From assembly GCF_028751195.1 (NCBI RefSeq), contig NZ_CP066784.1, positions 4,030,001 through 4,094,000 of the forward strand: a stretch of 64,000 nucleotides of DNA. The letters run 5' to 3'. The translations under genes were made by a program, and so were the position numbers. The notes below the pieces were generated by a model that was not told where the DNA came from, searched no databases, and was given only the letters and a program-made list of their open reading frames with translations. Of this stretch, positions 1 through 64,000 are shown piece by piece (the stretch's first letter is position 1; every line of letters begins with the position of its first letter). This DNA comes from Alicyclobacillus sp. ALC3 (lineage in GTDB: Bacteria; Bacillota; Bacilli; Alicyclobacillales; Alicyclobacillaceae).

Positions 1-1
1 A

Positions 2-1612
2 ACGTCTCCAGCGGTCTTGGAAGTGGCCGATTCGCTGCGCAGCGAGTACGTGCTGAGCGTGGCGGGAGAGGTCGTCGCACGGTCGGCCGAAACGGTCAAT
101 TTAAAAATCGCAACGGGCCGGATTGAAGTGCTAGTCGGCGAGGCGGAGCTGTTAAACGCGGCGAAGACACCGCCGTTTTACATTCAGGACGACATTGATG
201 TCGACGAGACAGTGCGTCTGCGCCACCGCTACCTTGACCTGCGGCGGCCACAGATGCAAGCGATGTTGAGGCTGCGCCACCGCGTGTTCCGTGCGTTTCG
301 GGAGTTCTTGGACGACCACGGCTACATCGAAGTTGAGACGCCGATTTTAACGCGCAGTACGCCAGAGGGCGCGCGCGACTACATTGTACCCAGTCGCTTG
401 CAACCTGGGGAGTTCTACGCTTTGCCACAATCACCGCAGCTGTTCAAGCAGCTCCTGATGGTCGGGGGACTCGAGCGGTACTACCAAATTGCCCGCTGTT
501 TTCGGGATGAAGACCTGCGCGCAGACCGGCAGCCGGAGTTCAGTCAGCTCGACATCGAGACATCGTTTTTGCAGATGGACGAACTGCTCGACACCATGGA
601 GCAGATGTTTGTGAACGTGTTTCGGGAGACAATCGGTGTGGAGTTGGCGCGTCCGTTCCAGCGCCTGACCTACCAAGAGGCGATGGACCGCTACGGGTCA
701 GACAAACCAGACCTGCGCTTTGGTATGCCCATCGTCGACATCAGCGACGCGGTACGGGGCACGGGCTTTCGCGTGTTTGAGGATGCGCTCTCGCAGGGGG
801 GTGTCGTCAAGGCAATCGTCGCACCCGACTGTGCACACTTCTCACGTCGACAGACCGACGAGTTGAATGCATATGTGGGGGGGTATGGCCTGAAGGGCGT
901 GGCGCCAATCGCTGTTGACGCAGAGGCCTTCCGCTCGCCGATCGGAAAGTTCCTCGCGCCCGAACAAATGCAAGCCATCGTCGACGCCGCGGGTGCACAG
1001 GTTGGGGATTTAGTCCTCATTGCGGCGGCGCCGCGCAAGCTAGCTCTGCAGGCGCTCGGGGCGCTGCGCCTGAAACTCGGCGACGAACTCGGGCTGATTG
1101 ACGAGAATGCGTTTCGCTTTCTGTGGGTGGTCGATTTTCCGCTCTTCAGCTACGACGAAGGACTTGGCCGGTATGTCCCGGAGCACCACCCGTTTACGAT
1201 GCCGAAGTGGGAAGACCTCGATAAGCTCGAGTCCGACCAAGGTGCTGTGCGGGCACAGGCGTACGACTTGGTGTTGAATGGCTTTGAGTTGTCGTCCGGG
1301 AGCATGCGCATCTACCGCCGTGACATCCAGGAGCGCATGTTCGCCGCGCTTGGCTACAGCCTTGAGGAGGCGCAGGAGAAGTTCGGTTTCTTGTTGAACG
1401 CGTTTGAGTACGGTACACCTCCGCACGGCGGTATTGCGTTTGGGCTCGACCGTATCGTCATGCTGATGGGGAAGGGTAAGTCGTTGCGGGACTGCGTCGC
1501 GTTTCCGAAGACGTCGAGCGCCACGGACCTGATGATGGAGGCTCCGTCGCAAGTGAGCGCGGAGCAACTCAACACATTGCGGTTACAGGTGCGCGGGAGA
1601 ACGAATCAGTAG
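2..1612 (+). CDS. aspS: Aspartyl-tRNA synthetase, 5' end cut by window edge
   Basis: This is the last 536 residues of a class II aminoacyl-tRNA synthetase that charges tRNA-Asp in the cytoplasm. The frame is open from base 2, and the first codons (about S-P-A-V-L-E-V) continue the anticodon-binding OB domain, so roughly 55 residues lie outside the window. Class II motif 2 is visible as FRDEDLRADRQPEF (about residue 165), the bacterial GAD insertion domain follows near the middle, and motif 3 is GGIAFGLDRIVMLM close to the C terminus. The family is usually about 590 residues, which fits. Whether it discriminates tRNA-Asn cannot be told from the sequence. In B. subtilis the gene is likewise followed by 6S RNA and rarA. 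Confidence 0.97.
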   Translation, partial: TSPAVLEVADSLRSEYVLSVAGEVVARSAETVNLKIATGRIEVLVGEAELLNAAKTPPFYIQDDIDVDETVRLRHRYLDLRRPQMQAMLRLRHRVFRAFREFLDDHGYIEVETPILTRSTPEGARDYIVPSRLQPGEFYALPQSPQLFKQLLMVGGLERYYQIARCFRDEDLRADRQPEFSQLDIETSFLQMDELLDTMEQMFVNVFRETIGVELARPFQRLTYQEAMDRYGSDKPDLRFGMPIVDISDAVRGTGFRVFEDALSQGGVVKAIVAPDCAHFSRRQTDELNAYVGGYGLKGVAPIAVDAEAFRSPIGKFLAPEQMQAIVDAAGAQVGDLVLIAAAPRKLALQALGALRLKLGDELGLIDENAFRFLWVVDFPLFSYDEGLGRYVPEHHPFTMPKWEDLDKLESDQGAVRAQAYDLVLNGFELSSGSMRIYRRDIQERMFAALGYSLEEAQEKFGFLLNAFEYGTPPHGGIAFGLDRIVMLMGKGKSLRDCVAFPKTSSATDLMMEAPSQVSAEQLNTLRLQVRGRTNQ

Positions 1613-1679
1613 CCGAGTCGACGGCTGTCACACGGTCTTCGCTGTGTTGTTGAAACGCGTGAGTTCTGCTCATTTCAGG

Positions 1680-1708
1680 TTGTCATTGGCGCCTGGTGGT
1701 GTTAACAT
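1680..1708 (+). promoter_or_regulatory. SigA-type promoter ahead of 6S RNA
   Basis: TTGTCA (1680-1685), a 17-base spacer and TAACAT (1703-1708) form a plausible housekeeping promoter. Transcription would begin near 1715, about 40 bases before the closing stem of the predicted 6S RNA, so the RNA may be made as a longer precursor and trimmed. Confidence 0.5.
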
Positions 1709-1754
1709 AACACCAAGCGAGAGGCGTTCAGAAACGGCATTTCAAGGTTGTGCG

Positions 1755-1945
1755 CCGGAAGCGCCCTGCGCTGTTGGTGTGAACCCACTGTGTTTTGAGC
1801 CAACACCCAAAACACGGGAGGCCGATGTCTCTACCATGAGTAAACGCCTCGCACTGCGAGGACTTACAGAGTGGCTGAGCAGGACACCCACCTGCGAGAG
1901 CAGGTTCAAAACCTCGGGTTTCACGGCATTTGCGGGGCACCATAA
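1755..1945 (+). ncRNA. ssrS: 6S RNA (RNA polymerase-sigma A regulator)
   Basis: This gap after aspS folds as a long rod typical of 6S RNA. The outer stem pairs GCCC..CGC (about 1763-1771) with GCG.GGGC (1932-1938) and GTGAACCC (1779-1786) with GGGTTTCAC (1916-1924). The 3' side of the central bubble carries the family-like block GACACCCACCTG followed by a small CCTGC/GCAGG hairpin and GGTTCAAAACC. An apical hairpin CCTCGC-ACT-GCGAGG lies at about 1847-1861. In B. subtilis the 6S-1 gene (bsrA) sits beside aspS, which supports the call. 6S RNA mimics an open promoter and sequesters sigma-A holoenzyme in stationary phase. The ends are estimated from pairing, not known. Protein ORFs across this stretch have no ribosome binding site. 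Confidence 0.7.
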
Positions 1946-1964
1946 GCGAGTCTTGGGTTGGGGA

Positions 1965-2010
1965 GTGCAGCGGGTCTGCCGAGTGGGCGGACGCTGCACT
2001 TCTTTCGTTT
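1965..2010 (+). terminator. Rho-independent terminator after 6S RNA
   Basis: GTGCAGC pairs with GCTGCAC and, after a two-base bulge, GTCTGCC pairs with GGCGGAC (one G-T), closing a five-base loop. The T-rich run TTCTTTCGTTT follows at 2000-2010. Confidence 0.75.
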
Positions 2011-2052
2011 GGGAAGTTGAAGGTCGCAGTCTGCCTGTTGCAGCCGTTGCTC

Positions 2053-2081
2053 TTTACCCCTTGTCCCCGTGGCATTATAAT
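2053..2081 (+). promoter_or_regulatory. SigA-type promoter of the threonine aldolase gene
   Basis: A perfect -10 box TATAAT (2076-2081) lies 17 bases after TTTACC (2053-2058), which matches the -35 consensus at four of six positions. It sits directly upstream of the TTG start at 2118 and after the 6S terminator. Confidence 0.55.
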
Positions 2082-2117
2082 AAATTCGACTATGTTACTA
2101 GGAAATGAGGCGGCAGC

Positions 2118-3182
2118 TTGACAAGTCAGACTGGAAACACCCCAAGCGGGCGGATTGACCTGCGCAGTGACACCGTCACACAGCCGACCGAAGCGATGCG
2201 AAAGGCAATGGTCGAGGCAGAAGTGGGCGATGATGTATATGGGGAAGACCCCACAGTACTGCGGTTAGAGCAACTGTCGGCAGAATTGCTCGGCAAGGAA
2301 GCAGCGCTGTTCGTGACTAGCGGTACACAAGGGAACCAGGTGGCCATTGCCACGCACGCAGGCCGTGGCGAAGAAGTCATCGCCGAAGCAGAAGCGCACA
2401 TTTTTTACTACGAGGCAGCGGCTGTCGCAGCGATTGCAGGGGCGCAAATTCGGCAACTCACAGGCACCCGCGGGGCACTCGATGCGGATGACGTACAGGC
2501 GGCCATTCGCGAACCGAACGTTCATCATCCCCGCACAGCGCTGATTTCGCTGGAGAATACGCACAACCGGGCGGGGGGAACGGTCATCCCACTCGAGAAC
2601 CTGCGGGCCATTCGCCGCGTTGCGGACGAGTACGGTGTCCCTGTGCATATGGACGGAGCGCGTCTGTTCAATGCTGCAGTGGCGTCTGGTGTGTCTGCCA
2701 AGGCGATTGCAGAGACGGTTGACACTGTGCAAATTTGCCTGTCCAAGGGCCTCTGTGCGCCCGTCGGGTCGCTTGTTGTCGGACCGCGCGAGTTCATTGA
2801 ACGCGCCCGTCAGTGGCGCAAACGGCTAGGTGGCGGCATGCGTCAGGCCGGCATCATAGCGGCGCCGGGCATCATTGCGCTTACAGAGATGGTGGACCGT
2901 CTCGCGGAAGACCATGCGAACGCCCGGTGGCTGGCTGAACACCTTGCCGAATTGCCTGGCGTCACGGTGAACCTCGAAACCGTCCAGACCAACATCGTCA
3001 TCGCGGACATCGGCGGGACAGGCCTGTCGGCGCCAGAGTTTCTCGCCCGACTTCAGGAGAAGGGCGTTCTCGCGACGTCCTTCGGTGGTACGCGGATTCG
3101 CTTTGTGACCCACCACGACGTGACACGGACAGACCTGGAAGCGGCAGTCCCAGTGATTTCCCGGGTGATTGCTGGCGCGTAA
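2118..3182 (+). CDS. ltaE: Low-specificity L-threonine aldolase
   Basis: A 354-residue fold-type I PLP enzyme predicted to cleave L-threonine or L-allo-threonine to glycine and acetaldehyde. The family signature [16 protein letters not shown] opens the protein, [11 protein letters not shown] follows, and the PLP lysine lies in [12 protein letters not shown] near residue 210. The length is normal for bacterial beta-eliminating-lyase-like aldolases. The TTG start at 2118 is chosen because GAGG precedes it at 2107-2110 and the family N terminus fits. It has its own promoter and sits between 6S RNA and rarA, an insertion relative to the B. subtilis order. The exact stereospecificity cannot be read from sequence. 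Confidence 0.92.
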
Positions 3183-3202
3183 GGCAGTTTTTCGCCGAGA
3201 AA

Positions 3203-4504
3203 GTGGTGACCAGCATGGATCTCTTCAGCGTCGCAAATGAACGGGAAAACGAGGCAAGTGCGCCACTCGCCTTTCGCATGCGCCCTCGGTCTCTGGATGA
3301 AGTCGTCGGACAGAAGTCCGTCGTGGGCCCTGGTACGCTGCTCCGGCGCGTCATTGAGGCTGACCGGTTGGTCAGCGTAATCTTCTTCGGGCCACCGGGG
3401 ACGGGAAAGACGACTTTGGCGCACGTGATTGCCAATGCGACGAAAGCTCGGTTTGAAACGTTGAATGCGGTCTCGTCAGGGGTTGCGGACATCCGGCGCG
3501 TGGTGCAGGAGGCGCAGGACGAACGAAAACTTTACGGGCACAAGACAGTGTTGTTTATTGACGAAATCCACCGCTTCAACAAGTCGCAGCAGGACGCTCT
3601 GCTGCCGTACGTCGAAGGTGGTCTGCTGGTGCTCATCGGTGCGACTACAGAGAACCCGTACTTTGAGGTCAATCCGGCGCTTGTCTCGCGGTCCCACATC
3701 TTCCGTTTGGAGCCGCTTGCGCAAGCGGACGTGCGGGAGTTGCTGCAACGAGCGTTGGCAGACGAGGTGAATGGGCTTGGCAGGCTGCAGGCCACACTGT
3801 TACCAGAAGCACAAGCGGTGTTAATCCAGTACGCTGCTGGGGACGCGCGGCGCGCGTTAAACTCGCTCGAACTCGCGGCGATTTCGGCTCCCGTGGGCGC
3901 AGACGGGCACCCTGTGATTGACGCCGAGCAGGCACGCCAATCGATTCAAGAGCGGCAGGTGCTCTATGACAAGACTGGGGACGAGCACTACGACACCATT
4001 TCCGCGTTTATCAAGTCGGTGCGCGGTTCCGACCCGGATGCGGCGGTGCTGTGGCTTGCCAAAATGATTGCGGCTGGTGAAGATCCGAAGTTTATCGCGC
4101 GCCGGTTGATTATTCTCGCCTCCGAAGACATCGGCAACGCCGACCCGCACGGCTTGCCGCTCGCTGTCGCAGCGCTGCACGCGGTAGAAGCTGTCGGCAT
4201 GCCGGAAGGTCGGATTCCCCTCGCACAGGCGACGACTTACCTGGCGTCGGCGAAAAAATCGAATGCGGCGTACAAAGCGGTCAATCAGGCACTCGCAGAC
4301 GTTGGAACTGGCCTTGGTGTACGCGTGCCTGTGCACTTGCGCGGAACTGGCTACAGCGGGGCGGCAGCTCTTGGCAGCGGCCAAGGCTACTTATATCCGC
4401 ATGACTACCCGGGCCACACTGTCAAGCAAAACTACTGGCCAGAGGGCGTGAATCCGAAAAAGTACTACGAACCAGATGGGGATGAAGGGAGAAAACCCGA
4501 TTGA
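3203..4504 (+). CDS. rarA: Replication-associated recombination protein A (AAA+ ATPase)
   Basis: A 433-residue MgsA/RarA/WRNIP1-type ATPase that acts at stalled replication forks. Walker A is GPPGTGKTT (about residues 63-71), Walker B is LFIDEIHRF (about 116-124), and the C-terminal helical tetramerisation region with GYLYPHDYPGH ends the protein. The length matches the family. The start is uncertain: GTG 3203, GTG 3206 and ATG 3215 are in frame and none has a strong ribosome binding site. Its TGA overlaps the TTG start of cymR (TTGA at 4501-4504), which implies translational coupling. rarA next to cymR-iscS is the B. subtilis arrangement (yrvN-cymR-yrvO). Confidence 0.95.
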   Translation: MVTSMDLFSVANERENEASAPLAFRMRPRSLDEVVGQKSVVGPGTLLRRVIEADRLVSVIFFGPPGTGKTTLAHVIANATKARFETLNAVSSGVADIRRVVQEAQDERKLYGHKTVLFIDEIHRFNKSQQDALLPYVEGGLLVLIGATTENPYFEVNPALVSRSHIFRLEPLAQADVRELLQRALADEVNGLGRLQATLLPEAQAVLIQYAAGDARRALNSLELAAISAPVGADGHPVIDAEQARQSIQERQVLYDKTGDEHYDTISAFIKSVRGSDPDAAVLWLAKMIAAGEDPKFIARRLIILASEDIGNADPHGLPLAVAALHAVEAVGMPEGRIPLAQATTYLASAKKSNAAYKAVNQALADVGTGLGVRVPVHLRGTGYSGAAALGSGQGYLYPHDYPGHTVKQNYWPEGVNPKKYYEPDGDEGRKPD

Positions 4505-4911
4505 AGATTTCGACCAAGGGCCGATACGGGCTCATGCTCCTCGTGGACCTCGCAATTCACGGAGGGGAGTCGCCGATCTCTCTGAAGTCGATCGCAGAAC
4601 GTCAGGGGCTCTCTGACCACTACTTGGAACAACTCATCGCGCCGCTGCGCAATGCCGGATTCGTGCGCAGTGTGCGTGGCGCGTACGGCGGATATGTGCT
4701 GGCTAGGCCGGCGACTGAAGTTGGAGTACGCGATGTGATTTTGACACTGGAAGGTCCGCTTGACATTGTCGATGAGGACTTCGACGATGGGTTGTCGCCG
4801 CTCTGGGACCGCCTGCGTGAAGCAGTCGACCAGGTCCTCCAGTCCGTGAGCCTGCAGGACTTGGTCGAAATGCGGCAGGCAGGACAAGGACCGTACATGT
4901 TTTACATTTGA
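4501..4911 (+). CDS. cymR: Rrf2-family regulator of cysteine metabolism
   Basis: A 136-residue winged-helix Rrf2 protein starting MKISTKGRYGLMLLVDLA. The DNA-recognition part is in the first 60 residues (SDHYLEQLIAPLRNAGFV). No cysteine is present anywhere, so it cannot hold the Fe-S cluster of IscR. This points to CymR, which in B. subtilis represses cysteine uptake and synthesis genes together with CysK. The TTG start at 4501 is preceded by AAGGGAGA. It overlaps the rarA stop and lies 9 bases before the cysteine desulfurase gene, so the two probably share an mRNA. Confidence 0.9.
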   Translation: MKISTKGRYGLMLLVDLAIHGGESPISLKSIAERQGLSDHYLEQLIAPLRNAGFVRSVRGAYGGYVLARPATEVGVRDVILTLEGPLDIVDEDFDDGLSPLWDRLREAVDQVLQSVSLQDLVEMRQAGQGPYMFYI

Positions 4912-4920
4912 GCCGAATGG

Positions 4921-6081
4921 GTGACTGTCGTGATCTACTTAGACAATGCGGCTACGACACCGCTTTTGCCGCAGGTGCGAACGGCGATGTTGCCGTTTCT
5001 CGATGAGCACTTTGGCAATCCATCCAGTGTCCACAGCATTGGCCGCGAGGCCCGTCGGGCGGTGGAGATTGGACGGGAGCGCGTGGCTCGACTGCTTGGT
5101 TGCTCACCAGAGCGAGTTGTATTCACGAGCGGCGGGACAGAGGCGAATGAGAGCGCGCTCGTCGGCGCCTGGCTCGCGGCACGAAAAGCAGGGCGGACTG
5201 AAATCGTGACGACCGCAGTGGAACACCACGCTGTGCTCGAGCCTTGCGAAATGTTACAGTCGTTTGCGGCGAAGGTGACTTACGTCGCACCACGGCCTGA
5301 CGGCGGGGTAGAGATTGAAGACATACTGGCCGCAGTCACTGACAAGACGGCAGTGGTCTCCGTGATGTACGTGAACAACGAGCTCGGAACAGTCAATGAC
5401 GTGGCTGCGATCGCTGCGGCAATACACGAGCGCGATCCGAACGTGATTGTCCACAGCGACATGGTCCAGGCGGCGCCTGTTGTGAGACTTTACCTAGAGG
5501 ACACGCAGGTCGACCTGGCAACCATCTCCGCGCATAAACTCCACGGTCCGAAAGGCGTCGGTGCACTCTATGTGCGTAAGGGACGACCGTGGCAACCTGT
5601 GTTGCGCGGTGGCAACCAAGAACAAAGGCGCCGTGCTGGCACGGAAAACACAGCTGGCATCGTGGGCTTTGGCGAGGCCGCAGACCGGCTGAGCTCTGAA
5701 TTCGAAGGTCACCTGCGACACCTCAAAGAGTTGCGCGCAGTGTTTCGCGCAGGACTTGCGACCATTCCGGAGGTAGTTGTAAACTCCCCGGACGACGCTT
5801 CACCTGCCATCGTCAACGTCCGGTTCGCTGGCATTCTGAGTGAACGCCTGCTGATGCGTCTCGACTTGGCGGGTGTGGCAGCGTCAGCCGGAGCAGCGTG
5901 TACAGCCGGATCGCTGGAACCGAGTCACGTACTCGTGGCGTGCGGGCAGTCTTTGTCAGCGGTGAAGTGCGCGGTTCGGTTCAGTTTTTCAAGTCAGACA
6001 GCTACCTCGGAAGTTCGTCGAGCAATGCAAATTTTGTCGCATGAAGTCGCGATGCTTCGTCAGACAAATCGGATATCATGA
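4921..6081 (+). CDS. iscS: Cysteine desulfurase (IscS/NifS family)
   Basis: A 386-residue PLP enzyme that mobilises sulfur from L-cysteine. It starts with the family pattern IYLDNAATTPL. The PLP lysine is Lys206 in SAHKLHGPKG. The persulfide cysteine is Cys327 in SAGAACTAGS, on a long flexible loop as in group I enzymes. Two GTG codons are possible starts (4921 and 4930). The second gives the usual M-I-Y-L-D-N start and has GGGTGA five bases upstream, so the true protein may be three residues shorter. In B. subtilis the corresponding gene (yrvO) feeds MnmA for tRNA thiolation. mnmA does not follow here. Confidence 0.93.
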   Translation: MTVVIYLDNAATTPLLPQVRTAMLPFLDEHFGNPSSVHSIGREARRAVEIGRERVARLLGCSPERVVFTSGGTEANESALVGAWLAARKAGRTEIVTTAVEHHAVLEPCEMLQSFAAKVTYVAPRPDGGVEIEDILAAVTDKTAVVSVMYVNNELGTVNDVAAIAAAIHERDPNVIVHSDMVQAAPVVRLYLEDTQVDLATISAHKLHGPKGVGALYVRKGRPWQPVLRGGNQEQRRRAGTENTAGIVGFGEAADRLSSEFEGHLRHLKELRAVFRAGLATIPEVVVNSPDDASPAIVNVRFAGILSERLLMRLDLAGVAASAGAACTAGSLEPSHVLVACGQSLSAVKCAVRFSFSSQTATSEVRRAMQILSHEVAMLRQTNRIS

Positions 6082-6340
6082 CGATCCAATGAACGTTGTC
6101 TCTCTGCGTGAGTCCTTCCAGCATTTGCATTGCGCGATTTTTAGGGCGGGGAGTACGATGAAGACGAACTAGCCGCTTTGACTGATGTTCCGTGCAAAGT
6201 TTTCACTCAGGCGGTGGGTACGGATGGGGCCAATCACATGGGTTGAAGCTATCCCGTGAAGTTTATGGAAGCAGCCTGCTGGGCAGGCTATGTAATAAGA
6301 CAGTCATATGATTCTGCAGCTGGCAAAGGAGATAGAGTGA
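6082..6340 (+). other. Non-coding gap after iscS
   Basis: No supported gene is seen in this 259-base gap. It holds a small hairpin, AGCCTGC-TGG-GCAGGCT (6273-6289), about 50 bases before the zinc-ribbon gene. This is too short and lacks the T run of a convincing terminator. Short ATG frames at 6090 and 6308 have no ribosome binding site. A mnmA remnant was looked for and not found. Confidence 0.4.
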
Positions 6341-6532
6341 ATGAGATGCCCACACTGCAACTGCCGAGATATCGGTAAAATTGGAGCGAACCAGTTCTAT
6401 TGCTGGGGATGCTTTATGGAGTTCTCCGTGACTGGAGAAGAAGTGAAGGTCTACGAAGTTGCGGAAGACGGTTCATTAATTTCTGTTGCGGACATGCCTG
6501 GAGAGGTAGAGGTCAGTACAGGCATTATCTAG
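6341..6532 (+). CDS. Small zinc-ribbon protein, function unknown
   Basis: A 63-residue protein with an unusually clear ribosome binding site, AAAGGAGAT at 6324-6332. Two CxxC knuckles, Cys3-Cys6 and Cys21-Cys24, are spaced as in a zinc ribbon, with an extra Cys8. The rest is short beta-rich sequence with an acidic C-terminal half (EVKVYEVAEDGS). Small proteins of this look occur in many Bacillales but I know of no assigned function. A nucleic-acid or protein-binding role would be the usual guess for a zinc ribbon. It stands alone on the plus strand, converging with the minus-strand fluoride channel genes. Confidence 0.8.
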   Translation: MRCPHCNCRDIGKIGANQFYCWGCFMEFSVTGEEVKVYEVAEDGSLISVADMPGEVEVSTGII

Positions 6533-6614
6533 CGGCAGTGACCCGGCGCCGATACGATGATAGATGCAGGGAGAGACTTTTGACGAAGTCTGTCCCTGTT
6601 TTAGTGGAACCGGC

Positions 6615-6980
6615 TTAGAGTCCATACAAGCCGATTCCGGCAGCCGCTAGTCCAAACAAAAAACTTGCAGCGGCGTAGGTAGCGGCGGCGCTGTAACGGC
6701 GCTCCCGCATTAGGATGACCAACTCGTAGGAGAAGGTGGAAAATGTCGTGTATGCGCCACACATCCCTACTCCGAGCAACAGCATTACGAAGGTATGAAC
6801 CTGTGGCAACCATGCGGCCATTGAACGGGTGAACAAACCGAGCAAGAACGCGCCGGAGACGTTGATAAAGAGCGTTGCGATGGGAAAGGCGACAGTCATT
6901 CTGCCGCTAATGAGACGTGACAATTCATAGCGCATCAGTGCCCCAATAATCCCTCCGGCACCTACCAGCAAAAGTGACAA
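6615..6980 (-). CDS. crcB: Fluoride channel subunit CrcB/Fluc (second gene of pair)
   Basis: A 121-residue protein with four membrane segments of the Fluc/CrcB family, which export fluoride as dual-topology dimers. Family hallmarks are GGIIGALMRYELSR near the N terminus, TLFINVSGAFLLG in segment 2 and GAYTTFSTFSYE in segment 3. The start is taken as TTG at 6980, with GGGGG about nine bases upstream. It is the downstream member of a two-gene minus-strand unit. Paired, slightly different Fluc genes often form heterodimers in Bacillales. That is an inference here. Confidence 0.9.
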   Translation of the reverse strand: MSLLLVGAGGIIGALMRYELSRLISGRMTVAFPIATLFINVSGAFLLGLFTRSMAAWLPQVHTFVMLLLGVGMCGAYTTFSTFSYELVILMRERRYSAAATYAAASFLFGLAAAGIGLYGL

Positions 6981-7018
6981 TCCTCAGTACCCCCGTCCCC
7001 TGCTAAAGCGTACAACCG

Positions 7019-7426
7019 TCATCGTTGCGAATCAGACCCTACGGATTCAAACCGCAACCGGGTCTGCCACATGGCGATGTAATAGCCAAGACCAGCGGCG
7101 CCGACGCCGAAAACAAACGACAGTCCCACGTACAAGCCTGCTACTGCAAGCATATTCGCATGTACAAGCTGCCATGTTTCTACGCTGAACGTCGAAAAAG
7201 TCGTAAACGCTCCGACGAGCCCGGTACCGACGCCGAGTCGGATGTGCGGATGAATCGAGATGCGCTCCAGTGTAATTGTGTAGAACCAGGCGAGGAAAAG
7301 GGACCCGGCGATGTTAATACACAGCGTCGCGATGGGGAAGCCATTGACAGTACCGACCCATTCGCCAATCAGAAAGCGAAGACATGCTCCGATGAACCCT
7401 CCGATCGCAACGGCAAGGTAAGCCAC
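7019..7426 (-). CDS. crcB: Fluoride channel subunit CrcB/Fluc (first gene of pair)
   Basis: A 135-residue Fluc/CrcB protein with four predicted membrane helices. Motifs are GGFIGACLRFLIGEW, TLCINIAGSLFLAW and GAFTTFSTFSVETW. The start is GTG at 7426 with AAAGGGGGAA upstream. It precedes the second crcB by 38 bases, and both are probably transcribed from the minus-strand promoter at 7476-7505. I see no sequence in the leader that matches the fluoride riboswitch core, so regulation by fluoride is not supported by the sequence. Confidence 0.9.
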   Translation of the reverse strand: MAYLAVAIGGFIGACLRFLIGEWVGTVNGFPIATLCINIAGSLFLAWFYTITLERISIHPHIRLGVGTGLVGAFTTFSTFSVETWQLVHANMLAVAGLYVGLSFVFGVGAAGLGYYIAMWQTRLRFESVGSDSQR

Positions 7427-7475
7427 TACCCAATTCCCCCTTTTGATTCGCCACCGGGTTGGACATCATAGCAAA

Positions 7476-7505
7476 AGTATACGGAAGGCTTGCTTCGTCG
7501 CGCAA
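7476..7505 (-). promoter_or_regulatory. SigA-type promoter of the crcB pair
   Basis: Reading the minus strand, TTGCGC (7505-7500), an 18-base spacer and TATACT (7481-7476) precede the GTG start at 7426 by about 50 bases. Confidence 0.5.
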
Positions 7506-7579
7506 GTTGCGAACACGCGAACGCAGCGGACAAGCCGGCGTTGTTCCTGCATATACTCTGTCCGAAGGGGGGTTGAAAA

Positions 7580-8641
7580 GTGGACGTGTCCAGCAGAACC
7601 CTGCGAGTCGTTCTGACGGTGCTGGCAGTTCTTTTGTGCATTTATCTCTTCGGGCAAATTCGCGGTTTCATTTACGACATTTGGGGAATTCTGCGGGCGC
7701 TCGTAATCCCCTTCCTCGTCGCGTTGATCATAACCTATTTGCTTGAACCGCTCGTCAACCTTCTGACGGCGCGAAGGGTGCCTAGAGGTGTCGCGATTAT
7801 CGTGATTTACTGCGCGTTCATCTTGTCTATGGTCGTCGCAGTGCTCAACGCCATTCCGATGATCAATCGGCAAATTGCGCAACTCGGGCAGCACTTGCCC
7901 GCACTCATCGCTCAGGCAGACCACTGGCTCGACGAGCTGACACGCCGCAAACAGTACTTGCCGGAAGCGGTGCGTAAAGGGATTGAATCGTCGCTGCAAC
8001 AGTCAGAGCAGCACCTGACGCAGTACGCCGCTGGTGCGCTCACCATGCTCAGCGGCACGATTAACGTTCTGTTCATAGCCTTTACGATCCCGTTTCTCGC
8101 CTTTTACATGTTGAAGGACGCGAAGGCGATTGGACGCGGCATCGTCAAGCTGTCACCTGAGCGGTATCGTGACGATGTGACGAGGACCCTGCGAGGGATT
8201 GACGAAACGCTCGGAAGTTACGTTCGTGGGCAACTGCTGGTTATGTTGGCGGTGGGCGTTTTAACCTACGCTGGGCTGCTTGTGGTCCGCATGCCGTACG
8301 CGTTGTTGTTGGCGCTTTTTCTCGCGCTCTCTGACCTGATTCCCTACATTGGCCCAGTCATCGGTGCTGCGCCGGCAGTTTTGCTGGCGTTCGCGATGAG
8401 TCCGCAGATGGCTTTAAAGGTACTCATCGTCATCGTCATCGTGCAACAAGCTGAAGGGAATCTGCTGTCGCCGCAGATTATGGGCCGGTCACTGAAACTG
8501 CATCCGATGGCGATTGTTGCGGCGCTGCTCATCGGTGGCGAAGTTGGAGGAATGTTGGGGTTGCTCGTCGCTGTTCCTGTCCTCGCTGTACTGAAGGTTG
8601 TCTGGCAGAACGTCCGCGAGATTAAAGCACCGATTGAGTAA
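7580..8641 (+). CDS. AI-2E-family membrane permease (YrrI-like)
   Basis: A 353-residue polytopic protein of the AI-2E transporter superfamily (UPF0118). Hydrophobic pairs near residues 10-30 and 40-60, a polar cytoplasmic middle (about 95-140), and the conserved block of helices after residue 200 with SDLIPYIGPVIG are all visible. The GTG start follows GAAGGGGGG. The position before alaS equals B. subtilis yrrI. The true substrate is unknown for most members. Some relatives transport autoinducer-2 or act as Na+/H+ antiporters, so the family name should not be read as a function. Confidence 0.85.
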   Translation: MDVSSRTLRVVLTVLAVLLCIYLFGQIRGFIYDIWGILRALVIPFLVALIITYLLEPLVNLLTARRVPRGVAIIVIYCAFILSMVVAVLNAIPMINRQIAQLGQHLPALIAQADHWLDELTRRKQYLPEAVRKGIESSLQQSEQHLTQYAAGALTMLSGTINVLFIAFTIPFLAFYMLKDAKAIGRGIVKLSPERYRDDVTRTLRGIDETLGSYVRGQLLVMLAVGVLTYAGLLVVRMPYALLLALFLALSDLIPYIGPVIGAAPAVLLAFAMSPQMALKVLIVIVIVQQAEGNLLSPQIMGRSLKLHPMAIVAALLIGGEVGGMLGLLVAVPVLAVLKVVWQNVREIKAPIE

Positions 8642-8652
8642 CAACAGTCCGT

Positions 8653-8681
8653 TTGACAAACGGACTTTGCTCTCGTACAAT
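8653..8681 (+). promoter_or_regulatory. Consensus SigA promoter of the alaS T-box transcript
   Basis: TTGACA (8653-8658), 17 bases and TACAAT (8676-8681). The -35 box lies in the centre of a 21-base palindrome with 9-base arms AGTCCGTTT and AAACGGACT (8646-8666). The palindrome could be the terminator of the upstream permease gene or an operator. Confidence 0.75.
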
Positions 8682-8700
8682 GGCGGCACTTATAGAGTAT

Positions 8701-8959
8701 TGCGATGAGGGAAATAAGTAGGCGCACGCTCATCCGCGCAGAGAGGGCCTCACGAGCTGAAAGAGGTTCCGGAACGCGTCCGCTGAAGCCAGTCCTGAGT
8801 GCGCTGAACAGCGACGGGAGCGCCCGTTATCGCGCATCATGAGTGACAGTGCGGAGATGCCCCGTTGTGGGTGGCGCGCTGTAATCAGGGTGGTACCGCG
8901 AGTGTGCATCGTCCTCTCGTCCCTGGCCGGGATGAGGGGACGTTTCTGCGTTTTTGCAC
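8701..8959 (+). promoter_or_regulatory. T-box riboswitch, alanine specifier
   Basis: This is a tRNA-sensing leader of alaS. The 14-base T-box AGGGTGGTACCGCG is at 8887-8900. Stem I features are recognisable: the purine-rich AAATAAGTAG near 8710, the GCAGAGAG element near 8738, and a specifier-loop context TGAA-GCC-A-GTCCTGAG in which GCC (8788-8790) is an alanine codon followed by the usual purine. An intrinsic terminator follows. By the known mechanism, uncharged tRNA-Ala pairs with the specifier and the T-box bulge, forms the antiterminator and turns alaS on. Confidence 0.92.
8911..8955 (+). terminator. T-box regulatory terminator before alaS
   Basis: A 13-base-pair stem, GTCCTCTCGTCCC (8911-8923) with GGGATGAGGGGAC (8929-8941), closes a five-base loop. 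It is followed by GTTTCTGCGTTTTT. It competes with the antiterminator that includes the T-box. Confidence 0.85.
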
Positions 8960-9017
8960 CGTAGCGTGACACGGCGCGCTTTGTGTCAGGGGAACTTGAT
9001 TGAGAGGAGAATTTGTT

Positions 9018-11684
9018 GTGAAGAGCCTATCTGGACAAGAGATTCGAAGAATGTACAAGCAGTTTTTCGCGGACCGAGGGCACCTGGTGTTTCCGAGTGC
9101 AAGTCTGGTGCCGCACAACGACCCGTCGCTGCTCTGGATCAACGCTGGGATGGCTCCGCTTAAACCGTATTTCGACGGTCGGGAGGTCCCGGAGCGGCCT
9201 CGCATTGTCAGTTCGCAAAAGTGCATTCGCACCAACGACATAGAGAACGTCGGCCACACGGCCAGACACCAGACGTTTTTCGAGATGCTCGGAAACTTCT
9301 CGTTTGGCGACTACTTCAAGGCGGAAGTCATCCCGTGGGCGTGGGAGTTTTTGACGCACGACCTCGAGCTTGATTCAGAACGCCTCTCGGCAACGGTGCA
9401 CTACACAGATGACGAGGCCTGGCACATTTGGCACGACGTTGTCGGAGTGCCAGAAGACCGCATTGTCCGCGGCGACGAAGATAACTTTTGGGACATCGGT
9501 GAAGGGCCGTGCGGGCCTTGTTCCGAGATCTTCTACGACCGTGGGGCGGAGTTTGGGTGCGGCACAGAAGACTGCAAGCCTGGATGCGACTGCGACCGGT
9601 TTCTCGAGGTCTGGAACCTCGTGTTCACCCAGTACAACCACGAAAAAGACGGGTCGCGCACGGAACTGCCAAAGAAGAACATTGACACGGGTATGGGGCT
9701 TGAACGGGTGGCATCGATTCTTCAGGATGTCCCGAACAATTTTGAGACGGATTTGTTCCGGCCGATGATCGACCACACAGCACAAATTGCGCACCGGCCG
9801 TACGGGGGTGACGCAAGCGCTGATGTTCACTTCAAAATCATTGCGGACCACATCCGCACCGTGGCGTTTGCTATCGGCGACGGTGTGTTGCCGAGTAACG
9901 AAGGACGCGGCTACATCATTCGCCGCCTCTTGCGTCGAGCCATTCGCAGCGGTCGCAAACTCGGCATTGAGCGCCCGTTTTTGAACGAATTGGCGACAAC
10001 AGTCGCTGACGTCATGGGCGCGGACTACCCGGAGGTGCGTGAGAAACTGGACTTTATCCGTCGCGTGGTGCGCACCGAGGAGGAGCGGTTCCATGAGACT
10101 TTGGCAGAAGGCGAGGCTCTCCTCGGAGCGGCACTCGACGCTGTGCTCGCCAGTGGCGGCAGCCTGCTGTCCGGGGCGGACGCGTTCAAACTCTACGACA
10201 CGTTTGGCTTTCCAATCGACCTGACCGAAGAAATCGCTGCGGAGCGTGGCGTCGCCATAGATCGCGAGGCCTTTGCGAATGAACTTGAAGCGCAGCGCAC
10301 AAGAGCGCGCAGCGCACGTCACGTCGCGGAGGGAATGAACGTGTCGCGCGGACAGCTCGAATCCTTTACGGACGCAAGCAGGTTTGTTGGCTATGACACA
10401 CTGCGCACCGAGAGCCGCATCCTCGCGCTGTTTCGCGACGGTGAACAGGTAGCTCAGTTGAATGCCGGAGAGAGCGGACAGGCCATTCTGGATGTGACGC
10501 CGTTTTACGCTGAGAGCGGTGGACAGGTGGGGGACAGCGGGCAACTGACCGAACCAAGTACCACTGTCGAGGTGACTGACGTGAAGAAGGCGCCTCATGG
10601 TCAAAACTCGCATCACGTCACAGTGACGGAAGGTACGCTCGTTCAGGGCGACACCGTGATGGCAGCTGTGAACGAGTCTGCTCGCCGGGACACCATTAAA
10701 AACCACACGGCGACGCACTTGTTGCACAAAGCACTGCGCGAAGTGCTTGGAACGCACGTGGCGCAAGCAGGGTCGTTGGTTGAGCCGGAGCGGCTGCGCT
10801 TTGACTTCTCACACTTTGGTCCGCTCTCGGAGGTCGAGTTGCGTGAAGTGGAGAGACGCGTCAACGACGCGGTTTGGAGAGACTACCCGGTGGTCACTGA
10901 GGAAATGGATATAGATGACGCCAAGGCCAAAGGCGCCATGGCACTGTTTGGTGAAAAGTACGGTCAAACTGTACGCGTCGTTCAGGCGGGAGACTACAGT
11001 GTCGAGCTGTGCGGCGGCTGTCACGTCCCGAGAACCGGTGTAATCGGCTTGTTCCAAATTGTCTCGGAGACCGGAATTGGGTCCGGTGTGCGACGCATCG
11101 AGGCCGTCACGGGCCGATTTGCGTACGAGCACGTGCTAGAGCGAGAGAACATGATGAAGTCCGCTGCCAGTCTGCTGAAAACTGCTTCTGCCGAAGAACT
11201 GGTCGGTCGAATTGAACGTCTGTTAGACGACATGCGGCAACTCGAACGCGACCTGGAATCTGCCCGTGGCCGCCTGCTGCACGCAAAAGCGGTAGAACTA
11301 CTGGAGCAAGTGGAGACAACCGTCGGGATTCCTATGCTTGCCGCGATTATAGAAGATGCCGACGCTGATGCCCTGCGCCAGTTGACTGACGAGCTGCGTG
11401 TAAAACTCCAGTCCTACGTGTTGGTTCTCGGCAGTGCGACGAACGACAAGGTGACACTCGTTGCAGCGGTGTCAAGCGACCTCCAGAAGCAGGGGCTACA
11501 CGCAGGGCAGTTGGTTAAGGAAGTTGCTGCAGTCACTGGCGGAGGTGGCGGTGGGCGTCCAGATTTGGCTCAGGCCGGTGGTCGAGACGCGGCGAAGCTG
11601 CCGGAGGCCATTGCGAAGGTGGCCGACATTGTAGTAGGCAAGTGGTTGCGTCCGCAGGAAAGCAGCAGTGGCGCAGAGAAGTAA
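9018..11684 (+). CDS. alaS: Alanyl-tRNA synthetase
   Basis: An 888-residue class II synthetase that charges tRNA-Ala. The catalytic domain occupies the first 240 or so residues, and the tRNA-recognition helices follow. The editing domain carries the zinc/catalytic HxxxH at about 563-567 (HTATH) and CGGCH near residue 668, which removes Ser and Gly from tRNA-Ala. The C-terminal C-Ala domain has the glycine-rich GGGGGGRPD. The GTG start at 9018 is chosen over the in-frame TTG at 9000, because AGAGGAGA at 9003-9010 gives ideal spacing. It is controlled by the T-box leader upstream. Confidence 0.97.
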   Translation: MKSLSGQEIRRMYKQFFADRGHLVFPSASLVPHNDPSLLWINAGMAPLKPYFDGREVPERPRIVSSQKCIRTNDIENVGHTARHQTFFEMLGNFSFGDYFKAEVIPWAWEFLTHDLELDSERLSATVHYTDDEAWHIWHDVVGVPEDRIVRGDEDNFWDIGEGPCGPCSEIFYDRGAEFGCGTEDCKPGCDCDRFLEVWNLVFTQYNHEKDGSRTELPKKNIDTGMGLERVASILQDVPNNFETDLFRPMIDHTAQIAHRPYGGDASADVHFKIIADHIRTVAFAIGDGVLPSNEGRGYIIRRLLRRAIRSGRKLGIERPFLNELATTVADVMGADYPEVREKLDFIRRVVRTEEERFHETLAEGEALLGAALDAVLASGGSLLSGADAFKLYDTFGFPIDLTEEIAAERGVAIDREAFANELEAQRTRARSARHVAEGMNVSRGQLESFTDASRFVGYDTLRTESRILALFRDGEQVAQLNAGESGQAILDVTPFYAESGGQVGDSGQLTEPSTTVEVTDVKKAPHGQNSHHVTVTEGTLVQGDTVMAAVNESARRDTIKNHTATHLLHKALREVLGTHVAQAGSLVEPERLRFDFSHFGPLSEVELREVERRVNDAVWRDYPVVTEEMDIDDAKAKGAMALFGEKYGQTVRVVQAGDYSVELCGGCHVPRTGVIGLFQIVSETGIGSGVRRIEAVTGRFAYEHVLERENMMKSAASLLKTASAEELVGRIERLLDDMRQLERDLESARGRLLHAKAVELLEQVETTVGIPMLAAIIEDADADALRQLTDELRVKLQSYVLVLGSATNDKVTLVAAVSSDLQKQGLHAGQLVKEVAAVTGGGGGGRPDLAQAGGRDAAKLPEAIAKVADIVVGKWLRPQESSSGAEK

Positions 11685-11803
11685 GTTAAAGATTTGGGGT
11701 TTGGGCGTACGCCAAAATGGGCGCATGCCCAGTGGGCGGGGTGAGAGACGACACCAGGGTAGTCAGAGCGTCACACCCGCAGCTTTGGAATGAGGTGGCA
11801 ATG

Positions 11804-12079
11804 ATGGGGGAAGGGTTCGACAAGACGATGCGCTTCGAGTCGAAATCAGAGAACACGGACGCCCGACAGGCCTTTCAAGTGGCTTATCGGGCACTGGTGG
11901 AGAAAGGGTATAACCCAATTTATCAGATCGCGGGGTATTTGATTTCGGGTGACCCGGCATACATCACGAGTCATTTAGATGCGCGCAACACGATTCGGCG
12001 CATCGAGCGTGACGATCTCATTGAGGAGTTGGTCCGCGCTTACGCGGAGTACACCAAAGATGCGGATTCTCGCCGTTGA
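11804..12079 (+). CDS. ireB: IreB-family regulatory protein (YrzL)
   Basis: A 91-residue small soluble protein of the UPF0297/IreB family. Typical blocks are FDKTMRF at the N terminus, [22 protein letters not shown] in two short runs, and [14 protein letters not shown] near the C terminus. In Enterococcus, IreB is phosphorylated on N-terminal threonines by the PASTA kinase IreK and affects cephalosporin tolerance. The threonine in KTM is kept here. ATG 11804 is favoured over ATG 11801 from the spacing to GAGGT at 11792-11796. Its end overlaps ruvX by 20 bases, the conserved alaS-ireB-ruvX order. Confidence 0.9.
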
Positions 12080-12500
12080 CTACGGCCTCGCGCGCATTGG
12101 ACTCGCACTTTCCGATGAGACAGAGTTTCTCGCGCAAGGGCTAACGGTGGTGAAACGAAGCTCCGACAAGCTGGCCTGTTCAGATGTAGCGCGCATTGCG
12201 CGTGAGCATGACGCGGGGCTCATCGTTGTCGGGCTGCCCAAACTGTTGAGCGGTGAGCTAGGTGAGCGTGCCAAACAGTGTCGGCGTTTTGCGCAACTTC
12301 TGGAGACGGAATCCAGACTGCCGGTTGAGTTGTTTGACGAGCGGTTGACGACGGTCCAGGCCGAGCGGATGTTGATTGGGGCGGACGTCAGCCGCAAAAA
12401 GCGCCGTCAAGTGGTTGATGCGGTGGCCGCCACGCTGCTTCTGCAAACCTATCTCGATGCGCGCCGGAATCGGAGACACACGGTGTTTCCAGAGGATTAG
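12060..12500 (+). CDS. ruvX: Holliday junction resolvase-like / pre-16S rRNA nuclease
   Basis: A 146-residue RNase H-fold protein of the YqgF/RuvX family. The start [14 protein letters not shown] puts the first catalytic Asp at residue 7. IVVGLPK and the DERLTT motif supply the other acidic residues. In E. coli YqgF matures the 5' end of 16S rRNA, and Holliday junction resolution has also been reported for relatives. The ATG at 12060 gives the family N terminus and lies inside the end of ireB. Longer in-frame extension upstream would only translate the ireB region out of frame. Confidence 0.93.
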
Positions 12501-12566
12501 GTCGCTGCGTCTGCTGTTCCCATTGTGGCATGTATAATGTTTTCGCGCGCCTGCCAGACTACGACT

Positions 12567-14081
12567 ATGCGCCGTCGACTATCGTGGTGTGTCACCGGAT
12601 TTTTCCTTTGCTTTGCCGTCCTCACCGGACGGCTCTTTGTATTGTCGGCCTACCCAGAGTTCATTCATCGCCCTACAGACGCCCGTTGGCAGTCAAAACC
12701 TCAGGTGGCGGCGGAACTCGAACACTTGCAACTTGTCCAAACCGAAGATGCGCGCGGGCGCATTCTCTACGCGAGCGGTGAGCCGTGGACAGGCTCTTGG
12801 CAGTCTAAACGGCTCACAGGTGACAACATGCACTCTGTTCGAGTTGCACTGCACGACGAACGGCGAGCCACTACAAAGTTGCAGAGCACAGTGGTCGGCA
12901 CTGTTGGTTTGCCAGACCGCTGGCCCGGGCCGAAGTCCGTGCAAGAACAAGGGCGGTCTGGCTTGGAAGCCACGTTCGACGATGCCTTGAGTGGTGCTCG
13001 GCCTGGCTATGCAGGGTGGTTTGAAAACGCAGGTGGGGCGGTGACGGGTCAGGTTCGACTGATCCAGGCGAAGCGCGGCGCTGACGCGCGTACAACGATC
13101 GATCACGCCTGGCAGCGCGCTGCCGACACTGCACTTGCGGCATCCGGTGTGCACGAAGGGGCCGTTGTTGTGCTCGATGTCCGGTCAAACCGTATCCTCG
13201 CCCTCGCGAGCAGGGGGAGAAAACCGACGACAAACGTAGCCCTCAAAGCGCAGACACCAGGATCGGTGTTCAAAATTGTGACGTTGTCTGCAGCGCTGGA
13301 ATCGTATCGGTTTCACTTGCAGTCGGCTTTCACCTGCGTTGGTCACGTCGTTCATCCGGGCGTGAGGATGCAGTGCTGGACCGTCCACGGTCGGGAAACG
13401 TTGGTACAGGCGTTTGCGCAGTCTTGTGACGCAGCGTTCGCAGAGGTCGGCATTGCTGTTGGTCGGCACGCTCTGCAACGGATGGCGGAGCGCTACGGCT
13501 TGACACAATACGGTCTACAGACAAAGAGCGGCGCGCCAGTTATAGCTCAGACGGAACCAGGCGTGGTGTTTCGACGTGTTGGAACTGACGCGGGACTGTT
13601 GGCCAATACCGCAATCGGGCAAGAGGATGTGCGCATCTCGCCACTCGCTGGCGCGAACCTCGCGGCTACCTTAGGACGCGGCGGCATCGCCGGCCCGGCA
13701 CAACTCGTCGCAGACCTGGAGCGCGGCGGCGAAGTGGTCCGCGTTTACGACAGCGGTCGGCGTTGGCGTGCCGTCAGTGCTGCGACTGCCGCACAGGTGC
13801 GCTATGCGATGCGACTCGCCGTGACGTTGCCGACTGGCACTGCGCACTGGCTGGCGTCTTCGCTAGCTCACCCGGCGGTCAAAACCGGTACTGCGGAACT
13901 GCCGGACGGTCGTGTCAACGCGTGGATTGTGGGACTGGCTCCGGCTGAGTCTCCACAAATTGCGTTTTGTGTCTATATCGGAGATACGTCATCGGGTCGT
14001 GGACATCGTGCGGCAAAGCAAATCACGCAGGCTGTCCTCACCTCGTACACGCAGTTTTCAGCTCGCTCCGTCATAGGGTAA
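12567..14081 (+). CDS. Class B penicillin-binding protein (transpeptidase)
   Basis: A 504-residue membrane-anchored D,D-transpeptidase. One hydrophobic anchor (about residues 7-27: [14 protein letters not shown]) is followed by an extracytoplasmic dimerisation region and the acyl-serine domain. Active-site motifs are SVFK (Ser233-Lys236), SCD (Ser286) and KTG (439-441). The second motif has Asp where SxN is usual. The position after ruvX suggests a relative of B. subtilis PbpI (YrrR), but the similarity is general. The start is uncertain. GTG 12525 is in frame, but the strong -10 box TATAAT (12533-12538) would place the transcript start between it and ATG 12567. Neither start has a good ribosome binding site. 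Confidence 0.85.
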
Positions 14082-14109
14082 CAACAGCGACCTTGACGGA
14101 GGTGACCAG

Positions 14110-14817
14110 ATGCCAGGACTGTTGACTTTTCTCGCACTTGCACTGAAGGACGTCTCGGTCTTCGTCTCCTACGTCAAAAGTAGTGCCTTTCCACAGCCGT
14201 TGAGCGCAGAGGAGGAGGCGAATTGTATCGAGCGGATGCGCTCGGGCGACACAAAGGCGCGCAATCGGCTTGTCGAACACAACTTGCGGCTGGTGGCTCA
14301 CTTGGTCAAGAAATTTGAGGGGTCTGGTGAAGACAGCGAAGACCTCATCTCGATTGGGACGATTGGGCTCATCAAGGCGGTCGAGAACTACCGCAGCAAC
14401 CGCAACACCAAGCTCGCGACGTTCGCTGCCCGCTGCATTGAAAACGAAATTTTAATGTACCTCCGGCGCACAAAGAAGCACCGTCGCGACACTTCGCTGC
14501 AGGACCCGATTGGCACAGACAAGGACGGGAACGAACTGACCTTGGTCGATTTGCTCGGGTCTGACCCGGACGACGTAATCGATCAGGTCGACCTGACGTG
14601 GGAAAAACAGAAGGTGTATCAAAGCCTCCCATACCTTGGTGAGCGCGAACGAGAGGTGATTTGCAAGCGCTTCGGACTGCCGGCGGGGGAAGAGATGACC
14701 CAACGAGAGATTGCGACCGAACTAGGGATCTCGCGGTCGTATGTGTCGAGAATTGAGCGCAAAGCGCTGAACAAGTTGTACGAACAAATGCGGTCGGGCG
14801 ACGCAGCCGGTGAATGA
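14110..14817 (+). CDS. sigK: Mother-cell sporulation sigma factor K precursor
   Basis: A 235-residue sigma-70 family protein. The hydrophobic N-terminal pro-sequence (about residues 1-20, [18 protein letters not shown]) is the segment removed by the SpoIVFB protease. Region 2 has [14 protein letters not shown] and [14 protein letters not shown]. Region 4 ends with [24 protein letters not shown]. The gene is continuous, so no excision of a skin-type element is needed to make it. GGAGGTGACC precedes the ATG. SigK drives late coat and mother-cell genes. Its place before yqeG matches the sigK/yqe region of Bacillus. Confidence 0.95.
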
Positions 14818-14830
14818 GCACAACAACGAG

Positions 14831-14867
14831 CCCAGGGCGTATCATTTTCGGGACTAACGCCTTGGGA
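14831..14867 (+). terminator. Hairpin after sigK, possible terminator
   Basis: CCCAGGGCGT (14831-14840) pairs with ACGCCTTGGG (about 14858-14867), ten base pairs with one G-T and a TATCATTTTCGGGACTA-type loop. There is no downstream T run, so termination is only likely. The rest of the gap to yqeG (to 15059) holds no supported gene. A weak -10 box TATGAT is at about 15003. Confidence 0.4.
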
Positions 14868-15059
14868 GCGCGTTATGAGCCTGAAAACGGGCATCTTACC
14901 CGCGATGACGCCCCAGAACAGCGTTATCGCTGAGTCGAGGTGCCGAAAGCCGGGGCCGAACTCAACAGGCCAGCCCTTTGATTTTGCGAGCCTCGGCGCA
15001 GGTATGATAGAGTAAGTCGCACATGTACTATGCACGGATTCGTCAGTCTGGAGGAAGAC

Positions 15060-15599
15060 ATGGGAAACTGGATGCTCGAATTGACACCGAACGAGTACAT
15101 CGCCTCTGTCTACGACCTCGACTTGGACAGGCTGTGGCACAGCGGCAAACGCGCAATTCTCACTGACCTAGACAACACGCTTGTGCCATGGAATACCCCG
15201 CTGGTGCCAAACGCCCTCACGGACTTACTCGAGAAGGCCCGTGTACGCGGATTTCGCGTGTGCATCGTGTCCAACAACAAGGGTCAGCGGGTGATGGAAT
15301 TTGCCGACCGAGTTGGCGTACCTGCGCTCTCCGGTGCGAAAAAGCCGAAACCTGCCGCGTTTTCGCAGGCCATGGCACTGCTTGAGGTTGCGCCGAGCGA
15401 AACTGTGATGGTTGGCGATCAGCTGTTCACGGACGTGCGCGGTGGCAATCGCAGTGGACTTTACACTGTGCTAGTGTTGCCGCTTCACCCTCGCGAGTGG
15501 TGGGGTACACGGATTGTGCGACAGGTCGAACGGTTCGCCATGAAGCGCCTGCAGGCGCGCGGACTGCAGGTGCCAGAGCGTAGACGGGAAGGGCGGTAA
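15060..15599 (+). CDS. yqeG: YqeG-family HAD phosphatase
   Basis: A 179-residue HAD (subfamily IIIA) phosphatase. Motif I is TDLDNTL with Asp36 and Asp38. Motif II is IVSNN, the motif III lysine lies in GAKKPKPAAF, and motif IV is VGDQLFTDVRGG. Mitochondrial relatives (Gep4) dephosphorylate phosphatidylglycerophosphate, so a PGP phosphatase role is possible but unproven here. The ATG at 15060 is chosen because TGGAGGAAG sits five bases upstream. It starts the yqeG-yqeH-aroE-nadD-yqeK-rsfS cluster. Confidence 0.9.
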   Translation: MGNWMLELTPNEYIASVYDLDLDRLWHSGKRAILTDLDNTLVPWNTPLVPNALTDLLEKARVRGFRVCIVSNNKGQRVMEFADRVGVPALSGAKKPKPAAFSQAMALLEVAPSETVMVGDQLFTDVRGGNRSGLYTVLVLPLHPREWWGTRIVRQVERFAMKRLQARGLQVPERRREGR

Positions 15600-15605
15600 A
15601 TCAAT

Positions 15606-16763
15606 ATGGACACTGTTTGTCAAGGATGCGGGGCACCGCTTCAGAGTTCTGCGCCGGATGCTCCCGGGTATGTCCCTGAGAGCGCGCGCACACGTGAACA
15701 CCCGGTGTGCCGGCGCTGTTACCGGATTGCCCATTACGGAGACTTTACTCCGGTGAGCTTGACGCCGGAAGATTACGAGCGAGTGGTTCGAAACGTCTTG
15801 TTTGACTCGGACACGGTGTTGTACGTACTCGACGTATTTGATCTCGAAGGGTCACTCGTACCGATTCTTCCAGAACTGATCGACGAGCAGCGCGTTGTTG
15901 TCGCGCTGAACAAAGTAGACGTATTGCCAGAAGACGTCAATCCCGCAGCTCTGGTACGCTGGGTTCGTCGCGCGGTAGAGGAGCGCGGCACGTCGGTTGC
16001 AGACATTGTACCGGTCAGTGGCGTCAGCGGGTGGGGCATCGAGCAATTGATGAAAACCCTGTTTGACAAGGGACCGGATGGGACCATCTGCGTTGTCGGA
16101 ATGGCCAACGTGGGGAAGTCGACGCTGTTGAACCAGTTGACGAAAGCTGCTCGTGTCCAGCCTGTATTCACTACCTCGCGCATGCCGGGGACTACCCTCG
16201 GTGTTGCAGCGGTCGTGCTAGATAGCGACGGTGGGCGTTCGCATGTGCTGATTGATACGCCAGGTTTGATCAACGGGACCAGGGCGACTGACCATCTCTG
16301 CAAAGACTGCCTAGAGCAGGCTGTACCTGCGCTGCGACTGCGGCCGCGAGTTTTTCAACTCGACAGCGAACAGACCCTGTTTCTCGGCGGTTTTGCCCGT
16401 CTCGATTTCAACTCCGGCCCACACCAGCCGCTGGTCTGCTATGTCAGCAATGACCTGGTGATACACCGAACCAAGTTGGTTCGAGCCGATAGCTTTTACC
16501 GCGATCACGCTGAGGACATCTTGGTGACGCCGTGTGCAACCTGCCGCCGCAAGTTGACCGGTTGGACGCAATACCGCATCACCACCCAGGCACCTCGTGA
16601 CAACAAGACACTACACGTGAGCGCGAATGGCAGCGACATCGTCCTCGCCGGTCTTGGCTGGGTCAGCTTGTTCGGTGGTCCGTTTGAAGGGGTGCTCCAT
16701 GCACCTGAAGGGCTGCAGGTGACTACGCGCCCTCGTTTAGTGGGCGAACTCAGCAGGCGTTGA
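15606..16763 (+). CDS. yqeH: Circularly permuted ribosome-assembly GTPase YqeH
   Basis: A 385-residue GTPase required for 30S subunit assembly in Bacillus. The N-terminal treble-clef zinc finger has Cys5-Cys8 and CRRC near residue 36. The G motifs appear in permuted order: G4 NKVDV (about residue 102) comes before G1 GMANVGKST (about 163) and G3 DTPGL. A C-terminal domain binds RNA or protein. It follows yqeG by six bases and precedes aroE, the conserved order. Confidence 0.95.
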   Translation: MDTVCQGCGAPLQSSAPDAPGYVPESARTREHPVCRRCYRIAHYGDFTPVSLTPEDYERVVRNVLFDSDTVLYVLDVFDLEGSLVPILPELIDEQRVVVALNKVDVLPEDVNPAALVRWVRRAVEERGTSVADIVPVSGVSGWGIEQLMKTLFDKGPDGTICVVGMANVGKSTLLNQLTKAARVQPVFTTSRMPGTTLGVAAVVLDSDGGRSHVLIDTPGLINGTRATDHLCKDCLEQAVPALRLRPRVFQLDSEQTLFLGGFARLDFNSGPHQPLVCYVSNDLVIHRTKLVRADSFYRDHAEDILVTPCATCRRKLTGWTQYRITTQAPRDNKTLHVSANGSDIVLAGLGWVSLFGGPFEGVLHAPEGLQVTTRPRLVGELSRR

Positions 16764-16775
16764 GGGAGGTGGGCC

Positions 16776-17633
16776 GTGATGGGCAAACGGTGGTTTGGTG
16801 TTATGGGTGACCCCGTCATGCACAGTGTATCCCCGGCTATGATGAATGCGGCGTTCACTGCGCAAAACTTGGATGCTGTCTACCTGGCCTTTCACGTACC
16901 AGCCGAATCCCTCACAGAGGCTGTGAACGGCTTGCGAGCGCTGGGTGCGGCCGGAGTAAACGTGACCATTCCACACAAGCAGGCTGTTTTAGAGGTAACC
17001 GACTCGACATCGAAAGAAGCGGAACTGGCGGGGGCAGCGAATACCTTGTGGTTTTTGGAAGACGGGTCTATCCACGCACATAACACGGACATCGAGGGCT
17101 GGTGGGGGAGTGTGTCGCCAGTTCTACCGATGCATTGGGAACGCGCTGCTGTACTCGGGGCCGGAGGCGCATCGCGCGCGGTGCTGACCGCCCTGTCGCT
17201 GTACAAGCCAGACTGCAAGGTGGACATCGTGGTGCGAGATGTGGGCAAAGCAGAAGCTATCGCACGTCAATTCGCTGACCGTCTGACAATTGACATTCAC
17301 GACTGGCAGGCGCGCGGTGAAGTGATTTCTGCGTGCGACCTCGCCGTGAACACGACATCTCTTGGCATGTGGCCGCATGAAGATGGTTCTCCGGTCCAAG
17401 ACGCCGATTGTTTCAAAACAGGTCAAGTGGTCCAGGACCTGGTCTACGCGCCGCTGGAAACGCACTTCCTGCGGTTGGCGCGTTCCGGCGGTGCAACGCC
17501 CGTTGACGGACTTGGCATGCTTGTGGGACAAGGAGCGGCTTCGTTTCGGCTGTGGACGGGACTGGCAGCACCGCAGGCCGTGATGCGTCAGGCGGCGGAA
17601 CAGGCGCTGGCACAGCGCAGGGCGAACGCCTAG
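16776..17633 (+). CDS. aroE: Shikimate dehydrogenase
   Basis: A 285-residue NADPH-dependent enzyme reducing 3-dehydroshikimate to shikimate in aromatic amino acid synthesis. The substrate site is seen as GDPVMHSVSP and NVTIPHK (catalytic Lys), and the nucleotide fold as GAGGASRAV. NTTSLGM and the C-terminal DGLGMLVGQGA are also family-typical. GGGAGGTGG serves GTG 16776 or ATG 16779. yqeI, an RNA-binding protein gene found between aroD and nadD in B. subtilis, is absent here. Confidence 0.95.
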   Translation: MMGKRWFGVMGDPVMHSVSPAMMNAAFTAQNLDAVYLAFHVPAESLTEAVNGLRALGAAGVNVTIPHKQAVLEVTDSTSKEAELAGAANTLWFLEDGSIHAHNTDIEGWWGSVSPVLPMHWERAAVLGAGGASRAVLTALSLYKPDCKVDIVVRDVGKAEAIARQFADRLTIDIHDWQARGEVISACDLAVNTTSLGMWPHEDGSPVQDADCFKTGQVVQDLVYAPLETHFLRLARSGGATPVDGLGMLVGQGAASFRLWTGLAAPQAVMRQAAEQALAQRRANA

Positions 17634-17674
17634 CTGTGGTATACTGGGGGCGATGAAATGGGGGATATTCGGTC

Positions 17675-18283
17675 GTGCAGCGTGATGAGCGCCTAGTAGT
17701 TCTGTTTGGCGGTACGTTTGACCCGCCGCACGTTGGCCACTTGGCAATGGCACAACTTGCACTTGAGCAGACCCGAGCATCGCGCGTTTGTCTGTTGCCT
17801 TCGCCAGCACCTCCGCATAAAGAGGAACAGTCTCTGCCGTTTGCTGTGCGGGTAAAACTCTGCCAAGCATTGGTGGAGGGCTACGACAGACTCACAGTGT
17901 CGACGTTTGAAGCTGACCTGCCGCGGCCATCCTTCACAGTGGATACCGTGTTGGCGTTGCAAGCTCTCCATCCAGATACGCGTTTTCTATTTTTACTCGG
18001 TGGAGACAGTCTTGCACAACTGCCGACTTGGGAACGGGCACAAGAACTCGCACGGACCATCCCGTTTCTCGTCGCAGCACGAAGTACCCATCCGCTCGCG
18101 TCCACGCTCGACACGGTTCGCCAGCAACTACCGGGTATTCAGGTGCAGGCAGTCGAAATGCCGATTCTCGACGTGTCTTCGAGTTGGTTGAGAGCAAGGT
18201 TTGACCAAAATTTGTCTTTGTGTGGACTGGTGCCAGAACCCGTATTGGTGTGCTGGCGGTCTCAGAGTCACGCGAGACAATAG
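17675..18283 (+). CDS. nadD: Nicotinate-nucleotide adenylyltransferase
   Basis: A 202-residue nucleotidyltransferase making nicotinic acid adenine dinucleotide from NaMN and ATP in NAD synthesis. The ATP-binding GGTFDPPHVGH lies at about residues 12-22, GGDSLAQLPTW in the middle, and the final DVSSSWLR replaces the common ISSTxIR motif. The GTG start follows ATGGGGGA. It is next to yqeK, as usual in Firmicutes. Confidence 0.95.
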   Translation: MQRDERLVVLFGGTFDPPHVGHLAMAQLALEQTRASRVCLLPSPAPPHKEEQSLPFAVRVKLCQALVEGYDRLTVSTFEADLPRPSFTVDTVLALQALHPDTRFLFLLGGDSLAQLPTWERAQELARTIPFLVAARSTHPLASTLDTVRQQLPGIQVQAVEMPILDVSSSWLRARFDQNLSLCGLVPEPVLVCWRSQSHARQ

Positions 18284-18298
18284 GGAGAGGCGGCACAC

Positions 18299-18868
18299 TT
18301 GGAAGAGAAAGAGGTCGCCGAGCGAGTCCGGGCGGAACTGTCAGAAGCCCGGTTTGCACACACACAAGGTGTGGTCGACGCTACCACAGAGCTAGCACGT
18401 CGCTTTGGTGCTAACGTTCAAGCGGCGCGGCTCGCCGCGTGGGTCCATGACATCGCGCGCGAGTGGCCGCGTGAGCGACTGTTGCAAGCCGCCCTGCGAG
18501 TGGAAATGCCGAGCGGTTTTGCGCTTATCCCAGCCCTCTTGCATGGACCCATCGCCGCCGGTTTGGCAAATGAGTGGTTCGGTGTGTCAGATGCTGTAGC
18601 GGACGCCATTCGGTACCACACAACGGGTCGCGTCGGCATGTCTGTGCTCGAAAAGGTGGTCTGTCTCGCTGACGCGATTGAGCGAGGACGTGACTACCCG
18701 GGGGTCAATGACATTCGCGCGGCAGCTCTAACTGACCTCAATTTGGCGCTCGCCATGTCGTTTGATTCGACAATCCAATATCTTTTACTGAAGCGAGAAC
18801 CTATTTTCCCGCTGACAGTAATGGCACGGAATGAATTTTGGGAACTGACCAGGGAGGTTCGTGAATGA
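18299..18868 (+). CDS. yqeK: HD-domain Ap4A hydrolase YqeK
   Basis: A 189-residue HD-superfamily phosphohydrolase. YqeK proteins split diadenosine tetraphosphate symmetrically into two ADP. Metal ligands are seen as His-Thr-Gln-Gly near residue 20, VHDIARE (the HD pair) near residue 57, HGPIA and YHTTG further on, and the last Asp in ADAIE. The start is TTG 18299 with GGGAGAGG upstream. The stop overlaps the rsfS ATG (ATGA). Confidence 0.92.
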   Translation: MEEKEVAERVRAELSEARFAHTQGVVDATTELARRFGANVQAARLAAWVHDIAREWPRERLLQAALRVEMPSGFALIPALLHGPIAAGLANEWFGVSDAVADAIRYHTTGRVGMSVLEKVVCLADAIERGRDYPGVNDIRAAALTDLNLALAMSFDSTIQYLLLKREPIFPLTVMARNEFWELTREVRE

Positions 18869-19218
18869 TCGAGTCGATCGACCACATTGCACGATTAGCT
18901 GCACAAGCCGCTGCAGATAAAAAGGCCAGCAACATCGTAGTTTTGGATATCCACGAGTTGACACCGATTGCAGACTACTTCGTGATCTGCTCGGCGAACT
19001 CCGGTACGCAAATAGAGGCGGTCGCTAACGCGGTGCGCGACAAACTCGAAGAGTCAGGAGTTTCCTGCCGAGGTGTCGAAGGGCTCAGTGAAGCGCGATG
19101 GGTGCTGCTTGACTTTGGTGATGTGGTTGTTCACGTCTTTCGAGCGGAGGACCGTGAGTTTTACCATTTGGAACGGCTGTGGGGCGATGCCAAGACAATC
19201 GAGTACGAGGTTCTTTGA
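18865..19218 (+). CDS. rsfS: Ribosomal silencing factor RsfS
   Basis: A 117-residue Iojap/RsfS protein. It binds ribosomal protein uL14 on the 50S subunit and blocks subunit joining when nutrients are scarce. Family blocks are VVLDIHELTPIADYFVICSANSG in short runs, EGLSEARWVLLDFGDVVVHVF and FYHLERLWGDA. It is translationally coupled to yqeK by a four-base overlap and ends the cluster. Confidence 0.95.
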   Translation: MIESIDHIARLAAQAAADKKASNIVVLDIHELTPIADYFVICSANSGTQIEAVANAVRDKLEESGVSCRGVEGLSEARWVLLDFGDVVVHVFRAEDREFYHLERLWGDAKTIEYEVL

Positions 19219-19258
19219 CACGTCGCTAGTAGTCGGAGGCGCTAGGCCGGACGGACGT

Positions 19259-19705
19259 TCATACGTTGTCAGTCGCAGAGCTGCCGCCCGACCTACGCTC
19301 TTGGCAAAATTCCTCAAACTGCGTACGGCAGTCTTCGTGACTTTCAAAGAACAGAACCAGCGATTGCAGGGTATCGAGTGTTTTGGGACTGACGTGATGC
19401 TCGATGCCTTCTACATCGCGGGTAATCGTTTCTTCTCCGACGCCAAGCATGCGCAGAAAATCTGCCAGCATGCGATGGCGTTCTTTCATTTGCTTTCCGA
19501 GCCGTTGACCCCGTGACGTCAAGATGATGCCGCGGTACTTCTCGTACGTGACGTACTGGTTATCGTCGAGCTTCTGAATCATTTTTGTGACAGACGAGGG
19601 TTGAACCTCCAAAGAAGACGCGATATCCGATACGCGTGCATAGCCCTTTTCGTGCATCAGTTCGTAAATTTTCTCCAGGTAGTCCTCCATGCTTGGCGTC
19701 AGCAC
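19259..19705 (-). CDS. mntR: Manganese-dependent transcriptional regulator MntR
   Basis: A 148-residue DtxR/MntR-family repressor. The N-terminal winged helix includes [24 protein letters not shown] and YEKYRGI. Metal ligands expected for MntR are kept: Asp and Glu in [10 protein letters not shown], and Glu/Glu/His in DVEGIEHH. With Mn2+ it represses manganese uptake genes. GTG 19705 is chosen because GGAGGGG lies just upstream and gives the B. subtilis-like N terminus (MLTPSMEDY). The in-frame ATG at 19720 has no ribosome binding site. It stands alone on the minus strand, and its target genes are not in the window. Confidence 0.94.
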
Positions 19706-19896
19706 ACGATTCCCCTCCATCTACTGGTTTGTTTATCTTACCCCACCGGGGTGTAGGATGTCATCTCCAAAGTCATCTCAAACTGATCCTCTTTCGAACA
19801 GGGGAGCGCGTGCAGAAAGGAGAATCTGTTGATTTAGACCTGCGTTCAGGTGTCGCGTTTCTGTGGTAGGAATGCCGCTCAGGAGGTGGCCAGTAC

Positions 19897-20676
19897 ATGC
19901 AAGATGAGTCGCCAGAAGGCTGCAACGGTTTGTTGACAGAACCGACAGGGCTCGACGATTGGTTGCCAATCACTGAGGAGGTGTTGCAACACAGAGTTGC
20001 ACGCCCTCAGTTCCGTCGGTGGGGCGGTCTTACGCTTGCCTTTTTCCTTGGTGGTGGAGTTTGCGCCTTGTTCTTTCTATCCATTGGTCCGAGTCACGTT
20101 GTCACACATCGCGCAGTGCCTGTTTCAGCGGTGGGTCAGAGCGGCCATGTGGTCGACAACGCAACGAGTAGCACGAGTACGGTCATGAACGTGATTGAAG
20201 TGGATGTTCACGGCGACGTGAAACACCCTGGCGTTTACACCCTGCCGTTTGACGCACGAGTTAAGGACGCTGTCAAAGCTGCGGGGGGTTATCTGCACGC
20301 TGCTGACGCCGATAATGTAAATGCTGCCTCCCAATTGACGGACGGGGCAGAGGTGGTCATCTCTGGTCCTGTCCTTTCACAAGGTCCTGATACGTCGAGA
20401 GGACCTGTCGGTGCGGGTTCCCCTGCTTCGCCGAGCGGACCGTCGACACCATCGGGGAGCAGCACAACAAATCGGGTTGACCTGAATACGGCGGACCTCG
20501 CCACGCTGGAAACGCTGCCGGGGATTGGGCCGGCTCGAGCGTCCGCGATCATCACGTATCGCACACAACACGGTCCATTTGCGAATGTGTCCGACTTAAC
20601 AAACGTGAGCGGCATTGGGCAGGGGATTTTGAGCCGCATTGCGCCCTATTTGTACGTTGCGTCGAAGATCGGTTGA
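19897..20676 (+). CDS. comEA: Competence DNA receptor ComEA
   Basis: A 259-residue membrane-anchored protein that binds incoming double-stranded DNA during natural transformation. A cytoplasmic head of about 40 residues is longer than usual. A single membrane segment (about 44-64), an SLBB domain (VIEVDVHGDVKHPGVYTL to about residue 150), a Ser/Pro/Gly linker and a C-terminal double helix-hairpin-helix (RVDLNTADLATLETLPGIG, ISNVSGIGQG-like end) follow. AGGAGGTGG is upstream. It heads the comE locus. Confidence 0.95.
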   Translation: MQDESPEGCNGLLTEPTGLDDWLPITEEVLQHRVARPQFRRWGGLTLAFFLGGGVCALFFLSIGPSHVVTHRAVPVSAVGQSGHVVDNATSSTSTVMNVIEVDVHGDVKHPGVYTLPFDARVKDAVKAAGGYLHAADADNVNAASQLTDGAEVVISGPVLSQGPDTSRGPVGAGSPASPSGPSTPSGSSTTNRVDLNTADLATLETLPGIGPARASAIITYRTQHGPFANVSDLTNVSGIGQGILSRIAPYLYVASKIG

Positions 20677-20793
20677 GAGAACTCGTATAGAATGGTGACA
20701 GTGTTGCGCGCCGTGCCGAAATGCTCGGTGACTTGGCGCAGTCCGACACAAATTCGACGGGCGCCTCGCAATTTTATGGGGGGAGGGTGGCAG

Positions 20794-21921
20794 ATGCATG
20801 TAAACTGGCTGACGGTCGCGATTGTCGTAATCATACTGTGGTCTGTTGGCTACGGGGCTGTACGCGGCTTTGCTCTTGAAACCGGACACCTTGTCGCAGA
20901 ACTGATTTCTCTGGCTGTCAGCGCGGTCGCCATTTGGGCCGCCTGGGTCGGTAGTTCACGCCTCTCAGCCTATGCTGCACACGTGAAAACCACCCACTGG
21001 CCGCAGTTTGCGGTGCAGGTACTGCAGTGGTGGCAACAGGCACCAGGCATTGCCAGGGCTATCGCGTTTGTCATCGTCTACCTGTTGGTATCAGGACTTT
21101 TGCACCGGCTGTTATATGGCTTTACCGCGCTTCTGCCGCGAGCCATTCCCGGTCCAATTGGGCGAAGCCGATTACTCGGTGCGGGGCTGGGGGCGGTTGC
21201 CGGCGTCGCCCACGCGCTCATTTTTGGAGGGCTGGTGTTTTTGCTGCTGCAATATGTGTCAGTACCAGCAATCGCAGCGATGGCAAAACAGTCGCCGCCT
21301 TACCAAGTGATGCGGACCCGCGCCTTTGAGCCCGTGCTGCGCCCCCTTCTGACCAGCGAATTGCCGGTGTACGCTCGTGGGGCACTGGCACCGCTGACCA
21401 AAAACATCAACCTTTTCGTGGTTCCAACGGGCGTTGGTAAGGAACGCGGGATTTTGGTTGTGCCAAAACAGATTGCCACTCTTGCCAAGCAGATTGCCGG
21501 CAATCAACCGACAGCAAAGGCGAAAGCGTACGCGCTGTACGAGTGGGAAATTCACCACATACGGTACGACTGGCAGAAGTATTACGCGTACGTCAAGTAC
21601 GGTAAGTGGGAACAGCAGTCACCGCTGCAGACACTTGAGACGGGTACGGGAGTGTGCGCAGACTATGCGCTCTTGTACGCGGATTTAGCGCACAGCGTCG
21701 GGCTCACTGTGCAAATCGACGAAGGACTAGGCGGCACACCAGGCCAATACGGATCACACGCTTGGAACAAGGTTTATCTGCCGTCATCAGGCCAGTGGAT
21801 CCCGGTCGACACGACCTGGGGTTCGCAGCAGGACGCGTGGTTTGACCCACAGCATTTCAGCAACACGCATATTCAACAGACTCAGATCACGATCGATGCC
21901 GGACAGGGAGCCGCATCCTGA
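20794..21921 (+). CDS. Membrane protein: CvpA-like domain fused to transglutaminase-like domain
   Basis: A 375-residue protein with two parts. Residues 1-165 look like the CvpA (colicin V production) membrane domain: NWLTVAIVVIIL, GAVRGFALE, then two more helix pairs ending LLGAGLGAVAGVAHALIFG. Residues 255-375 form a transglutaminase-like cysteine protease/peptidase core with Cys288 (GTGVCADYALL), His322 (GSHAWNKV) and Asp339 (IPVDTTWG). Hydropathy places the catalytic part outside or on the membrane surface; its side is not certain. The ATG at 20794 follows GGGGGGAGGGTGG. It lies between comEA and comEC and overlaps the latter, so it is probably co-expressed. No function in DNA uptake is known. 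A cell-wall or protein-processing role is a guess. Confidence 0.75.
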   Translation: MHVNWLTVAIVVIILWSVGYGAVRGFALETGHLVAELISLAVSAVAIWAAWVGSSRLSAYAAHVKTTHWPQFAVQVLQWWQQAPGIARAIAFVIVYLLVSGLLHRLLYGFTALLPRAIPGPIGRSRLLGAGLGAVAGVAHALIFGGLVFLLLQYVSVPAIAAMAKQSPPYQVMRTRAFEPVLRPLLTSELPVYARGALAPLTKNINLFVVPTGVGKERGILVVPKQIATLAKQIAGNQPTAKAKAYALYEWEIHHIRYDWQKYYAYVKYGKWEQQSPLQTLETGTGVCADYALLYADLAHSVGLTVQIDEGLGGTPGQYGSHAWNKVYLPSSGQWIPVDTTWGSQQDAWFDPQHFSNTHIQQTQITIDAGQGAAS

Positions 21922-23561
21922 CAGTTTGGCGGGCCAGACAGACAGAGGCCTGCCTGGTCGTTTATGCTATCGGCTTCGGATTTTCACTCCAGACTAATAC
22001 GGGGACACGAATCGCCGCCGCATTGGTGTTGGGGCTCAGCCTGTTAGCAGTAATTGCTGGGTTCGGACGAGCGGTTGGCAAGTTTCGACAGAGGACTGTC
22101 CGTTCAGCGCTGAAGTGGATTGTGATCGGCAGTGGCGTTGCGGCAGTGGGCGTCGCGTACGGCGTGTGGCAGGCGGTCCAAGACCCAGTACGTATTGACG
22201 CCTTGGTTGGCCAACCGGTCATCGTCGAGGGCAGTGTGCAAAGCGCAAAGGACGTCGCTGGAGGGCGGATGTACGAACTGTTCATCGACCGCGTTCAGCG
22301 AACCGGACAAGTCACTCGCACTCAGGTCAAGGTGGACTGGACCGCGTGGGCCCCGACTGGCGAGTTAGCGCACCTCAGTGCTGGAGAAGACGTGACCGCG
22401 TCTGGAGTTCTAGTGTTTCCGCCGGTGACGACGAATAAGGGGGTGCCCCTGCGCAAGGAGTTGGCACAGGGGGGGATTTTCTACGAGTTTGAAGGCCACC
22501 TGGAAACGTCAGCGATGCCTCCCAACACTCTGGTGACGCGTGTGCGCGGTCGGTTGGCAAAAAGTGTGGCGAGTCTCCCTTACGGCACGGCAGAACAGCA
22601 AGTCCTTCTCTCGAGCGTTGTGTTTGGTGGGGAAAACGTCGCTGCGAGCGAGAAGCAGGCGTTTTTAAAAGCTGGACTTTTGCACGTGTTGGCGGCGAGT
22701 GGGGCGAATTTGATGTTGGTGGAGCAAGCGTTCGTGCGCATCTTTCGACCAATCTGGAACAAACTCCGCCTGCCTGCGGTGATTTGGGCACTCTTGCTCG
22801 TCGCGTTCAATTGGGGATTTGCGCTGTTGTGCGGGACTGCGCCATCACTTACCCGAGCAGCTATCCTGGCATCGTACCGGCACACTGCTCAAATGCTCTC
22901 TCGGCGCGTCCGAACGTTGGACGGATTGGCTGCGACAGCCGTAGTCCAGGCCGTGATTTGGCCAAGCCAAGTGACTTCCGCCAGCTTCCTTTTGTCGTTC
23001 GTCGCCACGGGAGCACTAGCGCTTGTCCTTGAACACTCGTTCATTAAGGCATCTCGTCGTCTTGGCACAGGACGGTTAAAGAGAATGGTGAGAGTACTGA
23101 CGGTGCGCTCGTTGACAACAGTGGCGACATCCGTCGCAATTGAACTCGCGCTGTTCCCGTTGACCTTGACGCTGTTCCAACAGATCACGCCCTACGCCAT
23201 GCTGACAAACGTCATCGCCGAGCCTCTCCTCACCTTACTGCTCCCGCTGGCGGCTCTCTACATTGGCGTAGCGGCTTTGCTGTCGGTGGCGGCGCCGTTG
23301 GTGGCTTGTGCAGCTCCACTCGCCTCAGTGACTTACGGCATGTTGTCGGCAGTATCATGGCTGGCTAACACGGTTGCCGCGTGGCCAGGGGCGTTAATTT
23401 CGACGCCGTCGCTGTCGAACTCGGACTTTGTTGCGACAGGTCTTTACGTGTTGGCTGGACTTGTTTTACTCACAGCTTCAGAGCGGCGCAAGCGGCGTTT
23501 GCAAACGAGCGGTCAAACGCACATTCGTCCGCTAAGCCGGGAACACGCACGGAAATTGTGA
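21918..23561 (+). CDS. comEC: DNA uptake channel ComEC, short form without C-terminal nuclease domain
   Basis: A 547-residue polytopic protein of the ComEC/Rec2 family, the channel for single-stranded DNA entry. It has N-terminal helices, an OB-like DUF4131 region (about 90-190), and the Competence domain with LLHVLAASGANLMLV and many helices. It stops after the last helix, so the C-terminal metallo-beta-lactamase-like domain of typical 700-800 residue ComECs is absent. The first ATG/GTG/TTG in frame is TTG 22023, which would cut away the first membrane helix. The frame is open back to 21846, and CTG 21918 has AGGGAG upstream and overlaps the previous stop as CTGA. I therefore place the start there, as an inference. 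Confidence 0.8.
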   Translation: MTVWRARQTEACLVVYAIGFGFSLQTNTGTRIAAALVLGLSLLAVIAGFGRAVGKFRQRTVRSALKWIVIGSGVAAVGVAYGVWQAVQDPVRIDALVGQPVIVEGSVQSAKDVAGGRMYELFIDRVQRTGQVTRTQVKVDWTAWAPTGELAHLSAGEDVTASGVLVFPPVTTNKGVPLRKELAQGGIFYEFEGHLETSAMPPNTLVTRVRGRLAKSVASLPYGTAEQQVLLSSVVFGGENVAASEKQAFLKAGLLHVLAASGANLMLVEQAFVRIFRPIWNKLRLPAVIWALLLVAFNWGFALLCGTAPSLTRAAILASYRHTAQMLSRRVRTLDGLAATAVVQAVIWPSQVTSASFLLSFVATGALALVLEHSFIKASRRLGTGRLKRMVRVLTVRSLTTVATSVAIELALFPLTLTLFQQITPYAMLTNVIAEPLLTLLLPLAALYIGVAALLSVAAPLVACAAPLASVTYGMLSAVSWLANTVAAWPGALISTPSLSNSDFVATGLYVLAGLVLLTASERRKRRLQTSGQTHIRPLSREHARKL

Positions 23562-23680
23562 TACAATAAATCTGTTTGGTCTTGGTACAATTTTCAGGTT
23601 GTGAAACCGGGATGTGCAAGACCCTTTACGCGTATTGTAAGCACACCTGAACTTTTCAACCGGGAGAGGGCGAATCAGCA

Positions 23681-24865
23681 ATGAAGCACAACATCTTAAT
23701 TCTTGGAGCGGGCTATGCTGGGATGCTGACTGCGACCCGACTGGAGCGCCTGTCCGCGCCTTTTACGATGGTCAACAAAAAACCGTACCACTACTTCACG
23801 ACTCTGCTGCACGAGGCGGCCGGGGGGCGGGGCAACCCGACTGATTACACGGTTCCAATTGAAAAGGTTTTTCATAAACAGACATCACAACTCGTGGTCG
23901 ACGAAGTGACGTCGATTGACCGCGGAGCGCGCACAGTCACCGGTAAATCCGGGACCTATGAGTACGAGTATTTGGTCATTGCACTCGGCTGGGTACCCGA
24001 GTACTTCGGGATTCCTGGGCTCGCTGAACACAGCCTGCAGTTGTCGAGTGTCGATGCCGCAGCACACATCCGCCAACACATTGAGAATGAGTTCAAAAGC
24101 TACCTTCAGGACCGCGATTTGACACACTTACGGATTGCAGTCGGGGGCGCGGGTTTAACCGGGATCGAACTCGTGGGCGAGTTGTTGGACTGGGTTCCTA
24201 AATTGTGTGTCGAACTCGGGATTGACCGGCATCTTGTCGACGTGCAGAACATCGAGGCGATGCCGAACATTCTGCCCCAAGTCTCGCCTGACCTGCGCGA
24301 AGTTGCCAAGTTGACACTGAGTGAGCGCGGGGCGAAGTTGCGCACGAACACCAAAATTGTCAAGGTGGAAGCGGGCGCCGTCTACGTAGAAGGCGATGAA
24401 CCAGTGCAAGCGGGCACGATCATTTGGACTGGGGGCGTGCGGGCGAACCCTATTCTGGCGGAGTCGGGATTTACCGTAGATCGGCGCGGTAAGGCCCAGG
24501 TCAACGCATATCTGCAGTCCGTTGACGATGACCACATCTTTGTCGGTGGGGACAGTGCCGGGTTCCAAGATGAACATGGGAAGCCAGTGCCCCCAACCGC
24601 CCAGACTGCATCACAGATGGGTAAGCTAATCGCGGACAACGTAACCGCGTTGATGCATGGACAGCCGCTGAAAGGCTTTGAGTACAAGTCGAAAGGCACG
24701 CTGGCTTCGCTTGGACCGGAGGTTGGGGTCGGCGACGCGTTTGGGATTCCTGTACGAGGCGTGGTCGCAGGACTGGCGAAAGAGGCCACAAAAGTTGAAC
24801 ACCTGTGGGAACTCGGCGGGATTAGACTGATCGCTGACAAGTCTGGGGATGTCGTACACCTGTGA
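23681..24865 (+). CDS. ndh: Type II NADH dehydrogenase
   Basis: A 394-residue flavoprotein that transfers electrons from NADH to the quinone pool without proton pumping, bound to the inner face of the membrane. FAD binding is marked by LILGAGYAGM at residues 6-15 and GDSAGF near residue 287. NADH binding is marked by GGAGLTGIELVGEL near residue 155. Conserved PTAQTASQMG follows. GGGAGAGGG precedes the ATG. Two TTGTGA half-sites occur upstream, but a full Rex operator is not seen. It stands alone between comEC and holA. Confidence 0.93.
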   Translation: MKHNILILGAGYAGMLTATRLERLSAPFTMVNKKPYHYFTTLLHEAAGGRGNPTDYTVPIEKVFHKQTSQLVVDEVTSIDRGARTVTGKSGTYEYEYLVIALGWVPEYFGIPGLAEHSLQLSSVDAAAHIRQHIENEFKSYLQDRDLTHLRIAVGGAGLTGIELVGELLDWVPKLCVELGIDRHLVDVQNIEAMPNILPQVSPDLREVAKLTLSERGAKLRTNTKIVKVEAGAVYVEGDEPVQAGTIIWTGGVRANPILAESGFTVDRRGKAQVNAYLQSVDDDHIFVGGDSAGFQDEHGKPVPPTAQTASQMGKLIADNVTALMHGQPLKGFEYKSKGTLASLGPEVGVGDAFGIPVRGVVAGLAKEATKVEHLWELGGIRLIADKSGDVVHL

Positions 24866-24886
24866 TTTTCGTCTGCTGGAAAAGTC

Positions 24887-25957
24887 GTGTCAAGGGTGGC
24901 GCAGTACGAGATGGCGGATTACATCAGTGCGCGTGAGGCTGTGGGGCGGCATGGAGCCGCCCCTGTGTATGTTCTATTTGGGACCGAACCTTATCTCATG
25001 AAATCATTTATAGCGGCCGTTGCCCGGCAACTTGGCGGCGATGATAGTGCGGCGGTGGATATTAACCACCATTCGTTCGAGGATGAAGGATGCCAACCGG
25101 CAGTTGCAGGCTGCCAGACGGTGTCCTTATTTGCTTCCGCGTCTGTGGAAGTACTCGACAACTGCACTGCGTTGCTGTCGAGCACGAAAGCGAAGCAAGA
25201 CAAAGCAGATACAGCAGTTCTCGAGGAGTACATCGTGAATCCGATGCCTGGCCACGTATTGGTCGTTACTGCCTATGGCGAAAAGCTCGACGAACGAAAA
25301 AAGCTCGTGAAGACTGTACGTGGTCATGCGACTGTTGTGGATTGTAACACGCCGAACGAGGCCGCTGCGGAGAAAATCCTCAAGGACCTGATTGCAGGGC
25401 GCAAAATCTCAGTCAGCGCTGGGGTGCTTACAGATTTGTACAAGAGGAGTGGAACTCTGTCGATGGCTGTCTCGGACCTGGAAAAGGTCGCCACCTACGC
25501 TGGGGGGCGGACGGTGACGATGGAGGACGTTGCGGAAGTTGTGACGGCACTCCCTGAAGACAACATCTTTGCGTGGATTGACCTCGTACTTCGCGGCCGT
25601 GCAGACGAAGCTATCGGAAGACTCGATGACCTGCTGTTGGCTGGCAACGACATATTTGCCATCCTGGCACTGCTCGCCCGACAGTGGCGACTGGTCGCTC
25701 GCGCCAAGGAAGGAGCCGCTAAGCGTGAAGCACAGCGGGACACGGCTGCCCGCCTCGGAGTTCACCCTTATGCGCTGAAAGTGGCAAGTGAACAGGGTGA
25801 GCGGTTGTCTCTTCAAGTAGCCGAAGACATGTTGCTGCTGGTTGCTGATGCGGAATGGGCTTTGAAAACTGGCCGCCGCGAACCACGACAAACGCTGGAG
25901 TGGTTGGTGTTGGTTTTTGCGAGCGTACGAGGACCTGGGCGACGGATACACGCGTGA
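24887..25957 (+). CDS. holA: DNA polymerase III delta subunit
   Basis: A 356-residue clamp-loader subunit that opens the sliding clamp. The family start PVYVLFGTEPYLMKSFI, the central VVTAYGEKLDERKKLVK, and the C-terminal collar domain with DNIFAWIDLVLRGRADEAI and ILALLARQWRL are typical. The GTG at 24887 is used, although its ribosome binding site (GGAAAAG) is weak. ATG 24911 is a possible alternative. In B. subtilis holA (yqeN) follows comEC directly. Here ndh lies between them. Confidence 0.92.
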   Translation: MSRVAQYEMADYISAREAVGRHGAAPVYVLFGTEPYLMKSFIAAVARQLGGDDSAAVDINHHSFEDEGCQPAVAGCQTVSLFASASVEVLDNCTALLSSTKAKQDKADTAVLEEYIVNPMPGHVLVVTAYGEKLDERKKLVKTVRGHATVVDCNTPNEAAAEKILKDLIAGRKISVSAGVLTDLYKRSGTLSMAVSDLEKVATYAGGRTVTMEDVAEVVTALPEDNIFAWIDLVLRGRADEAIGRLDDLLLAGNDIFAILALLARQWRLVARAKEGAAKREAQRDTAARLGVHPYALKVASEQGERLSLQVAEDMLLLVADAEWALKTGRREPRQTLEWLVLVFASVRGPGRRIHA

Positions 25958-26056
25958 AACAGGGCTTGTTCGGGTACAGTAATCGGCACGGGTGAGGTGC
26001 AAGCTGTGTGGGTGGCTCTGGGTTCATCATCCTGTACACGAGGCGGTGAAGCTGTC

Positions 26057-26290
26057 ATGGCACGCAGGCACAGGCTGCTTATACCGGAGGCAAGAGCTGC
26101 ATTGGACTCGATGAAAGACCGCGTTGTAGACCAAAAGCAAGTGCAACTGCCGCGAGGCGATGGCGGAGACATGACCACACGTCAGGCAGGAGCTCTTGGT
26201 GGTGAAATTGGCGGGTCGATGGTGCAAAAGTTGATCGAAGTGGCGGAACAGACATTAGTTGCGGAACAAAAAATTCCCCCTCAGGACTGA
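26057..26290 (+). CDS. Divergent alpha/beta-type small acid-soluble spore protein
   Basis: A 77-residue protein with both SASP halves: PEARAALDSMKDRV near the start and TTRQAGALGGEIGGSMVQKLIEVAEQ near the end. These proteins coat spore DNA and force it into an A-like form that resists UV. The usual GPR cleavage site, K/Y-E-I-A-x-E-x-G after the first block, is missing. The sequence there is DQKQVQLPRGDGGD. ATG 26057 gives the family N terminus (MARRHRLLIPEAR), with GAGGCGG upstream. It lies beside gpr, whose product degrades SASPs on germination. Its stop codon is inside a terminator hairpin shared with rpsT. Confidence 0.78.
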   Translation: MARRHRLLIPEARAALDSMKDRVVDQKQVQLPRGDGGDMTTRQAGALGGEIGGSMVQKLIEVAEQTLVAEQKIPPQD

Positions 26291-26300
26291 GGGGGAATTT
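26271..26300. terminator. Bidirectional terminator between the SASP gene and rpsT
   Basis: AAATTCCCCCTCA (26271-26283) pairs with TGAGGGGGAATTT (26288-26300), 13 base pairs with loop GGAC. On the minus strand it is followed by six T residues and ends rpsT well. On the plus strand it contains the SASP stop TGA (26288-26290) and has a weaker T run. Confidence 0.85.
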
Positions 26301-26309
26301 ACACTCGAT

Positions 26310-26582
26310 TTACTTTGCAACGTTCAGAGTGTTAAAGCGACGAGTCAAACGCGACTTTTTCCGACTGGCAGTGTTCCGGTGGATGACACCTTTGGTCGCT
26401 GCCTTGTCCAAAGCCCGAGTCGCAATACCCAAGGCAACTCGCGCATGCTCCACATCGTTCTGAGCCAAGCTGGTCTCAAATTTCTTCAACGTTGTACGCA
26501 ACGCCGAACGCAAGGAGGCATTCCGCAACGACCTCTTCGCGGTCGTACGGACGCGTTTTTCCGCGGATTTAATATTCGGCAC
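26310..26582 (-). CDS. rpsT: 30S ribosomal protein bS20
   Basis: A 90-residue basic helical protein of the small ribosomal subunit that binds 16S rRNA early in assembly. The start PNIKSAEKRVRTTAKRSLRN and the end GVIHRNTASRKKSRLTRRFN are typical. The start is GTG 26582 with a perfect AAGGAGGTGA upstream. The longer frame upstream contains unrelated cysteine-rich sequence and is not translated. It is transcribed opposite to its neighbours from its own promoter. Confidence 0.97.
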   Translation of the reverse strand: MPNIKSAEKRVRTTAKRSLRNASLRSALRTTLKKFETSLAQNDVEHARVALGIATRALDKAATKGVIHRNTASRKKSRLTRRFNTLNVAK

Positions 26583-26622
26583 AGTCTCACCTCCTTGACA
26601 TCCCTTCTTGCAGACAGAATCG

Positions 26623-26652
26623 ACTATATCACATTGCTTGCTGCAGCCGCAA
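26623..26652 (-). promoter_or_regulatory. SigA-type promoter of rpsT
   Basis: On the minus strand TTGCGG (26652-26647), 18 bases and TATAGT (26628-26623) precede the rpsT start by about 40 bases. Confidence 0.55.
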
Positions 26653-26678
26653 CTGTGGCAGAAGGAGGAGTCCCGGCT

Positions 26679-27713
26679 ATGACACGTTCCAGTCACGATT
26701 CATCCAACTCCGAAGTGGCACGCGGTCCGGTGATGCCGGTAACCGGATTTAGCCCTCGAACAGACCTGGCGATTGAAGCTCACGAACTCGCTCGCGGCGA
26801 AAAGCACAGCCTCGTTGGCGTAGAGGAATCCAGCTCCGATTACGACGACTTTCAAGTCACCCGCGTAAACGTCAAGACCGCTAGCGGGGCAATGGCGATT
26901 GGAAAGCCGGTTGGCACCTACATCACGGTGGATGCACCCGGCATTCGCCGCCGTGATCCGGAACTTCAGGACAGTGTCGCCATGCAGTTGGCGAAGGAGT
27001 TTGCGACACTCATCGACGTGCCGGCAGATGCTTCCGTCCTGATCGTCGGGCTTGGTAACTCCCACGTCACGCCAGACGCGCTCGGACCGCTCGTGGTTGA
27101 GCGGGTTTTTGTCACCCGTCACCTCTTTCAGTACATGCCAGAGGCAATCGGTGAGGGTTATCGCACTGTCAGTGCTGTAGCCCCAGGAGTGCTTGGCATC
27201 ACCGGCATTGAAACCAGTGAAGTCGTTAAGGGGATTGTCGAGCACGTCAAACCCGACTTAGTGATTGCTGTAGATGCTCTGGCTTCACGGTCGCTGTCAC
27301 GTGTCAATGCGACGATTCAGGTCGCGAACACCGGGATTCAGCCAGGAGCCGGCGTAGGCAACAAGCGCAAGGCCCTCGACGAGGAGTCGCTGGGTGTACC
27401 TGTCATTGCTGTCGGTGTCCCAACAGTTGTGGACGCTTCGACAATCGCGAACGACAGCATCGACCGGTTGCTCAACCAACTTAAATCGTCTGTTCCTGAA
27501 AATGGGGCTAGCCAAATTTTCGACCAGTTCAGCGCCCAGGAAAAGTGGCAGATGATTCACGAAGTGCTTGAACCGCTTGGTGATAATTTAGTTGTCACGC
27601 CGAAGGAAATCGATGAGTTTATTGAAGATATCGCACATGTTGTGGCCAAAGGGCTGAACCTGGCCCTGCACACGGGTATGACGCCTGATGATGCTGACGC
27701 TGTGACCCATTAA
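26679..27713 (+). CDS. gpr: GPR germination protease
   Basis: A 344-residue aspartic-type protease that degrades small acid-soluble spore proteins when spores germinate. The propeptide is about 25 residues, and the mature enzyme would begin at about TDLAIEAHE, after the self-cleavage region. Blocks around the catalytic aspartates are GNSHVTPDALGPLV and VIAVDALASRS. ATG 26679 is preceded by GAAGGAGGAG. In-frame sequence upstream runs through the rpsT region and is ignored. It is made in the forespore. No clear SigG promoter was recognised. Confidence 0.95.
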   Translation: MTRSSHDSSNSEVARGPVMPVTGFSPRTDLAIEAHELARGEKHSLVGVEESSSDYDDFQVTRVNVKTASGAMAIGKPVGTYITVDAPGIRRRDPELQDSVAMQLAKEFATLIDVPADASVLIVGLGNSHVTPDALGPLVVERVFVTRHLFQYMPEAIGEGYRTVSAVAPGVLGITGIETSEVVKGIVEHVKPDLVIAVDALASRSLSRVNATIQVANTGIQPGAGVGNKRKALDEESLGVPVIAVGVPTVVDASTIANDSIDRLLNQLKSSVPENGASQIFDQFSAQEKWQMIHEVLEPLGDNLVVTPKEIDEFIEDIAHVVAKGLNLALHTGMTPDDADAVTH

Positions 27714-27794
27714 GTCGGCGGCACCCGTCGTCGTACGAATGCGAGTCAACTGAAATGAGGTCATCCGTCAGGGCATGCCTACTATTTCGTTCCA

Positions 27795-27830
27795 CAGGCT
27801 GCTAGAGTGCTAATCTAGCAGCCTGTTTCA
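27795..27830 (+). terminator. Terminator after gpr
   Basis: CAGGCTGCTAGA (27795-27806) pairs perfectly with TCTAGCAGCCTG (27814-27825) around a seven-base loop, followed by TTTCATAT. Confidence 0.75.
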
Positions 27831-27882
27831 TATACATCCCTCGAAGGCACAAGGTGCTGTTGGCAAGGGGGATGATGGGAAG

Positions 27883-28422
27883 ATGACAACCAACGAAGAT
27901 TCGCTGACAAAGCAGATTCGACATGGGCTCAAACATGGTCTGGCCATGTTCTTGTTTCTTGGCATCTTATTGGGCGGCGGCACTGCTGCGTTTTCGCTGC
28001 TGGCGGCTAGTATCGCTACACTGTCCAACTTGTCGTCGAACACGCAGATAGTTGGCGTCACGCCTTCCGCTGCGCAAAGCAGCGTGGGGCAAAGCGGTGG
28101 ACAGTCGTCTCTGACCCGGACGAGTTCAACGGTCACTGCGCCCCCACAGGGGAGTACCGGCACAGCCACGTCTTCGAACACGACGAGTACTGGGCCCGGC
28201 AATAGTTTGCCTGCGTCGACAGGAGAATCCGCGTGGACCGGCGGTAATCAGACGACAGGACAGAGTGTCATCAACCAGCTGAACAATCAGGTAGACCACA
28301 TGCACAGCCCGCTCATGGGAGTTGTCGACAGCGGCGGTGTGGTCGTCGGGGACCGCGTCCAGGCTGCATTTGGACACGTCCTGGCTAGTTTTGTGAAGGC
28401 TCTTTTTCTTGAACAAAACTGA
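27883..28422 (+). CDS. YqxA/DUF3679-like membrane protein with Ser/Thr-rich middle
   Basis: A 179-residue protein with one N-terminal membrane helix (FLFLGILLGGGTAAFSLLAA, about 23-42), a long low-complexity stretch rich in Ser, Thr, Gly and Gln (about 48-125), and an amphipathic C terminus (VVVGDRVQAAFGHVLASFVKALF). The position just before lepA and the head-tail layout resemble YqxA of B. subtilis, but the linker is much longer and similarity is weak. spoIIP, which lies between gpr and yqxA in Bacillus, is not here. ATG 27883 has GGGGGATGATGGGAAG upstream. Confidence 0.6.
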   Translation: MTTNEDSLTKQIRHGLKHGLAMFLFLGILLGGGTAAFSLLAASIATLSNLSSNTQIVGVTPSAAQSSVGQSGGQSSLTRTSSTVTAPPQGSTGTATSSNTTSTGPGNSLPASTGESAWTGGNQTTGQSVINQLNNQVDHMHSPLMGVVDSGGVVVGDRVQAAFGHVLASFVKALFLEQN

Positions 28423-28603
28423 GCGCTTGGACGGTCTTTTCGGAACTCCGGCGGGAATGTTATAATAAATCGCAACAGACTTCGGCAGCCGCGCCCTGTG
28501 CGCGGCATGTTTCATGAAGGGGGCGCGCCCCAGCGGCGTGTCTAGTTCACCAGTAACAGGTGATACACACGGGCTGATCTGCCCACAGGGAGGACAAGCG
28601 GCG

Positions 28604-30406
28604 GTGCAGGAACGGCAACAGAAGATTCGAAACTTCTCCATCATCGCCCATATTGATCACGGTAAGTCCACCTTGGCTGACCGGATCTTAGAGTTCACGG
28701 GTACTGTTTCGGAGCGTGAAATGCAGGAACAGTTGCTCGACCAAATGGACCTCGAGCGCGAGCGGGGAATTACGATCAAATTGCAGGCAGTCCGACTGAA
28801 TTACAAGGCTTCGGACGGCGAAACGTATGAACTGAACCTGATCGACACCCCAGGTCATGTCGATTTTACCTATGAAGTGTCGCGCAGTCTCGCGGCCTGT
28901 GAAGGAGCTCTACTCGTCGTCGACGCAGCCCAGGGGATTGAGGCACAGACGCTCGCGAACGTCTACTTGGCGCTCGACAACGACCTTGAGATTTTACCTG
29001 TCATTAACAAAATTGACTTGCCTAGCGCTGAGCCCGAGCGTGTGAAGCAAGAGATTGAAGACATCATTGGCCTCGACGCCAGCGAGGCCGTACTGGCCTC
29101 CGCCAAATCCGGTATCGGCATCGAGGAGATTCTTGAACAAATTGTGGTCAAGGTGCCGCCTCCGACAGGTGACATCGCCGCACCGCTGCAGGCACTCATC
29201 TTTGACTCTCACTACGACCCGTACCGCGGCGTAATCACATACCTGCGCGTGGTCAACGGTGAAGTCAAACCGGGCATGAAGGTGCGGATGATGGCGACTG
29301 GTGCGCAGTTCGAAGTCATCGAAGTGGGGGTCTTCTCACCGCGAATGACGCCTGTTGGCAGCTTGGCAGCTGGTGAGGTTGGGTACTTGGCAGCCAGTAT
29401 CAAGAATGTTCGAGACGCGCGCGTCGGCGACACCATTACCGATGCCGTGCACCCAGCCGCCATGCCGCTGCCTGGATACCGCAAAGCCAACCCGATGGTC
29501 TTCTGCGGACTGTACCCGGTGGATAGCAATGAATACCACGACCTGCGCGACGCGCTTGAGAAGTTGGAATTGAACGACGCTGCGCTCACATATGAGCCAG
29601 AGACGTCGAACGCGCTTGGATTTGGCTTCCGCTGTGGATTCCTTGGCATGTTGCACATGGAAATAGTACAGGAGCGACTCGAGCGGGAGTACGACCTAAC
29701 CCTCATTACGACGGCGCCGAGTGTAATTTACCACGTGTATCAGACGGACGGACAGATGATCGAGATCGACAATCCGAGCAACATGCCGTCACCCGACCGC
29801 ATTGAACGGGTCGAAGAACCGTATGTAAAGGCGTCGATCATCGTACCCAATGACTACGTGGGCGCTGTGATGGAGCTTTGCCAAGAAAAACGCGGTAACT
29901 ACAAGGACCTTCAGTACCTGGATGGAACACGCGTCACCCTGGTGTACGAACTGCCGCTTTCAGAAATCGTCTATGACTTTTTTGACCGATTGAAGTCTTC
30001 TACAAAGGGCTATGCGTCGCTCGACTATGAACTCATCGGGTACCACGAGTCGTACCTTGTGAAGATGGACATTCTTCTCAACGGTGAAATTGTTGATGCT
30101 CTGTCGTTTATTGTGCACCGAGACAAGGCGTACAACCGTGGGAGAATTCTCTGTGAAAAGCTGAAGGACCTGATTCCACGGCAGATGTTTGAAGTGCCCG
30201 TGCAGGCCTCGATTGGCAATCGTGTGATTGCGCGGGAAACCATCCGGGCGATGCGCAAGAATGTGTTGGCAAAGTGTTACGGCGGCGACATTTCGCGCAA
30301 GCGTAAACTCCTTGAAAAGCAGAAAGAGGGCAAGAAGCGGATGAAACAGGTCGGCAACGTGGAAGTGCCGCAAGAAGCGTTCATGGCCGTCCTGAAGATG
30401 GAGTGA
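28604..30406 (+). CDS. lepA: Elongation factor 4 (LepA)
   Basis: A 600-residue translational GTPase that acts on ribosomes with misplaced tRNAs and in 30S biogenesis. G1 is [10 protein letters not shown]2 [10 protein letters not shown]3 DTPGH and G4 NKIDLPSA. The LepA-specific C-terminal domain has [24 protein letters not shown] 28604 is chosen because GGGAGGA lies at 28588-28594 and the protein then starts like other LepAs. The ORF could extend to 28514, but that part is not conserved. A TATAAT box at 28461-28466 may mark its promoter. The TGA overlaps the beginning of hemW. Confidence 0.96.
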
Positions 30407-30411
30407 CGCTC

Positions 30412-31593
30412 ATGTCTCGCCATCTTCCACTCCGCCTGCGCGACCGGGGTCGTCGTCAGTCTGCCCGGTCGCTTTACATTCATATCCCGTTTTGCGCGAG
30501 CCGGTGCTACTACTGCGACTTTACGACCTATGTCGCGCCGCCTGGTGTGATTGACACATATCTTGAACACCTGGCTCGGGAGTTTGAACTTCTCAGACCA
30601 GACGTGACGGAGCCCTTGCAGACTGTCTTTTTTGGCGGTGGGACGCCTACGTTGCCAAGTGCCACACAACTCGAGGTCTTACTTCGGCGCATGCGCGATA
30701 CTCTGCCGATTGTCAGCGGCGCCGAGGTCACGATGGAGGCAAATCCGGGAACGGTCGATGCAGAGAAACTGGCTGTCCTCCGTCAGGCTGGCGTCAATCG
30801 CCTGAGTTTCGGGGCACAGACGTTTGAACCACGACTGTTGATGACTATTGGCCGTCTCCACGATGTGGACGCTGTCTACCAGAGCGTAGATGCTGCGGTC
30901 GCCGCTGGCTTTGAGCGAATCAATCTCGACTTGATGTTTGGTCTGCCAGAACAATCGCTATCCGATGTTGAGGATTCTTTGCGACAGGTATTGTCGACCG
31001 GGGTTAATCACGTCTCGGCCTACTGGCTCAAAGTTGAAGAAGGCACACCGTTTGGGCAGTGGCAAGCGCGTGGATTGTTGCCGCTCCCAGGAGAAGACTT
31101 AGAAGGGGATATGTATGACCTTGTCCGGGACACTCTGCAGCGGTCCGGCTTTGTTCACTACGAGGTCAGCAACTTTGCCAGACCGGGCGAAGAAGCTCGT
31201 CACAACTTGGTGTACTGGCGCAACCAGCCGTATTTTGCAGTGGGAGTGGGTGCGCATGGCTACGTTCGCGGCGTGAGAACCGCCAACGTGCGCAACCTTG
31301 CACAGTACGGTCAGGCAGTACAGGCTGGAACGCGCCCCTTTGCGACTAGTGAGCCCGTGTCCTTGCGCGAGGCTTGCGAGGATACGATGATGCTTGGTCT
31401 GCGTCTTGCAGAAGGTGTTTCGAAACGAGAGTTTGCCAAGCGGCATGGTCAATCCATGGGGGCGGTGTTCGGACAAGAGATCGAGCGACTGCAGAGGCTG
31501 AATTTACTGGAGTGGGTGGGTGACCGCCTGCGCTTGACGCGGCAGGCTTGGCCAATTGCAAACGCCGTGTTCGAAGCCTTTATTGGAGTATGA
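30412..31593 (+). CDS. hemW: Heme chaperone / radical SAM protein HemW
   Basis: A 393-residue radical SAM protein. The cluster motif CASRCYYCDF (CxxxCxxC) is preceded by SLYIHIPF. FGGGTPTLP and EANPGTVD bind SAM, as in HemN relatives. HemW lacks the extra features of true coproporphyrinogen III oxidase and binds heme for delivery to respiratory enzymes. Older annotations call it HemN. ATG 30412 has TGGAGTGA eight bases upstream. GTG 30403, overlapping the lepA stop, is the alternative. The lepA-hemW-hrcA order is standard. Confidence 0.93.
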   Translation: MSRHLPLRLRDRGRRQSARSLYIHIPFCASRCYYCDFTTYVAPPGVIDTYLEHLAREFELLRPDVTEPLQTVFFGGGTPTLPSATQLEVLLRRMRDTLPIVSGAEVTMEANPGTVDAEKLAVLRQAGVNRLSFGAQTFEPRLLMTIGRLHDVDAVYQSVDAAVAAGFERINLDLMFGLPEQSLSDVEDSLRQVLSTGVNHVSAYWLKVEEGTPFGQWQARGLLPLPGEDLEGDMYDLVRDTLQRSGFVHYEVSNFARPGEEARHNLVYWRNQPYFAVGVGAHGYVRGVRTANVRNLAQYGQAVQAGTRPFATSEPVSLREACEDTMMLGLRLAEGVSKREFAKRHGQSMGAVFGQEIERLQRLNLLEWVGDRLRLTRQAWPIANAVFEAFIGV

Positions 31594-31609
31594 TCACCCC
31601 TTTGCTTCA

Positions 31610-31638
31610 TTGACAATGTAGGCACCATTTTGTTATCG
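31610..31638 (+). promoter_or_regulatory. Heat-shock operon promoter
   Basis: TTGACA (31610-31615), 17 bases and TTATCG (31633-31638). Shifting by one gives TATCGT with an extended TG. Transcription would start at about 31645, just before the CIRCE operator. Confidence 0.65.
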
Positions 31639-31650
31639 TCAAGAAGTGGT

Positions 31651-31677
31651 TTAGCACTCGATGGTGATGAGTGCTAA
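31651..31677 (+). promoter_or_regulatory. CIRCE operator (HrcA binding site)
   Basis: A perfect inverted repeat, TTAGCACTC (31651-31659), nine bases, GAGTGCTAA (31669-31677), identical to the CIRCE consensus. HrcA bound here represses hrcA-grpE-dnaK-dnaJ until heat shock. Confidence 0.98.
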
Positions 31678-31695
31678 CAGGAGAGGTGATTCTTG

Positions 31696-32730
31696 ATGCT
31701 CAGTGACCGTCAAAAGTCGATCTTAAGTATGGTCGTCGAGGATTACGTTCGTTCCGCGGAGCCGGTGGGGTCTCGTGCTCTGTCGAAACGGGGCGAAATT
31801 CAGCTGAGCGCGGCCACCATCCGAAATGAAATGTCAGACCTTGAGGAACTCGGTTACCTCGACCAACCGCACACGTCCGCTGGCCGTATTCCCTCCCATA
31901 AGGGGTACCGCTTCTACGTCGACAACCTGCTCTCTCGCAGGGAGATTGACAAGGATACGTTGTCGGTGCTGCGCGAAGTGTACGTCGAGAAAATGACCGA
32001 AGTGGAGCAGGTATTCCATCAGACGGCAATTCTGCTCTCGCAGTTAACGCAGTACACAGCAATCGTCTTGGGTCCACAGGTCTACCAAGAAAAAATCAAA
32101 AGCATTCAGCTTGTTCCACTGCATGAGCGAGCTGCTGTTGCCATCTTGGTGACAGACTCCGGTCAGGTGCAAAGCCGTCAAGTGCAATGGGTTGAAGACA
32201 TTTCAACCGACGACATGACGCAGTTAGTGAACCTCCTGAACGCACGCCTTCAGGGAGTTCCTGTTGCCAATTTGCGGTCGCGTTCGTACCGGGAAATTGC
32301 GAACGAGCTGGCAAACGTCATGGAGCACTGTGAGAATGCCGTCGCTATGCTGGATGAACTGCGAGCGGCTGTAGAGGACCAGGACGACCGACTATATGTC
32401 GGTGGCACAAACAACATTTTGGCGCAGCCGGAATTTCGCGATGTGGACAAGGTGCGTCCCGTGCTTGCCTTGCTGGAACAAGCCCATTCCGCGAGAAAGT
32501 TGTTGGCGACTGGGGGCAAGGGGGTTCAGGTGCGGATTGGGCTCGAAAATGGGGCAGGACCGCTGCAGGACTGTACGGTGATATCTACGTCTTTGCACGT
32601 AAACAATGAACCGTTTGGCAGCATTGGTGTCCTCGGGCCGACGCGAATGGACTATGCCCGCGTCATGCAAATCCTTGATTATGCAGGCCAAACACTGACG
32701 CGTGGAATACAACGCGCCGAGGCTGACTGA
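31696..32730 (+). CDS. hrcA: Heat-inducible transcription repressor HrcA
   Basis: A 344-residue repressor of class I heat-shock genes. The N-terminal winged helix (LSDRQKSILSMVVEDYV, SAATIRNEMSDLEELGYL, HTSAGRIPS) binds CIRCE. The rest forms the GAF-like dimer core, ending DYARVMQILDYAG. ATG 31696 or TTG 31693 both fit GAGAGGTGAT. It is the first gene of the operon and autoregulated through the operator at 31651. Confidence 0.96.
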   Translation: MLSDRQKSILSMVVEDYVRSAEPVGSRALSKRGEIQLSAATIRNEMSDLEELGYLDQPHTSAGRIPSHKGYRFYVDNLLSRREIDKDTLSVLREVYVEKMTEVEQVFHQTAILLSQLTQYTAIVLGPQVYQEKIKSIQLVPLHERAAVAILVTDSGQVQSRQVQWVEDISTDDMTQLVNLLNARLQGVPVANLRSRSYREIANELANVMEHCENAVAMLDELRAAVEDQDDRLYVGGTNNILAQPEFRDVDKVRPVLALLEQAHSARKLLATGGKGVQVRIGLENGAGPLQDCTVISTSLHVNNEPFGSIGVLGPTRMDYARVMQILDYAGQTLTRGIQRAEAD

Positions 32731-32773
32731 GTTCAGCGGGCGCGGTAGTTGCATAGACGAAAGGAGTTTCAAC

Positions 32774-33373
32774 ATGAGTGAACAAGCTCGTGAAAGTACT
32801 GCGGATCAAAATCTCGAGACTGAGCCCAAGGCTATCGACGAGAACAAAGCGGACGATGGGCCAGACGAAGTTGATGGGGCGCAGGCTGTGGAACTCGAGG
32901 TTGAAGAAATCGGAGAAGTGGAACAGGAGAGTGCTGTTCAAACTTCTGAGAGTGAACAACTGCGTCAGCAACTGATGCGACTGCAGGCCGATTTCGACAA
33001 CTTTCGCAAACGCACCCGCCACGAGCGGGAGGAGCTGCAGTCGTTTGCGACGCGCAAGCTACTCGGTGAGTTGTTGCCGATCGTGGACAACTTCGACCGT
33101 GCGATGTCCGCTTTGACGGCCGCAGACGCGCAATTGCAAACGGTTCGGACTGGAGTTGAAATGGTACAGCGCCAGTTGCTGACGCTGCTGTCGCAATATG
33201 AAGTGCGTCCGATGGAAGTGCTTGGACAGGCGTTCGATCCAAATGTGCATGAAGCGGTGTTGCAGGAACCTGCAGGCGATGGAGCCGCCGGAATCGTCCA
33301 AGCAGAGTTGCAGAAGGGATACTGGCTGGGAGACCGCGTGCTTCGCCCTGCCATGGTCAAAGTGACCGTTTAA
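32774..33373 (+). CDS. grpE: Nucleotide exchange factor GrpE
   Basis: A 199-residue cochaperone that releases ADP from DnaK. It has an acidic disordered head (about residues 1-60), a long coiled-coil helix (LRQQLMRLQADFDNFRKRTRHE region), and the beta-wing domain (FDPNVHEAV, GDRVLRPAMVKV). ATG 32774 has GAAAGGAG upstream. The in-frame extension to 32702 is rejected. It is transcribed with hrcA and dnaK. Confidence 0.96.
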   Translation: MSEQARESTADQNLETEPKAIDENKADDGPDEVDGAQAVELEVEEIGEVEQESAVQTSESEQLRQQLMRLQADFDNFRKRTRHEREELQSFATRKLLGELLPIVDNFDRAMSALTAADAQLQTVRTGVEMVQRQLLTLLSQYEVRPMEVLGQAFDPNVHEAVLQEPAGDGAAGIVQAELQKGYWLGDRVLRPAMVKVTV

Positions 33374-33472
33374 TGTGGCCGGTTTTCCTGGGCCGGTCCG
33401 GGCCAGTCAATCCGTTCAGGTAAAGGCGATGGACCTAGTGATTACTTGGCAATCGATGAGGAGGAGACACGA

Positions 33473-35302
33473 ATGGCAAAAGTGATTGGCATTGACCTTG
33501 GTACCACGAACTCTTGCGTGGCGGTCATGGAGGGTGGAGAGACAGTTGTCATCCCGAACGCTGAAGGCAACCGGACCACTCCGTCTGTTGTGGCGTTTAG
33601 CAAAGACGCGGAGCGCCTTGTTGGCGATATAGCAAAGCGTCAGGCGATCACAAACCCTGACCGCACCATTATCTCGATTAAACGGCACATGGGAACCGAC
33701 CATAAAGAAAACATCGACAATAAATCGTACACGCCGCAAGAGATCTCGGCGATGATTTTGCAAAAATTGAAGTCCGACGCCGAAGCGTACTTGGGTGAAA
33801 CCGTCACACAGGCGGTTATCACGGTGCCTGCATACTTCAGTGACAGTCAGCGCCAGGCGACGAAAGACGCTGGTCGAATTGCAGGGCTCGACGTCTTGCG
33901 CATCGTCAACGAGCCGACCGCAGCTGCGCTTGCGTATGGGCTCGACAAAGAGGGCGAGCACACCATCCTGGTGTATGACCTCGGCGGTGGCACATTCGAC
34001 GTGTCTATTCTTGAACTCGGCGACGGCGTCTTCGAGGTCAAGGCGACAAGCGGCAACAACCACCTTGGTGGCGACGACTTTGACGAGCGCGTAATGCAGT
34101 ACCTGGTCGATACATTCCGCAAAGAAACCGGCATTGACCTGTCCAAGGACCGGATGGCGATGCAGCGCCTCAAGGACGCAGCGGAAAAGGCGAAGAAGGA
34201 ACTGTCCTCGACCTTGACGACGACCATCTCGCTGCCCTTCATCTCAGCAGATGCCAACGGCCCGAAACACCTTGAGATAAACCTTACACGGGCCAAGTTT
34301 GAAGAGTTAACCGCAGACCTAGTCGAGAAGACACTGGGTCCGACACGTCAGGCGCTGTCTGATGCTGGGCTGTCTGCAAACCAGATTGATCGCGTCATTC
34401 TAGTTGGGGGCTCGACTCGCATTCCGGCAGTGCAAGAGGCGATTAAGAGAGTGATTGGTAAGGAACCTTCCAAAGGTGTCAACCCGGACGAGGTTGTCGC
34501 TGTCGGGGCCGCAATTCAGGCAGGCGTGCTGACGGGTGAAGTAAAGGATGTTGTGCTACTCGACGTGACGCCTTTGTCGCTTGGCATCGAAACGCTCGGT
34601 GGCGTATTCACGCGACTCATTGACCGCAACTCGACGATTCCAACGTCGAAGAGCCAGGTGTTTTCCACTGCGGCAGACAACCAGACTTCCGTTGAGATTC
34701 ACGTTCTCCAGGGTGAACGCGAGATGGCGCGCGACAACAAGACGCTCGGTCGGTTTACGCTCAGTGACATTCCGCCGGCGCCGCGTGGCATCCCACAGAT
34801 TGAGGTCTCGTTCGATATCGACGCCAACGGCATCGTGAACGTGTCTGCTAAGGACCTCGGCACCGGTCGTAGTCAGCGCATCACCATCACATCGTCAAGC
34901 GGGTTGAACAAAGACGAGATCGACCGCATGATGAAAGAAGCTGAACTGCACGCGGATGAGGATAAGAAACGCCGCGAGCAGATTGAACTGCGCAACCAGG
35001 CAGACACACTCTTGTATCAGACCGACAAGAGTTTGAAAGACCTTGGTGACAAGGCAGATGCGGAACTGAAGGCGAAAGCCGATGACAAGCAGAAGCAACT
35101 GCGGGACGCCTTGGCTGGTGACGATGCGGCTGCCATCCAGAAGGCCTATGACGAGTTGACAGAGGTCCTGCATCAGATTTCGACGAAGCTGTATGAGCAG
35201 ACTCAGTCTGGCGCAGCGCCTGACTCCTCTAGCAATGAGGCAACTGGCGAACAGGACAACGTCGTAGACGCTGAATACAAAGTGGTTGACGAAGACAAGT
35301 AA
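33473..35302 (+). CDS. dnaK: Hsp70 chaperone DnaK
   Basis: A 609-residue Hsp70. The ATPase domain carries [42 protein letters not shown] and [13 protein letters not shown]. The substrate-binding domain starts after [14 protein letters not shown], and a helical lid ends in a [16 protein letters not shown] tail typical of Gram-positive DnaK. The 24-residue gap in the ATPase domain typical of Gram-positive forms fits its length. ATG 33473 has GAGGAGGAGA upstream. It is third in the CIRCE-controlled operon. Confidence 0.98.
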
Positions 35303-35362
35303 TCTATTTTGGGGATTGGGAGTGCCAACTCGGTCGCTTCGCGACTGTGACGGCAGCGACAC

Positions 35363-35387
35363 TGGCAGGGACAGTTTGTCCCTGCCA
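35363..35387 (+). terminator. Hairpin between dnaK and dnaJ
   Basis: TGGCAGGGAC pairs with GTCCCTGCCA around AGTTT, ten base pairs. Only a short T-rich stretch (AGTTCTT) follows, so partial termination or mRNA processing that lowers dnaJ relative to dnaK is the likely effect. Confidence 0.55.
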
Positions 35388-35446
35388 AGTTCTTACCCGC
35401 GTGTGATACCATAGTCACGGTGGCATGTGGCGGGAGGGAGACGCCT

Positions 35447-36583
35447 GTGAATAAACGAGACTACTACGAGGTCTTGGGTGTCGGCCGAGACGCCACTCAG
35501 GACGAGGTCAAAAAAGCATACCGCAAATTGGCTCGACAGTATCATCCGGACGTGAACAAGGAAGACCCGGATGCAGAGCAGAAGTTTAAAGAGGTCTCCG
35601 AAGCGTACGAAGTATTGTCTGACTCGAACGAGCGGGCTCGCTATGACCAATTCGGGCATGCCGACCCAACCCAGGGGATGGGTGGCGGCTTTGGCGGTCA
35701 GGGTGCTGGCTTCTCGGACTTCGGAGGCTTTGGTGATATCTTTGACATGTTCTTCGGCGGCACTGGGAAAGCACGTGGACCACAGCGTGGCGCAGACCTC
35801 GAATACGAGTTGGAGGTCACGTTCGAAGAAGCCGCTTTTGGTACTGAAAATGACATCCTGGTACCGCGTACGGAGACGTGCGGCACCTGCTCCGGTACGG
35901 GTGCGCGCCCTGGTACACGCGTCGAGACGTGTCCGACATGCAACGGGAGCGGGGAGCAACAGACGGTCGTCAATACTCCCTTTGGCCGGATGGTCAATCG
36001 CAAGGTTTGTGGTACTTGTCACGGCACTGGCAAACGCATTGCGAGTCCGTGTCCGGATTGCCATGGGCAAGGGCGGCGGCGTGTGCGTCGTACCGTCAAA
36101 ATCAAAGTGCCGGCGGGCGTCGACACTGGCATGCGCCTGCGTATGCCAGGCGCCGGTGAAATGAGTCCAAACGGTGGCCAACCGGGTGATTTGCACATCG
36201 TCATTCGCGTACAGCCGCATGACGTGTTTGAACGCGATGGGAACAACGTGTACGTCGATGTTCCGCTCTCCTTTGTGCAAGCTGCGCTTGGCGATGAAAT
36301 CGAAGTGCCCACCCTTGACGGCAACGTCAAGTTGCGCATACCTGAAGGTACACAGACCGGAACGATGTTTCGACTGCGCGGCAAAGGCATCCCGAAGGTC
36401 GGTGGCGGCGGGATTCAGCGTGGCGATGAACACGTTCGCGTCCACGTCATCACGCCGACGAATTTGAACGAGCGGCAACGCGACTTGTTTCGTGAATTGA
36501 GTGACGAACTTGGAGAGGCGCCACAGGAGCAGTCACGTACGTTTATCGAGCGCATGAAGAACGCTTTTTTGCGCGACCACTGA
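35447..36583 (+). CDS. dnaJ: Hsp40 cochaperone DnaJ
   Basis: A 378-residue type I J-protein that stimulates DnaK. The J domain has [13 protein letters not shown] and HPD. A Gly/Phe stretch runs from about residue 75 to 100. The zinc-finger domain has four repeats, [24 protein letters not shown] and CPDCHGQG, and two C-terminal beta domains follow. GTG 35447 with GGGAGGGAGA upstream is chosen over the frame opening at 35420. The long minus-strand open frame across this gene is a shadow. Confidence 0.97.
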
Positions 36584-36656
36584 GTCCGTCCGAGGTTTTT
36601 GCCGGAAGGATACGGGAGCAGCGGGGGTTGAAACTGGGGATTGAGGTGGACATCCT

Positions 36657-37616
36657 TTGTTGTGGCGACAGGTGACATTTGAAATAGCGAGCGAGGCGGC
36701 CGATGCGGTTGCCTCGCTGCTTGGCGATTGGCCCGAAGTGAACGGTGTGGAGCTTGAAGGCGAGACGATTCAGGTCGCACACCCGGAGTATGGGGAGTGG
36801 CACGAACTTGCGCCGCGCGAGAACGACGATGTAACGGTGACAGTCTACGTTCCAGAGTCTGTAACCGAGGCGGACCTTCAGGCACGGTTGGAGGTTGCAT
36901 TCGCGGCCGTCGAGGCAGGCGGGCTACCGCTTGGGGTTGCAAGGCAGGCTGTCCGAACAGAGATTGTCGATCCCGCAAGTTGGGCGAATGCGTGGAAAGA
37001 ACAGTTTCACGCCCATCGAGTGGGTGAACGCCTGCTGATTGTCCCAAAGTGGGAAGTTGACGACAGCGAGGTTGAACGAATTCTTGAAAGTGAACGGCGG
37101 CATCCCGTCGTCCTGGAGCCGGGAATGGCGTTTGGCACGGGTTTGCACGCGACATCACAGATGTGTCTGGAGGCCCTCGAGGCCGCCGCTGTGGCTGGGC
37201 GCACCGTACTTGACGTCGGCTGTGGAACAGGGATTCTGGCAATCGGCGCGGCTCGTCTCGGGGCGGAGAAGGTGTTTGCCGTCGATCTCGACCCGGTAGC
37301 GGTGCTTGCCGCGACGAACAATGTCGTGGAGAACCGTGTCGAGCATGTTATTGATGTGAGCGAAGGTAATTTGTTGTCGTCTGCGCCGGACATCCACTAT
37401 GATGTCATTGTTGCGAATCTCCTGCGTGACCCGGTGATTGCCCTGACGCCGGACGCGACAGAGGCATTGAATCCGGGAGGGCGCTACATTACCTCGGGCT
37501 ATGTCGAGTCACAGCGTTCTGCAGTCGAGGCCGCACTGACGCAAGCGGGTCTTGAAATACTTCAGACTTTCAAGCGCGAGGACTGGATTGCGACGATGGC
37601 GGTGCGTCAGCGTTGA
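36657..37616 (+). CDS. prmA: Ribosomal protein L11 methyltransferase
   Basis: A 319-residue SAM-dependent methyltransferase that trimethylates uL11. An N-terminal substrate-binding ferredoxin-like domain is followed by the Rossmann core: FGTGLHATSQMCL, LDVGCGTGILAI, VDLDPVAV and VIVANLL. TTG 36657 is preceded by GAGGTGG. A second TTG follows immediately. It continues the dnaJ-prmA-rsmE order, and its stop overlaps the rsmE start. Confidence 0.95.
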   Translation: MLWRQVTFEIASEAADAVASLLGDWPEVNGVELEGETIQVAHPEYGEWHELAPRENDDVTVTVYVPESVTEADLQARLEVAFAAVEAGGLPLGVARQAVRTEIVDPASWANAWKEQFHAHRVGERLLIVPKWEVDDSEVERILESERRHPVVLEPGMAFGTGLHATSQMCLEALEAAAVAGRTVLDVGCGTGILAIGAARLGAEKVFAVDLDPVAVLAATNNVVENRVEHVIDVSEGNLLSSAPDIHYDVIVANLLRDPVIALTPDATEALNPGGRYITSGYVESQRSAVEAALTQAGLEILQTFKREDWIATMAVRQR

Positions 37617-38383
37617 TGCGCCGGGTGTTCGTTGCAGACACGCTTGTTCCGGGGCAATCACTGGTGGTGGATGGACAAACCGGGCACCACTTCGCGCGTG
37701 TCCTGCGCCTAGAAGTTGGGGAAACACTCGTGGTGGCAGGAACCAACGGTCCGCACGACGCAGTGGCTGTGTCGGTGGACAGCAAGCGCGGCACTGCCAC
37801 CTTGGAGATTGGCGGTGGGACTCCCCGCCGAGATCCAATAGTTCGGGTTCTCATCGTTCAAGGGATGGCGAAAGGCGACAAGGTTGACGAGGTCATACAG
37901 CGCACGACTGAACTAGGCGTCTGGGGTGTGTGGATCACGGCCATGGAGCGCACAGTTGGGCGGCTTACAGCTGACCGCGCCAGTGCTAAAGTGGTGCGCT
38001 GGCAGCGTATTGCAGAGGAAGCTGCCAGTCAGTCCCAACGTGACATCGTGCCGCAGGTTGCCTACTACAGCGCGGCCCCGGGCCTGCAGACGGTGCTCGC
38101 AGAAGTTAGTCCACACAGAGTCCTTCTGCTCGATGAGCGAGAGACGAAGCGCGGCATCAGACAGGCGCTGAAAAGCAGCACTTCGAATTGGCGGGAGTTG
38201 CCTGGCCCCGTGGTCTTGGTCGTTGGACCAGAGGGCGGCTTCAGCGATGCGGAGCGTTCATGGTGGGTCGATACGTTTCGCGCTGAGTCCGTGACGCTGG
38301 GAGGGCGTATCTTGCGAACGGAGACTGCGGGTTTGGTCGCAGCTACGGCCGTGTTCTGCGAAAGCGGGGAATTAGGGGGGTGA
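37616..38383 (+). CDS. rsmE: 16S rRNA m3U1498 methyltransferase RsmE
   Basis: A 255-residue SPOUT-class enzyme methylating U1498 of 16S rRNA. An N-terminal PUA-like domain (HHFARVLRLEVG) precedes the knotted fold with VVGPEGGFSDAE and LGGRILRTETA. ATG 37616 shares its A with the prmA stop codon TGA (TGATG), a tight translational coupling. Confidence 0.95.
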   Translation: MRRVFVADTLVPGQSLVVDGQTGHHFARVLRLEVGETLVVAGTNGPHDAVAVSVDSKRGTATLEIGGGTPRRDPIVRVLIVQGMAKGDKVDEVIQRTTELGVWGVWITAMERTVGRLTADRASAKVVRWQRIAEEAASQSQRDIVPQVAYYSAAPGLQTVLAEVSPHRVLLLDERETKRGIRQALKSSTSNWRELPGPVVLVVGPEGGFSDAERSWWVDTFRAESVTLGGRILRTETAGLVAATAVFCESGELGG

Positions 38384-38389
38384 CGGAAC

Positions 38390-39850
38390 ATGCCGACTGT
38401 CGCACTGCATACACTCGGGTGCAAAGTCAACTTTTACGATACGGAAGGCATTTGGCAGACCTTTCAGCACGCCGGGTACACGCAGGTCCCGTTTGAAGAA
38501 CGGGCCGATGTGTACGTGGTCAATACCTGTACGGTGACCAACACTGGCGACCGCAAGTCGCGCCAGATGATTCGCCGTGCAGTGCGAACGAACCCAGACG
38601 CAACGGTTGTTGTCACGGGTTGTTACGCGCAAGTCGCGCCTCGTGAAGTCGCAGCGATTGCGGGCGTCGACCTAGTGGTTGGAAATGACCGGAAGTCCCA
38701 GATTGTCTCCCTCGTGGAGGCAGCTCGCAGCGAGCAGCACCCGTATGCGGACACAGAGGAAACCGTCCTGCCCAGTGCGCCTCAGGTTGGAAATATCCTG
38801 CGCACACGCACGTTTGAAGAAATGGACGTGCCGTGGTTCGAAGAGCGGACTCGCGCGAATTTGAAGATTCAGGATGGCTGCAACAACTTCTGTACGTTCT
38901 GCATTATTCCCTACGCGCGCGGTCTAGTGCGCAGCCGGAAGCCCGAAAATATTGTGGCGCAGGCAACAAAACTGGCGAAGGCAGGGTACCGAGAGATTGT
39001 GCTCACCGGGATCCACACTGGCGGGTACGGTGCCGACCTAGACGGCTACAGACTCGCACATCTCCTGCGCGCGCTGGAGGACATTCCTGAACTTTACCGC
39101 GTGCGCATTTCTTCGATTGAGGCGAGCGAAGTGGATGAAGAACTTGTCGATGTGCTTGCATCTTCCACGAAGGTCTGCAACCACTTGCACATCCCTTTGC
39201 AGGCTGGCCACGACGCTGTGCTGAAGCGGATGAACCGTCACTACACGGTGGCCGAATTTGCACAAACGCTCTCTCACTTGCGCCAGGCACTGCCGGAACT
39301 CGCTGTCACAAGCGATGTCATTGTTGGCTTCCCAGGTGAAACGGATGAACAGTTTGAGGACACAATCCACTTCATCGACGAACAGCAGTTCTCGCAGTTG
39401 CATGTGTTTCCGTATTCTCCACGCAAAGGTACGGCCGCAGCGCGGTATACCGATCAGGTGGCGGCTGGTGTTAAAGAGGAGCGCGTGCAGCGCCTGCTCG
39501 CGTTGTCTGAGCAGTTGACACTGAGGTATGCAAAGAAGTTTGTCGGCCGTACGCTGGAAGTCATCCCTGAAGAGCCACTGGCGGTGTCTGACGCGAGCAA
39601 AAACGGCGGTACGCTAGCGCGCAGTTCTGCGGCTGATGAACCCGTTTGGTTGGTCGGTCACGCGGATAACTACTTGAAAGTCTCCTTCTCCTTGCCGCGC
39701 GGAACTTCAGCGCCGGACTGGGTAGGGGAAGTATGTACGGTTCGGTTGACGGAAGCAGGGAGTGACTTGCAGACTGGGACTGCCACGGGTCGAGTTACTT
39801 CGTCAGATGACCAGTCTGATGCAGCAAGAGAGGAAGGTCGATACGCATGA
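38390..39850 (+). CDS. mtaB: tRNA t6A37 methylthiotransferase MtaB
   Basis: A 486-residue radical SAM enzyme converting t6A to ms2t6A at position 37 of tRNAs reading ANN codons. The first cluster is bound by cysteines in HTLGCKVN, NTCTVT and TGCYAQ. The radical SAM motif is DGCNNFCTFCIIPYARG, and a TRAM domain is C-terminal. The C terminus is somewhat long, with about 45 polar residues. GGGGGGTGA precedes ATG 38390. It overlaps the next gene by four bases. Confidence 0.95.
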   Translation: MPTVALHTLGCKVNFYDTEGIWQTFQHAGYTQVPFEERADVYVVNTCTVTNTGDRKSRQMIRRAVRTNPDATVVVTGCYAQVAPREVAAIAGVDLVVGNDRKSQIVSLVEAARSEQHPYADTEETVLPSAPQVGNILRTRTFEEMDVPWFEERTRANLKIQDGCNNFCTFCIIPYARGLVRSRKPENIVAQATKLAKAGYREIVLTGIHTGGYGADLDGYRLAHLLRALEDIPELYRVRISSIEASEVDEELVDVLASSTKVCNHLHIPLQAGHDAVLKRMNRHYTVAEFAQTLSHLRQALPELAVTSDVIVGFPGETDEQFEDTIHFIDEQQFSQLHVFPYSPRKGTAAARYTDQVAAGVKEERVQRLLALSEQLTLRYAKKFVGRTLEVIPEEPLAVSDASKNGGTLARSSAADEPVWLVGHADNYLKVSFSLPRGTSAPDWVGEVCTVRLTEAGSDLQTGTATGRVTSSDDQSDAAREEGRYA

Positions 39851-41145
39851 CCAAAGTGGAGCGAGCAGCGGGTGGTTTGGTGGTGCGCGGTGAAGCAGAG
39901 GCTCTAGAGGTGCTGCTGATAGACGACGCGTACGGGAAGGTTGCGTTTCCCAAAGGGCACCTCGAACCAGGCGAAACTTGGGAAGAGGCAGCTGTCCGGG
40001 AGATTGCGGAAGAGACCGGGATAGAGGCGCATGTCCTTGCTCCGCTTGGGCGCCTTCACTATTTCATCAAACGCGATGGCGTAGATGTCCGCAAGGAAGT
40101 GCGTCTGTTTCTCCTGCGCGCGGTGGATGAGTCAGATGAACCACAGCCGCAGGTCGAGGAGCTTGAACGCGCCTACTACATGCCTTGGAAGCAGGCGCAA
40201 GCCCGCCACGACGAACTTGGCTATGACAACTGGCGATGGGTGTTTGAGAAGGCAGCACTACAACTGACGTGGCACATGAATGGCTGGGAGTCAGTGCGAC
40301 GCCTGGACCCTGACAAAGACCGGGGGCAGTTGGCGGCCGTTTGGCCGAGTGTGTCGACTTGGGTTGAGGCATTCATCGACTCTGTGCGCGCTGAACTGTC
40401 GGCCACAGCTCCAGATTTGGCCCCGCAAGGTTCAGTGTGGCGAAACACGGCCAACAATGACGTCTCACTCCCACGCGACGTCTTGGCGCCCAAGTCAGCC
40501 CTGCTGGCCGCTATCGAGCATACGCTGTTAAAGCCGGAAGCGAGTCGGGTGGATGTTGAGAACCTCTGTGAAACTGCCGCAAAGCACCATTTTCACGCGG
40601 TTTGCATCAATCCGCAGCACGTCGTGGCGGCAAAAGCTGTTCTTCAAGACAGCGACGTGGGGGTTTGCACCGTTGTCGGTTTTCCACTCGGCACGGCCCA
40701 CCCGGACGCACTTCGCGCCGAAACCGAAGCGGTGATTGCAGCGGGAGCGACGGAAGTGGACCTTGTCATTCCCGTTGGTTCGATGCGGGAAGACGACGTG
40801 TGGAGCGTCGCTGAGGCTGTGAGAGTAGTTGCGCAGGCTGCACACGCTCAGTCAGGGGTACTAGTGAAAGCAATCCTGGAGACGCATTTTCTGTCTGTGG
40901 GTCAGGTGGTGAAAGCTTCGCTGGTGGCTGTTGCAGCTGGCGCCGACATGGTCAAAACGTCCACCGGATTCGCCCCGTCTGGCGCTCGACTGTTGGACGT
41001 GGCACTAATGGCGGTAGCGGCTGGTCCGGGTCACGGCGTGAAAGCAGCTGGAGGCGTTCGCACGCGTGAGGCGGCACTCGAGTTTCTGCGCTGGGGTGCG
41101 ACGCGACTAGGGACGTCATCGGGCCCGTCGCTTGTCCGGGAGTAA
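39847..41145 (+). CDS. NUDIX hydrolase - deoxyribose-phosphate aldolase fusion
   Basis: A 432-residue protein with two enzymes in one chain. Residues 1-155 are a NUDIX hydrolase: the box starts at Gly37 and fits Gx5Ex7REUxEExGU (GHLEPGE then REIAEETGI). Residues about 215-432 are DeoC, with IEHTLLKPEA, AVCINP, VVGFPLG, the Schiff-base Lys370 in VKTSTGF, and GVKAAGGVRT. DeoC splits 2-deoxyribose 5-phosphate to glyceraldehyde 3-phosphate and acetaldehyde in nucleoside salvage. The NUDIX part resembles diphosphoinositol/Ap4A-type hydrolases, but its substrate is unknown. A joint role in clearing nucleotides is inference. The frame is continuous with no sign of an error. The 3' end overlaps the minus-strand neighbour by 30 bases. 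Confidence 0.88.
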   Translation: MTKVERAAGGLVVRGEAEALEVLLIDDAYGKVAFPKGHLEPGETWEEAAVREIAEETGIEAHVLAPLGRLHYFIKRDGVDVRKEVRLFLLRAVDESDEPQPQVEELERAYYMPWKQAQARHDELGYDNWRWVFEKAALQLTWHMNGWESVRRLDPDKDRGQLAAVWPSVSTWVEAFIDSVRAELSATAPDLAPQGSVWRNTANNDVSLPRDVLAPKSALLAAIEHTLLKPEASRVDVENLCETAAKHHFHAVCINPQHVVAAKAVLQDSDVGVCTVVGFPLGTAHPDALRAETEAVIAAGATEVDLVIPVGSMREDDVWSVAEAVRVVAQAAHAQSGVLVKAILETHFLSVGQVVKASLVAVAAGADMVKTSTGFAPSGARLLDVALMAVAAGPGHGVKAAGGVRTREAALEFLRWGATRLGTSSGPSLVRE

Positions 41146-42066
41146 CCACTCCACAAGCGCGGAAAACTGGCGAATGAATGGCCAAGCCAGCAGCGTACAG
41201 ACAATGTTGAAGACGGTGTGTGCGTTCGCGACTTGGCGAGCGGCATTGCCACCGAGGGCGACGATTACGTCTCCGAAGCCTTCAAGGAAAAGCACTCCAA
41301 GTACTGCGCCAGCGACGTTCAAAAGGACGTGCGCGAGCGCAACCTGGCCTGCGGAGCGCGGTTGCCCAATCGCAGCGATGACTGAAGTCACACACGTTCC
41401 GACGTTCGCACCGAGGACGATGGCGATGGCTCCTTCGATCGGAATTAAACCGTCCATGGACAAGGCCATCGTGATGACTGTGGTCGCCGTGCTAGACTGC
41501 AGCATCGCGCTTGTGACAACGCCTGTGAGCAAGGCGAGCCAGGGATTGTCGCCGGCGGTCTCTAACCAGTTGGCGAACCACGGCATGCTAGCGACAGGGT
41601 GAAGGGATTGGACGAGGACCTGCAGTGAGATCAGGATTCCCGCAAAACCGGCTAAGGCCAAACTTGGTGGGACAAGTGTAGGTCGGTGTAGAGAACGCGC
41701 AGCAATCAGGCCTGCGATGCTGACTGCTAAACACGGCACAGCCAAGTTCCAGAGTGGAAAGGTGAGGAGTTGAGGCGTCAGCGTAGTGCCGACGTTCGCG
41801 CCGAGGACAACACCAACCGCGTCGCGAAAGAGCAGATTGCCACCTGCCACGAGCCCGACGGTTATCGCTGTGACTGCGGAACTGCTCTGAAGCACGGTCG
41901 CGAGGGCTGTGCCAGTGATAATGCCGCGCGTGGGGGTGCCAGCGAAGCGGCGCAGTAGCTGCGGGAGACGACCATTCGCGAGGCCTTCGAGACCTGTGCG
42001 CATCACGCGCAGGGCGGAGATGAAGGCGACTACGGCAGCAAACGCCGCCAGAAAATTCCATGTCAT
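41116..42066 (-). CDS. Na/Pi-cotransporter-family membrane protein (YqeW-like)
   Basis: A 316-residue polytopic protein of the NptA/PNaS family. The two inverted repeats each show the QSS signature: LQSSSAVTAITVGL and LQSSTATTVITMAL, each followed by a VLGANVGT block. These line the substrate path in sodium-phosphate cotransporters. The PhoU-like tail of larger relatives is absent, as in B. subtilis YqeW. ATG 42066 has GGGGGGAG upstream. Here it is on the minus strand and converges with the NUDIX-DeoC gene. Phosphate as substrate is inferred from the family. Confidence 0.88.
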   Translation of the reverse strand: MTWNFLAAFAAVVAFISALRVMRTGLEGLANGRLPQLLRRFAGTPTRGIITGTALATVLQSSSAVTAITVGLVAGGNLLFRDAVGVVLGANVGTTLTPQLLTFPLWNLAVPCLAVSIAGLIAARSLHRPTLVPPSLALAGFAGILISLQVLVQSLHPVASMPWFANWLETAGDNPWLALLTGVVTSAMLQSSTATTVITMALSMDGLIPIEGAIAIVLGANVGTCVTSVIAAIGQPRSAGQVALAHVLLNVAGAVLGVLFLEGFGDVIVALGGNAARQVANAHTVFNIVCTLLAWPFIRQFSALVEWLLPDKRRAR

Positions 42067-42199
42067 AGGCGCTCCCCCCTGTCGATTATGCTATGTTCGA
42101 GTTTGTCCTGCCATGACAAGCGGGTGTTAGCGCGCGGGGTGTGAGGAGAAGGCTCCGTCAAAACGCCGATTTCACAGGAATTCTGTGGGATTTGTGTGT

Positions 42200-42229
42200 T
42201 TGACACCCCTTTTTCGGCTGTACTATAAT
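42200..42229 (+). promoter_or_regulatory. Consensus SigA promoter of rpsU
   Basis: TTGACA (42200-42205), 18 bases and TATAAT (42224-42229), 46 bases before the rpsU start. Confidence 0.8.
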
Positions 42230-42275
42230 CATTCTGACCGACGGTTTGCGTCTGGGTTGGAGGGAGGGAGAGAGA

Positions 42276-42458
42276 ATGTCCGATATCAAGGTTCGGAAGA
42301 ATGAATCCCTGGACAGTGCGCTGCGTCGTTTTAAGAAGCAGACTGCCAAAGACGGGGTTTTGGCTGAAATGCGCAAACGCAAGCACTACGAGAAGCCGAG
42401 CGTGGCGCGTAAGAAGAAGTCCGAGGCTGCAGCACGGAAGAAAAAACGCGCATTCTGA
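42276..42458 (+). CDS. rpsU: 30S ribosomal protein bS21
   Basis: A 60-residue highly basic protein of the small subunit. The start [21 protein letters not shown] and the Lys/Arg-rich tail are typical. ATG 42276 with GGAGGGAG upstream is chosen over the longer frame. It has its own consensus promoter and is followed by yqeY, the standard pairing. Confidence 0.97.
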
Positions 42459-42496
42459 TTGCACCACTGTAGGGACGTTGATGAGGAGGCCGACGC

Positions 42497-42943
42497 ATGG
42501 GGACGTTGTCTGAGAGACTATCGGACGACATGAAACAGGCGATGAAGGACAAAGAAAAGGTTCGTTTGTCCGTGATTCGAATGGTGCGAGCGGCAATCCG
42601 AAACAAGGAGATTGACAGCGGTGCATCCCTGAACGACGAAGAGGTTTTGGCTGTCGTACAAAAAGAACTCAAACAGCGTCGGGACTCCCTCCAGGCGTTT
42701 GAGAATGCAGGTCGTGCCGACCTGGCAGACGCGGCCAAAGAGGAAATTCGGATTCTTGAAACGTACTTGCCTGCCCAGTTGTCCGAAGAAGAGGTGCGTA
42801 CCATTGCTGTGCGTATCATTTCAGAAGTCGGGGCGTCAGGAAAGTCGGATGTCGGCAAAGTGATGCCGAAACTGATGCAGGAAATTCGCGGGAAGGCGGA
42901 CGGGAAGCTGGCGCAACAAGTCGTATCTGGATTGTTGCCTTAA
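42497..42943 (+). CDS. yqeY: GatB/YqeY-domain protein
   Basis: A 148-residue soluble helical protein of the YqeY family. The domain also ends the GatB subunit of the tRNA amidotransferase, where it contacts tRNA. LSERLSDDMKQAMKDKEKVRLSVIRM, IRILETYLPAQLSEEE and the DVGKVMPKLM region are typical. The role of the free-standing protein is not settled. GAGGAGG precedes ATG 42497. It is probably on the rpsU mRNA and is followed by a clear terminator. Confidence 0.93.
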   Translation: MGTLSERLSDDMKQAMKDKEKVRLSVIRMVRAAIRNKEIDSGASLNDEEVLAVVQKELKQRRDSLQAFENAGRADLADAAKEEIRILETYLPAQLSEEEVRTIAVRIISEVGASGKSDVGKVMPKLMQEIRGKADGKLAQQVVSGLLP

Positions 42944-42982
42944 GGCGCCCTGAAAAGGACCGCAAAAGACCGCATGTATGAG

Positions 42983-43016
42983 ACGAGGCTGGCCCAGTTG
43001 GGTCAGCCTCGTTTGA
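42983..43016 (+). terminator. Terminator after yqeY
   Basis: ACGAGGCTG.CCC pairs with GGG.CAGCCTCGT around AGTT, about 12 base pairs with one mismatch, followed by TTGATT. It separates rpsU-yqeY from the yqfC operon. Confidence 0.75.
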
Positions 43017-43091
43017 TTGTGCGCCTGGAATCAGACAGATGTACTAGCCTTGCCCCGGACCTCATATCCATGTTTGGGAGGGGGGACAGCC

Positions 43092-43388
43092 ATGCGCACA
43101 TTCGGAAGCCGGTTCAAGCAGGCTGCAACAGAGTGGTTTGCCCTGCCGCCTGACACACTGCTCGATGTGTCGCGGTTGACATGTCTGAATGCAAACGAAC
43201 TGACACTCTATAACGTCGAGTCGCTGATGAATGTCTCTGACACCGAACTCGTCGCTGACCTCGGCCTTCATGCAGTACACGTGGAGGGGACCGGGTTTAC
43301 AGTCACATTGGTGGCCGCGAAGGAAGTTCATCTAAAGGGCGATATCACACGCATTACGTACGACAAGCACGGGGGACCTAGGCCATGA
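43092..43388 (+). CDS. yqfC: Sporulation protein YqfC
   Basis: A 98-residue YabP/YqfC-family protein. The conserved part reads LYNVESLMNVSDTELVADLG then HVEGTGFTV and KGDITRITY. In B. subtilis yqfC and yqfD are SigE-dependent mother-cell genes needed for efficient sporulation. ATG 43092 has GGGAGGGGGGA upstream. It is coupled to yqfD by an ATGA overlap. Confidence 0.9.
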   Translation: MRTFGSRFKQAATEWFALPPDTLLDVSRLTCLNANELTLYNVESLMNVSDTELVADLGLHAVHVEGTGFTVTLVAAKEVHLKGDITRITYDKHGGPRP

Positions 43389-44581
43389 GCGGTCGCGTGT
43401 CGTTATGGTTATCTGGGAGCCTCTGTATGCGTCTGTCTGGTCCAGCGTGTTCACAAGTTGTCAGTGCGCTCCACCAATCTGGCATCCCTCTTTACGACAT
43501 CCGCGTGGCAGGTACCACGTGCACGCTGGAGATCGCCCTACCACACTTTTCGCTACTATACCGCGTGTGTCGTCGACACCGCGTGAAAATACGGTTTTTG
43601 GAACGGCGGGGGCTCCCGTTTTTGGTTCGGGTACTTTTGCGCAGAAGGTTATTGATTGGCGGTGCCGGAGCATTCATCGTCTTGCTTGTCGCCGCGAGTT
43701 CGATGGTGTGGCAAGTGTCAGTCGTTGGCGCAAACCCGGATCAGATACAAACTGTGCTGGCTGCCGCGCGGGAAAGCGGTCTGTACCCGGGCGTGTGGAA
43801 ACACCGGCTAAAAGATGTCAACGACATTCAACGTGCACTCCTGAGCAAGTTGCCTGACGCCATCTGGGTAGGGGTGCGCGTGGTCGGGGTCAAGGCAGAA
43901 ATTGAAGTGGTCGAGAAGATTCCGGGTGTGACTGCGCAGAGTGCAACGCCTAGCGACATCCGTGTTACCAAGCCTGGCGTCATTCAACGCGTCATTGCCG
44001 AACGCGGCATCGCACTTGTTCACCCCGGGCAAGCTGTTGTGCCAGGACAAATCGCCATTTCGGGAAATCTGGGTGATGGGACCAAACAAATCGCCGCTCG
44101 AGGTGAAGTACTGGCCGAAGTGTGGTACAAATCGACAGTTGAAGTTCCTCTCACAGTGCGCCAAGCGGGGTTGACAGGCGCTTCGGTCACACGGGACTAC
44201 CTGACCACAGGTGGCTTCCACTTACGCGTGTGGGGGTGGTCGGAACCAGGCTATACGGACGCGGTGGCTCGCGATACCGAAACGGATTGGCACATTGGCC
44301 GCTGGCGGCTACCAATCCAATGGCAGCAAGTACAACTGCAACAAGTTTTGCCACAGGTCTGGCAGCGGTCGGTTACACAGGCTGAACAAGTGGCGCTTGA
44401 CATGGCCCGCGCGGACGTGCGCCGGCAAACCGGGAAGACGGGCGTTGTCCTCGGGCAAACTGTTTTACACCGACAAGTTTCGCGTGGTAATCTATATGAA
44501 ACAGTCATGACGCGAACGGAAGAGGACATTGGCGCCCCGGCAGCTATGGCCCCTTTGCAGTCGAACGAGCAAACCCCGTAA
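43385..44581 (+). CDS. yqfD: Sporulation protein YqfD
   Basis: A 398-residue YqfD-family membrane protein. A cytoplasmic N-terminal domain of about 85 residues precedes one membrane helix (LLIGGAGAFIVLLVAASSMVW, about 88-108). The large outer domain follows, with POTRA/FtsQ-like VVGANPDQIQ and repeated beta segments. It overlaps yqfC by four bases. Its role in engulfment or the inter-membrane channel of the developing spore is suggested by family context only. Confidence 0.92.
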   Translation: MSGRVSLWLSGSLCMRLSGPACSQVVSALHQSGIPLYDIRVAGTTCTLEIALPHFSLLYRVCRRHRVKIRFLERRGLPFLVRVLLRRRLLIGGAGAFIVLLVAASSMVWQVSVVGANPDQIQTVLAAARESGLYPGVWKHRLKDVNDIQRALLSKLPDAIWVGVRVVGVKAEIEVVEKIPGVTAQSATPSDIRVTKPGVIQRVIAERGIALVHPGQAVVPGQIAISGNLGDGTKQIAARGEVLAEVWYKSTVEVPLTVRQAGLTGASVTRDYLTTGGFHLRVWGWSEPGYTDAVARDTETDWHIGRWRLPIQWQQVQLQQVLPQVWQRSVTQAEQVALDMARADVRRQTGKTGVVLGQTVLHRQVSRGNLYETVMTRTEEDIGAPAAMAPLQSNEQTP

Positions 44582-44647
44582 CTGGGAAACTCACAACGGC
44601 TGTGATCAACGCGCTTCTGGACAAACCATGAAGGAGTGGGTGAGCGC

Positions 44648-45625
44648 TTGACAAAGGACGAAGTGGTCCGCAAGTGGTCTTTTGCCAACAACGATGAGGC
44701 GAAGGCCGTGCTAGGACCCAACGACACCTTACTCGGGTTGCTCGATGACAGCTTTGATGCGAAAGTCACGACACGCGGCACAGAGGTGTCATTTTTTGGG
44801 GGAGAGGCCGAGGTTGACCATATGATCGGCATCCTCCGGACCGTCACGCAGCTCTCTCAACTGGGTATGCAGTTGTCCGACAATGATTATCGGTACGCTA
44901 TTGACCTCGCCAAGCGGGATGAGCTCGGCGAGTTCGTCGCTATGTACACTGCTGAAGTCGCAACGACGCATAAGGGTAAACCGGTCAGAGTCAAGACGCT
45001 CGGGCAGCGACACTATGTTGATTTGATTCGCAAGCACGACATCGTGTTTGGCGTTGGGCCTGCTGGTACAGGCAAGACTTACTTGGCGGTGGCGATGGCT
45101 GTAATGGCGCTTAAGCGCGGCGAAGTCAAACGGATTGTGCTGACGCGGCCTGCCGTCGAAGCTGGCGAAAATCTTGGTTTTTTGCCTGGTGACCTGCAAG
45201 AGAAAGTCGATCCCTACTTGCGCCCACTGTACGACGCACTGTATGACGTGTACGGATTAGAACAAGTGCAGCGAGCACTCGAACGTGGGAACATTGAAGT
45301 GGCTCCACTTGCCTACATGCGCGGCCGCACACTCGACGACTCGTTTGTCATCCTTGACGAGGCGCAGAATACTACGCCGGAACAAATGAAAATGTTCTTG
45401 ACGCGTCTAGGCTTTGCCTCGAAGATGGTCATCACGGGCGATGTGACGCAGATCGACCTGCCGTCCGGACGGCAATCAGGACTGATTGAAGCGACGCGCA
45501 TCCTGCGGGACATCAGCGAAATCGCGTTCCAGTTTTTCTCTGAGCAGGACGTGGTGCGACATCACTTGGTCAGGAAGATCATTCAGGCGTACGAAGGCGT
45601 TTCACAGACACAGGCTTTTGTGTAA
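44648..45625 (+). CDS. phoH: PhoH-family ATPase
   Basis: A 325-residue P-loop ATPase of the PhoH family. An N-terminal KH-like region is followed by GVGPAGTGKTYLAVAMA (Walker A) and FVILDEAQNTTPEQMKMFLTRLG (Walker B and following motif). Relatives act as RNA-linked ATPases, often next to ybeY, which suggests a role in rRNA quality control. The start is ambiguous. TTG 44648 has AAGGAGTGG at good spacing, whereas GTG 44636 lies inside that ribosome binding site. Confidence 0.92.
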   Translation: MTKDEVVRKWSFANNDEAKAVLGPNDTLLGLLDDSFDAKVTTRGTEVSFFGGEAEVDHMIGILRTVTQLSQLGMQLSDNDYRYAIDLAKRDELGEFVAMYTAEVATTHKGKPVRVKTLGQRHYVDLIRKHDIVFGVGPAGTGKTYLAVAMAVMALKRGEVKRIVLTRPAVEAGENLGFLPGDLQEKVDPYLRPLYDALYDVYGLEQVQRALERGNIEVAPLAYMRGRTLDDSFVILDEAQNTTPEQMKMFLTRLGFASKMVITGDVTQIDLPSGRQSGLIEATRILRDISEIAFQFFSEQDVVRHHLVRKIIQAYEGVSQTQAFV

Positions 45626-45637
45626 GGGGTTATCGGG

Positions 45638-47752
45638 ATGTTTGCAAGGTGGACTCAAATATTGCGCCAGTGGATGGATGATCCTAGGTTTCGGGAGAAC
45701 CGCCGCGTGCGCGTCGGGATCTACGTTGGCCTTGGCATCGCCATGTTCGCGCTCCTCGTCGGCAGCGTTCTCCCACCGAGATATCAGTTTCAGGTGGGAC
45801 AGACGAGCCCTGTTACGATTGTTGCGCCTGTCACTGCAGTAGATACAGAGGCGACTTTACAAGCACAACAGGCCGCAATGGACCGCGTCACCAAGCAGTA
45901 TGTGCAGTCCTCCTCTGTCGAAACGACAGCGGAGAACCAATTGACGAGTCTGTTTCAAGTACTTGGCCAGTTGTCGACAGATAAACAGCTCAGTTCCTCA
46001 GACAAACTGGCCAGTCTCACGGCCTCTGCACCCAAAGGTATCACTTCAGCGACGCTCTCGGCGCTGCTTGCCATGAGCCCCCAACAACAGGGGGTGATTC
46101 AGAGTGTATCGCAACGGATTGTGCACGACTTACTTGCGACTCCGTTTTATAAAGAGACATTGCAGGAAGCTCAGCTTCTGGTGGACCAACAAATTGTCAA
46201 GTACAACCTGGGCCACACATCGAGCATGCTTGTGCAAAACTTAGTCGTCAGTACGCTCCAACCGAACATGATCTACGATAAGGCGGCGACAGAGGCAGCT
46301 CGCAAAGCTGCAGCGAAGGCGGTTGGCAACGTCTACATTCACCAAGGTGACATCATCGTGTCAAAAAACGGTGTCATCACACAAAGTGTCCTGCAGCGGA
46401 TGAAAGACGTGGGCCTGTCTAGTGGCCAACACGACTACGGCATGACCATCGGCTTTCTGCTGTTTGTGCTCGTCTCAATCAGTTCGCTAGCTGCGTATAT
46501 TGAGCGTCGGCCACCGCGCCGCAGGTTAGACAATGTGTTGCTCTTGGTCACCGCTCTCGTGTTGCTCTTAATGGGCATCGCGATTAGCGTCACGAAGGGG
46601 CTCATCAACGGCGGAGCCCCTTCCTCCGCTGCGTTTATTCTGCCCGTTGCGGTCGGAGCGATGTTGCTCGCGGTCCTGACAGATGCGTCACTCGCTGTTG
46701 TCGCTTCGTTTTTTGTGTCGTTCTGGTTCGGCGCTGCGATGGGGTTCAACTTTTGGTACGCGTTTATCAGCTTTCTTGGGTCCCTCGTCGGCGCGTACAG
46801 TGTGGCGACTGTCACACACCGCTCGACGTTCATGCGAGCGGGCTTTCTCGTCGCAGGGATGAACCTACTGTCTATTTTGACCATGCACCTGCTTCAAGCT
46901 GATAACAGTGCGACTTTTCACTCGTTCGCACTTCACGCGGGCTTCGGGATTCTCAACGGCATTCTTTCCGCAGTCTTAACGATGGGCATTCTACCGTTCT
47001 TTGAAAGCGCGTTTGGTCTGCTGACAGCCATCCACTTGCTCGAGTTGTCGAATCCGAACAACCCACTGTTGCGCAAAGTTCTGCTGGAGGCCCCAGGCAC
47101 GTATCACCACAGCCTAATAGTCGGGAATCTGGCGGAAGCGGCGGCTGAAATTGTCGGCGCCGACCCCTTGCTGTGCCGGGTTGGCGCATATTATCACGAC
47201 GTCGGGAAAACCAAGCGACCGCTCTTTTTCGTCGAAAATCAGATGACGAAGCAGAACCCGCACGAGAAAATCGCGCCGAGTCTCAGCCACCTCATCATCA
47301 CGTCACATGTTTCGGACGGGCTCGAAATGCTTCAAAAGGCGGGTCTGCCAAAGCCGATTCGCGATATCTGCGCTACCCATCACGGGACGACTGCACTGTG
47401 GTACTTTTTTAACAAGGCACGTGAACAGGATAAAAATGGAACCGTCCAGTTGGACGACTTCCGCTATCCCGGTCCCAAGCCTAAGACTCGCGAGTGCGCA
47501 ATTGTGATGATCTGCGACGCCGTCGAAGCTGCGGTGCGCGCAATGGCGAAACCGACGCCGAACCGGGTGGAAGGCGTGATCCGCAAAATCATCCGGGATA
47601 GGCTTGAGGATGGGCAGTTGGACCAATGTGATTTGACACTGCAAGACCTTGATGTCATGGTGCCAGCCTTTATGAAGACATTGAGCGGGATCTACCACGC
47701 GCGTATTGAATACCCTGATCCGGACAAAATCCGAAAGGAGATGGCGAAGTGA
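45638..47752 (+). CDS. pgpH: Cyclic di-AMP phosphodiesterase PgpH (7TM-HD)
   Basis: A 704-residue membrane receptor-phosphodiesterase. One N-terminal helix, an extracytoplasmic domain of about 240 residues, seven helices (about 275-480), and a cytoplasmic HD domain with HHSLIVGNLAEAA and YYHDVGKTKRP are visible. PgpH proteins hydrolyse c-di-AMP to pApA and control potassium and turgor. It overlaps ybeY as GTGA. The phoH-pgpH-ybeY order is strongly conserved in Firmicutes. Confidence 0.95.
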   Translation: MFARWTQILRQWMDDPRFRENRRVRVGIYVGLGIAMFALLVGSVLPPRYQFQVGQTSPVTIVAPVTAVDTEATLQAQQAAMDRVTKQYVQSSSVETTAENQLTSLFQVLGQLSTDKQLSSSDKLASLTASAPKGITSATLSALLAMSPQQQGVIQSVSQRIVHDLLATPFYKETLQEAQLLVDQQIVKYNLGHTSSMLVQNLVVSTLQPNMIYDKAATEAARKAAAKAVGNVYIHQGDIIVSKNGVITQSVLQRMKDVGLSSGQHDYGMTIGFLLFVLVSISSLAAYIERRPPRRRLDNVLLLVTALVLLLMGIAISVTKGLINGGAPSSAAFILPVAVGAMLLAVLTDASLAVVASFFVSFWFGAAMGFNFWYAFISFLGSLVGAYSVATVTHRSTFMRAGFLVAGMNLLSILTMHLLQADNSATFHSFALHAGFGILNGILSAVLTMGILPFFESAFGLLTAIHLLELSNPNNPLLRKVLLEAPGTYHHSLIVGNLAEAAAEIVGADPLLCRVGAYYHDVGKTKRPLFFVENQMTKQNPHEKIAPSLSHLIITSHVSDGLEMLQKAGLPKPIRDICATHHGTTALWYFFNKAREQDKNGTVQLDDFRYPGPKPKTRECAIVMICDAVEAAVRAMAKPTPNRVEGVIRKIIRDRLEDGQLDQCDLTLQDLDVMVPAFMKTLSGIYHARIEYPDPDKIRKEMAK

Positions 47753-48201
47753 GTGCAGGCCTAGAAGTCGATGTTGACGTACGTGTAACAGATGCGCCGG
47801 CGGAAGTGACGTCGGGCGCGTTCGTGGCCCGTGTACTCTCTGCTGCGGCCACGCGAATCAACGCGGTCGGCGAAGTTTCTGTGTCGTTTGTCGATGATGA
47901 GGAAATTCACGAGTTGAACAAGGCGTACCGCGACGTCGACCGGTCCACGGACGTTTTGTCGTTTCCGATGGACGAACAACTGTCAGTCGATTCGCCAATG
48001 CTTGGCGACATCGTGGTGAGCTTGCCAACTGCCGTTCGTCAGGCACAAGAGTATGGCCACAGCCTGGCGCGAGAAGTTGGCTTCTTGCTTGTTCATGGTT
48101 TTCTTCACCTCAATGGATATGACCACGAAGAGCCTTCCGATGAACAGACCATGTTCGCGCTCCAAGACGAAGTGCTTGATGGTATCGGTCTCGCGCGGTG
48201 A
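47749..48201 (+). CDS. ybeY: Endoribonuclease YbeY
   Basis: A 150-residue zinc metalloprotein for 16S rRNA 3' maturation and ribosome quality control. The metal motif HGFLHLNGYDH (H-x3-H-x5-H) is intact, with NKAYRDVDRSTDVLSFP upstream. It starts with GTG inside the pgpH stop and ends overlapping the dgkA GTG. Confidence 0.96.
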   Translation: MSAGLEVDVDVRVTDAPAEVTSGAFVARVLSAAATRINAVGEVSVSFVDDEEIHELNKAYRDVDRSTDVLSFPMDEQLSVDSPMLGDIVVSLPTAVRQAQEYGHSLAREVGFLLVHGFLHLNGYDHEEPSDEQTMFALQDEVLDGIGLAR

Positions 48202-48683
48202 GTTCAGTCGGACGCTTTGCGCGCGGCTTCTTGTATGCCGGTCGGGGCGTCGCGCGTACGCTCAAGACGGAACGGAATATGCGTGTTCACTTTACAGCCG
48301 GTTTGTGCGTGCTTGCGTTTAACGCTGCGGTTCGACCGCGCGCAGGACTTGTCGCGCTCGACATATTTGTCTGTGCAGTCGTGATTGCGACGGAACTCGT
48401 CAATACGGCGGTAGAGGCTGCCACCGACCTGGCGACAGATGGGCAGCGGGTTTACCCGGCAGAGGTGGCGAAGGATGCTGCAGCAGGCGCGGTACTGGTC
48501 GTCGCGGCTGGGGCAGTTGCGATTGCGCTGTATGTTGGATTCGCAACCTGGCCTTGGCGAATGAGGATTTTCAGTGCGGTTCACGTCAGTGGACTTGTGA
48601 TTACCTCAGTCGCATTTTTACTGTGGCTGTGGTGCGTGGTAGGCGCTTTTACGATGAGCCGGGACGGACAAGCTCCGGCATAA
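48198..48683 (+). CDS. dgkA: Undecaprenol/diacylglycerol kinase
   Basis: A 161-residue integral membrane kinase with four predicted helices, one more than the basic three-helix core because of an extended C terminus (GLVITSVAFLLWLWCVVGAF). The catalytic pattern ATELVNTAVEAATDLAT is present, although the usual E-x-x-x-x-N-E region earlier is read as ERNMRVH. In Gram-positives these enzymes phosphorylate undecaprenol for cell-wall lipid recycling. The GTG start overlaps ybeY. cdd is missing between this gene and era. Confidence 0.9.
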   Translation: MSSVGRFARGFLYAGRGVARTLKTERNMRVHFTAGLCVLAFNAAVRPRAGLVALDIFVCAVVIATELVNTAVEAATDLATDGQRVYPAEVAKDAAAGAVLVVAAGAVAIALYVGFATWPWRMRIFSAVHVSGLVITSVAFLLWLWCVVGAFTMSRDGQAPA

Positions 48684-48705
48684 AACTGTGATAGGAGGTC
48701 ATCGC

Positions 48706-49644
48706 GTGCAGGGTCAGAAGGGCAAGGCTGCTGGGGACGGGACGCATAACACGTTTCGCTCTGGGTTTGCTGCGTTGATTGGCCGGCCCAATGTCGGTAA
48801 ATCGACGCTCCTCAACGCATTTGTTGGACAAAAGATAGCGATTATGTCGAATCGACCTCAGACCACACGCAACCGCATCCATGGTGTGCTGACGACGGAT
48901 GATGCGCAATTGGTGTTTATCGATACGCCAGGGTTGCACTCACCGCGTCACAAACTCGGCGAGTACATGGTTACGGCCGCAGAGAACGCGCTCAAGGAAG
49001 TAGACGTCGTGTTAATGGTCACTGACGCCACAGAGAATCGGCCAGACTTAGACAAGGTCGTGATTGACCGTCTGCGTTCGGTAGATACACCTGTGTACCT
49101 GGCGATCAACAAAGTCGACGCGGTCTCAAAACCAGACGTACTGACGTTTATTGATACATATCGCAAGCTATACCCGTTTCGGGAGATTATTCCGATCAGT
49201 GCTCGCGACGGGACACAACTTGACACGCTGAAGGCCTTGATCCTAAAGGAAATGCCAGCAGGTCCAAAGTACTACCCTGACGAGATGCTGACAGACCACC
49301 CTGAGCAGTTCATTATCGCAGAAGTCATACGCGAGAAGGTGCTCCGACTCACGCGGGAGGAAGTTCCGCATTCTGTCATGGTCGAAATCGAGCAGTTGGG
49401 ACGAAAAGAAGGCAGCGATGTACTACACATCGGCGCGGTGATTTACACAGAGCGGGAGAGCCAGAAGGGGATTCTGATCGGCAAGCGCGGCGATATGCTC
49501 AAGCGCGTGGGCCAATTGGCTCGGCAGGAACTCGAGGCGCTGCTGGGAACGAAAATTTTTATGGAACTGTGGGTCAAAGTGAAGAAGGATTGGCGCAACG
49601 AGCCGAGTTTCCTGCGCCGATTCGGATTTGATGAGCAGGAGTAG
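48706..49644 (+). CDS. era: GTPase Era
   Basis: A 312-residue GTPase that binds the 3' end of 16S rRNA through a C-terminal KH domain and couples ribosome assembly to growth. G1 is GRPNVGKST, the G2 region SNRPQTTRNRIHG, G3 DTPGLH and G4 NKVDAV. The KH loop is ILIGKRGDMLKRVG. GTG 48706 with TAGGAGGT upstream is preferred over the in-frame GTG 48688. It has about 13 extra polar residues at the N terminus. Confidence 0.97.
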   Translation: MQGQKGKAAGDGTHNTFRSGFAALIGRPNVGKSTLLNAFVGQKIAIMSNRPQTTRNRIHGVLTTDDAQLVFIDTPGLHSPRHKLGEYMVTAAENALKEVDVVLMVTDATENRPDLDKVVIDRLRSVDTPVYLAINKVDAVSKPDVLTFIDTYRKLYPFREIIPISARDGTQLDTLKALILKEMPAGPKYYPDEMLTDHPEQFIIAEVIREKVLRLTREEVPHSVMVEIEQLGRKEGSDVLHIGAVIYTERESQKGILIGKRGDMLKRVGQLARQELEALLGTKIFMELWVKVKKDWRNEPSFLRRFGFDEQE

Positions 49645-49778
49645 AGCAATTTAGACAGAGCCAGTGCCCCGACTGGCAAACGATGCATAGTATAAGCCGG
49701 TAGGACGGCGGCAACCTAATTACGACGGCACCTCAATCCACGCAGCTGAACTTGAACTCTGGACAGGGGGCGATTTGG

Positions 49779-49898
49779 TTGCGGGAGTTTTCCTGGCGAT
49801 ACTTTACCTTGACGGGTGACATCGGTGCTTACTTATTGTATAAAAAACATGAACAACTTGATCGGCCGAAGACAAACCACAAGACGGAGACGAAGTAA
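49779..49898 (+). CDS. yqzL: YqzL-like small protein
   Basis: A 39-residue protein. It begins M-R-E-F-S-W-R-Y-F and continues TLTGDIGAYLLYKKHEQ, which resembles YqzL of B. subtilis (F-W-K-L-F, TG-x-x-x-x-Y-L-L-x-K). The gene position between era and recO is the same. TTG 49779 has AGGGGG at the right distance. The stop (49896-49898) is two bases before the recO start, so the two are coupled. The function is unknown. Confidence 0.75.
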   Translation: MREFSWRYFTLTGDIGAYLLYKKHEQLDRPKTNHKTETK

Positions 49899-49900
49899 GT

Positions 49901-50704
49901 TTGAACTATAACACAGAAGCGGTGGTGGTGCGTGCCACCGCCTACGGCGAGACCCATACGATTGTGAACCTGCTGACTCCGAGCGGAATCGTGGCTGCAA
50001 TGGCTCGGGGTGCCAAAAAGCCGCAAAGTCGTTTGTCAGCAGGTGTGCAGCTGTGTGTACGCGGGATGTATGCACTGTACCAGAATCGCGGAATGGGACA
50101 GCTGAACCAAGTGGAAGTACTGGACGCAAGGAGGACCTTGCGCGAAGATTTGGAGCGGGCGGCGTATGCCGCCTATTTTTGTGAGTTGGTGGGGGCAGTT
50201 GCGGAAGAACGGCCACACGGGAGTAGCGCTGTGTACACCCAGTTTAACGGCGCACTAGACCGGCTAACCAGAGGCAGCGGCTATGGGCAGTCGGACGCGA
50301 CAGGCTATGGCACGGCCCCAGCCATCGTGGCTCGGATATGGGAGGCCAAGGTGTTGCGGATGCTGGGGGCAAGCCCGACGTGGACCAGATGTGCACGTTG
50401 TGGGGCCGAACTTGTGCAAGGCGGCTGGTACAGCCCGGAAGAAGGCGGATGTGTGTGCGGCAGTTGCAAAACCGCGGATGACGCTGCTGGCAGCCGGCGC
50501 CAAGGAATTGCACTACAACGCGCACTGCCGCGAGTTTTGGAAAGTTTCAGTGTCATCCCTTGGGAACGGCTGGGAGACGTTCGTCTGACCGCACAGAGCG
50601 TTCGGACGCTCGACAACGTCTTGCGCACACAGATGTTTGACTATGCGGGTCTGTCACTGAAATCTCGCGAGATTTTACAGAGCCTCACCGAGTGGGAAAA
50701 CTAA
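49901..50704 (+). CDS. recO: DNA repair protein RecO
   Basis: A 267-residue recombination mediator that loads RecA on SSB-coated DNA with RecR. The N-terminal OB fold starts NYNTEAVVVRATAYGETHTIVNLL. The zinc finger is formed by CARC and CGSC around residues 167-190, and a helical C terminus follows. TTG 49901 has a GGAGACGAAG ribosome binding region. glyQS, which follows recO in B. subtilis, is not present. Confidence 0.93.
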   Translation: MNYNTEAVVVRATAYGETHTIVNLLTPSGIVAAMARGAKKPQSRLSAGVQLCVRGMYALYQNRGMGQLNQVEVLDARRTLREDLERAAYAAYFCELVGAVAEERPHGSSAVYTQFNGALDRLTRGSGYGQSDATGYGTAPAIVARIWEAKVLRMLGASPTWTRCARCGAELVQGGWYSPEEGGCVCGSCKTADDAAGSRRQGIALQRALPRVLESFSVIPWERLGDVRLTAQSVRTLDNVLRTQMFDYAGLSLKSREILQSLTEWEN

Positions 50705-50733
50705 CGAACATCGGGTGCAAACTGTGTTTGAAT

Positions 50734-50773
50734 GATATATACTAATGCCAAGAATTCGATATATAGTATGGCA
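50734..50773 (+). repeat. Imperfect direct repeat upstream of ccpN, candidate operator
   Basis: GATATATACTAATGCCA (50734-50750) recurs as GATATATAGTATGGCA (50758-50773), 24 bases apart start to start. Together with preceding bases the first copy (AATGATATATA) fits the published CcpN operator pattern TRTGHYATAYW, as I remember it, at ten of eleven positions. The second copy fits at about nine. A TATAGT box at 50762-50767 overlaps the second copy, so a bound repressor would block transcription. Confidence 0.5.
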
Positions 50774-50796
50774 CAATTGTGAGCGGGTGATGTTTC

Positions 50797-51417
50797 ATCG
50801 AACTCTCGAGTCGTCAGCAGGCGATTATCGAAATTGTCAAACGCAACGGTCCGATTACCGGAGAGCAGATCGCTGAGTCACTCTCTTTGACTCGAGCGAC
50901 ACTGCGCCCCGATTTGTCGATCCTCACAATGGCTGGGTTCCTTGATGCGCGTCCACGGGTCGGATACTTTTACAGCGGCAAAAAGAATGCTGACCTGTTT
51001 GGCGAGACGTTGCGAAAACTGTATGTCCGCGACTACAAGTCTGTTCCTACGGTGCTTGAGGAAGGCAGTTCCGCGTACGACGCTGTGGTGGCACTGTTCG
51101 TGGAGGATGTTGGGACGATTATTGTTGCGCGCGGCGGTCGTTTGTGTGGCATTGTCTCACGCAAAGACCTGTTGAAGGTCGCGATTGGCGGGTCGGACAT
51201 TCACAAGGTCCCGGTCAGTCTCGTCATGACGAGAACTCCGAACGTGATTACGGTGGACGTCGACGCTACGCTCTACGAAGCAGCTGTCTTGATGACGCGC
51301 CACGAAGTGGATTCGCTGCCTGTGACGCGGGGAGACCATGATGAAGTCGTTGGTCGCGTGTCAAAAACCACCATTACCAAGGCGTTTGTGGAACTCGGCC
51401 AGGTTCACGAAATTTAG
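50797..51417 (+). CDS. ccpN: Gluconeogenesis repressor CcpN (HTH plus CBS domains), start codon abnormal
   Basis: A regulator of about 206 residues. The N-terminal helix-turn-helix reads IELSSRQQAIIEIVK, GPITGEQIAESLSLTRATLRPDL, and two CBS domains follow (YDAVVALFVEDVG, MTRHEVDSLPVT). CcpN represses gapB and pckA on glucose in B. subtilis. The conserved N terminus lies upstream of any in-frame ATG, GTG or TTG: TTG 50887 would remove half of the HTH, and a stop lies at 50788. ATC 50797 follows GGGTGAT at good spacing. Alternatively one extra T in TTT (50793-50795) breaks an ATG frame beginning at 50790. I call it functional with doubt about the start. The next genes are ppsR and ppdK. Confidence 0.8.
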   Translation: MELSSRQQAIIEIVKRNGPITGEQIAESLSLTRATLRPDLSILTMAGFLDARPRVGYFYSGKKNADLFGETLRKLYVRDYKSVPTVLEEGSSAYDAVVALFVEDVGTIIVARGGRLCGIVSRKDLLKVAIGGSDIHKVPVSLVMTRTPNVITVDVDATLYEAAVLMTRHEVDSLPVTRGDHDEVVGRVSKTTITKAFVELGQVHEI

Positions 51418-51455
51418 GCGCACATCGAAGATAGCGCGGGGAGGACGAGAGTCGG

Positions 51456-52274
51456 TTGGAGACACCGGTGATTTACATCGTATCGGACTCGGTTGGAGAG
51501 ACAGCAGAATTTGTCGCCCGGGCGGCGGCAAGTCAGTTTGACGGTGGCCATGTTGAACTCCGACGTGTGTCGCACGTGCATGAGCCGTCCGTGATCGATG
51601 AAACGGTCGAAAGTGCGAAGGAAGAAAACGCAGTGATTGTGTTTACAGTTGTACTACCGGAGTTGCGCGAGTATTTGCTACATCAAGCTCGACGCCTCGA
51701 AGTACCTGCGGTCGACATCATGGGGCCGATGATGGAAGCACTCGAATCCCTCATCGGTGCTCCCCCGCAACGCAAACCCGGGTTGGTTCACCAGCTTGAC
51801 GCTGAGTACTTCAGACGGGTAGAAGCCATCGAATTCGCAGTGAAGTACGATGACGGGCGCGACCCGCGTGGCTTGGCGCGAGCTGACATTATACTGATTG
51901 GCGTCTCCCGCACGTCGAAGACGCCACTGAGCATGTACTTGGCACACAGGCGCATGAAGGTGGCGAACGTACCGCTCGTCCCTGAGGTGCAACCGCCTGA
52001 GGAACTGTTTGCACTCAAAGACAAGCGGAAGATTGTTGGTCTTCGCATTCGTCCAGAGAAGTTGAACCTGATTCGGCAAGAGCGTCTGCGCACTCTAGGT
52101 CTGACTCCACAGGCGAGCTACGCAAGCTACGAGCGAATCTCGGCCGAGTTGGAGTTCGCAGAAGATGTGATGCGCAGACTAAACTGCCCAGTGATCGACG
52201 TCAGTGACAAGGCTGTTGAAGAAACCGCAGGAATTATCCTCGAGATTGTGTCTCGAAAGGGGAGCGAAGCATGA
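51456..52274 (+). CDS. ppsR: Pyruvate, phosphate dikinase regulatory protein (kinase/phosphorylase)
   Basis: A 272-residue DUF299/PDRP protein. Such proteins inactivate PPDK by ADP-dependent phosphorylation of a threonine near the catalytic histidine, and reactivate it by phosphorolysis. The P-loop-like GVSRTSKTPLS begins at about residue 149. VIYIVSDSVGETAEFVA opens the protein, and KLNLIRQERL follows in the C-terminal half. TTG 51456 has GGGGAGGAC upstream. It overlaps ppdK by four bases, so the enzyme and its regulator are coupled. Confidence 0.95.
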   Translation: METPVIYIVSDSVGETAEFVARAAASQFDGGHVELRRVSHVHEPSVIDETVESAKEENAVIVFTVVLPELREYLLHQARRLEVPAVDIMGPMMEALESLIGAPPQRKPGLVHQLDAEYFRRVEAIEFAVKYDDGRDPRGLARADIILIGVSRTSKTPLSMYLAHRRMKVANVPLVPEVQPPEELFALKDKRKIVGLRIRPEKLNLIRQERLRTLGLTPQASYASYERISAELEFAEDVMRRLNCPVIDVSDKAVEETAGIILEIVSRKGSEA

Positions 52275-54943
52275 CGCAGTGGGTCCATCCATTCGCTACA
52301 GGTACCGCAGCAGATCGCTATTTGTTAGGCGGGAAGGGTGCCAATCTCGCGGAGATGACGAAGGCTGGACTGCCGGTGCCCCCTGGATTCACACTTGGGA
52401 CGACTGCGTGTCACGCGTTTTATGACAGTGGTGAAACGCTGCCGGAAACGATGTGGACAGAGGTTCAAAGCGCAGTTCAGGCACTTGAGCAGGAGACTGA
52501 GAAGTCTTTTGGTGGCGCGGTGAACCCGCTCTTGGTATCGGTTCGCTCAGGGGCTCCGATCTCGATGCCAGGCATGATGGACACGGTGCTCAATTTGGGG
52601 TTGAACGACACAACAGTCCGTGCTCTTGCAGCGCAGACAGGCAACGACCGATTCGCATTTGACTGTTACCGCAGGTTTATCCAAATGTTCGGAGACGTGG
52701 TGCAAAGCATTCCGCATTATCAATTTGAGCACATCTTGGACGATGTAAAATCGGATGTCGGCGCGAAAGATGACCAGGCTTTGACCGCCGAGGACTGGCA
52801 AAGAGTCATTGCGGGTTACCGCAAGCTCGTAGAGCGGGAGACCGGCAAAGCGTTTCCACAAGACCCGTACGATCAACTGCGTCTTGCGATAGAAGCAGTG
52901 TTTCGTTCCTGGAACAACCAACGTGCGATTATTTATCGTCGCGTACACAAAATCGCGGACGACCTTGGCACCGCCGTCAACGTGCAAAGCATGGTCTTTG
53001 GCAATATGGGTGACAATTCTGGGACGGGTGTCGCTTTTACACGCAACCCATCGACCGGTGAACCGAGCGTGTTTGGCGAGTATCTGACAAACGCGCAGGG
53101 TGAAGACGTCGTTGCCGGTATACGCACACCAAAGCCGATTGCCGAACTTGCTCACGATATGCCTGAAATCTATACGCAGTTCCTACAGGTCTGCGAGCAG
53201 TTGGAAGCACACTACCGTGATGTACAAGACATTGAATTCACGGTGGAAGAGGGCAAACTGTTTCTCTTGCAGACGCGCAACGCAAAGCGTACAGCTGCTG
53301 CAGCCGTCAAAATTGCTGTCGCTCTTGTGGAAGAAGGCAAGATCGACAAAGCGACAGCTGTCTCTCGCGTCGACCCGGACCAGCTTGATCAATTGCTCCA
53401 CCCAGGCATTGACCCGAATGCGCCTGTCGACGAACTCGCCCGCGGTCTCCCTGCGTCTCCTGGTGCGGCGTCGGGACGGATTACGTTTGATGCAGATGAG
53501 GCAGAGCAGTGGTCGAAACAAGGCGAGGCTGTCCTACTGGTGCGGACGGAGACGACACCGGAAGACATTCACGGCATTCTTGCCGCACAGGGGATTTTGA
53601 CAAGTCGCGGGGGCATGACGAGTCATGCAGCCGTCGTGGCGCGCGGGATGGGGAAGCCTTGCGTTTGTGGCTGCGATGCACTGACCATTAATACGCGCGA
53701 CGGATACGCCCGAATCGGTGACCGAACCTTGCGCAAGGGCGACGTGATCTCCATTGACGGCGCGACGGGGCGAGTGCTCCTAGGCGAAGTCGTGCGCGTC
53801 CAAGCAGAACTCTCCGCTGACTTTCAAGCCCTCTTGTCTTGGGCGGACGAAATTCGTCAACTCGGCGTCCGAGCGAACGCGGACAATCCGGAAGACGCCA
53901 CCAGAGCGCGAGGGTTTGGCGCGGAAGGCATCGGACTGTGCAGAACGGAGCACATGTTCATGGCAGCTGAGCGGGTACCTGTTGTTCAAGCCATGATTTT
54001 AGCGTCCACACCGACCGAACGCGGCCAAGCGTTAGCGGCACTACTGCCAATGCAGCAGGACGATTTTTACGGCATCCTGAAGGCGATGGACGGACTACCC
54101 GTAACGATTCGCTTGCTGGACCCACCACTTCACGAGTTCCTGCCGAACCTCGAACAACTCGTCACGCGCCAGGCTGTACTTCAGACTCGCTTGCAGTACG
54201 AGAACGGTGCGGCGCGGACCTTGATTGAACAGGAACTAGCGGATGTCAGTAACCTCTTAGGCAAGGTACGTCAGTTGCACGAACTAAACCCGATGCTTGG
54301 GCACCGTGGTTGTCGCCTTGGCATCACCTTCCCGGAAGTGTACGAGATGCAGGCCAGGGCAATCTTCCAAGCGACAGCAGACCTCCAGAAGGAAGGTCTA
54401 AATCCCCAGCCTGAGGTGATGATCCCGCTCGTTGGAGTGAGGGAAGAGTTGCGTCGAATGAAAGAACTCGTCGAAACCACCGCACGGTCGGTCGAAGCCG
54501 AGACTGGGCAGACTCTGCCGTGTGTCATTGGCACTATGATTGAAGTGCCGCGCGCTGCGCTGACGGCAGACGAGATTGCAGAGGAAGCGGAGTTCTTCTC
54601 ATTCGGGACCAATGACTTGACGCAGACAACGTTTGGGTACAGTCGTGACGATGCCGAAGGAAAGTTCTTGCATCACTACACGACCGAAAAAATCCTCCCA
54701 GAGAACCCATTCGCCGTACTCGACGCGACGGGAGTCGGCCAACTGATTCAGATTGCGACACAAAAGGGTCGCTCTGTCCGCAATGACCTTAAACTAGGCA
54801 TCTGTGGCGAGCACGGGGGCGAAAAGCAGTCGATTCACTTCTGTCAAGTTCAGGGGTTGAACTATGTTAGTTGCTCACCGTTTCGGGTTCCACTTGCGCG
54901 TCTAGCAGCTGCCCACGCTGCACTGGTTGACCCTCGTACATAA
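52271..54943 (+). CDS. ppdK: Pyruvate, phosphate dikinase
   Basis: An 890-residue enzyme interconverting pyruvate, ATP and phosphate with PEP, AMP and diphosphate. The nucleotide-binding domain starts LGGKGANLAEMTKAGLPVP and contains QTRNAKRT. The central phosphohistidine domain has GGMTSHAAVV with His452 and the regulatory Thr two residues before it. The C-terminal PEP barrel carries GLCRTEHMF and FFSFGTNDLTQTTFG. The length is standard. With ppsR and ccpN in front, it points to gluconeogenic PEP supply, an inference from context. Confidence 0.97.
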   Translation: MTQWVHPFATGTAADRYLLGGKGANLAEMTKAGLPVPPGFTLGTTACHAFYDSGETLPETMWTEVQSAVQALEQETEKSFGGAVNPLLVSVRSGAPISMPGMMDTVLNLGLNDTTVRALAAQTGNDRFAFDCYRRFIQMFGDVVQSIPHYQFEHILDDVKSDVGAKDDQALTAEDWQRVIAGYRKLVERETGKAFPQDPYDQLRLAIEAVFRSWNNQRAIIYRRVHKIADDLGTAVNVQSMVFGNMGDNSGTGVAFTRNPSTGEPSVFGEYLTNAQGEDVVAGIRTPKPIAELAHDMPEIYTQFLQVCEQLEAHYRDVQDIEFTVEEGKLFLLQTRNAKRTAAAAVKIAVALVEEGKIDKATAVSRVDPDQLDQLLHPGIDPNAPVDELARGLPASPGAASGRITFDADEAEQWSKQGEAVLLVRTETTPEDIHGILAAQGILTSRGGMTSHAAVVARGMGKPCVCGCDALTINTRDGYARIGDRTLRKGDVISIDGATGRVLLGEVVRVQAELSADFQALLSWADEIRQLGVRANADNPEDATRARGFGAEGIGLCRTEHMFMAAERVPVVQAMILASTPTERGQALAALLPMQQDDFYGILKAMDGLPVTIRLLDPPLHEFLPNLEQLVTRQAVLQTRLQYENGAARTLIEQELADVSNLLGKVRQLHELNPMLGHRGCRLGITFPEVYEMQARAIFQATADLQKEGLNPQPEVMIPLVGVREELRRMKELVETTARSVEAETGQTLPCVIGTMIEVPRAALTADEIAEEAEFFSFGTNDLTQTTFGYSRDDAEGKFLHHYTTEKILPENPFAVLDATGVGQLIQIATQKGRSVRNDLKLGICGEHGGEKQSIHFCQVQGLNYVSCSPFRVPLARLAAAHAALVDPRT

Positions 54944-55287
54944 GTGCGCCGTGTCGACCATAGGATTGAGTGCGGGCGAAATACAAGGATAAATTTAACT
55001 GACCTCGTCGATACTAGTGTTTGTTGAAATCGGGGTATCCCAATTGTCCAGTTTGATGTATACCGTGTATCGCGGCTTGCCAAACTGGAAACACCCGCGC
55101 CGAGTGTACACCCGGCGCGGATTTCGTCACAGCGGTGTCGGATTTTGGCGAAGCCCGCGATGTCATTTTCGAAACGAAGGAGGAAAAGAACTGAGCTTGT
55201 AGAATATAAAAATGCGGGTCAACGAACGAGTTCCTGCTTGCGCGTCTTCGCTCGGCGAAGTTGCTGAACCGCAGGAGGGGTGATCGT
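54944..55287 (+). other. Non-coding leader before dnaG with three hairpins
   Basis: No supported gene is present in these 344 bases. TCCAGTTTG (55047-55055) pairs with CAAACTGGA (55081-55089) over a 25-base loop. CCGCGCCG (55095-55102) pairs with CGGCGCGG (55113-55120). CTTCGC-TCG-GCGAAG (about 55246-55260) lies close to the dnaG ribosome binding site. The second hairpin could end ppdK transcription, although only ATTTCG follows. A TATAAA box lies near 55205. An AAGGAGGA sequence near 55179 has no start codon after it. Confidence 0.45.
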
Positions 55288-57123
55288 TTGGCTAGGATGG
55301 ACGAATCGTTCGTTGAGGAAGTGCGTAAGCGTTCCGACATTGTAGACGTGGCGTCAGACTACGTCCAACTGCGACGCAGCGGGCGTTCGTATGTCGGACT
55401 ATGTCCGTTTCACAATGAACGTTCACCTTCCTTTTCTGTTTCCGCAGACCGACAGATGTACTACTGCTTCGGTTGCGGGGCGGGAGGGACCGTCATTGGC
55501 TTTGTGATGGACATCGAAGGGCTTTCGTTTCAAGAAGCCATCCTTCGACTGGCGGAGCGTGCGAATGTTCCGATTCCGGACTTGGGCCCGGTTGACCATG
55601 ACTCAGCTATTCGTTCGGCGAGTCAGCGAATGAAGGAAGCACACGACCTTGCGTCGAAGCTGTACAGCTACATTCTAATGAATACGAGTGCTGGTGTGCA
55701 AGCCCTGTCTTACCTGCAGTCCCGCGGATTGACGCGCCAAACTATGACGGAGTTCGGTGTGGGCTACGCTCCGAAAGACGGTCGGACAATCGTGAATTTC
55801 CTCAAGCGAAGGGGATTTGACGAGCGTCTCTTGGTGGAAGCGGGGTTGGCGGTGGACTTGGGGGGGCAGACAGTAGACCGCTTCCGCGATCGAGTGATGA
55901 TTCCTATTTTCGACGCGCAAGGGGCTGTCGTTGCGTTTGGCGGCAGAAGTTTAGCGGCTGACGCGAAGCCAAAATACCTCAATTCGCCGGAGACACTGGT
56001 CTTTAAGAAGGGACTGCAACTGTATCATCTGCACAAAGCCCGGCGCGAAATGCGACGAGCACAGACTGCGATACTGCTGGAAGGCTACATGGATGTCATG
56101 TCGGTCTGGCAGGCTGGGGTAAAGCACTGCGTAGCTAGCCTCGGTACGTCGCTGACTGAAGAGCAGGCAGTGGTCTTGAAACGCAGCGCAGACCGTCTCG
56201 TGATAGCGTACGACGGAGACGCAGCAGGCCGAAAGGCGGCGATACGTGCCCTTGAAACAGCCCAAACGGCTGGACTCGAAGTGGGTGTTGTTCTATTCCC
56301 TGACGGGAATGACCCGGACGAGTTCATTACCAAGCGTGGTGCACAGGCGTTTCAGTCGTTCCTGCAGTCGTCTGTCCTTGCTCCTGTGGACTTTCTGATC
56401 GGGGAAGAACGGGTGAGAGCGAATTTGAGTTCGCCTAGTGGACGTACAGACTTCTTGCGACGTGCCCTGCAGTTGGTGGCGGAGCGTGCTTCGCCAATCG
56501 AGAAGGACCGGCTAGAACGTAGCCTGGCGTCTGAATTTGGTGTTTCTGTGGCAGCTTTGCATGAGGAACTTGCACTCATCAGTAAAGACGTAAAACGCAG
56601 CGATCGTCGCCAACATCGAACATCCGATCGTCCTGCAGAACCGAGCCGGGTCAAGAATGGCGCGGTGCGCGCAGGGGAACGTATTCTTCAAGCGATGATG
56701 GCCAGTTCCGGCATCGCTGAGTGGTTGATGAACCGTGGCGTGGACGAATTAGCCTCTCCGGAGCAAACGGCTCTCTTGGCTCTGTTCTACAGTTTTCGCG
56801 CCGACTTTCCGCAAGGGGAGTCGAGCGCGTTTATAGACAGCTTGGAGGACCCCGCGTTACGTGGGTATGCCTCGTCGCTGTTAATAGATGATAGCCCCGA
56901 ATCAGACAATCGGGTACTAGAGGACTACTTGCGCACGATTCAACTTCACCAGTTACAGGCTAACCTGTTGACCTGTGCTAAAGAGAGCGATGAAGCACGA
57001 CGCCGTGGCGACAGCGAACTTGCTGAAGCACTAGGCGCACAGGTGGAGGCTTTGAACGCTGCAATAGTTGCTTTGAAAATGCCCCACGACGTATTAGTGG
57101 GTAAAGGAGGCGGGGACCAATGA
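55288..57123 (+). CDS. dnaG: DNA primase
   Basis: A 611-residue primase. The N-terminal CHC2 zinc domain has [13 protein letters not shown] and [10 protein letters not shown]. The TOPRIM core has EGYMDVMS and [13 protein letters not shown], and a C-terminal helicase-binding region follows. TTG 55288 is preceded by a full AGGAGGGGTGATC, so it is preferred to ATG 55297 and to the frame opening at 55261. It overlaps rpoD (ATGA), the conserved dnaG-rpoD arrangement that couples primase and principal sigma factor. Confidence 0.96.
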
Positions 57124-58268
57124 AAGAGATACAAAGAGAAGCGGCCCGCGAAGAGGAACGTGGACTCACCCTTCCAGAAGCAAAGAGTGCATTAGTGGAA
57201 CTGGGGAAACGTAGAGGGTCCTTAACCTACACAGAGATCGTCAATCGATTGGGGTCGTTTGACCTTGACCCTGATCAACTCGATGAATTCTTTGACCACC
57301 TGTCCGAACAAGGCGTCGACATTTTGAACGAACGTGAAGATGACGACAGTCTGGATGACGAGGAAGAAGAATCCTCTAGTCGACCTGAAGAAGAAGAAGA
57401 GCGGTTCAACCTAAACGACCTTACCATGCCTCCTGGTGTCAAGATCAGCGACCCTGTACGCATGTACCTCAAGGAGATTGGTCGTGTTCCCCTCTTGTCC
57501 GCTGCAGATGAGATTGAATTGGCAAAGCGGATTGAGGCGGGCGATGAGGAAGCAAAGCGTCGCCTAGCGGAAGCAAACCTGCGCCTCGTCGTCAGTATTG
57601 CGAAGCGCTACGTCGGGCGGGGTATGTTGTTTCTTGACCTCATTCAGGAAGGCAACCTTGGTTTGATTAAGGCTGTCGAAAAGTTTGATTATCGCAAGGG
57701 TTACAAGTTCAGCACGTACGCCACGTGGTGGATTCGGCAAGCGATTACTCGTGCGATTGCCGACCAAGCGCGGACCATTCGCATCCCGGTACACATGGTC
57801 GAAACGATCAATAAATTGATTCGCATCTCCCGTCAGTTACTGCAAGAACTCGGTCGTGAACCGACTGCCGAGGAGATTGCGGCTGAGATGGACATGACGC
57901 CTGAGAAAGTGCGTGAGATTCAGAAGATCGCGCAGGAACCTGTGTCGTTGGAAACGCCGATTGGTGAAGAGGACGACTCCCATCTGGGCGACTTCATCCC
58001 AGACGATGAAGCCCCGGCGCCTGCCGACGCGGCCGCCTATGAGCTGTTAAAAGAGCAACTCGAAGATGTGCTCGACACTTTGACGGAGCGTGAGGAGAAT
58101 GTGTTGCGTCTCCGGTTCGGTCTTGATGATGGTCGCACACGGACGCTCGAAGAAGTCGGTAAGGTGTTTGGCGTGACGCGGGAGCGCATTCGGCAAATTG
58201 AGGCGAAGGCGTTGCGTAAACTCCGCCACCCGAGCCGGAGTAAGCGGTTGAAGGATTTTCTGGAATAG
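57120..58268 (+). CDS. rpoD: Principal RNA polymerase sigma factor (sigma A)
   Basis: A 382-residue housekeeping sigma factor. Region 1.1 is followed by an acidic run ([17 protein letters not shown]) and region 1.2 ([16 protein letters not shown]). Region 2 has [17 protein letters not shown] and [14 protein letters not shown] for -10 recognition and melting. Region 4.2 has [23 protein letters not shown] for the -35 box. The TTGACA/TATAAT promoters seen in this window fit this protein. It overlaps dnaG by four bases. Confidence 0.98.
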
Positions 58269-58449
58269 GTCATTCACCGCCTTTTGACTGACACGGGCGG
58301 TGGGGCTGTCAGACGGTGCAGGCATGTAATACGTTCCCTGCGAACTGACTTCCTCACCGCCCTTTTGCGTCTCTAGGATGTAAACGCTTTGACTCGTATA
58401 ATGGAATCGGTAGACTGCTTGGAACTGCTCACTTACGGGAGGAGATCGC

Positions 58450-59583
58450 TTGGATTTCGAACTAACCAGAGAACAGCGAATGATTCGGGACACGGTGCGG
58501 GATTTTGCGGAGGCAGAGATTGCCCCTCATGCGTCAGAGTGGGATAAGACAGAACACTTTGCGCATGATGTGTTTGCCAAAATGGGGGAACTTGGTTTCT
58601 TGGGAATACCCTTTCCTGAAGAATACGGTGGTTCTGGCGGGGATATGGTCAGCTATTGCTTGGCCGTGGAAGAGGTCGGTCGCGCATGTGGGGGGACTGG
58701 TCTTAGTTTTGAAGCGCATGTGTCGTTGGCTTGTACACCGATTTTCCTTTATGGCACTGAGGAGCAAAAACAGCAGTACCTGGTCCCGCTTGCTTCAGGC
58801 AAAGAGCTTGGTTCGTTTGGCCTGACGGAACCAGGCGCTGGCTCAGACGCAGGAGGTACGCGTACGACAGCGGTTGCGGACGGGGATGAATGGGTAATTA
58901 CCGGCACTAAGATTTTTAACACCAACGGCGGTGTCGCATCGACAGTGGTCCTCACAGCCGTAACCGATCCGGTGAATCGCGGCATCAGTGCTTTTATCGT
59001 GCCGACGGACACGCCAGGGTTTTCGGTCAGCAAGGCGTACGACAAGTTGGGCATGCGCGCCTCCAACACAGTGGAACTCATCCTGGACGGAGTTCGTGTA
59101 CCGAAGGAGAACCTGCTTGGCCCCCTGAATGCCGGTTTCAAGCAGTTCCTGACGACTTTGGACGGCGGTCGCGTGGCCATTTCTGGGCTCGCCATCGGCA
59201 TCGCCAGAGCGGCTTTTGAGACAGCACTCAACTACGCTAAGACAAGAGTGCAGTTTGGTCAGTCGATCTCGAAATTTCAAGCCATCCAGCATAAACTTGC
59301 GGACATGGCGATGCACATTGATCTCGCCCAGAACGCAATGCTGAAGGCAGCATGGCTGTGCGACAACGGTAAACCGTATAGCTTGGAGGCGTCATATTCG
59401 AAGCTGTTTTCATCCGAAATGTGCACCCGGACGTGTGAACAGGCTGTGCAAATTCTCGGCGGCTACGGGTACATGCGCGAATACTCGGTCGAACGCAATT
59501 ACCGCGACGCCAAACTGATCGAGATCGGCGAGGGCACCTCAGAGGTCCAGCGCCTCGTGATTGCCCGTCAACTCGGCTGCTAA
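58450..59583 (+). CDS. Acyl-CoA dehydrogenase (short/branched-chain type)
   Basis: A 377-residue FAD enzyme catalysing alpha,beta-dehydrogenation of acyl-CoA. LTEPGAGSDAGG and the later QILGGYGYMREYSVERNYRDAK are family signatures. The catalytic glutamate is expected in IGEGTSEVQRLVIAR, as in short-chain and butyryl-CoA dehydrogenases. TTG 58450 has GGGAGGAGATC upstream. A TATAAT box at 58397-58402 may be the promoter. An inverted repeat CACCGCC/GGCGGTG lies just after rpoD. Substrate chain length cannot be assigned. Confidence 0.92.
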   Translation: MDFELTREQRMIRDTVRDFAEAEIAPHASEWDKTEHFAHDVFAKMGELGFLGIPFPEEYGGSGGDMVSYCLAVEEVGRACGGTGLSFEAHVSLACTPIFLYGTEEQKQQYLVPLASGKELGSFGLTEPGAGSDAGGTRTTAVADGDEWVITGTKIFNTNGGVASTVVLTAVTDPVNRGISAFIVPTDTPGFSVSKAYDKLGMRASNTVELILDGVRVPKENLLGPLNAGFKQFLTTLDGGRVAISGLAIGIARAAFETALNYAKTRVQFGQSISKFQAIQHKLADMAMHIDLAQNAMLKAAWLCDNGKPYSLEASYSKLFSSEMCTRTCEQAVQILGGYGYMREYSVERNYRDAKLIEIGEGTSEVQRLVIARQLGC

Positions 59584-59696
59584 AATCACTTCTAAGTTGG
59601 ACATCCCGTCGTACATTATAATGATGGCCGATGACCGGTCAGAGGACCCGGTGGCCGTTCAAGTGCCGTGGAGGAACGACGGGAGGCGCAGCACCT

Positions 59697-60287
59697 GTGT
59701 GGCGATTCTTGGGGTTTGCACTCATTGGCATTGCCCTTATGGCTGTGTTGGCTGCAGTTCTTCTCAGGGTGGCTGCGTATAAAATTCGGAGTATGGGGCG
59801 ACATGAAGTCCCGAGGCCGTCCGACGCAGCCATCGTCCTCGGAGCCTATACTGATGGGTTCCGGCCAAGCCGGGCCTTACTCGCTCGACTGCGCGCCGCT
59901 CTGCACTTGTTTCGACAAGGCTATGTCGGAGCCGTCATCGTCAGCGGCGGTCGCGGAGAGGACGAAACAGTGACCGAATCCAGTTCCATGCGCCGTTTTT
60001 TGATCCTCAACGGAGTTCCAAGCGAGGTCATCTTGGAAGACCGTTACTCGCGCGATACCTGGGAAAACTTGCGCAACAGTCGACATGTCATGAGCGATCA
60101 CGGATTGCGCTCAGCGGTCATCGTGACCAGTGACTATCACTTGCCGCGGGCACTGGCTGTTGCGCAACAACTGGACATGCAGGTGAGTGGGTTTGCCGCT
60201 TGGTCGTCCAAGTCAGAAATCCGTTACGCGTATCGGGAAGTCATCGCGCGCATCAAATACACACTGACGGGGCAGGCCGCATTATGA
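59697..60287 (+). CDS. YdcF/SanA-family (DUF218) membrane protein
   Basis: A 196-residue protein with one N-terminal membrane helix (FALIGIALMAVLAAVLL) and a DUF218 domain: DAAIVLGAYTDG, VIVSGGRGEDE, TESSSMRRFLILNGVP, DRYSRDTWENLRNS and IVTSDYHLPRAL. Members are linked to cell-envelope integrity and vancomycin sensitivity in E. coli (SanA), but the reaction is unknown. GTG 59697 with GGGAGGCG upstream is chosen. ATG 59631 would lie almost at the transcription start implied by TATAAT at 59617-59622. Confidence 0.82.
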   Translation: MWRFLGFALIGIALMAVLAAVLLRVAAYKIRSMGRHEVPRPSDAAIVLGAYTDGFRPSRALLARLRAALHLFRQGYVGAVIVSGGRGEDETVTESSSMRRFLILNGVPSEVILEDRYSRDTWENLRNSRHVMSDHGLRSAVIVTSDYHLPRALAVAQQLDMQVSGFAAWSSKSEIRYAYREVIARIKYTLTGQAAL

Positions 60288-60320
60288 CGGGCCTGGGTCC
60301 CGTCCCCGTGAGGTGAGCGA

Positions 60321-61082
60321 GTGGCCGTCACGCTGTCGGCTCGGTTACAGGCAATTGCAGACTTTGTGCCACACGGCGCACGTGTTGTGGATGTTGGAAC
60401 AGACCACGCCTTACTGCCCATTTTTCTCGTCCAAACGCGCGTCGCGACCTCTGCCATTGCGACCGATATTGCTGCACTTCCGGCTCATTCGGCCGCCACA
60501 AACGTGCGGGCGCACGGACTCACGAACGTGGTTGCCGTCCGGGTGGGACCTGGTCTAAAAACTGTTCTTCCGGGCGAAGTGGACACGGTCATTGCTGCAG
60601 GAATGGGGGGCGGCACGATTCGCGCGGTTCTGTCCGATTGCGAAGACGTGCTCAAGCGCGTTGAGCGCATCATTGTCCAGCCCATGAATCAAGCGCAACA
60701 CGTGCGGTCCTTCTTTCTCGAGAACGGATGGGCACTGACTGCGGAACGAGCCATTCTCGATCACGGACGAATCTACGAGGTGCTGACCGCGGTCCCGGGT
60801 ACAGAGCGTGAGGTCATGCAAAGTTACGCGGACTTCGCGGGCGATGACATAGCAATGAGTGTCGCTTTGGAACTCGGGCCTAGGCTGTTACAAGACGGGA
60901 CGCCAGAGTTCTTGACACGCGTCAAGGAGACTTTGGAACATTGGCGTAGACGCGCGCACAAGATGAGGCAGAGTGGACGCGACGACGTTAGAAGTCAGGT
61001 GAACCATCTCGGGCGCCAGATTGTCTGGTTAGAAGCCTGGTACAACGGACAAGCTCAGAACGAGGGGGCAGGTACTCGATGA
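60321..61082 (+). CDS. trmK: tRNA (adenine22-N1)-methyltransferase TrmK
   Basis: A 253-residue SAM-dependent methyltransferase (YqfN in B. subtilis) that makes m1A22 in tRNA. VVDVGTDHALLPIFLV is motif I, the AAGMGGGTIRAVL block is characteristic, and VQPMNQAQHVRSFF follows. The C-terminal coiled coil is short. GTG 60321 is preceded by GAGGTGA. It overlaps nif3 by four bases. The rpoD-trmK-nif3 order is conserved, apart from the two genes inserted here. Confidence 0.93.
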   Translation: MAVTLSARLQAIADFVPHGARVVDVGTDHALLPIFLVQTRVATSAIATDIAALPAHSAATNVRAHGLTNVVAVRVGPGLKTVLPGEVDTVIAAGMGGGTIRAVLSDCEDVLKRVERIIVQPMNQAQHVRSFFLENGWALTAERAILDHGRIYEVLTAVPGTEREVMQSYADFAGDDIAMSVALELGPRLLQDGTPEFLTRVKETLEHWRRRAHKMRQSGRDDVRSQVNHLGRQIVWLEAWYNGQAQNEGAGTR

Positions 61083-62185
61083 TCACCGCAAGAGAAGTAA
61101 TTGCAGTGGTCGAAGCTTTCGCACCGACTTCTCTGGCTTTTCCAGACGACCCAATTGGCCTGCAGGCAGGCCGAATGGACAAACCGGTAGCGAAGGTGTG
61201 GCTCGCACTCGACCCGTCGCCCGCCGTGATCGCTGAAGCGGTGCAAGCAGGCGCAGACCTTCTCATTACGCATCATGAACTGTTTTACCGACCACTCAAA
61301 CGCCTTGACACCCAGTCTTGGCGCGGAAGGGCTATCGCGACTGCGATCCAAAACGACCTGACAATCTACGCCGCGCACACCAACCTTGATGTGACGGAAG
61401 GCGGCGTGAATGACGTCTTAGCCGAGTTGTTTGAACTGAGGAACGTCGAAATCGTTGACCGCCTCAGCAATGAACGCTTGCGTAAACTCGTCGTCTTTGT
61501 ACCGTTGGCGCACGCCGAACGGGTGCGCAGTGCCATCTGCGACGCCGGGGCGGGGTTCATCGGCCGTTATAGCCACTGTACTTTCAACACGCCCGGGCAA
61601 GGAACGTTTCTCGCACAGGAGGGAGCTGACCCGTTCCTTGGTGAGGTAGGGGAACTGACCCGTGCCGACGAGGTCCGAATTGAAACGGTGGTTCCCGAAC
61701 AACTGACGGAGCGAGTCATCCGTGCGATGGTCGACGCCCATCCGTACGAGGAAGTCGCCTACGACCTGTACCCGCTCGAGTTGATGGGGAGGCCGTTCGG
61801 GATCGGACGCGTCGGCGACTTAGACAGCCCGCGTTCACTCGGTGGATTCGCGGACTTCGTCAGACAGCAGTTAGGGCTGAGTCATATCCGTTTCGGAGGT
61901 GATGCCGAAACTGTCATCACACGGGTTGCGGTAGTTGGCGGTTCTGGTGGCCGATGGGCCGACAAGGCGCGTGCTCAAGGCGCTCAAGTGTTGGTGACTG
62001 CTGACTGCGACCATCATCAGGTGGCTGAAGCGTGGGAGGACGGGTTGGCGATTGTCGACGCCACGCACGCAGCTCTGGAACGGCCCGTTCTGCATAGGCT
62101 GCGCGAGGTTATTGAGGAAGGAACAAAGAGGCAAGTGGATGTTCACGTTTCAGCACTACGCGAAGACCCTTTCACGTGGGCATGA
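61079..62185 (+). CDS. Nif3-like dinuclear metal protein (YqfO)
   Basis: A 368-residue NIF3-family protein. Metal ligands are suggested by DLLITHHELFYRPL and AAHTNLD in the first half and by TADCDHHQVAEAWEDGLAIVDATHAALE in the second. A PII-like insert (VVFVPLAHAERVRSAIC to YEEVAYDLYPLE, about 140-245) lies between, as in YqfO of Bacillus. The family has been annotated as GTP cyclohydrolase I type 2, but the true substrate is uncertain. The ATG overlaps trmK. Confidence 0.92.
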   Translation: MITAREVIAVVEAFAPTSLAFPDDPIGLQAGRMDKPVAKVWLALDPSPAVIAEAVQAGADLLITHHELFYRPLKRLDTQSWRGRAIATAIQNDLTIYAAHTNLDVTEGGVNDVLAELFELRNVEIVDRLSNERLRKLVVFVPLAHAERVRSAICDAGAGFIGRYSHCTFNTPGQGTFLAQEGADPFLGEVGELTRADEVRIETVVPEQLTERVIRAMVDAHPYEEVAYDLYPLELMGRPFGIGRVGDLDSPRSLGGFADFVRQQLGLSHIRFGGDAETVITRVAVVGGSGGRWADKARAQGAQVLVTADCDHHQVAEAWEDGLAIVDATHAALERPVLHRLREVIEEGTKRQVDVHVSALREDPFTWA

Positions 62186-62213
62186 ACCTTGGCAGTCGTG
62201 GAAATACATACAT

Positions 62214-62243
62214 TTGAAGTGGACAGTCAACCTGCAGTATACT
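62214..62243 (+). promoter_or_regulatory. SigA-type promoter of rnpB
   Basis: TTGAAG (62214-62219), 18 bases and TATACT (62238-62243). The implied start near 62250 is about ten bases before the P1 stem. Confidence 0.7.
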
Positions 62244-62259
62244 AGTTCTCGTTGACTCC

Positions 62260-62668
62260 AACTGGGAAGTAAGCTGGGCAGCCGCCGGTGCAGTGTCGAA
62301 AGGCCGCACGGGAGGAAAGTCGGAGCTCCGCAGGGCAGGGTGCCGGATAACGTCCGGCGGGAGCAATCCTAGGGAAAGTGCCACAGACATGTAGACCGCC
62401 GATGGCCGCTACGCGGCACAGGCAAGGGTGCAACGGTGCGGTAAGAGCGCACCAGCGGGTTGGAGACAACCCGGCTAGGTAAACCCCACCCGGAGCAAGA
62501 CCGGATAGGAGTGCACATGCGATGGCCCGTCGCGCACTCGGGTAGGTCGCTGGAACCGGCTGGCAACAGTCGGTCTAGATAGATGGTTGCCGCTCCACAG
62601 TGCGAGGCGCTTGCGCCGTTTGCAGCACAGGAGTACAGGACTCCGCTTACAGGCTTGCTTCCCAATGA
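62260..62668 (+). ncRNA. rnpB: RNase P RNA, type A-like
   Basis: This is the catalytic RNA that removes tRNA 5' leaders. Stem P1 is perfect: GGGAAGTAAGC (62264-62274) with GCTTGCTTCCC (62653-62663). The conserved GAGGAAAGTC lies near 62311, and CAGGGTGCCGGATAACG and ACCGCCGATGGCC follow. GGTGCGGTAAGAGCGCACC forms a full hairpin near 62434, and TAGGTAAACCCCACCCGG-type and TAGATAGATGG blocks follow. The run from CCGCCGATGG to GGTAAACCC is very like the E. coli type A molecule, whereas B. subtilis has type B. The last third resembles the Bacillus form. The length of about 405 nt is normal. Confidence 0.93.
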
Positions 62669-62729
62669 GTTTTCATAGAGTACGCGGCATGCTGACTCTG
62701 TCAATGTCGCGTATTACACAAGGAACGAC

Positions 62730-62759
62730 TGGTCAGGCGAATGCCTGGCCATTTTTTTT
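62730..62759 (+). terminator. Strong terminator after rnpB
   Basis: TGGTCAGGC (62730-62738) pairs perfectly with GCCTGGCCA (62743-62751) around GAAT, followed by eight T residues. Confidence 0.92.
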
Positions 62760-62952
62760 ATGTATCCCCTGCTGTGTAGTCGGCCGGTTCTGTCGGTTCC
62801 GGGGCTAAGCGGACGGACAGAGCAGTAGCGATTTAGGACTCTCGGTCAAAAGATGGACTAGTTCCTTGGTTCGTTTATCCTAGACAAGCTCCGGACAGTT
62901 GCGTTTAATACAGTGTGTTCAAATTATCTTAATCTAGTCTGGAGGGTTTTCC

Positions 62953-63195
62953 GTGAGCGAACATTGTGAACGGCACCATCATCACCATCATCACCACCAC
63001 CACCGACGCGCTGTGGAGGTGGTTGTCGACCCCAAGATTCGGAACGTGGATAGGCAGGCACAGGCGCAGTTTCAGGCACAGCTAGAGGCACAGCGGCAGC
63101 TTCAAGCTCAATTCCAAGCACAAGCACAAGAGCAATTGCAATTTGAGGCTCAGCTGCAAGCCCAGCTTCAAGCAATTGCCAGGTTGCTCGGCTAA
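62953..63195 (+). CDS. Poly-His, (Gln/Glu)-x repeat small protein, copy 1
   Basis: An 80-residue protein of no family I recognise. Residues 8-17 are ten consecutive histidines. A short link (V-E-V-V-V-D-P-K-I-R-N-V-D-R) leads to residues 35-74, exactly twenty dipeptides with Gln or Glu in every odd position and mostly Ala, Leu or Phe in the even one. It ends I-A-R-L-L-G. Such alternation would put polar and apolar side chains on opposite faces of a beta strand, and the His run could bind metal. These are inferences. GTG 62953 has TGGAGGG upstream. A paralogue follows 23 bases later. It could be a spore-surface or other structural protein. There is no signal peptide. Confidence 0.75.
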   Translation: MSEHCERHHHHHHHHHHRRAVEVVVDPKIRNVDRQAQAQFQAQLEAQRQLQAQFQAQAQEQLQFEAQLQAQLQAIARLLG

Positions 63196-63218
63196 TCTAC
63201 TCGAAGGAGGTCTCTCGT

Positions 63219-63449
63219 ATGAGTCATCATGAGTCGCATCACACGAAGCCTTATATTAAAGTTCATGTTCGTCCAGACATCGTGAACGAAGACAGCCAGG
63301 CACAGGCGCAGCTCCAAGCCCAAATTCAGTTGCAGCAGCAGCTACAAGCTCAGTTAGAAGCGCAAAGGCAGCGCCAAGCACAACTTCAGGCGCAGATCGA
63401 AGTACAGCTTGAGGCAATTCTTCGAAGAGTTACAGCTGTGATTGGCTGA
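63219..63449 (+). CDS. His-rich, (Gln/Glu)-x repeat small protein, copy 2
   Basis: A 76-residue paralogue of the preceding gene. The head is HHESHH instead of a ten-His run. The shared link is V-x-V-x-P-D-I-x-N-x-D, and residues 27-66 again form exactly twenty (Gln/Glu)-x dipeptides. The end is I-L-R-R-V-T-A-V-I-G. AAGGAGG lies upstream of ATG 63219, so translation initiation is strong. The two genes probably share a transcript and may form a mixed assembly. The function is unknown. No sporulation promoter was recognised with confidence in the 190 bases before copy 1. Confidence 0.75.
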   Translation: MSHHESHHTKPYIKVHVRPDIVNEDSQAQAQLQAQIQLQQQLQAQLEAQRQRQAQLQAQIEVQLEAILRRVTAVIG

Positions 63450-63494
63450 TCGGCGGGTGTTGACAGAAGCTGAAGCACTTCTATGAGCGACGAT

Positions 63495-63530
63495 AGGGGC
63501 AGTATTCGTAAGTTAAATGCTGCTCCTGTT
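63495..63530 (+). terminator. Possible terminator after the repeat-protein pair
   Basis: AGGGGCAGTATT (63495-63506) pairs with AATGCTGCTCCT (63515-63526) over a nine-base loop, twelve pairs with two G-T. Only GTTGTC follows, so the T run is weak. Confidence 0.5.
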
Positions 63531-63588
63531 GTCATCAACATTACATGGGCCTGTCTTTACAGTTACATGGCCATTGTGTGGCGCGAGG

Positions 63589-63617
63589 TTGCAATGCTGT
63601 TCAATGGATTCTAAAAT
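63589..63617 (+). promoter_or_regulatory. SigA-type promoter of the c-di-GMP riboswitch RNA
   Basis: TTGCAA (63589-63594), 17 bases and TAAAAT (63612-63617). The predicted start near 63624 is 24 bases before the aptamer P1 stem. Confidence 0.65.
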
Positions 63618-63647
63618 ACATACAATTAGGAAAATTAGAAATGTCTC

Positions 63648-63735
63648 ATGGCAAACTAGGGGAAACTCTGGGACGCAAAGCCACGGATCTAAGGGGGTTC
63701 ACGTATGTGGACGCCTATGAACGCCGGGTTGCCAT
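63648..63735 (+). promoter_or_regulatory. Cyclic di-GMP-I (GEMM-I) riboswitch aptamer
   Basis: The aptamer is closed by P1 ATGGCAA (63648-63654) with TTGCCAT (63729-63735). Inside are the conserved GGCAAAC, a GAAA tetraloop with its stem, GGGACGCAAAGCC, GGATCTAAG, and the second helix with the 3' GCCGGGTTGCC. These match the GEMM-I consensus (for example Vibrio Vc2) in order and spacing. It senses the second messenger c-di-GMP. No GGDEF or EAL gene is in the window. Confidence 0.9.
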
Positions 63736-63770
63736 TTCTTGATCCACGGCATCAGCGTGGCTTTGCACAG

Positions 63771-63798
63771 GCAATCCGGACTCGGGTTGCTTCTTTTT
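63771..63798 (+). terminator. Riboswitch expression-platform terminator
   Basis: GCAATCCG (63771-63778) pairs with CGGGTTGC (63783-63790) around GACT, followed by TTCTTTTT. The 8-mer CGGGTTGC also occurs in the 3' strand of P1 (63725-63732), and GGCAATCCGG (63770-63779) can pair with CCGGGTTGCC (63724-63733) over ten bases. Ligand-bound P1 and this antiterminator are therefore mutually exclusive, which predicts termination when c-di-GMP is bound. Confidence 0.85.
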
Positions 63799-63823
63799 GT
63801 GATTTCAGGAGGTACGCGGAAGT

Positions 63824-63853
63824 CAAAATTGAGGCTGCTCCAAAGGAGCAGCC
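63824..63853 (-). terminator. Terminator of the minus-strand peptide gene
   Basis: On the minus strand GGCTGCTCC (63853-63845) pairs perfectly with GGAGCAGCC (63841-63833) around TTT, followed by TCAATTTTG. It begins eleven bases after the stop codon of the small peptide gene and lies back to back with the riboswitch terminator. Confidence 0.8.
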
Positions 63854-63863
63854 AAAGCTTGCG

Positions 63864-63980
63864 TTACATCGACGATACCACCATGGGTTCAGGAGGGAGA
63901 TTTGGCTTTATCGGTAAGATAGCGAGTGACGATGCCGATAGGAACAGCAGAACTGCGATCACACTTGTGACTGCCTTCAT
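63864..63980 (-). CDS. Small secreted-type peptide, Phr-like
   Basis: A 38-residue reading frame with a strong ribosome binding site (GGGGGTGA, five bases before ATG 63980) and a terminator right after the stop. It starts M-K-A, has a hydrophobic core (VTSVIAVLLFLSASSLAIL) like a signal peptide, and a short polar, proline-rich tail (PIKPNLPPEPMVVSSM). The size and layout are those of Phr pheromone precursors, which are exported, trimmed and re-imported to inhibit Rap-type regulators. A TGA at the very edge of the window (64000-63998) could be the stop of an upstream rap-like gene, which would be decisive but is not visible. A small membrane protein is the alternative. Confidence 0.6.
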   Translation of the reverse strand: MKAVTSVIAVLLFLSASSLAILPIKPNLPPEPMVVSSM

Positions 63981-64000
63981 GGTTTCACCCCCTTTCTTCA

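Follow-up and report, generated by a model that had tools for sequence, protein, structure and literature searches.

The closest described counterparts of the gene pair reported here are the spore coat proteins CotX and CotV, which carry the Coat_X domain (PF07552; PDB 9lgh). CotV and CotW self-assemble into fibres (PMC4950064; PMC12630357), and CotY, when His-tagged or His-rich, binds CotVW filaments at pH 6 and fails to do so at pH 8 (PMC12630357). The elements of CotV follow the order α1-β1-β2-α2-α3-β3-β4-α4 (PMC12630357). A second point of comparison is provided by designed peptides with a strict polar/non-polar period of two, among them Q11 (QQKFQFQFEQQ) and EAK16. At neutral pH and 25 °C EAK16 is a β-sheet, and it turns helical when the temperature exceeds 80 °C or the pH is extreme (PMC2387071). 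The (Gln-Ala)n tract of human TCERG1 is likewise an imperfect, hexamer-coded tract within a protein, about 17 units being the minimum for one activity (PMC9445028), yet TCERG1 is an unrelated eukaryotic transcription factor and the analogy is one of grammar only.

The pair lies in a window of 64,000 nucleotides (the whole stretch of DNA that was analysed) from Alicyclobacillus sp. ALC3, the source genome, G000. Copy 1 (62953..63195, + strand) has a GTG start and encodes 80 amino acids, comprising a MSEHCER-H10-RR head with ten consecutive histidines, the link PKIRNVD, an alternating tract (63055..63174, +) and the tail IARLLG. Copy 2 (63219..63449, + strand) has an ATG start and encodes 76 amino acids, with a MSHHESHH head containing HHESHH, the link PDIVNED, its own tract (63297..63416, +) and the tail ILRRVTAVIG. 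The two genes are paralogous, run on the same strand and are separated by 23 bases. The layout described in the earlier note, a His-rich head joined by a P-x-I-x-N-x-D link to an alternating tract, is correct on all points that the sequence itself can settle, and counting confirms exactly twenty (Gln/Glu)-x dipeptides in the tract of each copy. Shine-Dalgarno motifs, also read from the sequence, precede both starts by 7-8 bases, GGAGG for copy 1 (62941..62945, +) and AAGGAGGT for copy 2 (63204..63211, +). Both open reading frames are almost certainly real protein-coding genes, as had been proposed: each has a good Shine-Dalgarno sequence, the tracts are not microsatellite DNA, and the alternation is under selection at the protein level. 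No curated Pfam or NCBIfam family matches either protein, in agreement with the earlier statement that no known family could be recognised. Weak Pfam and NCBIfam matches (Mis12, ZnuA, T2SSN and others) were set aside as compositional, being far below the cut-offs and different for each homologue, and no PDB relative was found by sequence or by fold.

A profile search of 41 genomes from 16 genera of the family recovered relatives of the pair in two genomes, G040 and G038, both in one sister genus. The relatives, of 82 amino acids in G040 and 78 in G038, share with the pair the His-rich head, a V-x-V link with P-x-I, and the tract, and both add a Lys/Arg/His/Cys tail (KHKKHCHCR). An 8-residue indel between them equals one unit of an in-frame 24-base direct repeat in G040. 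Between species, the tract thus varies in length by whole dipeptides: the window copies have 20 and 20, the G040 protein 19 and the G038 protein 15, with about 6 in a more distant relative from genome G017. The idea that constant length implies a fixed physical register was therefore not borne out, relatives carrying 19 and 15 dipeptides, and the check that the earlier note had set for it, a count across homologues, gave a number not fixed at twenty, the outcome which it had itself named as refuting. Equal length in the window copies needs only a duplication without later indel, and the twenty dipeptides of both were probably inherited from one such event. Protein and profile scans of genome-contig, viral-contig and plasmid collections returned no match, which is not evidence of absence, as the low-complexity filter of tblastn probably masks the tract. 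In other families of the class, what the profile matched was nearly always a perfect hexanucleotide repeat coding (QV)n, (QF)n or (QT)n, as judged by eye and by lag-6 identity, and these matches were rejected.

A possible connection to the coat proteins passes through G017. The profile of the window family and Pfam Coat_X independently reach the same 54-residue G017 protein, MQTKHFRHRRGQNVAFVYNSGNSTVTTTDSQNQAQLQAQLQALLNAVQSRNIRF, which is present in two copies and has a His/Arg head followed by QAQLQAQLQA. Searched against all of Pfam, its best match is Coat_X (E 2.8e-5; 24.3 bits, just below the cut-off of 27). A CotX-domain profile scores it at 17.7, above 500/500 head-shuffled controls, and the four-member window-family profile scores it at 23.2, above nearly all such controls (499 of about 500; P 0.004). 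For the window proteins themselves, the Pfam search gave no Coat_X match at E values up to 10; the CotX profile, set against head-shuffled controls, gave P 0.60 and 1.0, and P 0.03, a marginal value, for the G040 protein. Profile-profile comparison with CotX is weak, at 12.6% when G017 is part of the profile and 0.9% when it is not. That the window pair is homologous to CotX/CotV is thereby suggested transitively, via the single G017 sequence. A search for that protein in 398 genomes of the phylum gave no match, in a set that lacked a positive control and is uninformative by itself. A second small G017 ORF, considered as a second Coat_X-like unit, was without profile support. The G017 locus (L125 5669-8980, - strand) is a duplicated two-gene cassette of the 54-residue Coat_X-like protein and a partner of about 77 residues, the start of which resembles another strand-turn-strand motif; one cassette copy is interrupted by an IS110-type transposase, with a VirB4-like ATPase near.

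The Coat_X domain and the window proteins are alike in having a short β-prone segment, a [ST]DTQA-like junction and an alternation of polar or small residues with hydrophobic ones. They differ in that the window proteins give no profile match, form a single unit instead of two and lack TTTD, and the evenly spaced Gln/Glu of their tracts is absent from CotX. In place of the two tandem β-β-α repeats of Coat_X, the window proteins, at 76-80 residues, have one head and one tract. No Coat_X gene was found in G000, and the neighbours of the pair are not a cotVWXYZ-like cluster but rpoD, trmK, nif3, rnpB, a riboswitch and an HTH-TPR regulator. By our own assignment, made by setting the published order of elements against the sequence, the CotV segment that follows the [ST]D-x junction should correspond to helix α2, and a helical tract would fit this.

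From these data we infer, with a probability of about 0.42, that the two genes specify small proteins with a structural role at the spore surface or in the coat, which would assemble through a long Gln-rich helix. Two small proteins under selection are encoded. Their head would be a flexible polybasic arm, the short V-x-V...P-x-I link a small β element, and the remainder is predicted to be a long helical rod. Such rods, with a helix of about 57 residues, could associate side by side, Gln and Glu pairing laterally while a stripe of Leu, Ile and Phe packs on neighbours. The head may dock to acidic surfaces when protonated, as in the case of CotY on CotVW filaments, or may bind metal. The assembly would belong to the spore surface, and the module would resemble a single, much simplified β-β-α unit of CotX/CotV, which form filaments; its tolerance of length changes would arise because the helix serves as a rod or spacer. 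The source genome encodes SpoIVA and is that of a spore former by gene content, which makes a spore context for the pair plausible. The spore role at which the earlier note had hinted is thus retained in part: SpoIVA, the gerA-type germinant-receptor operon beside the G040 gene and the proximity of the G017 relative to Coat_X speak for it, and the failure of the window proteins to match any Coat_X profile speaks against it. In a motif scan upstream of four homologues no consistent sigma E, K or G site came up, and no sporulation promoter was recognised.

AlphaFold2 predicts one helix in each protein, spanning residues 27-79 of copy 1 (single sequence) and 19-75 of copy 2 (two-sequence alignment), with pLDDT of about 95 in both tracts and no strands in the monomer models, although the program readily builds helices from Gln/Ala/Leu-rich sequence and had here one or two sequences per alignment. 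At the even positions, the periodicity of the large hydrophobic residues is strongest at about 100 degrees (permutation P of 0.007 for copy 1, 0.06 for copy 2, 0.003 for G040 and 0.015 for G038); on the Eisenberg scale copies 1 and 2 no longer show it, due to Arg and Glu, and the hydrophobic periodicity lends the helix modest support. As modelled, a long helix is a better bet for the tract than a β strand.

The β strand is the conformation that had been proposed previously, in which strands with Gln on one face and Ala/Leu/Phe on the other would stack into amyloid-like fibres and the histidines would bind metal. It has in its favour that strict alternation has been selected even though a helix does not need a period of two, such that the helix model leaves the alternation itself unexplained. 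The EAK16 precedent, in which periodicity can override helix propensity (PMC2387071), keeps the strand in consideration, and Q11, a designed self-assembling peptide, has nearly the same grammar. EAK16 and Q11 share the strict period of two with the window tracts, yet they are designed, headless peptides of 11-16 residues, and their conformation was measured, whereas that of the window proteins is predicted. The predicted helices and the 100-degree peak disfavour the strand, and Arg, Glu, Gln and Lys are found on its supposedly dry face. In addition, free tract length (15, 19 and 20 dipeptides) removes the argument from register, and the constant repeat number that would mark a fixed strand register in an amyloid-like fibre is not seen. 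The β-fibre is thus our second choice after the helical rod, and we regard it as unlikely.

A third and also improbable reading is that the pair encodes metal- or proton-handling cytoplasmic proteins, acting as a Ni/Zn buffer or in pH stress, with the Gln tract providing solubility or forming a condensate, and with no relation to spores. The run of ten histidines would suit such a function, as would the best promoter-like match upstream of copy 1, which is of the sigma-A type (10/12; P 0.003 for that motif among five tested). Acid-living relatives are usual in this group, which also counts towards a metal- or proton-handling role. On the other hand, no metal transporter is encoded nearby, and the number and spacing of the head histidines vary widely (HHRREH in G040, HHHHRRH in G038, KHFRHRR in G017), with Arg or Lys in their place and no conserved metal ligands of the kind expected in a His-rich metal-binding protein. 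Because histidine number varies and Arg and Lys replace His, the sequences would favour a role in charge over specific metal coordination.

The proper null for the tracts is set by hexanucleotide repeats that lie in frame and encode (QA)n, (QV)n or (QF)n, which are abundant in genomes of the family; three in-frame (Qx)n repeats were seen in G000. The DNA identity of the window tracts at lag 6 is 0.54 and 0.46, compared to 0.97-1.00 in true hexanucleotide microsatellites of G000 and a relative. Copies 1 and 2 differ at 37/120 tract bases, and Gln or Glu is kept at 20/20 odd positions, where every change is either silent or swaps Gln and Glu; at the even positions the residue is altered in 11/20 codons. 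In a neutral simulation to equal divergence, which took copy 1 as its start and ignored mutation bias but left a large margin, a mean of 8.7 Gln/Glu positions was kept, and all 20 in 0/20,000 runs. Between the G040 and G038 tracts, 6/32 aligned codons differ, 6 synonymously and 0 non-synonymously, in addition to one 8-codon indel. It is therefore well supported, by divergence between the copies that beats the neutral simulation and by the exclusively synonymous changes between G040 and G038, that the alternation is kept by protein-level selection while the even positions drift, and the selection on the alternating pattern claimed earlier is upheld by the simulation. The view that the tracts are recently expanded hexanucleotide repeats in non-functional ORFs draws on the many in-frame (Qx)n repeats of the family genomes, several of them in G000, but deserves almost no credence, as such repeats are 97-100% periodic at lag 6 against about 50% in the window tracts, the alternation could not survive neutral drift in the simulation, and head, link and tract are common to homologues in another genus.

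Alternating Gln tracts were also encountered elsewhere. Hexanucleotide repeats that are perfect and in frame, and that code for (QA)n, (QV)n, (QF)n and other tracts, occur at L019, L021 and L022 in G000 and at L010, L012, L016, L018 and L020 in family relatives; the repeat at L021 interrupts an ABC-transporter ATPase ORF past the Walker A region. In Bacillaceae, tandem small proteins (L044 and L047 in G493, L040 in G484, L042 in G454, L025 and L036 in G395) combine a (Gln)-x tract of 10-20 units with a tail in which GNP-x-I-x-I-K-N is conserved, and their heads are often rich in His and Cys; G493 has at least 5 tandem (Gln)-x small-protein ORFs, and no Pfam or NCBIfam family matches these proteins. 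Coat-like members of this set (e.g. L037, L040, L042, L044 and L047) resemble the window pair in their 10-20 (Gln)-x dipeptides, the His/Cys-rich head of several, a P-x-I-x-I-x-N motif and tandem copies. They differ from it in that the P-x-I motif follows the tract and extra hydrophobic and C-terminal segments are present, and their profile scores are driven by the tract. In G395, a Gln-tract protein (L034 6783-7193) directly follows the tryptophan operon, with no spore gene seen adjoining.

The pair is preceded by rpoD, trmK, a NIF3/DUF34 gene and the RNase P RNA gene (rnpB), and is followed by a c-di-GMP-I riboswitch and the gene for the HTH-TPR regulator. Genome G001, from a sister species of the same genus, keeps the order NIF3, RNase P RNA, terminator, c-di-GMP-I riboswitch and HTH-TPR gene and is missing the pair, an absence that refers to this locus in a genome that is 72% complete. 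Alignment with the corresponding locus, L082, delimits an accessory insert of about 62760..63590 that contains both genes; its edges are not sharp, and on its left it is bounded by the terminator of the RNase P RNA gene (62730..62759, +). The spacing between terminator and riboswitch is about 75-160 bases in G001 versus about 850 in G000. Genome G002 departs from G000 after the RNase P RNA, and among 34 loci of the family none had an orthologue of the pair in the vicinity of RNase P. The pair is thus a sporadic accessory. In G040 the related gene adjoins a gerA-type germinant-receptor operon, which is not shared with G000 or G038; in G038 it adjoins a CBO0543-family gene, and the G017 relatives adjoin an IS110-type transposase and a VirB4-like ATPase, both identified by eye. 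The locus could plausibly be mobile. We considered whether the riboswitch controls the pair and rejected this, since it lies downstream on the same strand and is also found in G001, where the pair is missing. A separate observation concerns a 38-residue ORF, MKAVTSVIAVLLFLSASSLAILPIKPNLPPEPMVVSSM (63864-63980, - strand), which follows a good ribosome binding site, begins like a signal peptide and is divergent to the HTH-TPR regulator. Its sequence does not differ between G000 and G001 (L082, about 3744-3860). Beside the c-di-GMP-I riboswitch, this ORF and the regulator recall the peptide-receptor pairs of the RRNPP type (Rgg/PlcR/Rap).

A more far-reaching proposal, which by analogy with EAK16 we put forward as a long shot, is that these proteins may represent a new minimal self-assembling family in Alicyclobacillaceae-like spore formers, in which a cationic His head is joined to a period-two Gln tract that would switch between helix and β-sheet with pH or heat, making assembly at the spore surface responsive to acidity. 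If the structural role at the spore surface holds true, the pair would be among the simplest natural assembly modules near the spore-coat class, one with a charged head and a dipeptide grammar that is under selection while length slips. It would also provide a genetically tractable natural counterpart of designed alternating peptides, in which the conformation given by strict alternation could be tested. Should the proteins prove unrelated to spores, they would still constitute an uncatalogued, selected low-complexity family.

Follow-up and report, generated by a model that had tools for sequence, protein, structure and literature searches.

A c-di-GMP-I riboswitch as the probable leader of an RRNPP-like receptor gene with a divergent peptide gene in Alicyclobacillaceae

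Some riboswitches act through antisense RNA, for instance the SAM riboswitch of Clostridium acetobutylicum ubiG and, in Listeria, the cobalamin riboswitch of pocR. Divergent peptide genes occur in the Rgg-SHP systems. For c-di-GMP, a survey predicted 152 riboswitches acting in antisense, among them c-di-GMP-I examples close to genes of transcription regulators, such as an XRE regulator gene in Paenibacillus (PMC9943018). Antisense c-di-GMP riboswitches as such are therefore already predicted and not new; the term excludon, for the Listeria type, is cited in the same work (PMC9943018). Among the RRNPP(A) regulators, of which NprR-NprX and PlcR-PapR are the nearest to the locus described here, surveys find that the propeptide gene adjoins the receptor gene (PMC9765709). 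In our literature search, which reached only a minority of the subscription journals, no paper connected an RRNPP receptor gene with a c-di-GMP riboswitch and none named RRNPP together with Alicyclobacillus; the only paper that matched the combined query concerns the flgB riboswitch (PMC6414698).

The present locus lies at the end of a 64,000-nucleotide window (the whole stretch of DNA analysed, G000:C1:4030001-4094000) of the 5.07-Mb genome of Alicyclobacillus sp. ALC3 (G000), and the reading was extended past the window end on L007 (window position = L007 position + 60000). In window coordinates, the riboswitch (+, 63640-63736) is followed by a peptide gene on the opposite strand (-, 63864-63980) and by a receptor gene (+, 64030-65343). 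Judged from the sequences compared, these parts, their order, the coding nature of the peptide gene and the recurrence of the arrangement in two genera are established. The features are as follows.

63589..63617, plus strand: sigma-A promoter of the riboswitch transcript, TTGCAA-17-TAAAAT (promoter scan; conservation in G001)
63640..63736, plus strand: c-di-GMP-I (GEMM-I) aptamer (Rfam RF01051)
63675..63685, plus strand: GCAAAGCCACG, aptamer core segment and anti-aptamer 5' partner (pairs with 63756-63766)
63724..63733, plus strand: CCGGGTTGCC, aptamer 3' strand and antiterminator 5' strand (helix with 63770-63779)
63756..63766, plus strand: CGTGGCTTTGC, anti-aptamer 3' strand (pairs with 63675-63685)
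63768..63799, plus strand: intrinsic terminator, AGGCAATCCGGACTCGGGTTGCTT hairpin then TTCTTTTT (hairpin energy)
63770..63779, plus strand: GGCAATCCGG, antiterminator 3' strand and terminator 5' arm (helix with 63724-63733)
about 63833..63853, minus strand: terminator-like hairpin of the peptide gene, GGCTGCTCC..GGAGCAGCC (sequence)
63864..63980, minus strand: 38-aa exported (pro)peptide MKAVTSVIAVLLFLSASSLAILPIKPNLPPEPMVVSSM, candidate pheromone (RBS GAAAGGGGGTG; codon test)
63981-64000, plus strand: final window bases ahead of the receptor gene
64030-65343 (L007:4030-5343), plus strand: HTH_3-TPR receptor, 437 aa, NprR/PlcR/Rap-like (RBS GACGGAGGCG)

As in other c-di-GMP-I riboswitches of RF01051, an aptamer is joined to a terminator-type platform, but here the leader would serve a peptide-receptor-like regulator, and a divergent peptide gene lies within it on the opposite strand. 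The receptor shares with NprR and PlcR the HTH_3 domain and a TPR superhelix of NprR size, and a small exported peptide gene likewise lies alongside; unlike in NprR-NprX and PlcR-PapR, this gene is divergent, overlaps the receptor leader and encodes a PPxP-type tail. In ubiG, pocR and the 152 predicted c-di-GMP cases, an antisense RNA carries the riboswitch, which is positioned at the target gene's 3' end. The riboswitch RNA of the present locus would also run antisense to a neighbouring gene, but it would at the same time lead into the mRNA of that gene's partner. The excludon offers a similar geometry, with the long leader of one gene lying antisense to its divergent neighbour; at this locus, however, a ligand-sensing RNA would control the leader, the gene pair presumably encodes a receptor with its signal, and any antisense effect is hypothetical.

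An earlier sequence-only reading of the window had placed a riboswitch with its own promoter, a duplicated CGGGTTGC, a terminator and a minus-strand peptide ORF here, and all of them were recovered in the same places. The aptamer matches the RF01051 covariance model with 67.0 bits against a cut-off (gathering score) of 35 (E 6e-11), and c-di-GMP is its predicted ligand. It is one of 17 c-di-GMP-I riboswitches of the genome; other copies stand before EAL, GGDEF, sortase, TadE/G-like and FapA-domain genes. The promoter at 63589-63617 has a counterpart, TTGCAA-17-TAGAAT, in MAG YS1.bin19 (G001), a relative with 92% identity, where it was kept while the flanks diverged. Moreover, it is the sole strong promoter match within 720 nt upstream of the receptor gene in the present genome.

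The antiterminator proposed in that reading, built from the two copies of the repeat, also stands: CCGGGTTGCC and GGCAATCCGG form a 10-bp helix that was matched by 3 of 5000 shuffles when contiguous helices were compared, whereas shuffles ranked by energy alone did not discriminate. The tract TTCTTTTT follows at 63791, directly after the terminator stem. Despite differing sequences, a helix of 8-10 bp between the aptamer 3' strand and the terminator 5' arm is found in all five genomes with this layout, namely the present genome, G001, G004, Alicyclobacillus mengziensis (G025) and A. ferrooxydans (G019). At the decision point, the minimum-energy fold contains the antiterminator in four of the five, and the predicted folds make aptamer and expression platform mutually exclusive in each genome. 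Since each of the five uses one strand both as aptamer 3' strand and as antiterminator strand, ligand binding would favour termination, in agreement with the OFF-type platform suggested earlier, and these models point to a switch in which c-di-GMP turns the receptor off.

The opposite polarity, with c-di-GMP promoting read-through, for instance through a ligand-free RNA of the present genome that prefers an anti-aptamer together with the terminator, is unlikely in light of this shared strand, although the folds of this genome lend it some substance. Indeed, the exact 11-bp anti-aptamer helix between GCAAAGCCACG and CGTGGCTTTGC is improbable as a chance match and forms the ligand-free minimum-energy structure at the decision point (-51.3 vs -50.0 kcal/mol for the antiterminator), while the full-length ligand-free fold carries the terminator (-65.0 vs -56.2 kcal/mol with the antiterminator forced). 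This helix, however, occurs in the present genome alone and is broken in G001. Because of the anti-aptamer competition and the terminator in the ligand-free fold, the strength of read-through is not predictable from these folds, and read-through in this genome may be low.

The same reading had regarded the riboswitch as an orphan and had suggested extending the sequence past 64000, where a plus-strand gene with this leader would speak against its proposal. Such a gene was indeed found: the receptor gene starts 30 bases beyond the window end, 294 nt after the aptamer and on the same strand, and the order is kept in five genomes. The minus-strand partner gene that had been presumed upstream of the peptide gene was rejected, as this region is occupied by the plus-strand receptor gene; the probable partner is this divergent receptor. 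An N-terminal extension of the receptor through a plus-strand frame open from 63739 across the peptide gene was likewise rejected: the receptor frame closes just ahead of the receptor start in A. mengziensis and A. ferrooxydans, so that the open frame is only the peptide gene's shadow.

The receptor carries an N-terminal HTH_3 domain (40.1 bits) followed by a TPR superhelix (TPR_12, 41 bits), both above the cut-off and in the arrangement expected of RRNPP receptors, and an adjacent small exported-propeptide gene, also expected of these systems, is present at 15 of 15 orthologous loci. Sequence similarity to PlcR (2qfc, E 6e-6) is restricted to the HTH region. An AlphaFold model built from 12 orthologues (mean pLDDT 91) aligns with NprR 5dbk along 330 residues at Z 24.9 and an rmsd of 3.9, with Rap 4gyo at Z 24.5 and with Rap proteins overall at Z 20-25. 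LGN, an unrelated eukaryotic TPR protein, outscores the RRNPP structures slightly (Z 27.9), mostly in the TPR part. The modelled fold is thus consistent, short of proof, with the assignment as an RRNPP-type peptide receptor.

Between the terminator and the receptor gene, no strong promoter match was detected in any of the five genomes, though a weak promoter may lie within the peptide gene. We consider it probable that the riboswitch constitutes the leader of the receptor gene, so that c-di-GMP halts transcription ahead of the receptor and low c-di-GMP lets it be made. Transcription would start from the promoter 63589-63617. An aptamer that folds with c-di-GMP in place would retain the 3' strand 63724-63733 for itself; the terminator would then form, and the transcript would end at about 63799, as an RNA of about 175 nt. 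At low c-di-GMP, the segment 63724-63733 would instead pair with the terminator 5' arm, and transcription would continue across the reverse complement of the peptide gene and then enter the HTH-TPR receptor gene at 64030.

By this geometry, the read-through RNA would be antisense to the entire peptide gene in all five genomes. The antisense RNA proposed in the sequence-only reading is therefore retained in part, as this RNA would first of all be the mRNA leader of the receptor. Since the leader covers the whole peptide gene, the open switch could also reduce peptide output through colliding polymerases or RNA pairing, in an excludon-like manner, a possibility suggested by the geometry. It is quite unlikely, on the other hand, that the riboswitch mainly drives an RNA silencing the peptide gene while the receptor uses its own promoter further down. 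Such a function would fit the complete antisense overlap and the frequent prediction of c-di-GMP antisense riboswitches, including the Paenibacillus case directed at an XRE regulator gene (PMC9943018), but the next gene on the riboswitch strand is that of the receptor, which has a ribosome-binding site and no strong promoter match separating it from the riboswitch, and a coding-gene leader accounts for the layout with fewer assumptions.

The minus-strand peptide gene called in that reading is genuine according to its codon changes. Between the present genome and G001, it has accumulated 5 synonymous and 0 non-synonymous changes, and two further species pairs gave ratios of 15:8 and 7:1, which amounts to 27 synonymous and 9 non-synonymous changes in the three pairs pooled (P ~4e-9). 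The terminator that had been described for this unit is present as a terminator-like hairpin, GGCTGCTCC..GGAGCAGCC, at about 63833-63853; a different, longer hairpin occupies this position in G001. Neither Pfam nor NCBIfam assigned a family to the peptide, and the minus strand of the present genome yielded no strong sigma-A or sigma-H promoter match for its gene.

A divergent small gene is located about 20-80 bp from the receptor start at all 15 orthologous loci of the family. Its products have a charged start and a hydrophobic stretch, the features by which the export signal was assessed by eye, and a C-terminal PPxP-type motif (PPEPM, PPDPM, PPTPM, PPRPM, PPTPF, PPTPL or PPTPA, with VPEPM at one locus). 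A divergent peptide gene also lies beside two more distant receptor paralogues, one of them within the present genome. Since a PPxP peptide gene sits divergent at every orthologue, the 38-aa exported peptide is most likely the partner of the receptor, and the two could form a binding pair. Within Alicyclobacillaceae, the divergent peptide-receptor pair seems to constitute an RRNPP-type family that had not been described before. In addition, the first 30 receptor codons show 1 synonymous change between the present genome and G001, against an average of about 6 elsewhere, which hints at an overlapping element; two other species pairs give no clear sign of it.

Comparison of the five genomes revealed that the order riboswitch (+), peptide (-), receptor (+) is shared by two genera whose receptors are only 37-41% identical, with 236-312 nt between aptamer and receptor. 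Each genome has a strong promoter match directly before the riboswitch, of the sigma-A type in the present genome and G001 and of a sigma-H-like type (AGGAAT-N-GAAT) in G004, A. mengziensis and A. ferrooxydans; in two genomes, an additional sigma-A match is located some way ahead of the riboswitch. Only 6 strict sigma-H-like sites occurred in 202 kb of scanned strand, and five of these belong to the peptide-receptor-riboswitch system, three before riboswitches and two before a small gene that follows the receptor gene. On the receptor tree, possession of a riboswitch requires two changes, and the aptamers of the two genera are placed in different parts of the aptamer tree, a weak tree of about 90 nt. 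Two separate acquisitions are the simplest reading of these trees; one old gain with several losses may be the alternative.

In ten of the 15 orthologues, the receptor gene lacks a riboswitch immediately before it and can therefore be expressed otherwise. At one such pair (G002), a c-di-GMP-I-type riboswitch (L068:4825-4924) lies 1.6 kb upstream, before a subtilase-like peptidase gene (L068:5081-6226). It is highly improbable that the riboswitch stands beside the pair through a chance rearrangement and plays no part in receptor expression: the 17 copies in the genome, the ten pairs lacking one and the G002 arrangement would suit such a bystander, but promoter, aptamer (95% identical between the present genome and G001) and a still-pairing terminator/antiterminator were kept despite sequence change, and the second genus has an identical layout with a different aptamer lineage and promoter type. 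For a given gene, a riboswitch would fall by chance into the 400 nt upstream with a probability of about 7e-4 per genome.

A more tentative extension of the receptor-leader reading is that the locus represents a riboswitch-gated excludon, arisen twice in Alicyclobacillaceae, in which one termination decision would give opposite outputs for the receptor (sense) and the pheromone gene (antisense), so that cells would send while c-di-GMP is high and listen once it is low. If the receptor-leader reading holds, the second messenger c-di-GMP would act directly, at the level of RNA, on peptide quorum sensing in a Gram-positive bacterium, and the sessile or motile state of a cell would determine its ability to hear its neighbours.

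Several other elements were observed near the locus and at its paralogue. After the receptor gene, a second small gene (65472-65666, L007:5472-5666, plus strand) encodes an exported protein of 64 aa and has a sigma-H-like promoter. Similar genes occur only in the two genera with c-di-GMP-I riboswitches at or near the locus (G000, G002, G004, G025, G019); being absent from other genera, it was rejected as the pheromone gene in favour of the divergent peptide. Between rnpB and the riboswitch, at 62953-63195 and 63219-63449, lie genes for two small proteins with Gln/Ala-rich repeats, one of which contains a run of ten His; the corresponding position of G001 holds no match to them, and the loci of other relatives yielded no good one. 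The window also contains RNase P RNA (62266-62665, 285.6 bits) and 6S RNA (1760-1942, 98.4 bits). Finally, the paralogous receptor of the present genome (L063:3573-4883, G000:C1:885587-886861) has its own divergent peptide, ending ..NSLPPLPVKGIVKLS, and 2.2 kb beyond it, on the same strand, a c-di-GMP-I riboswitch stands before an EAL-domain gene.
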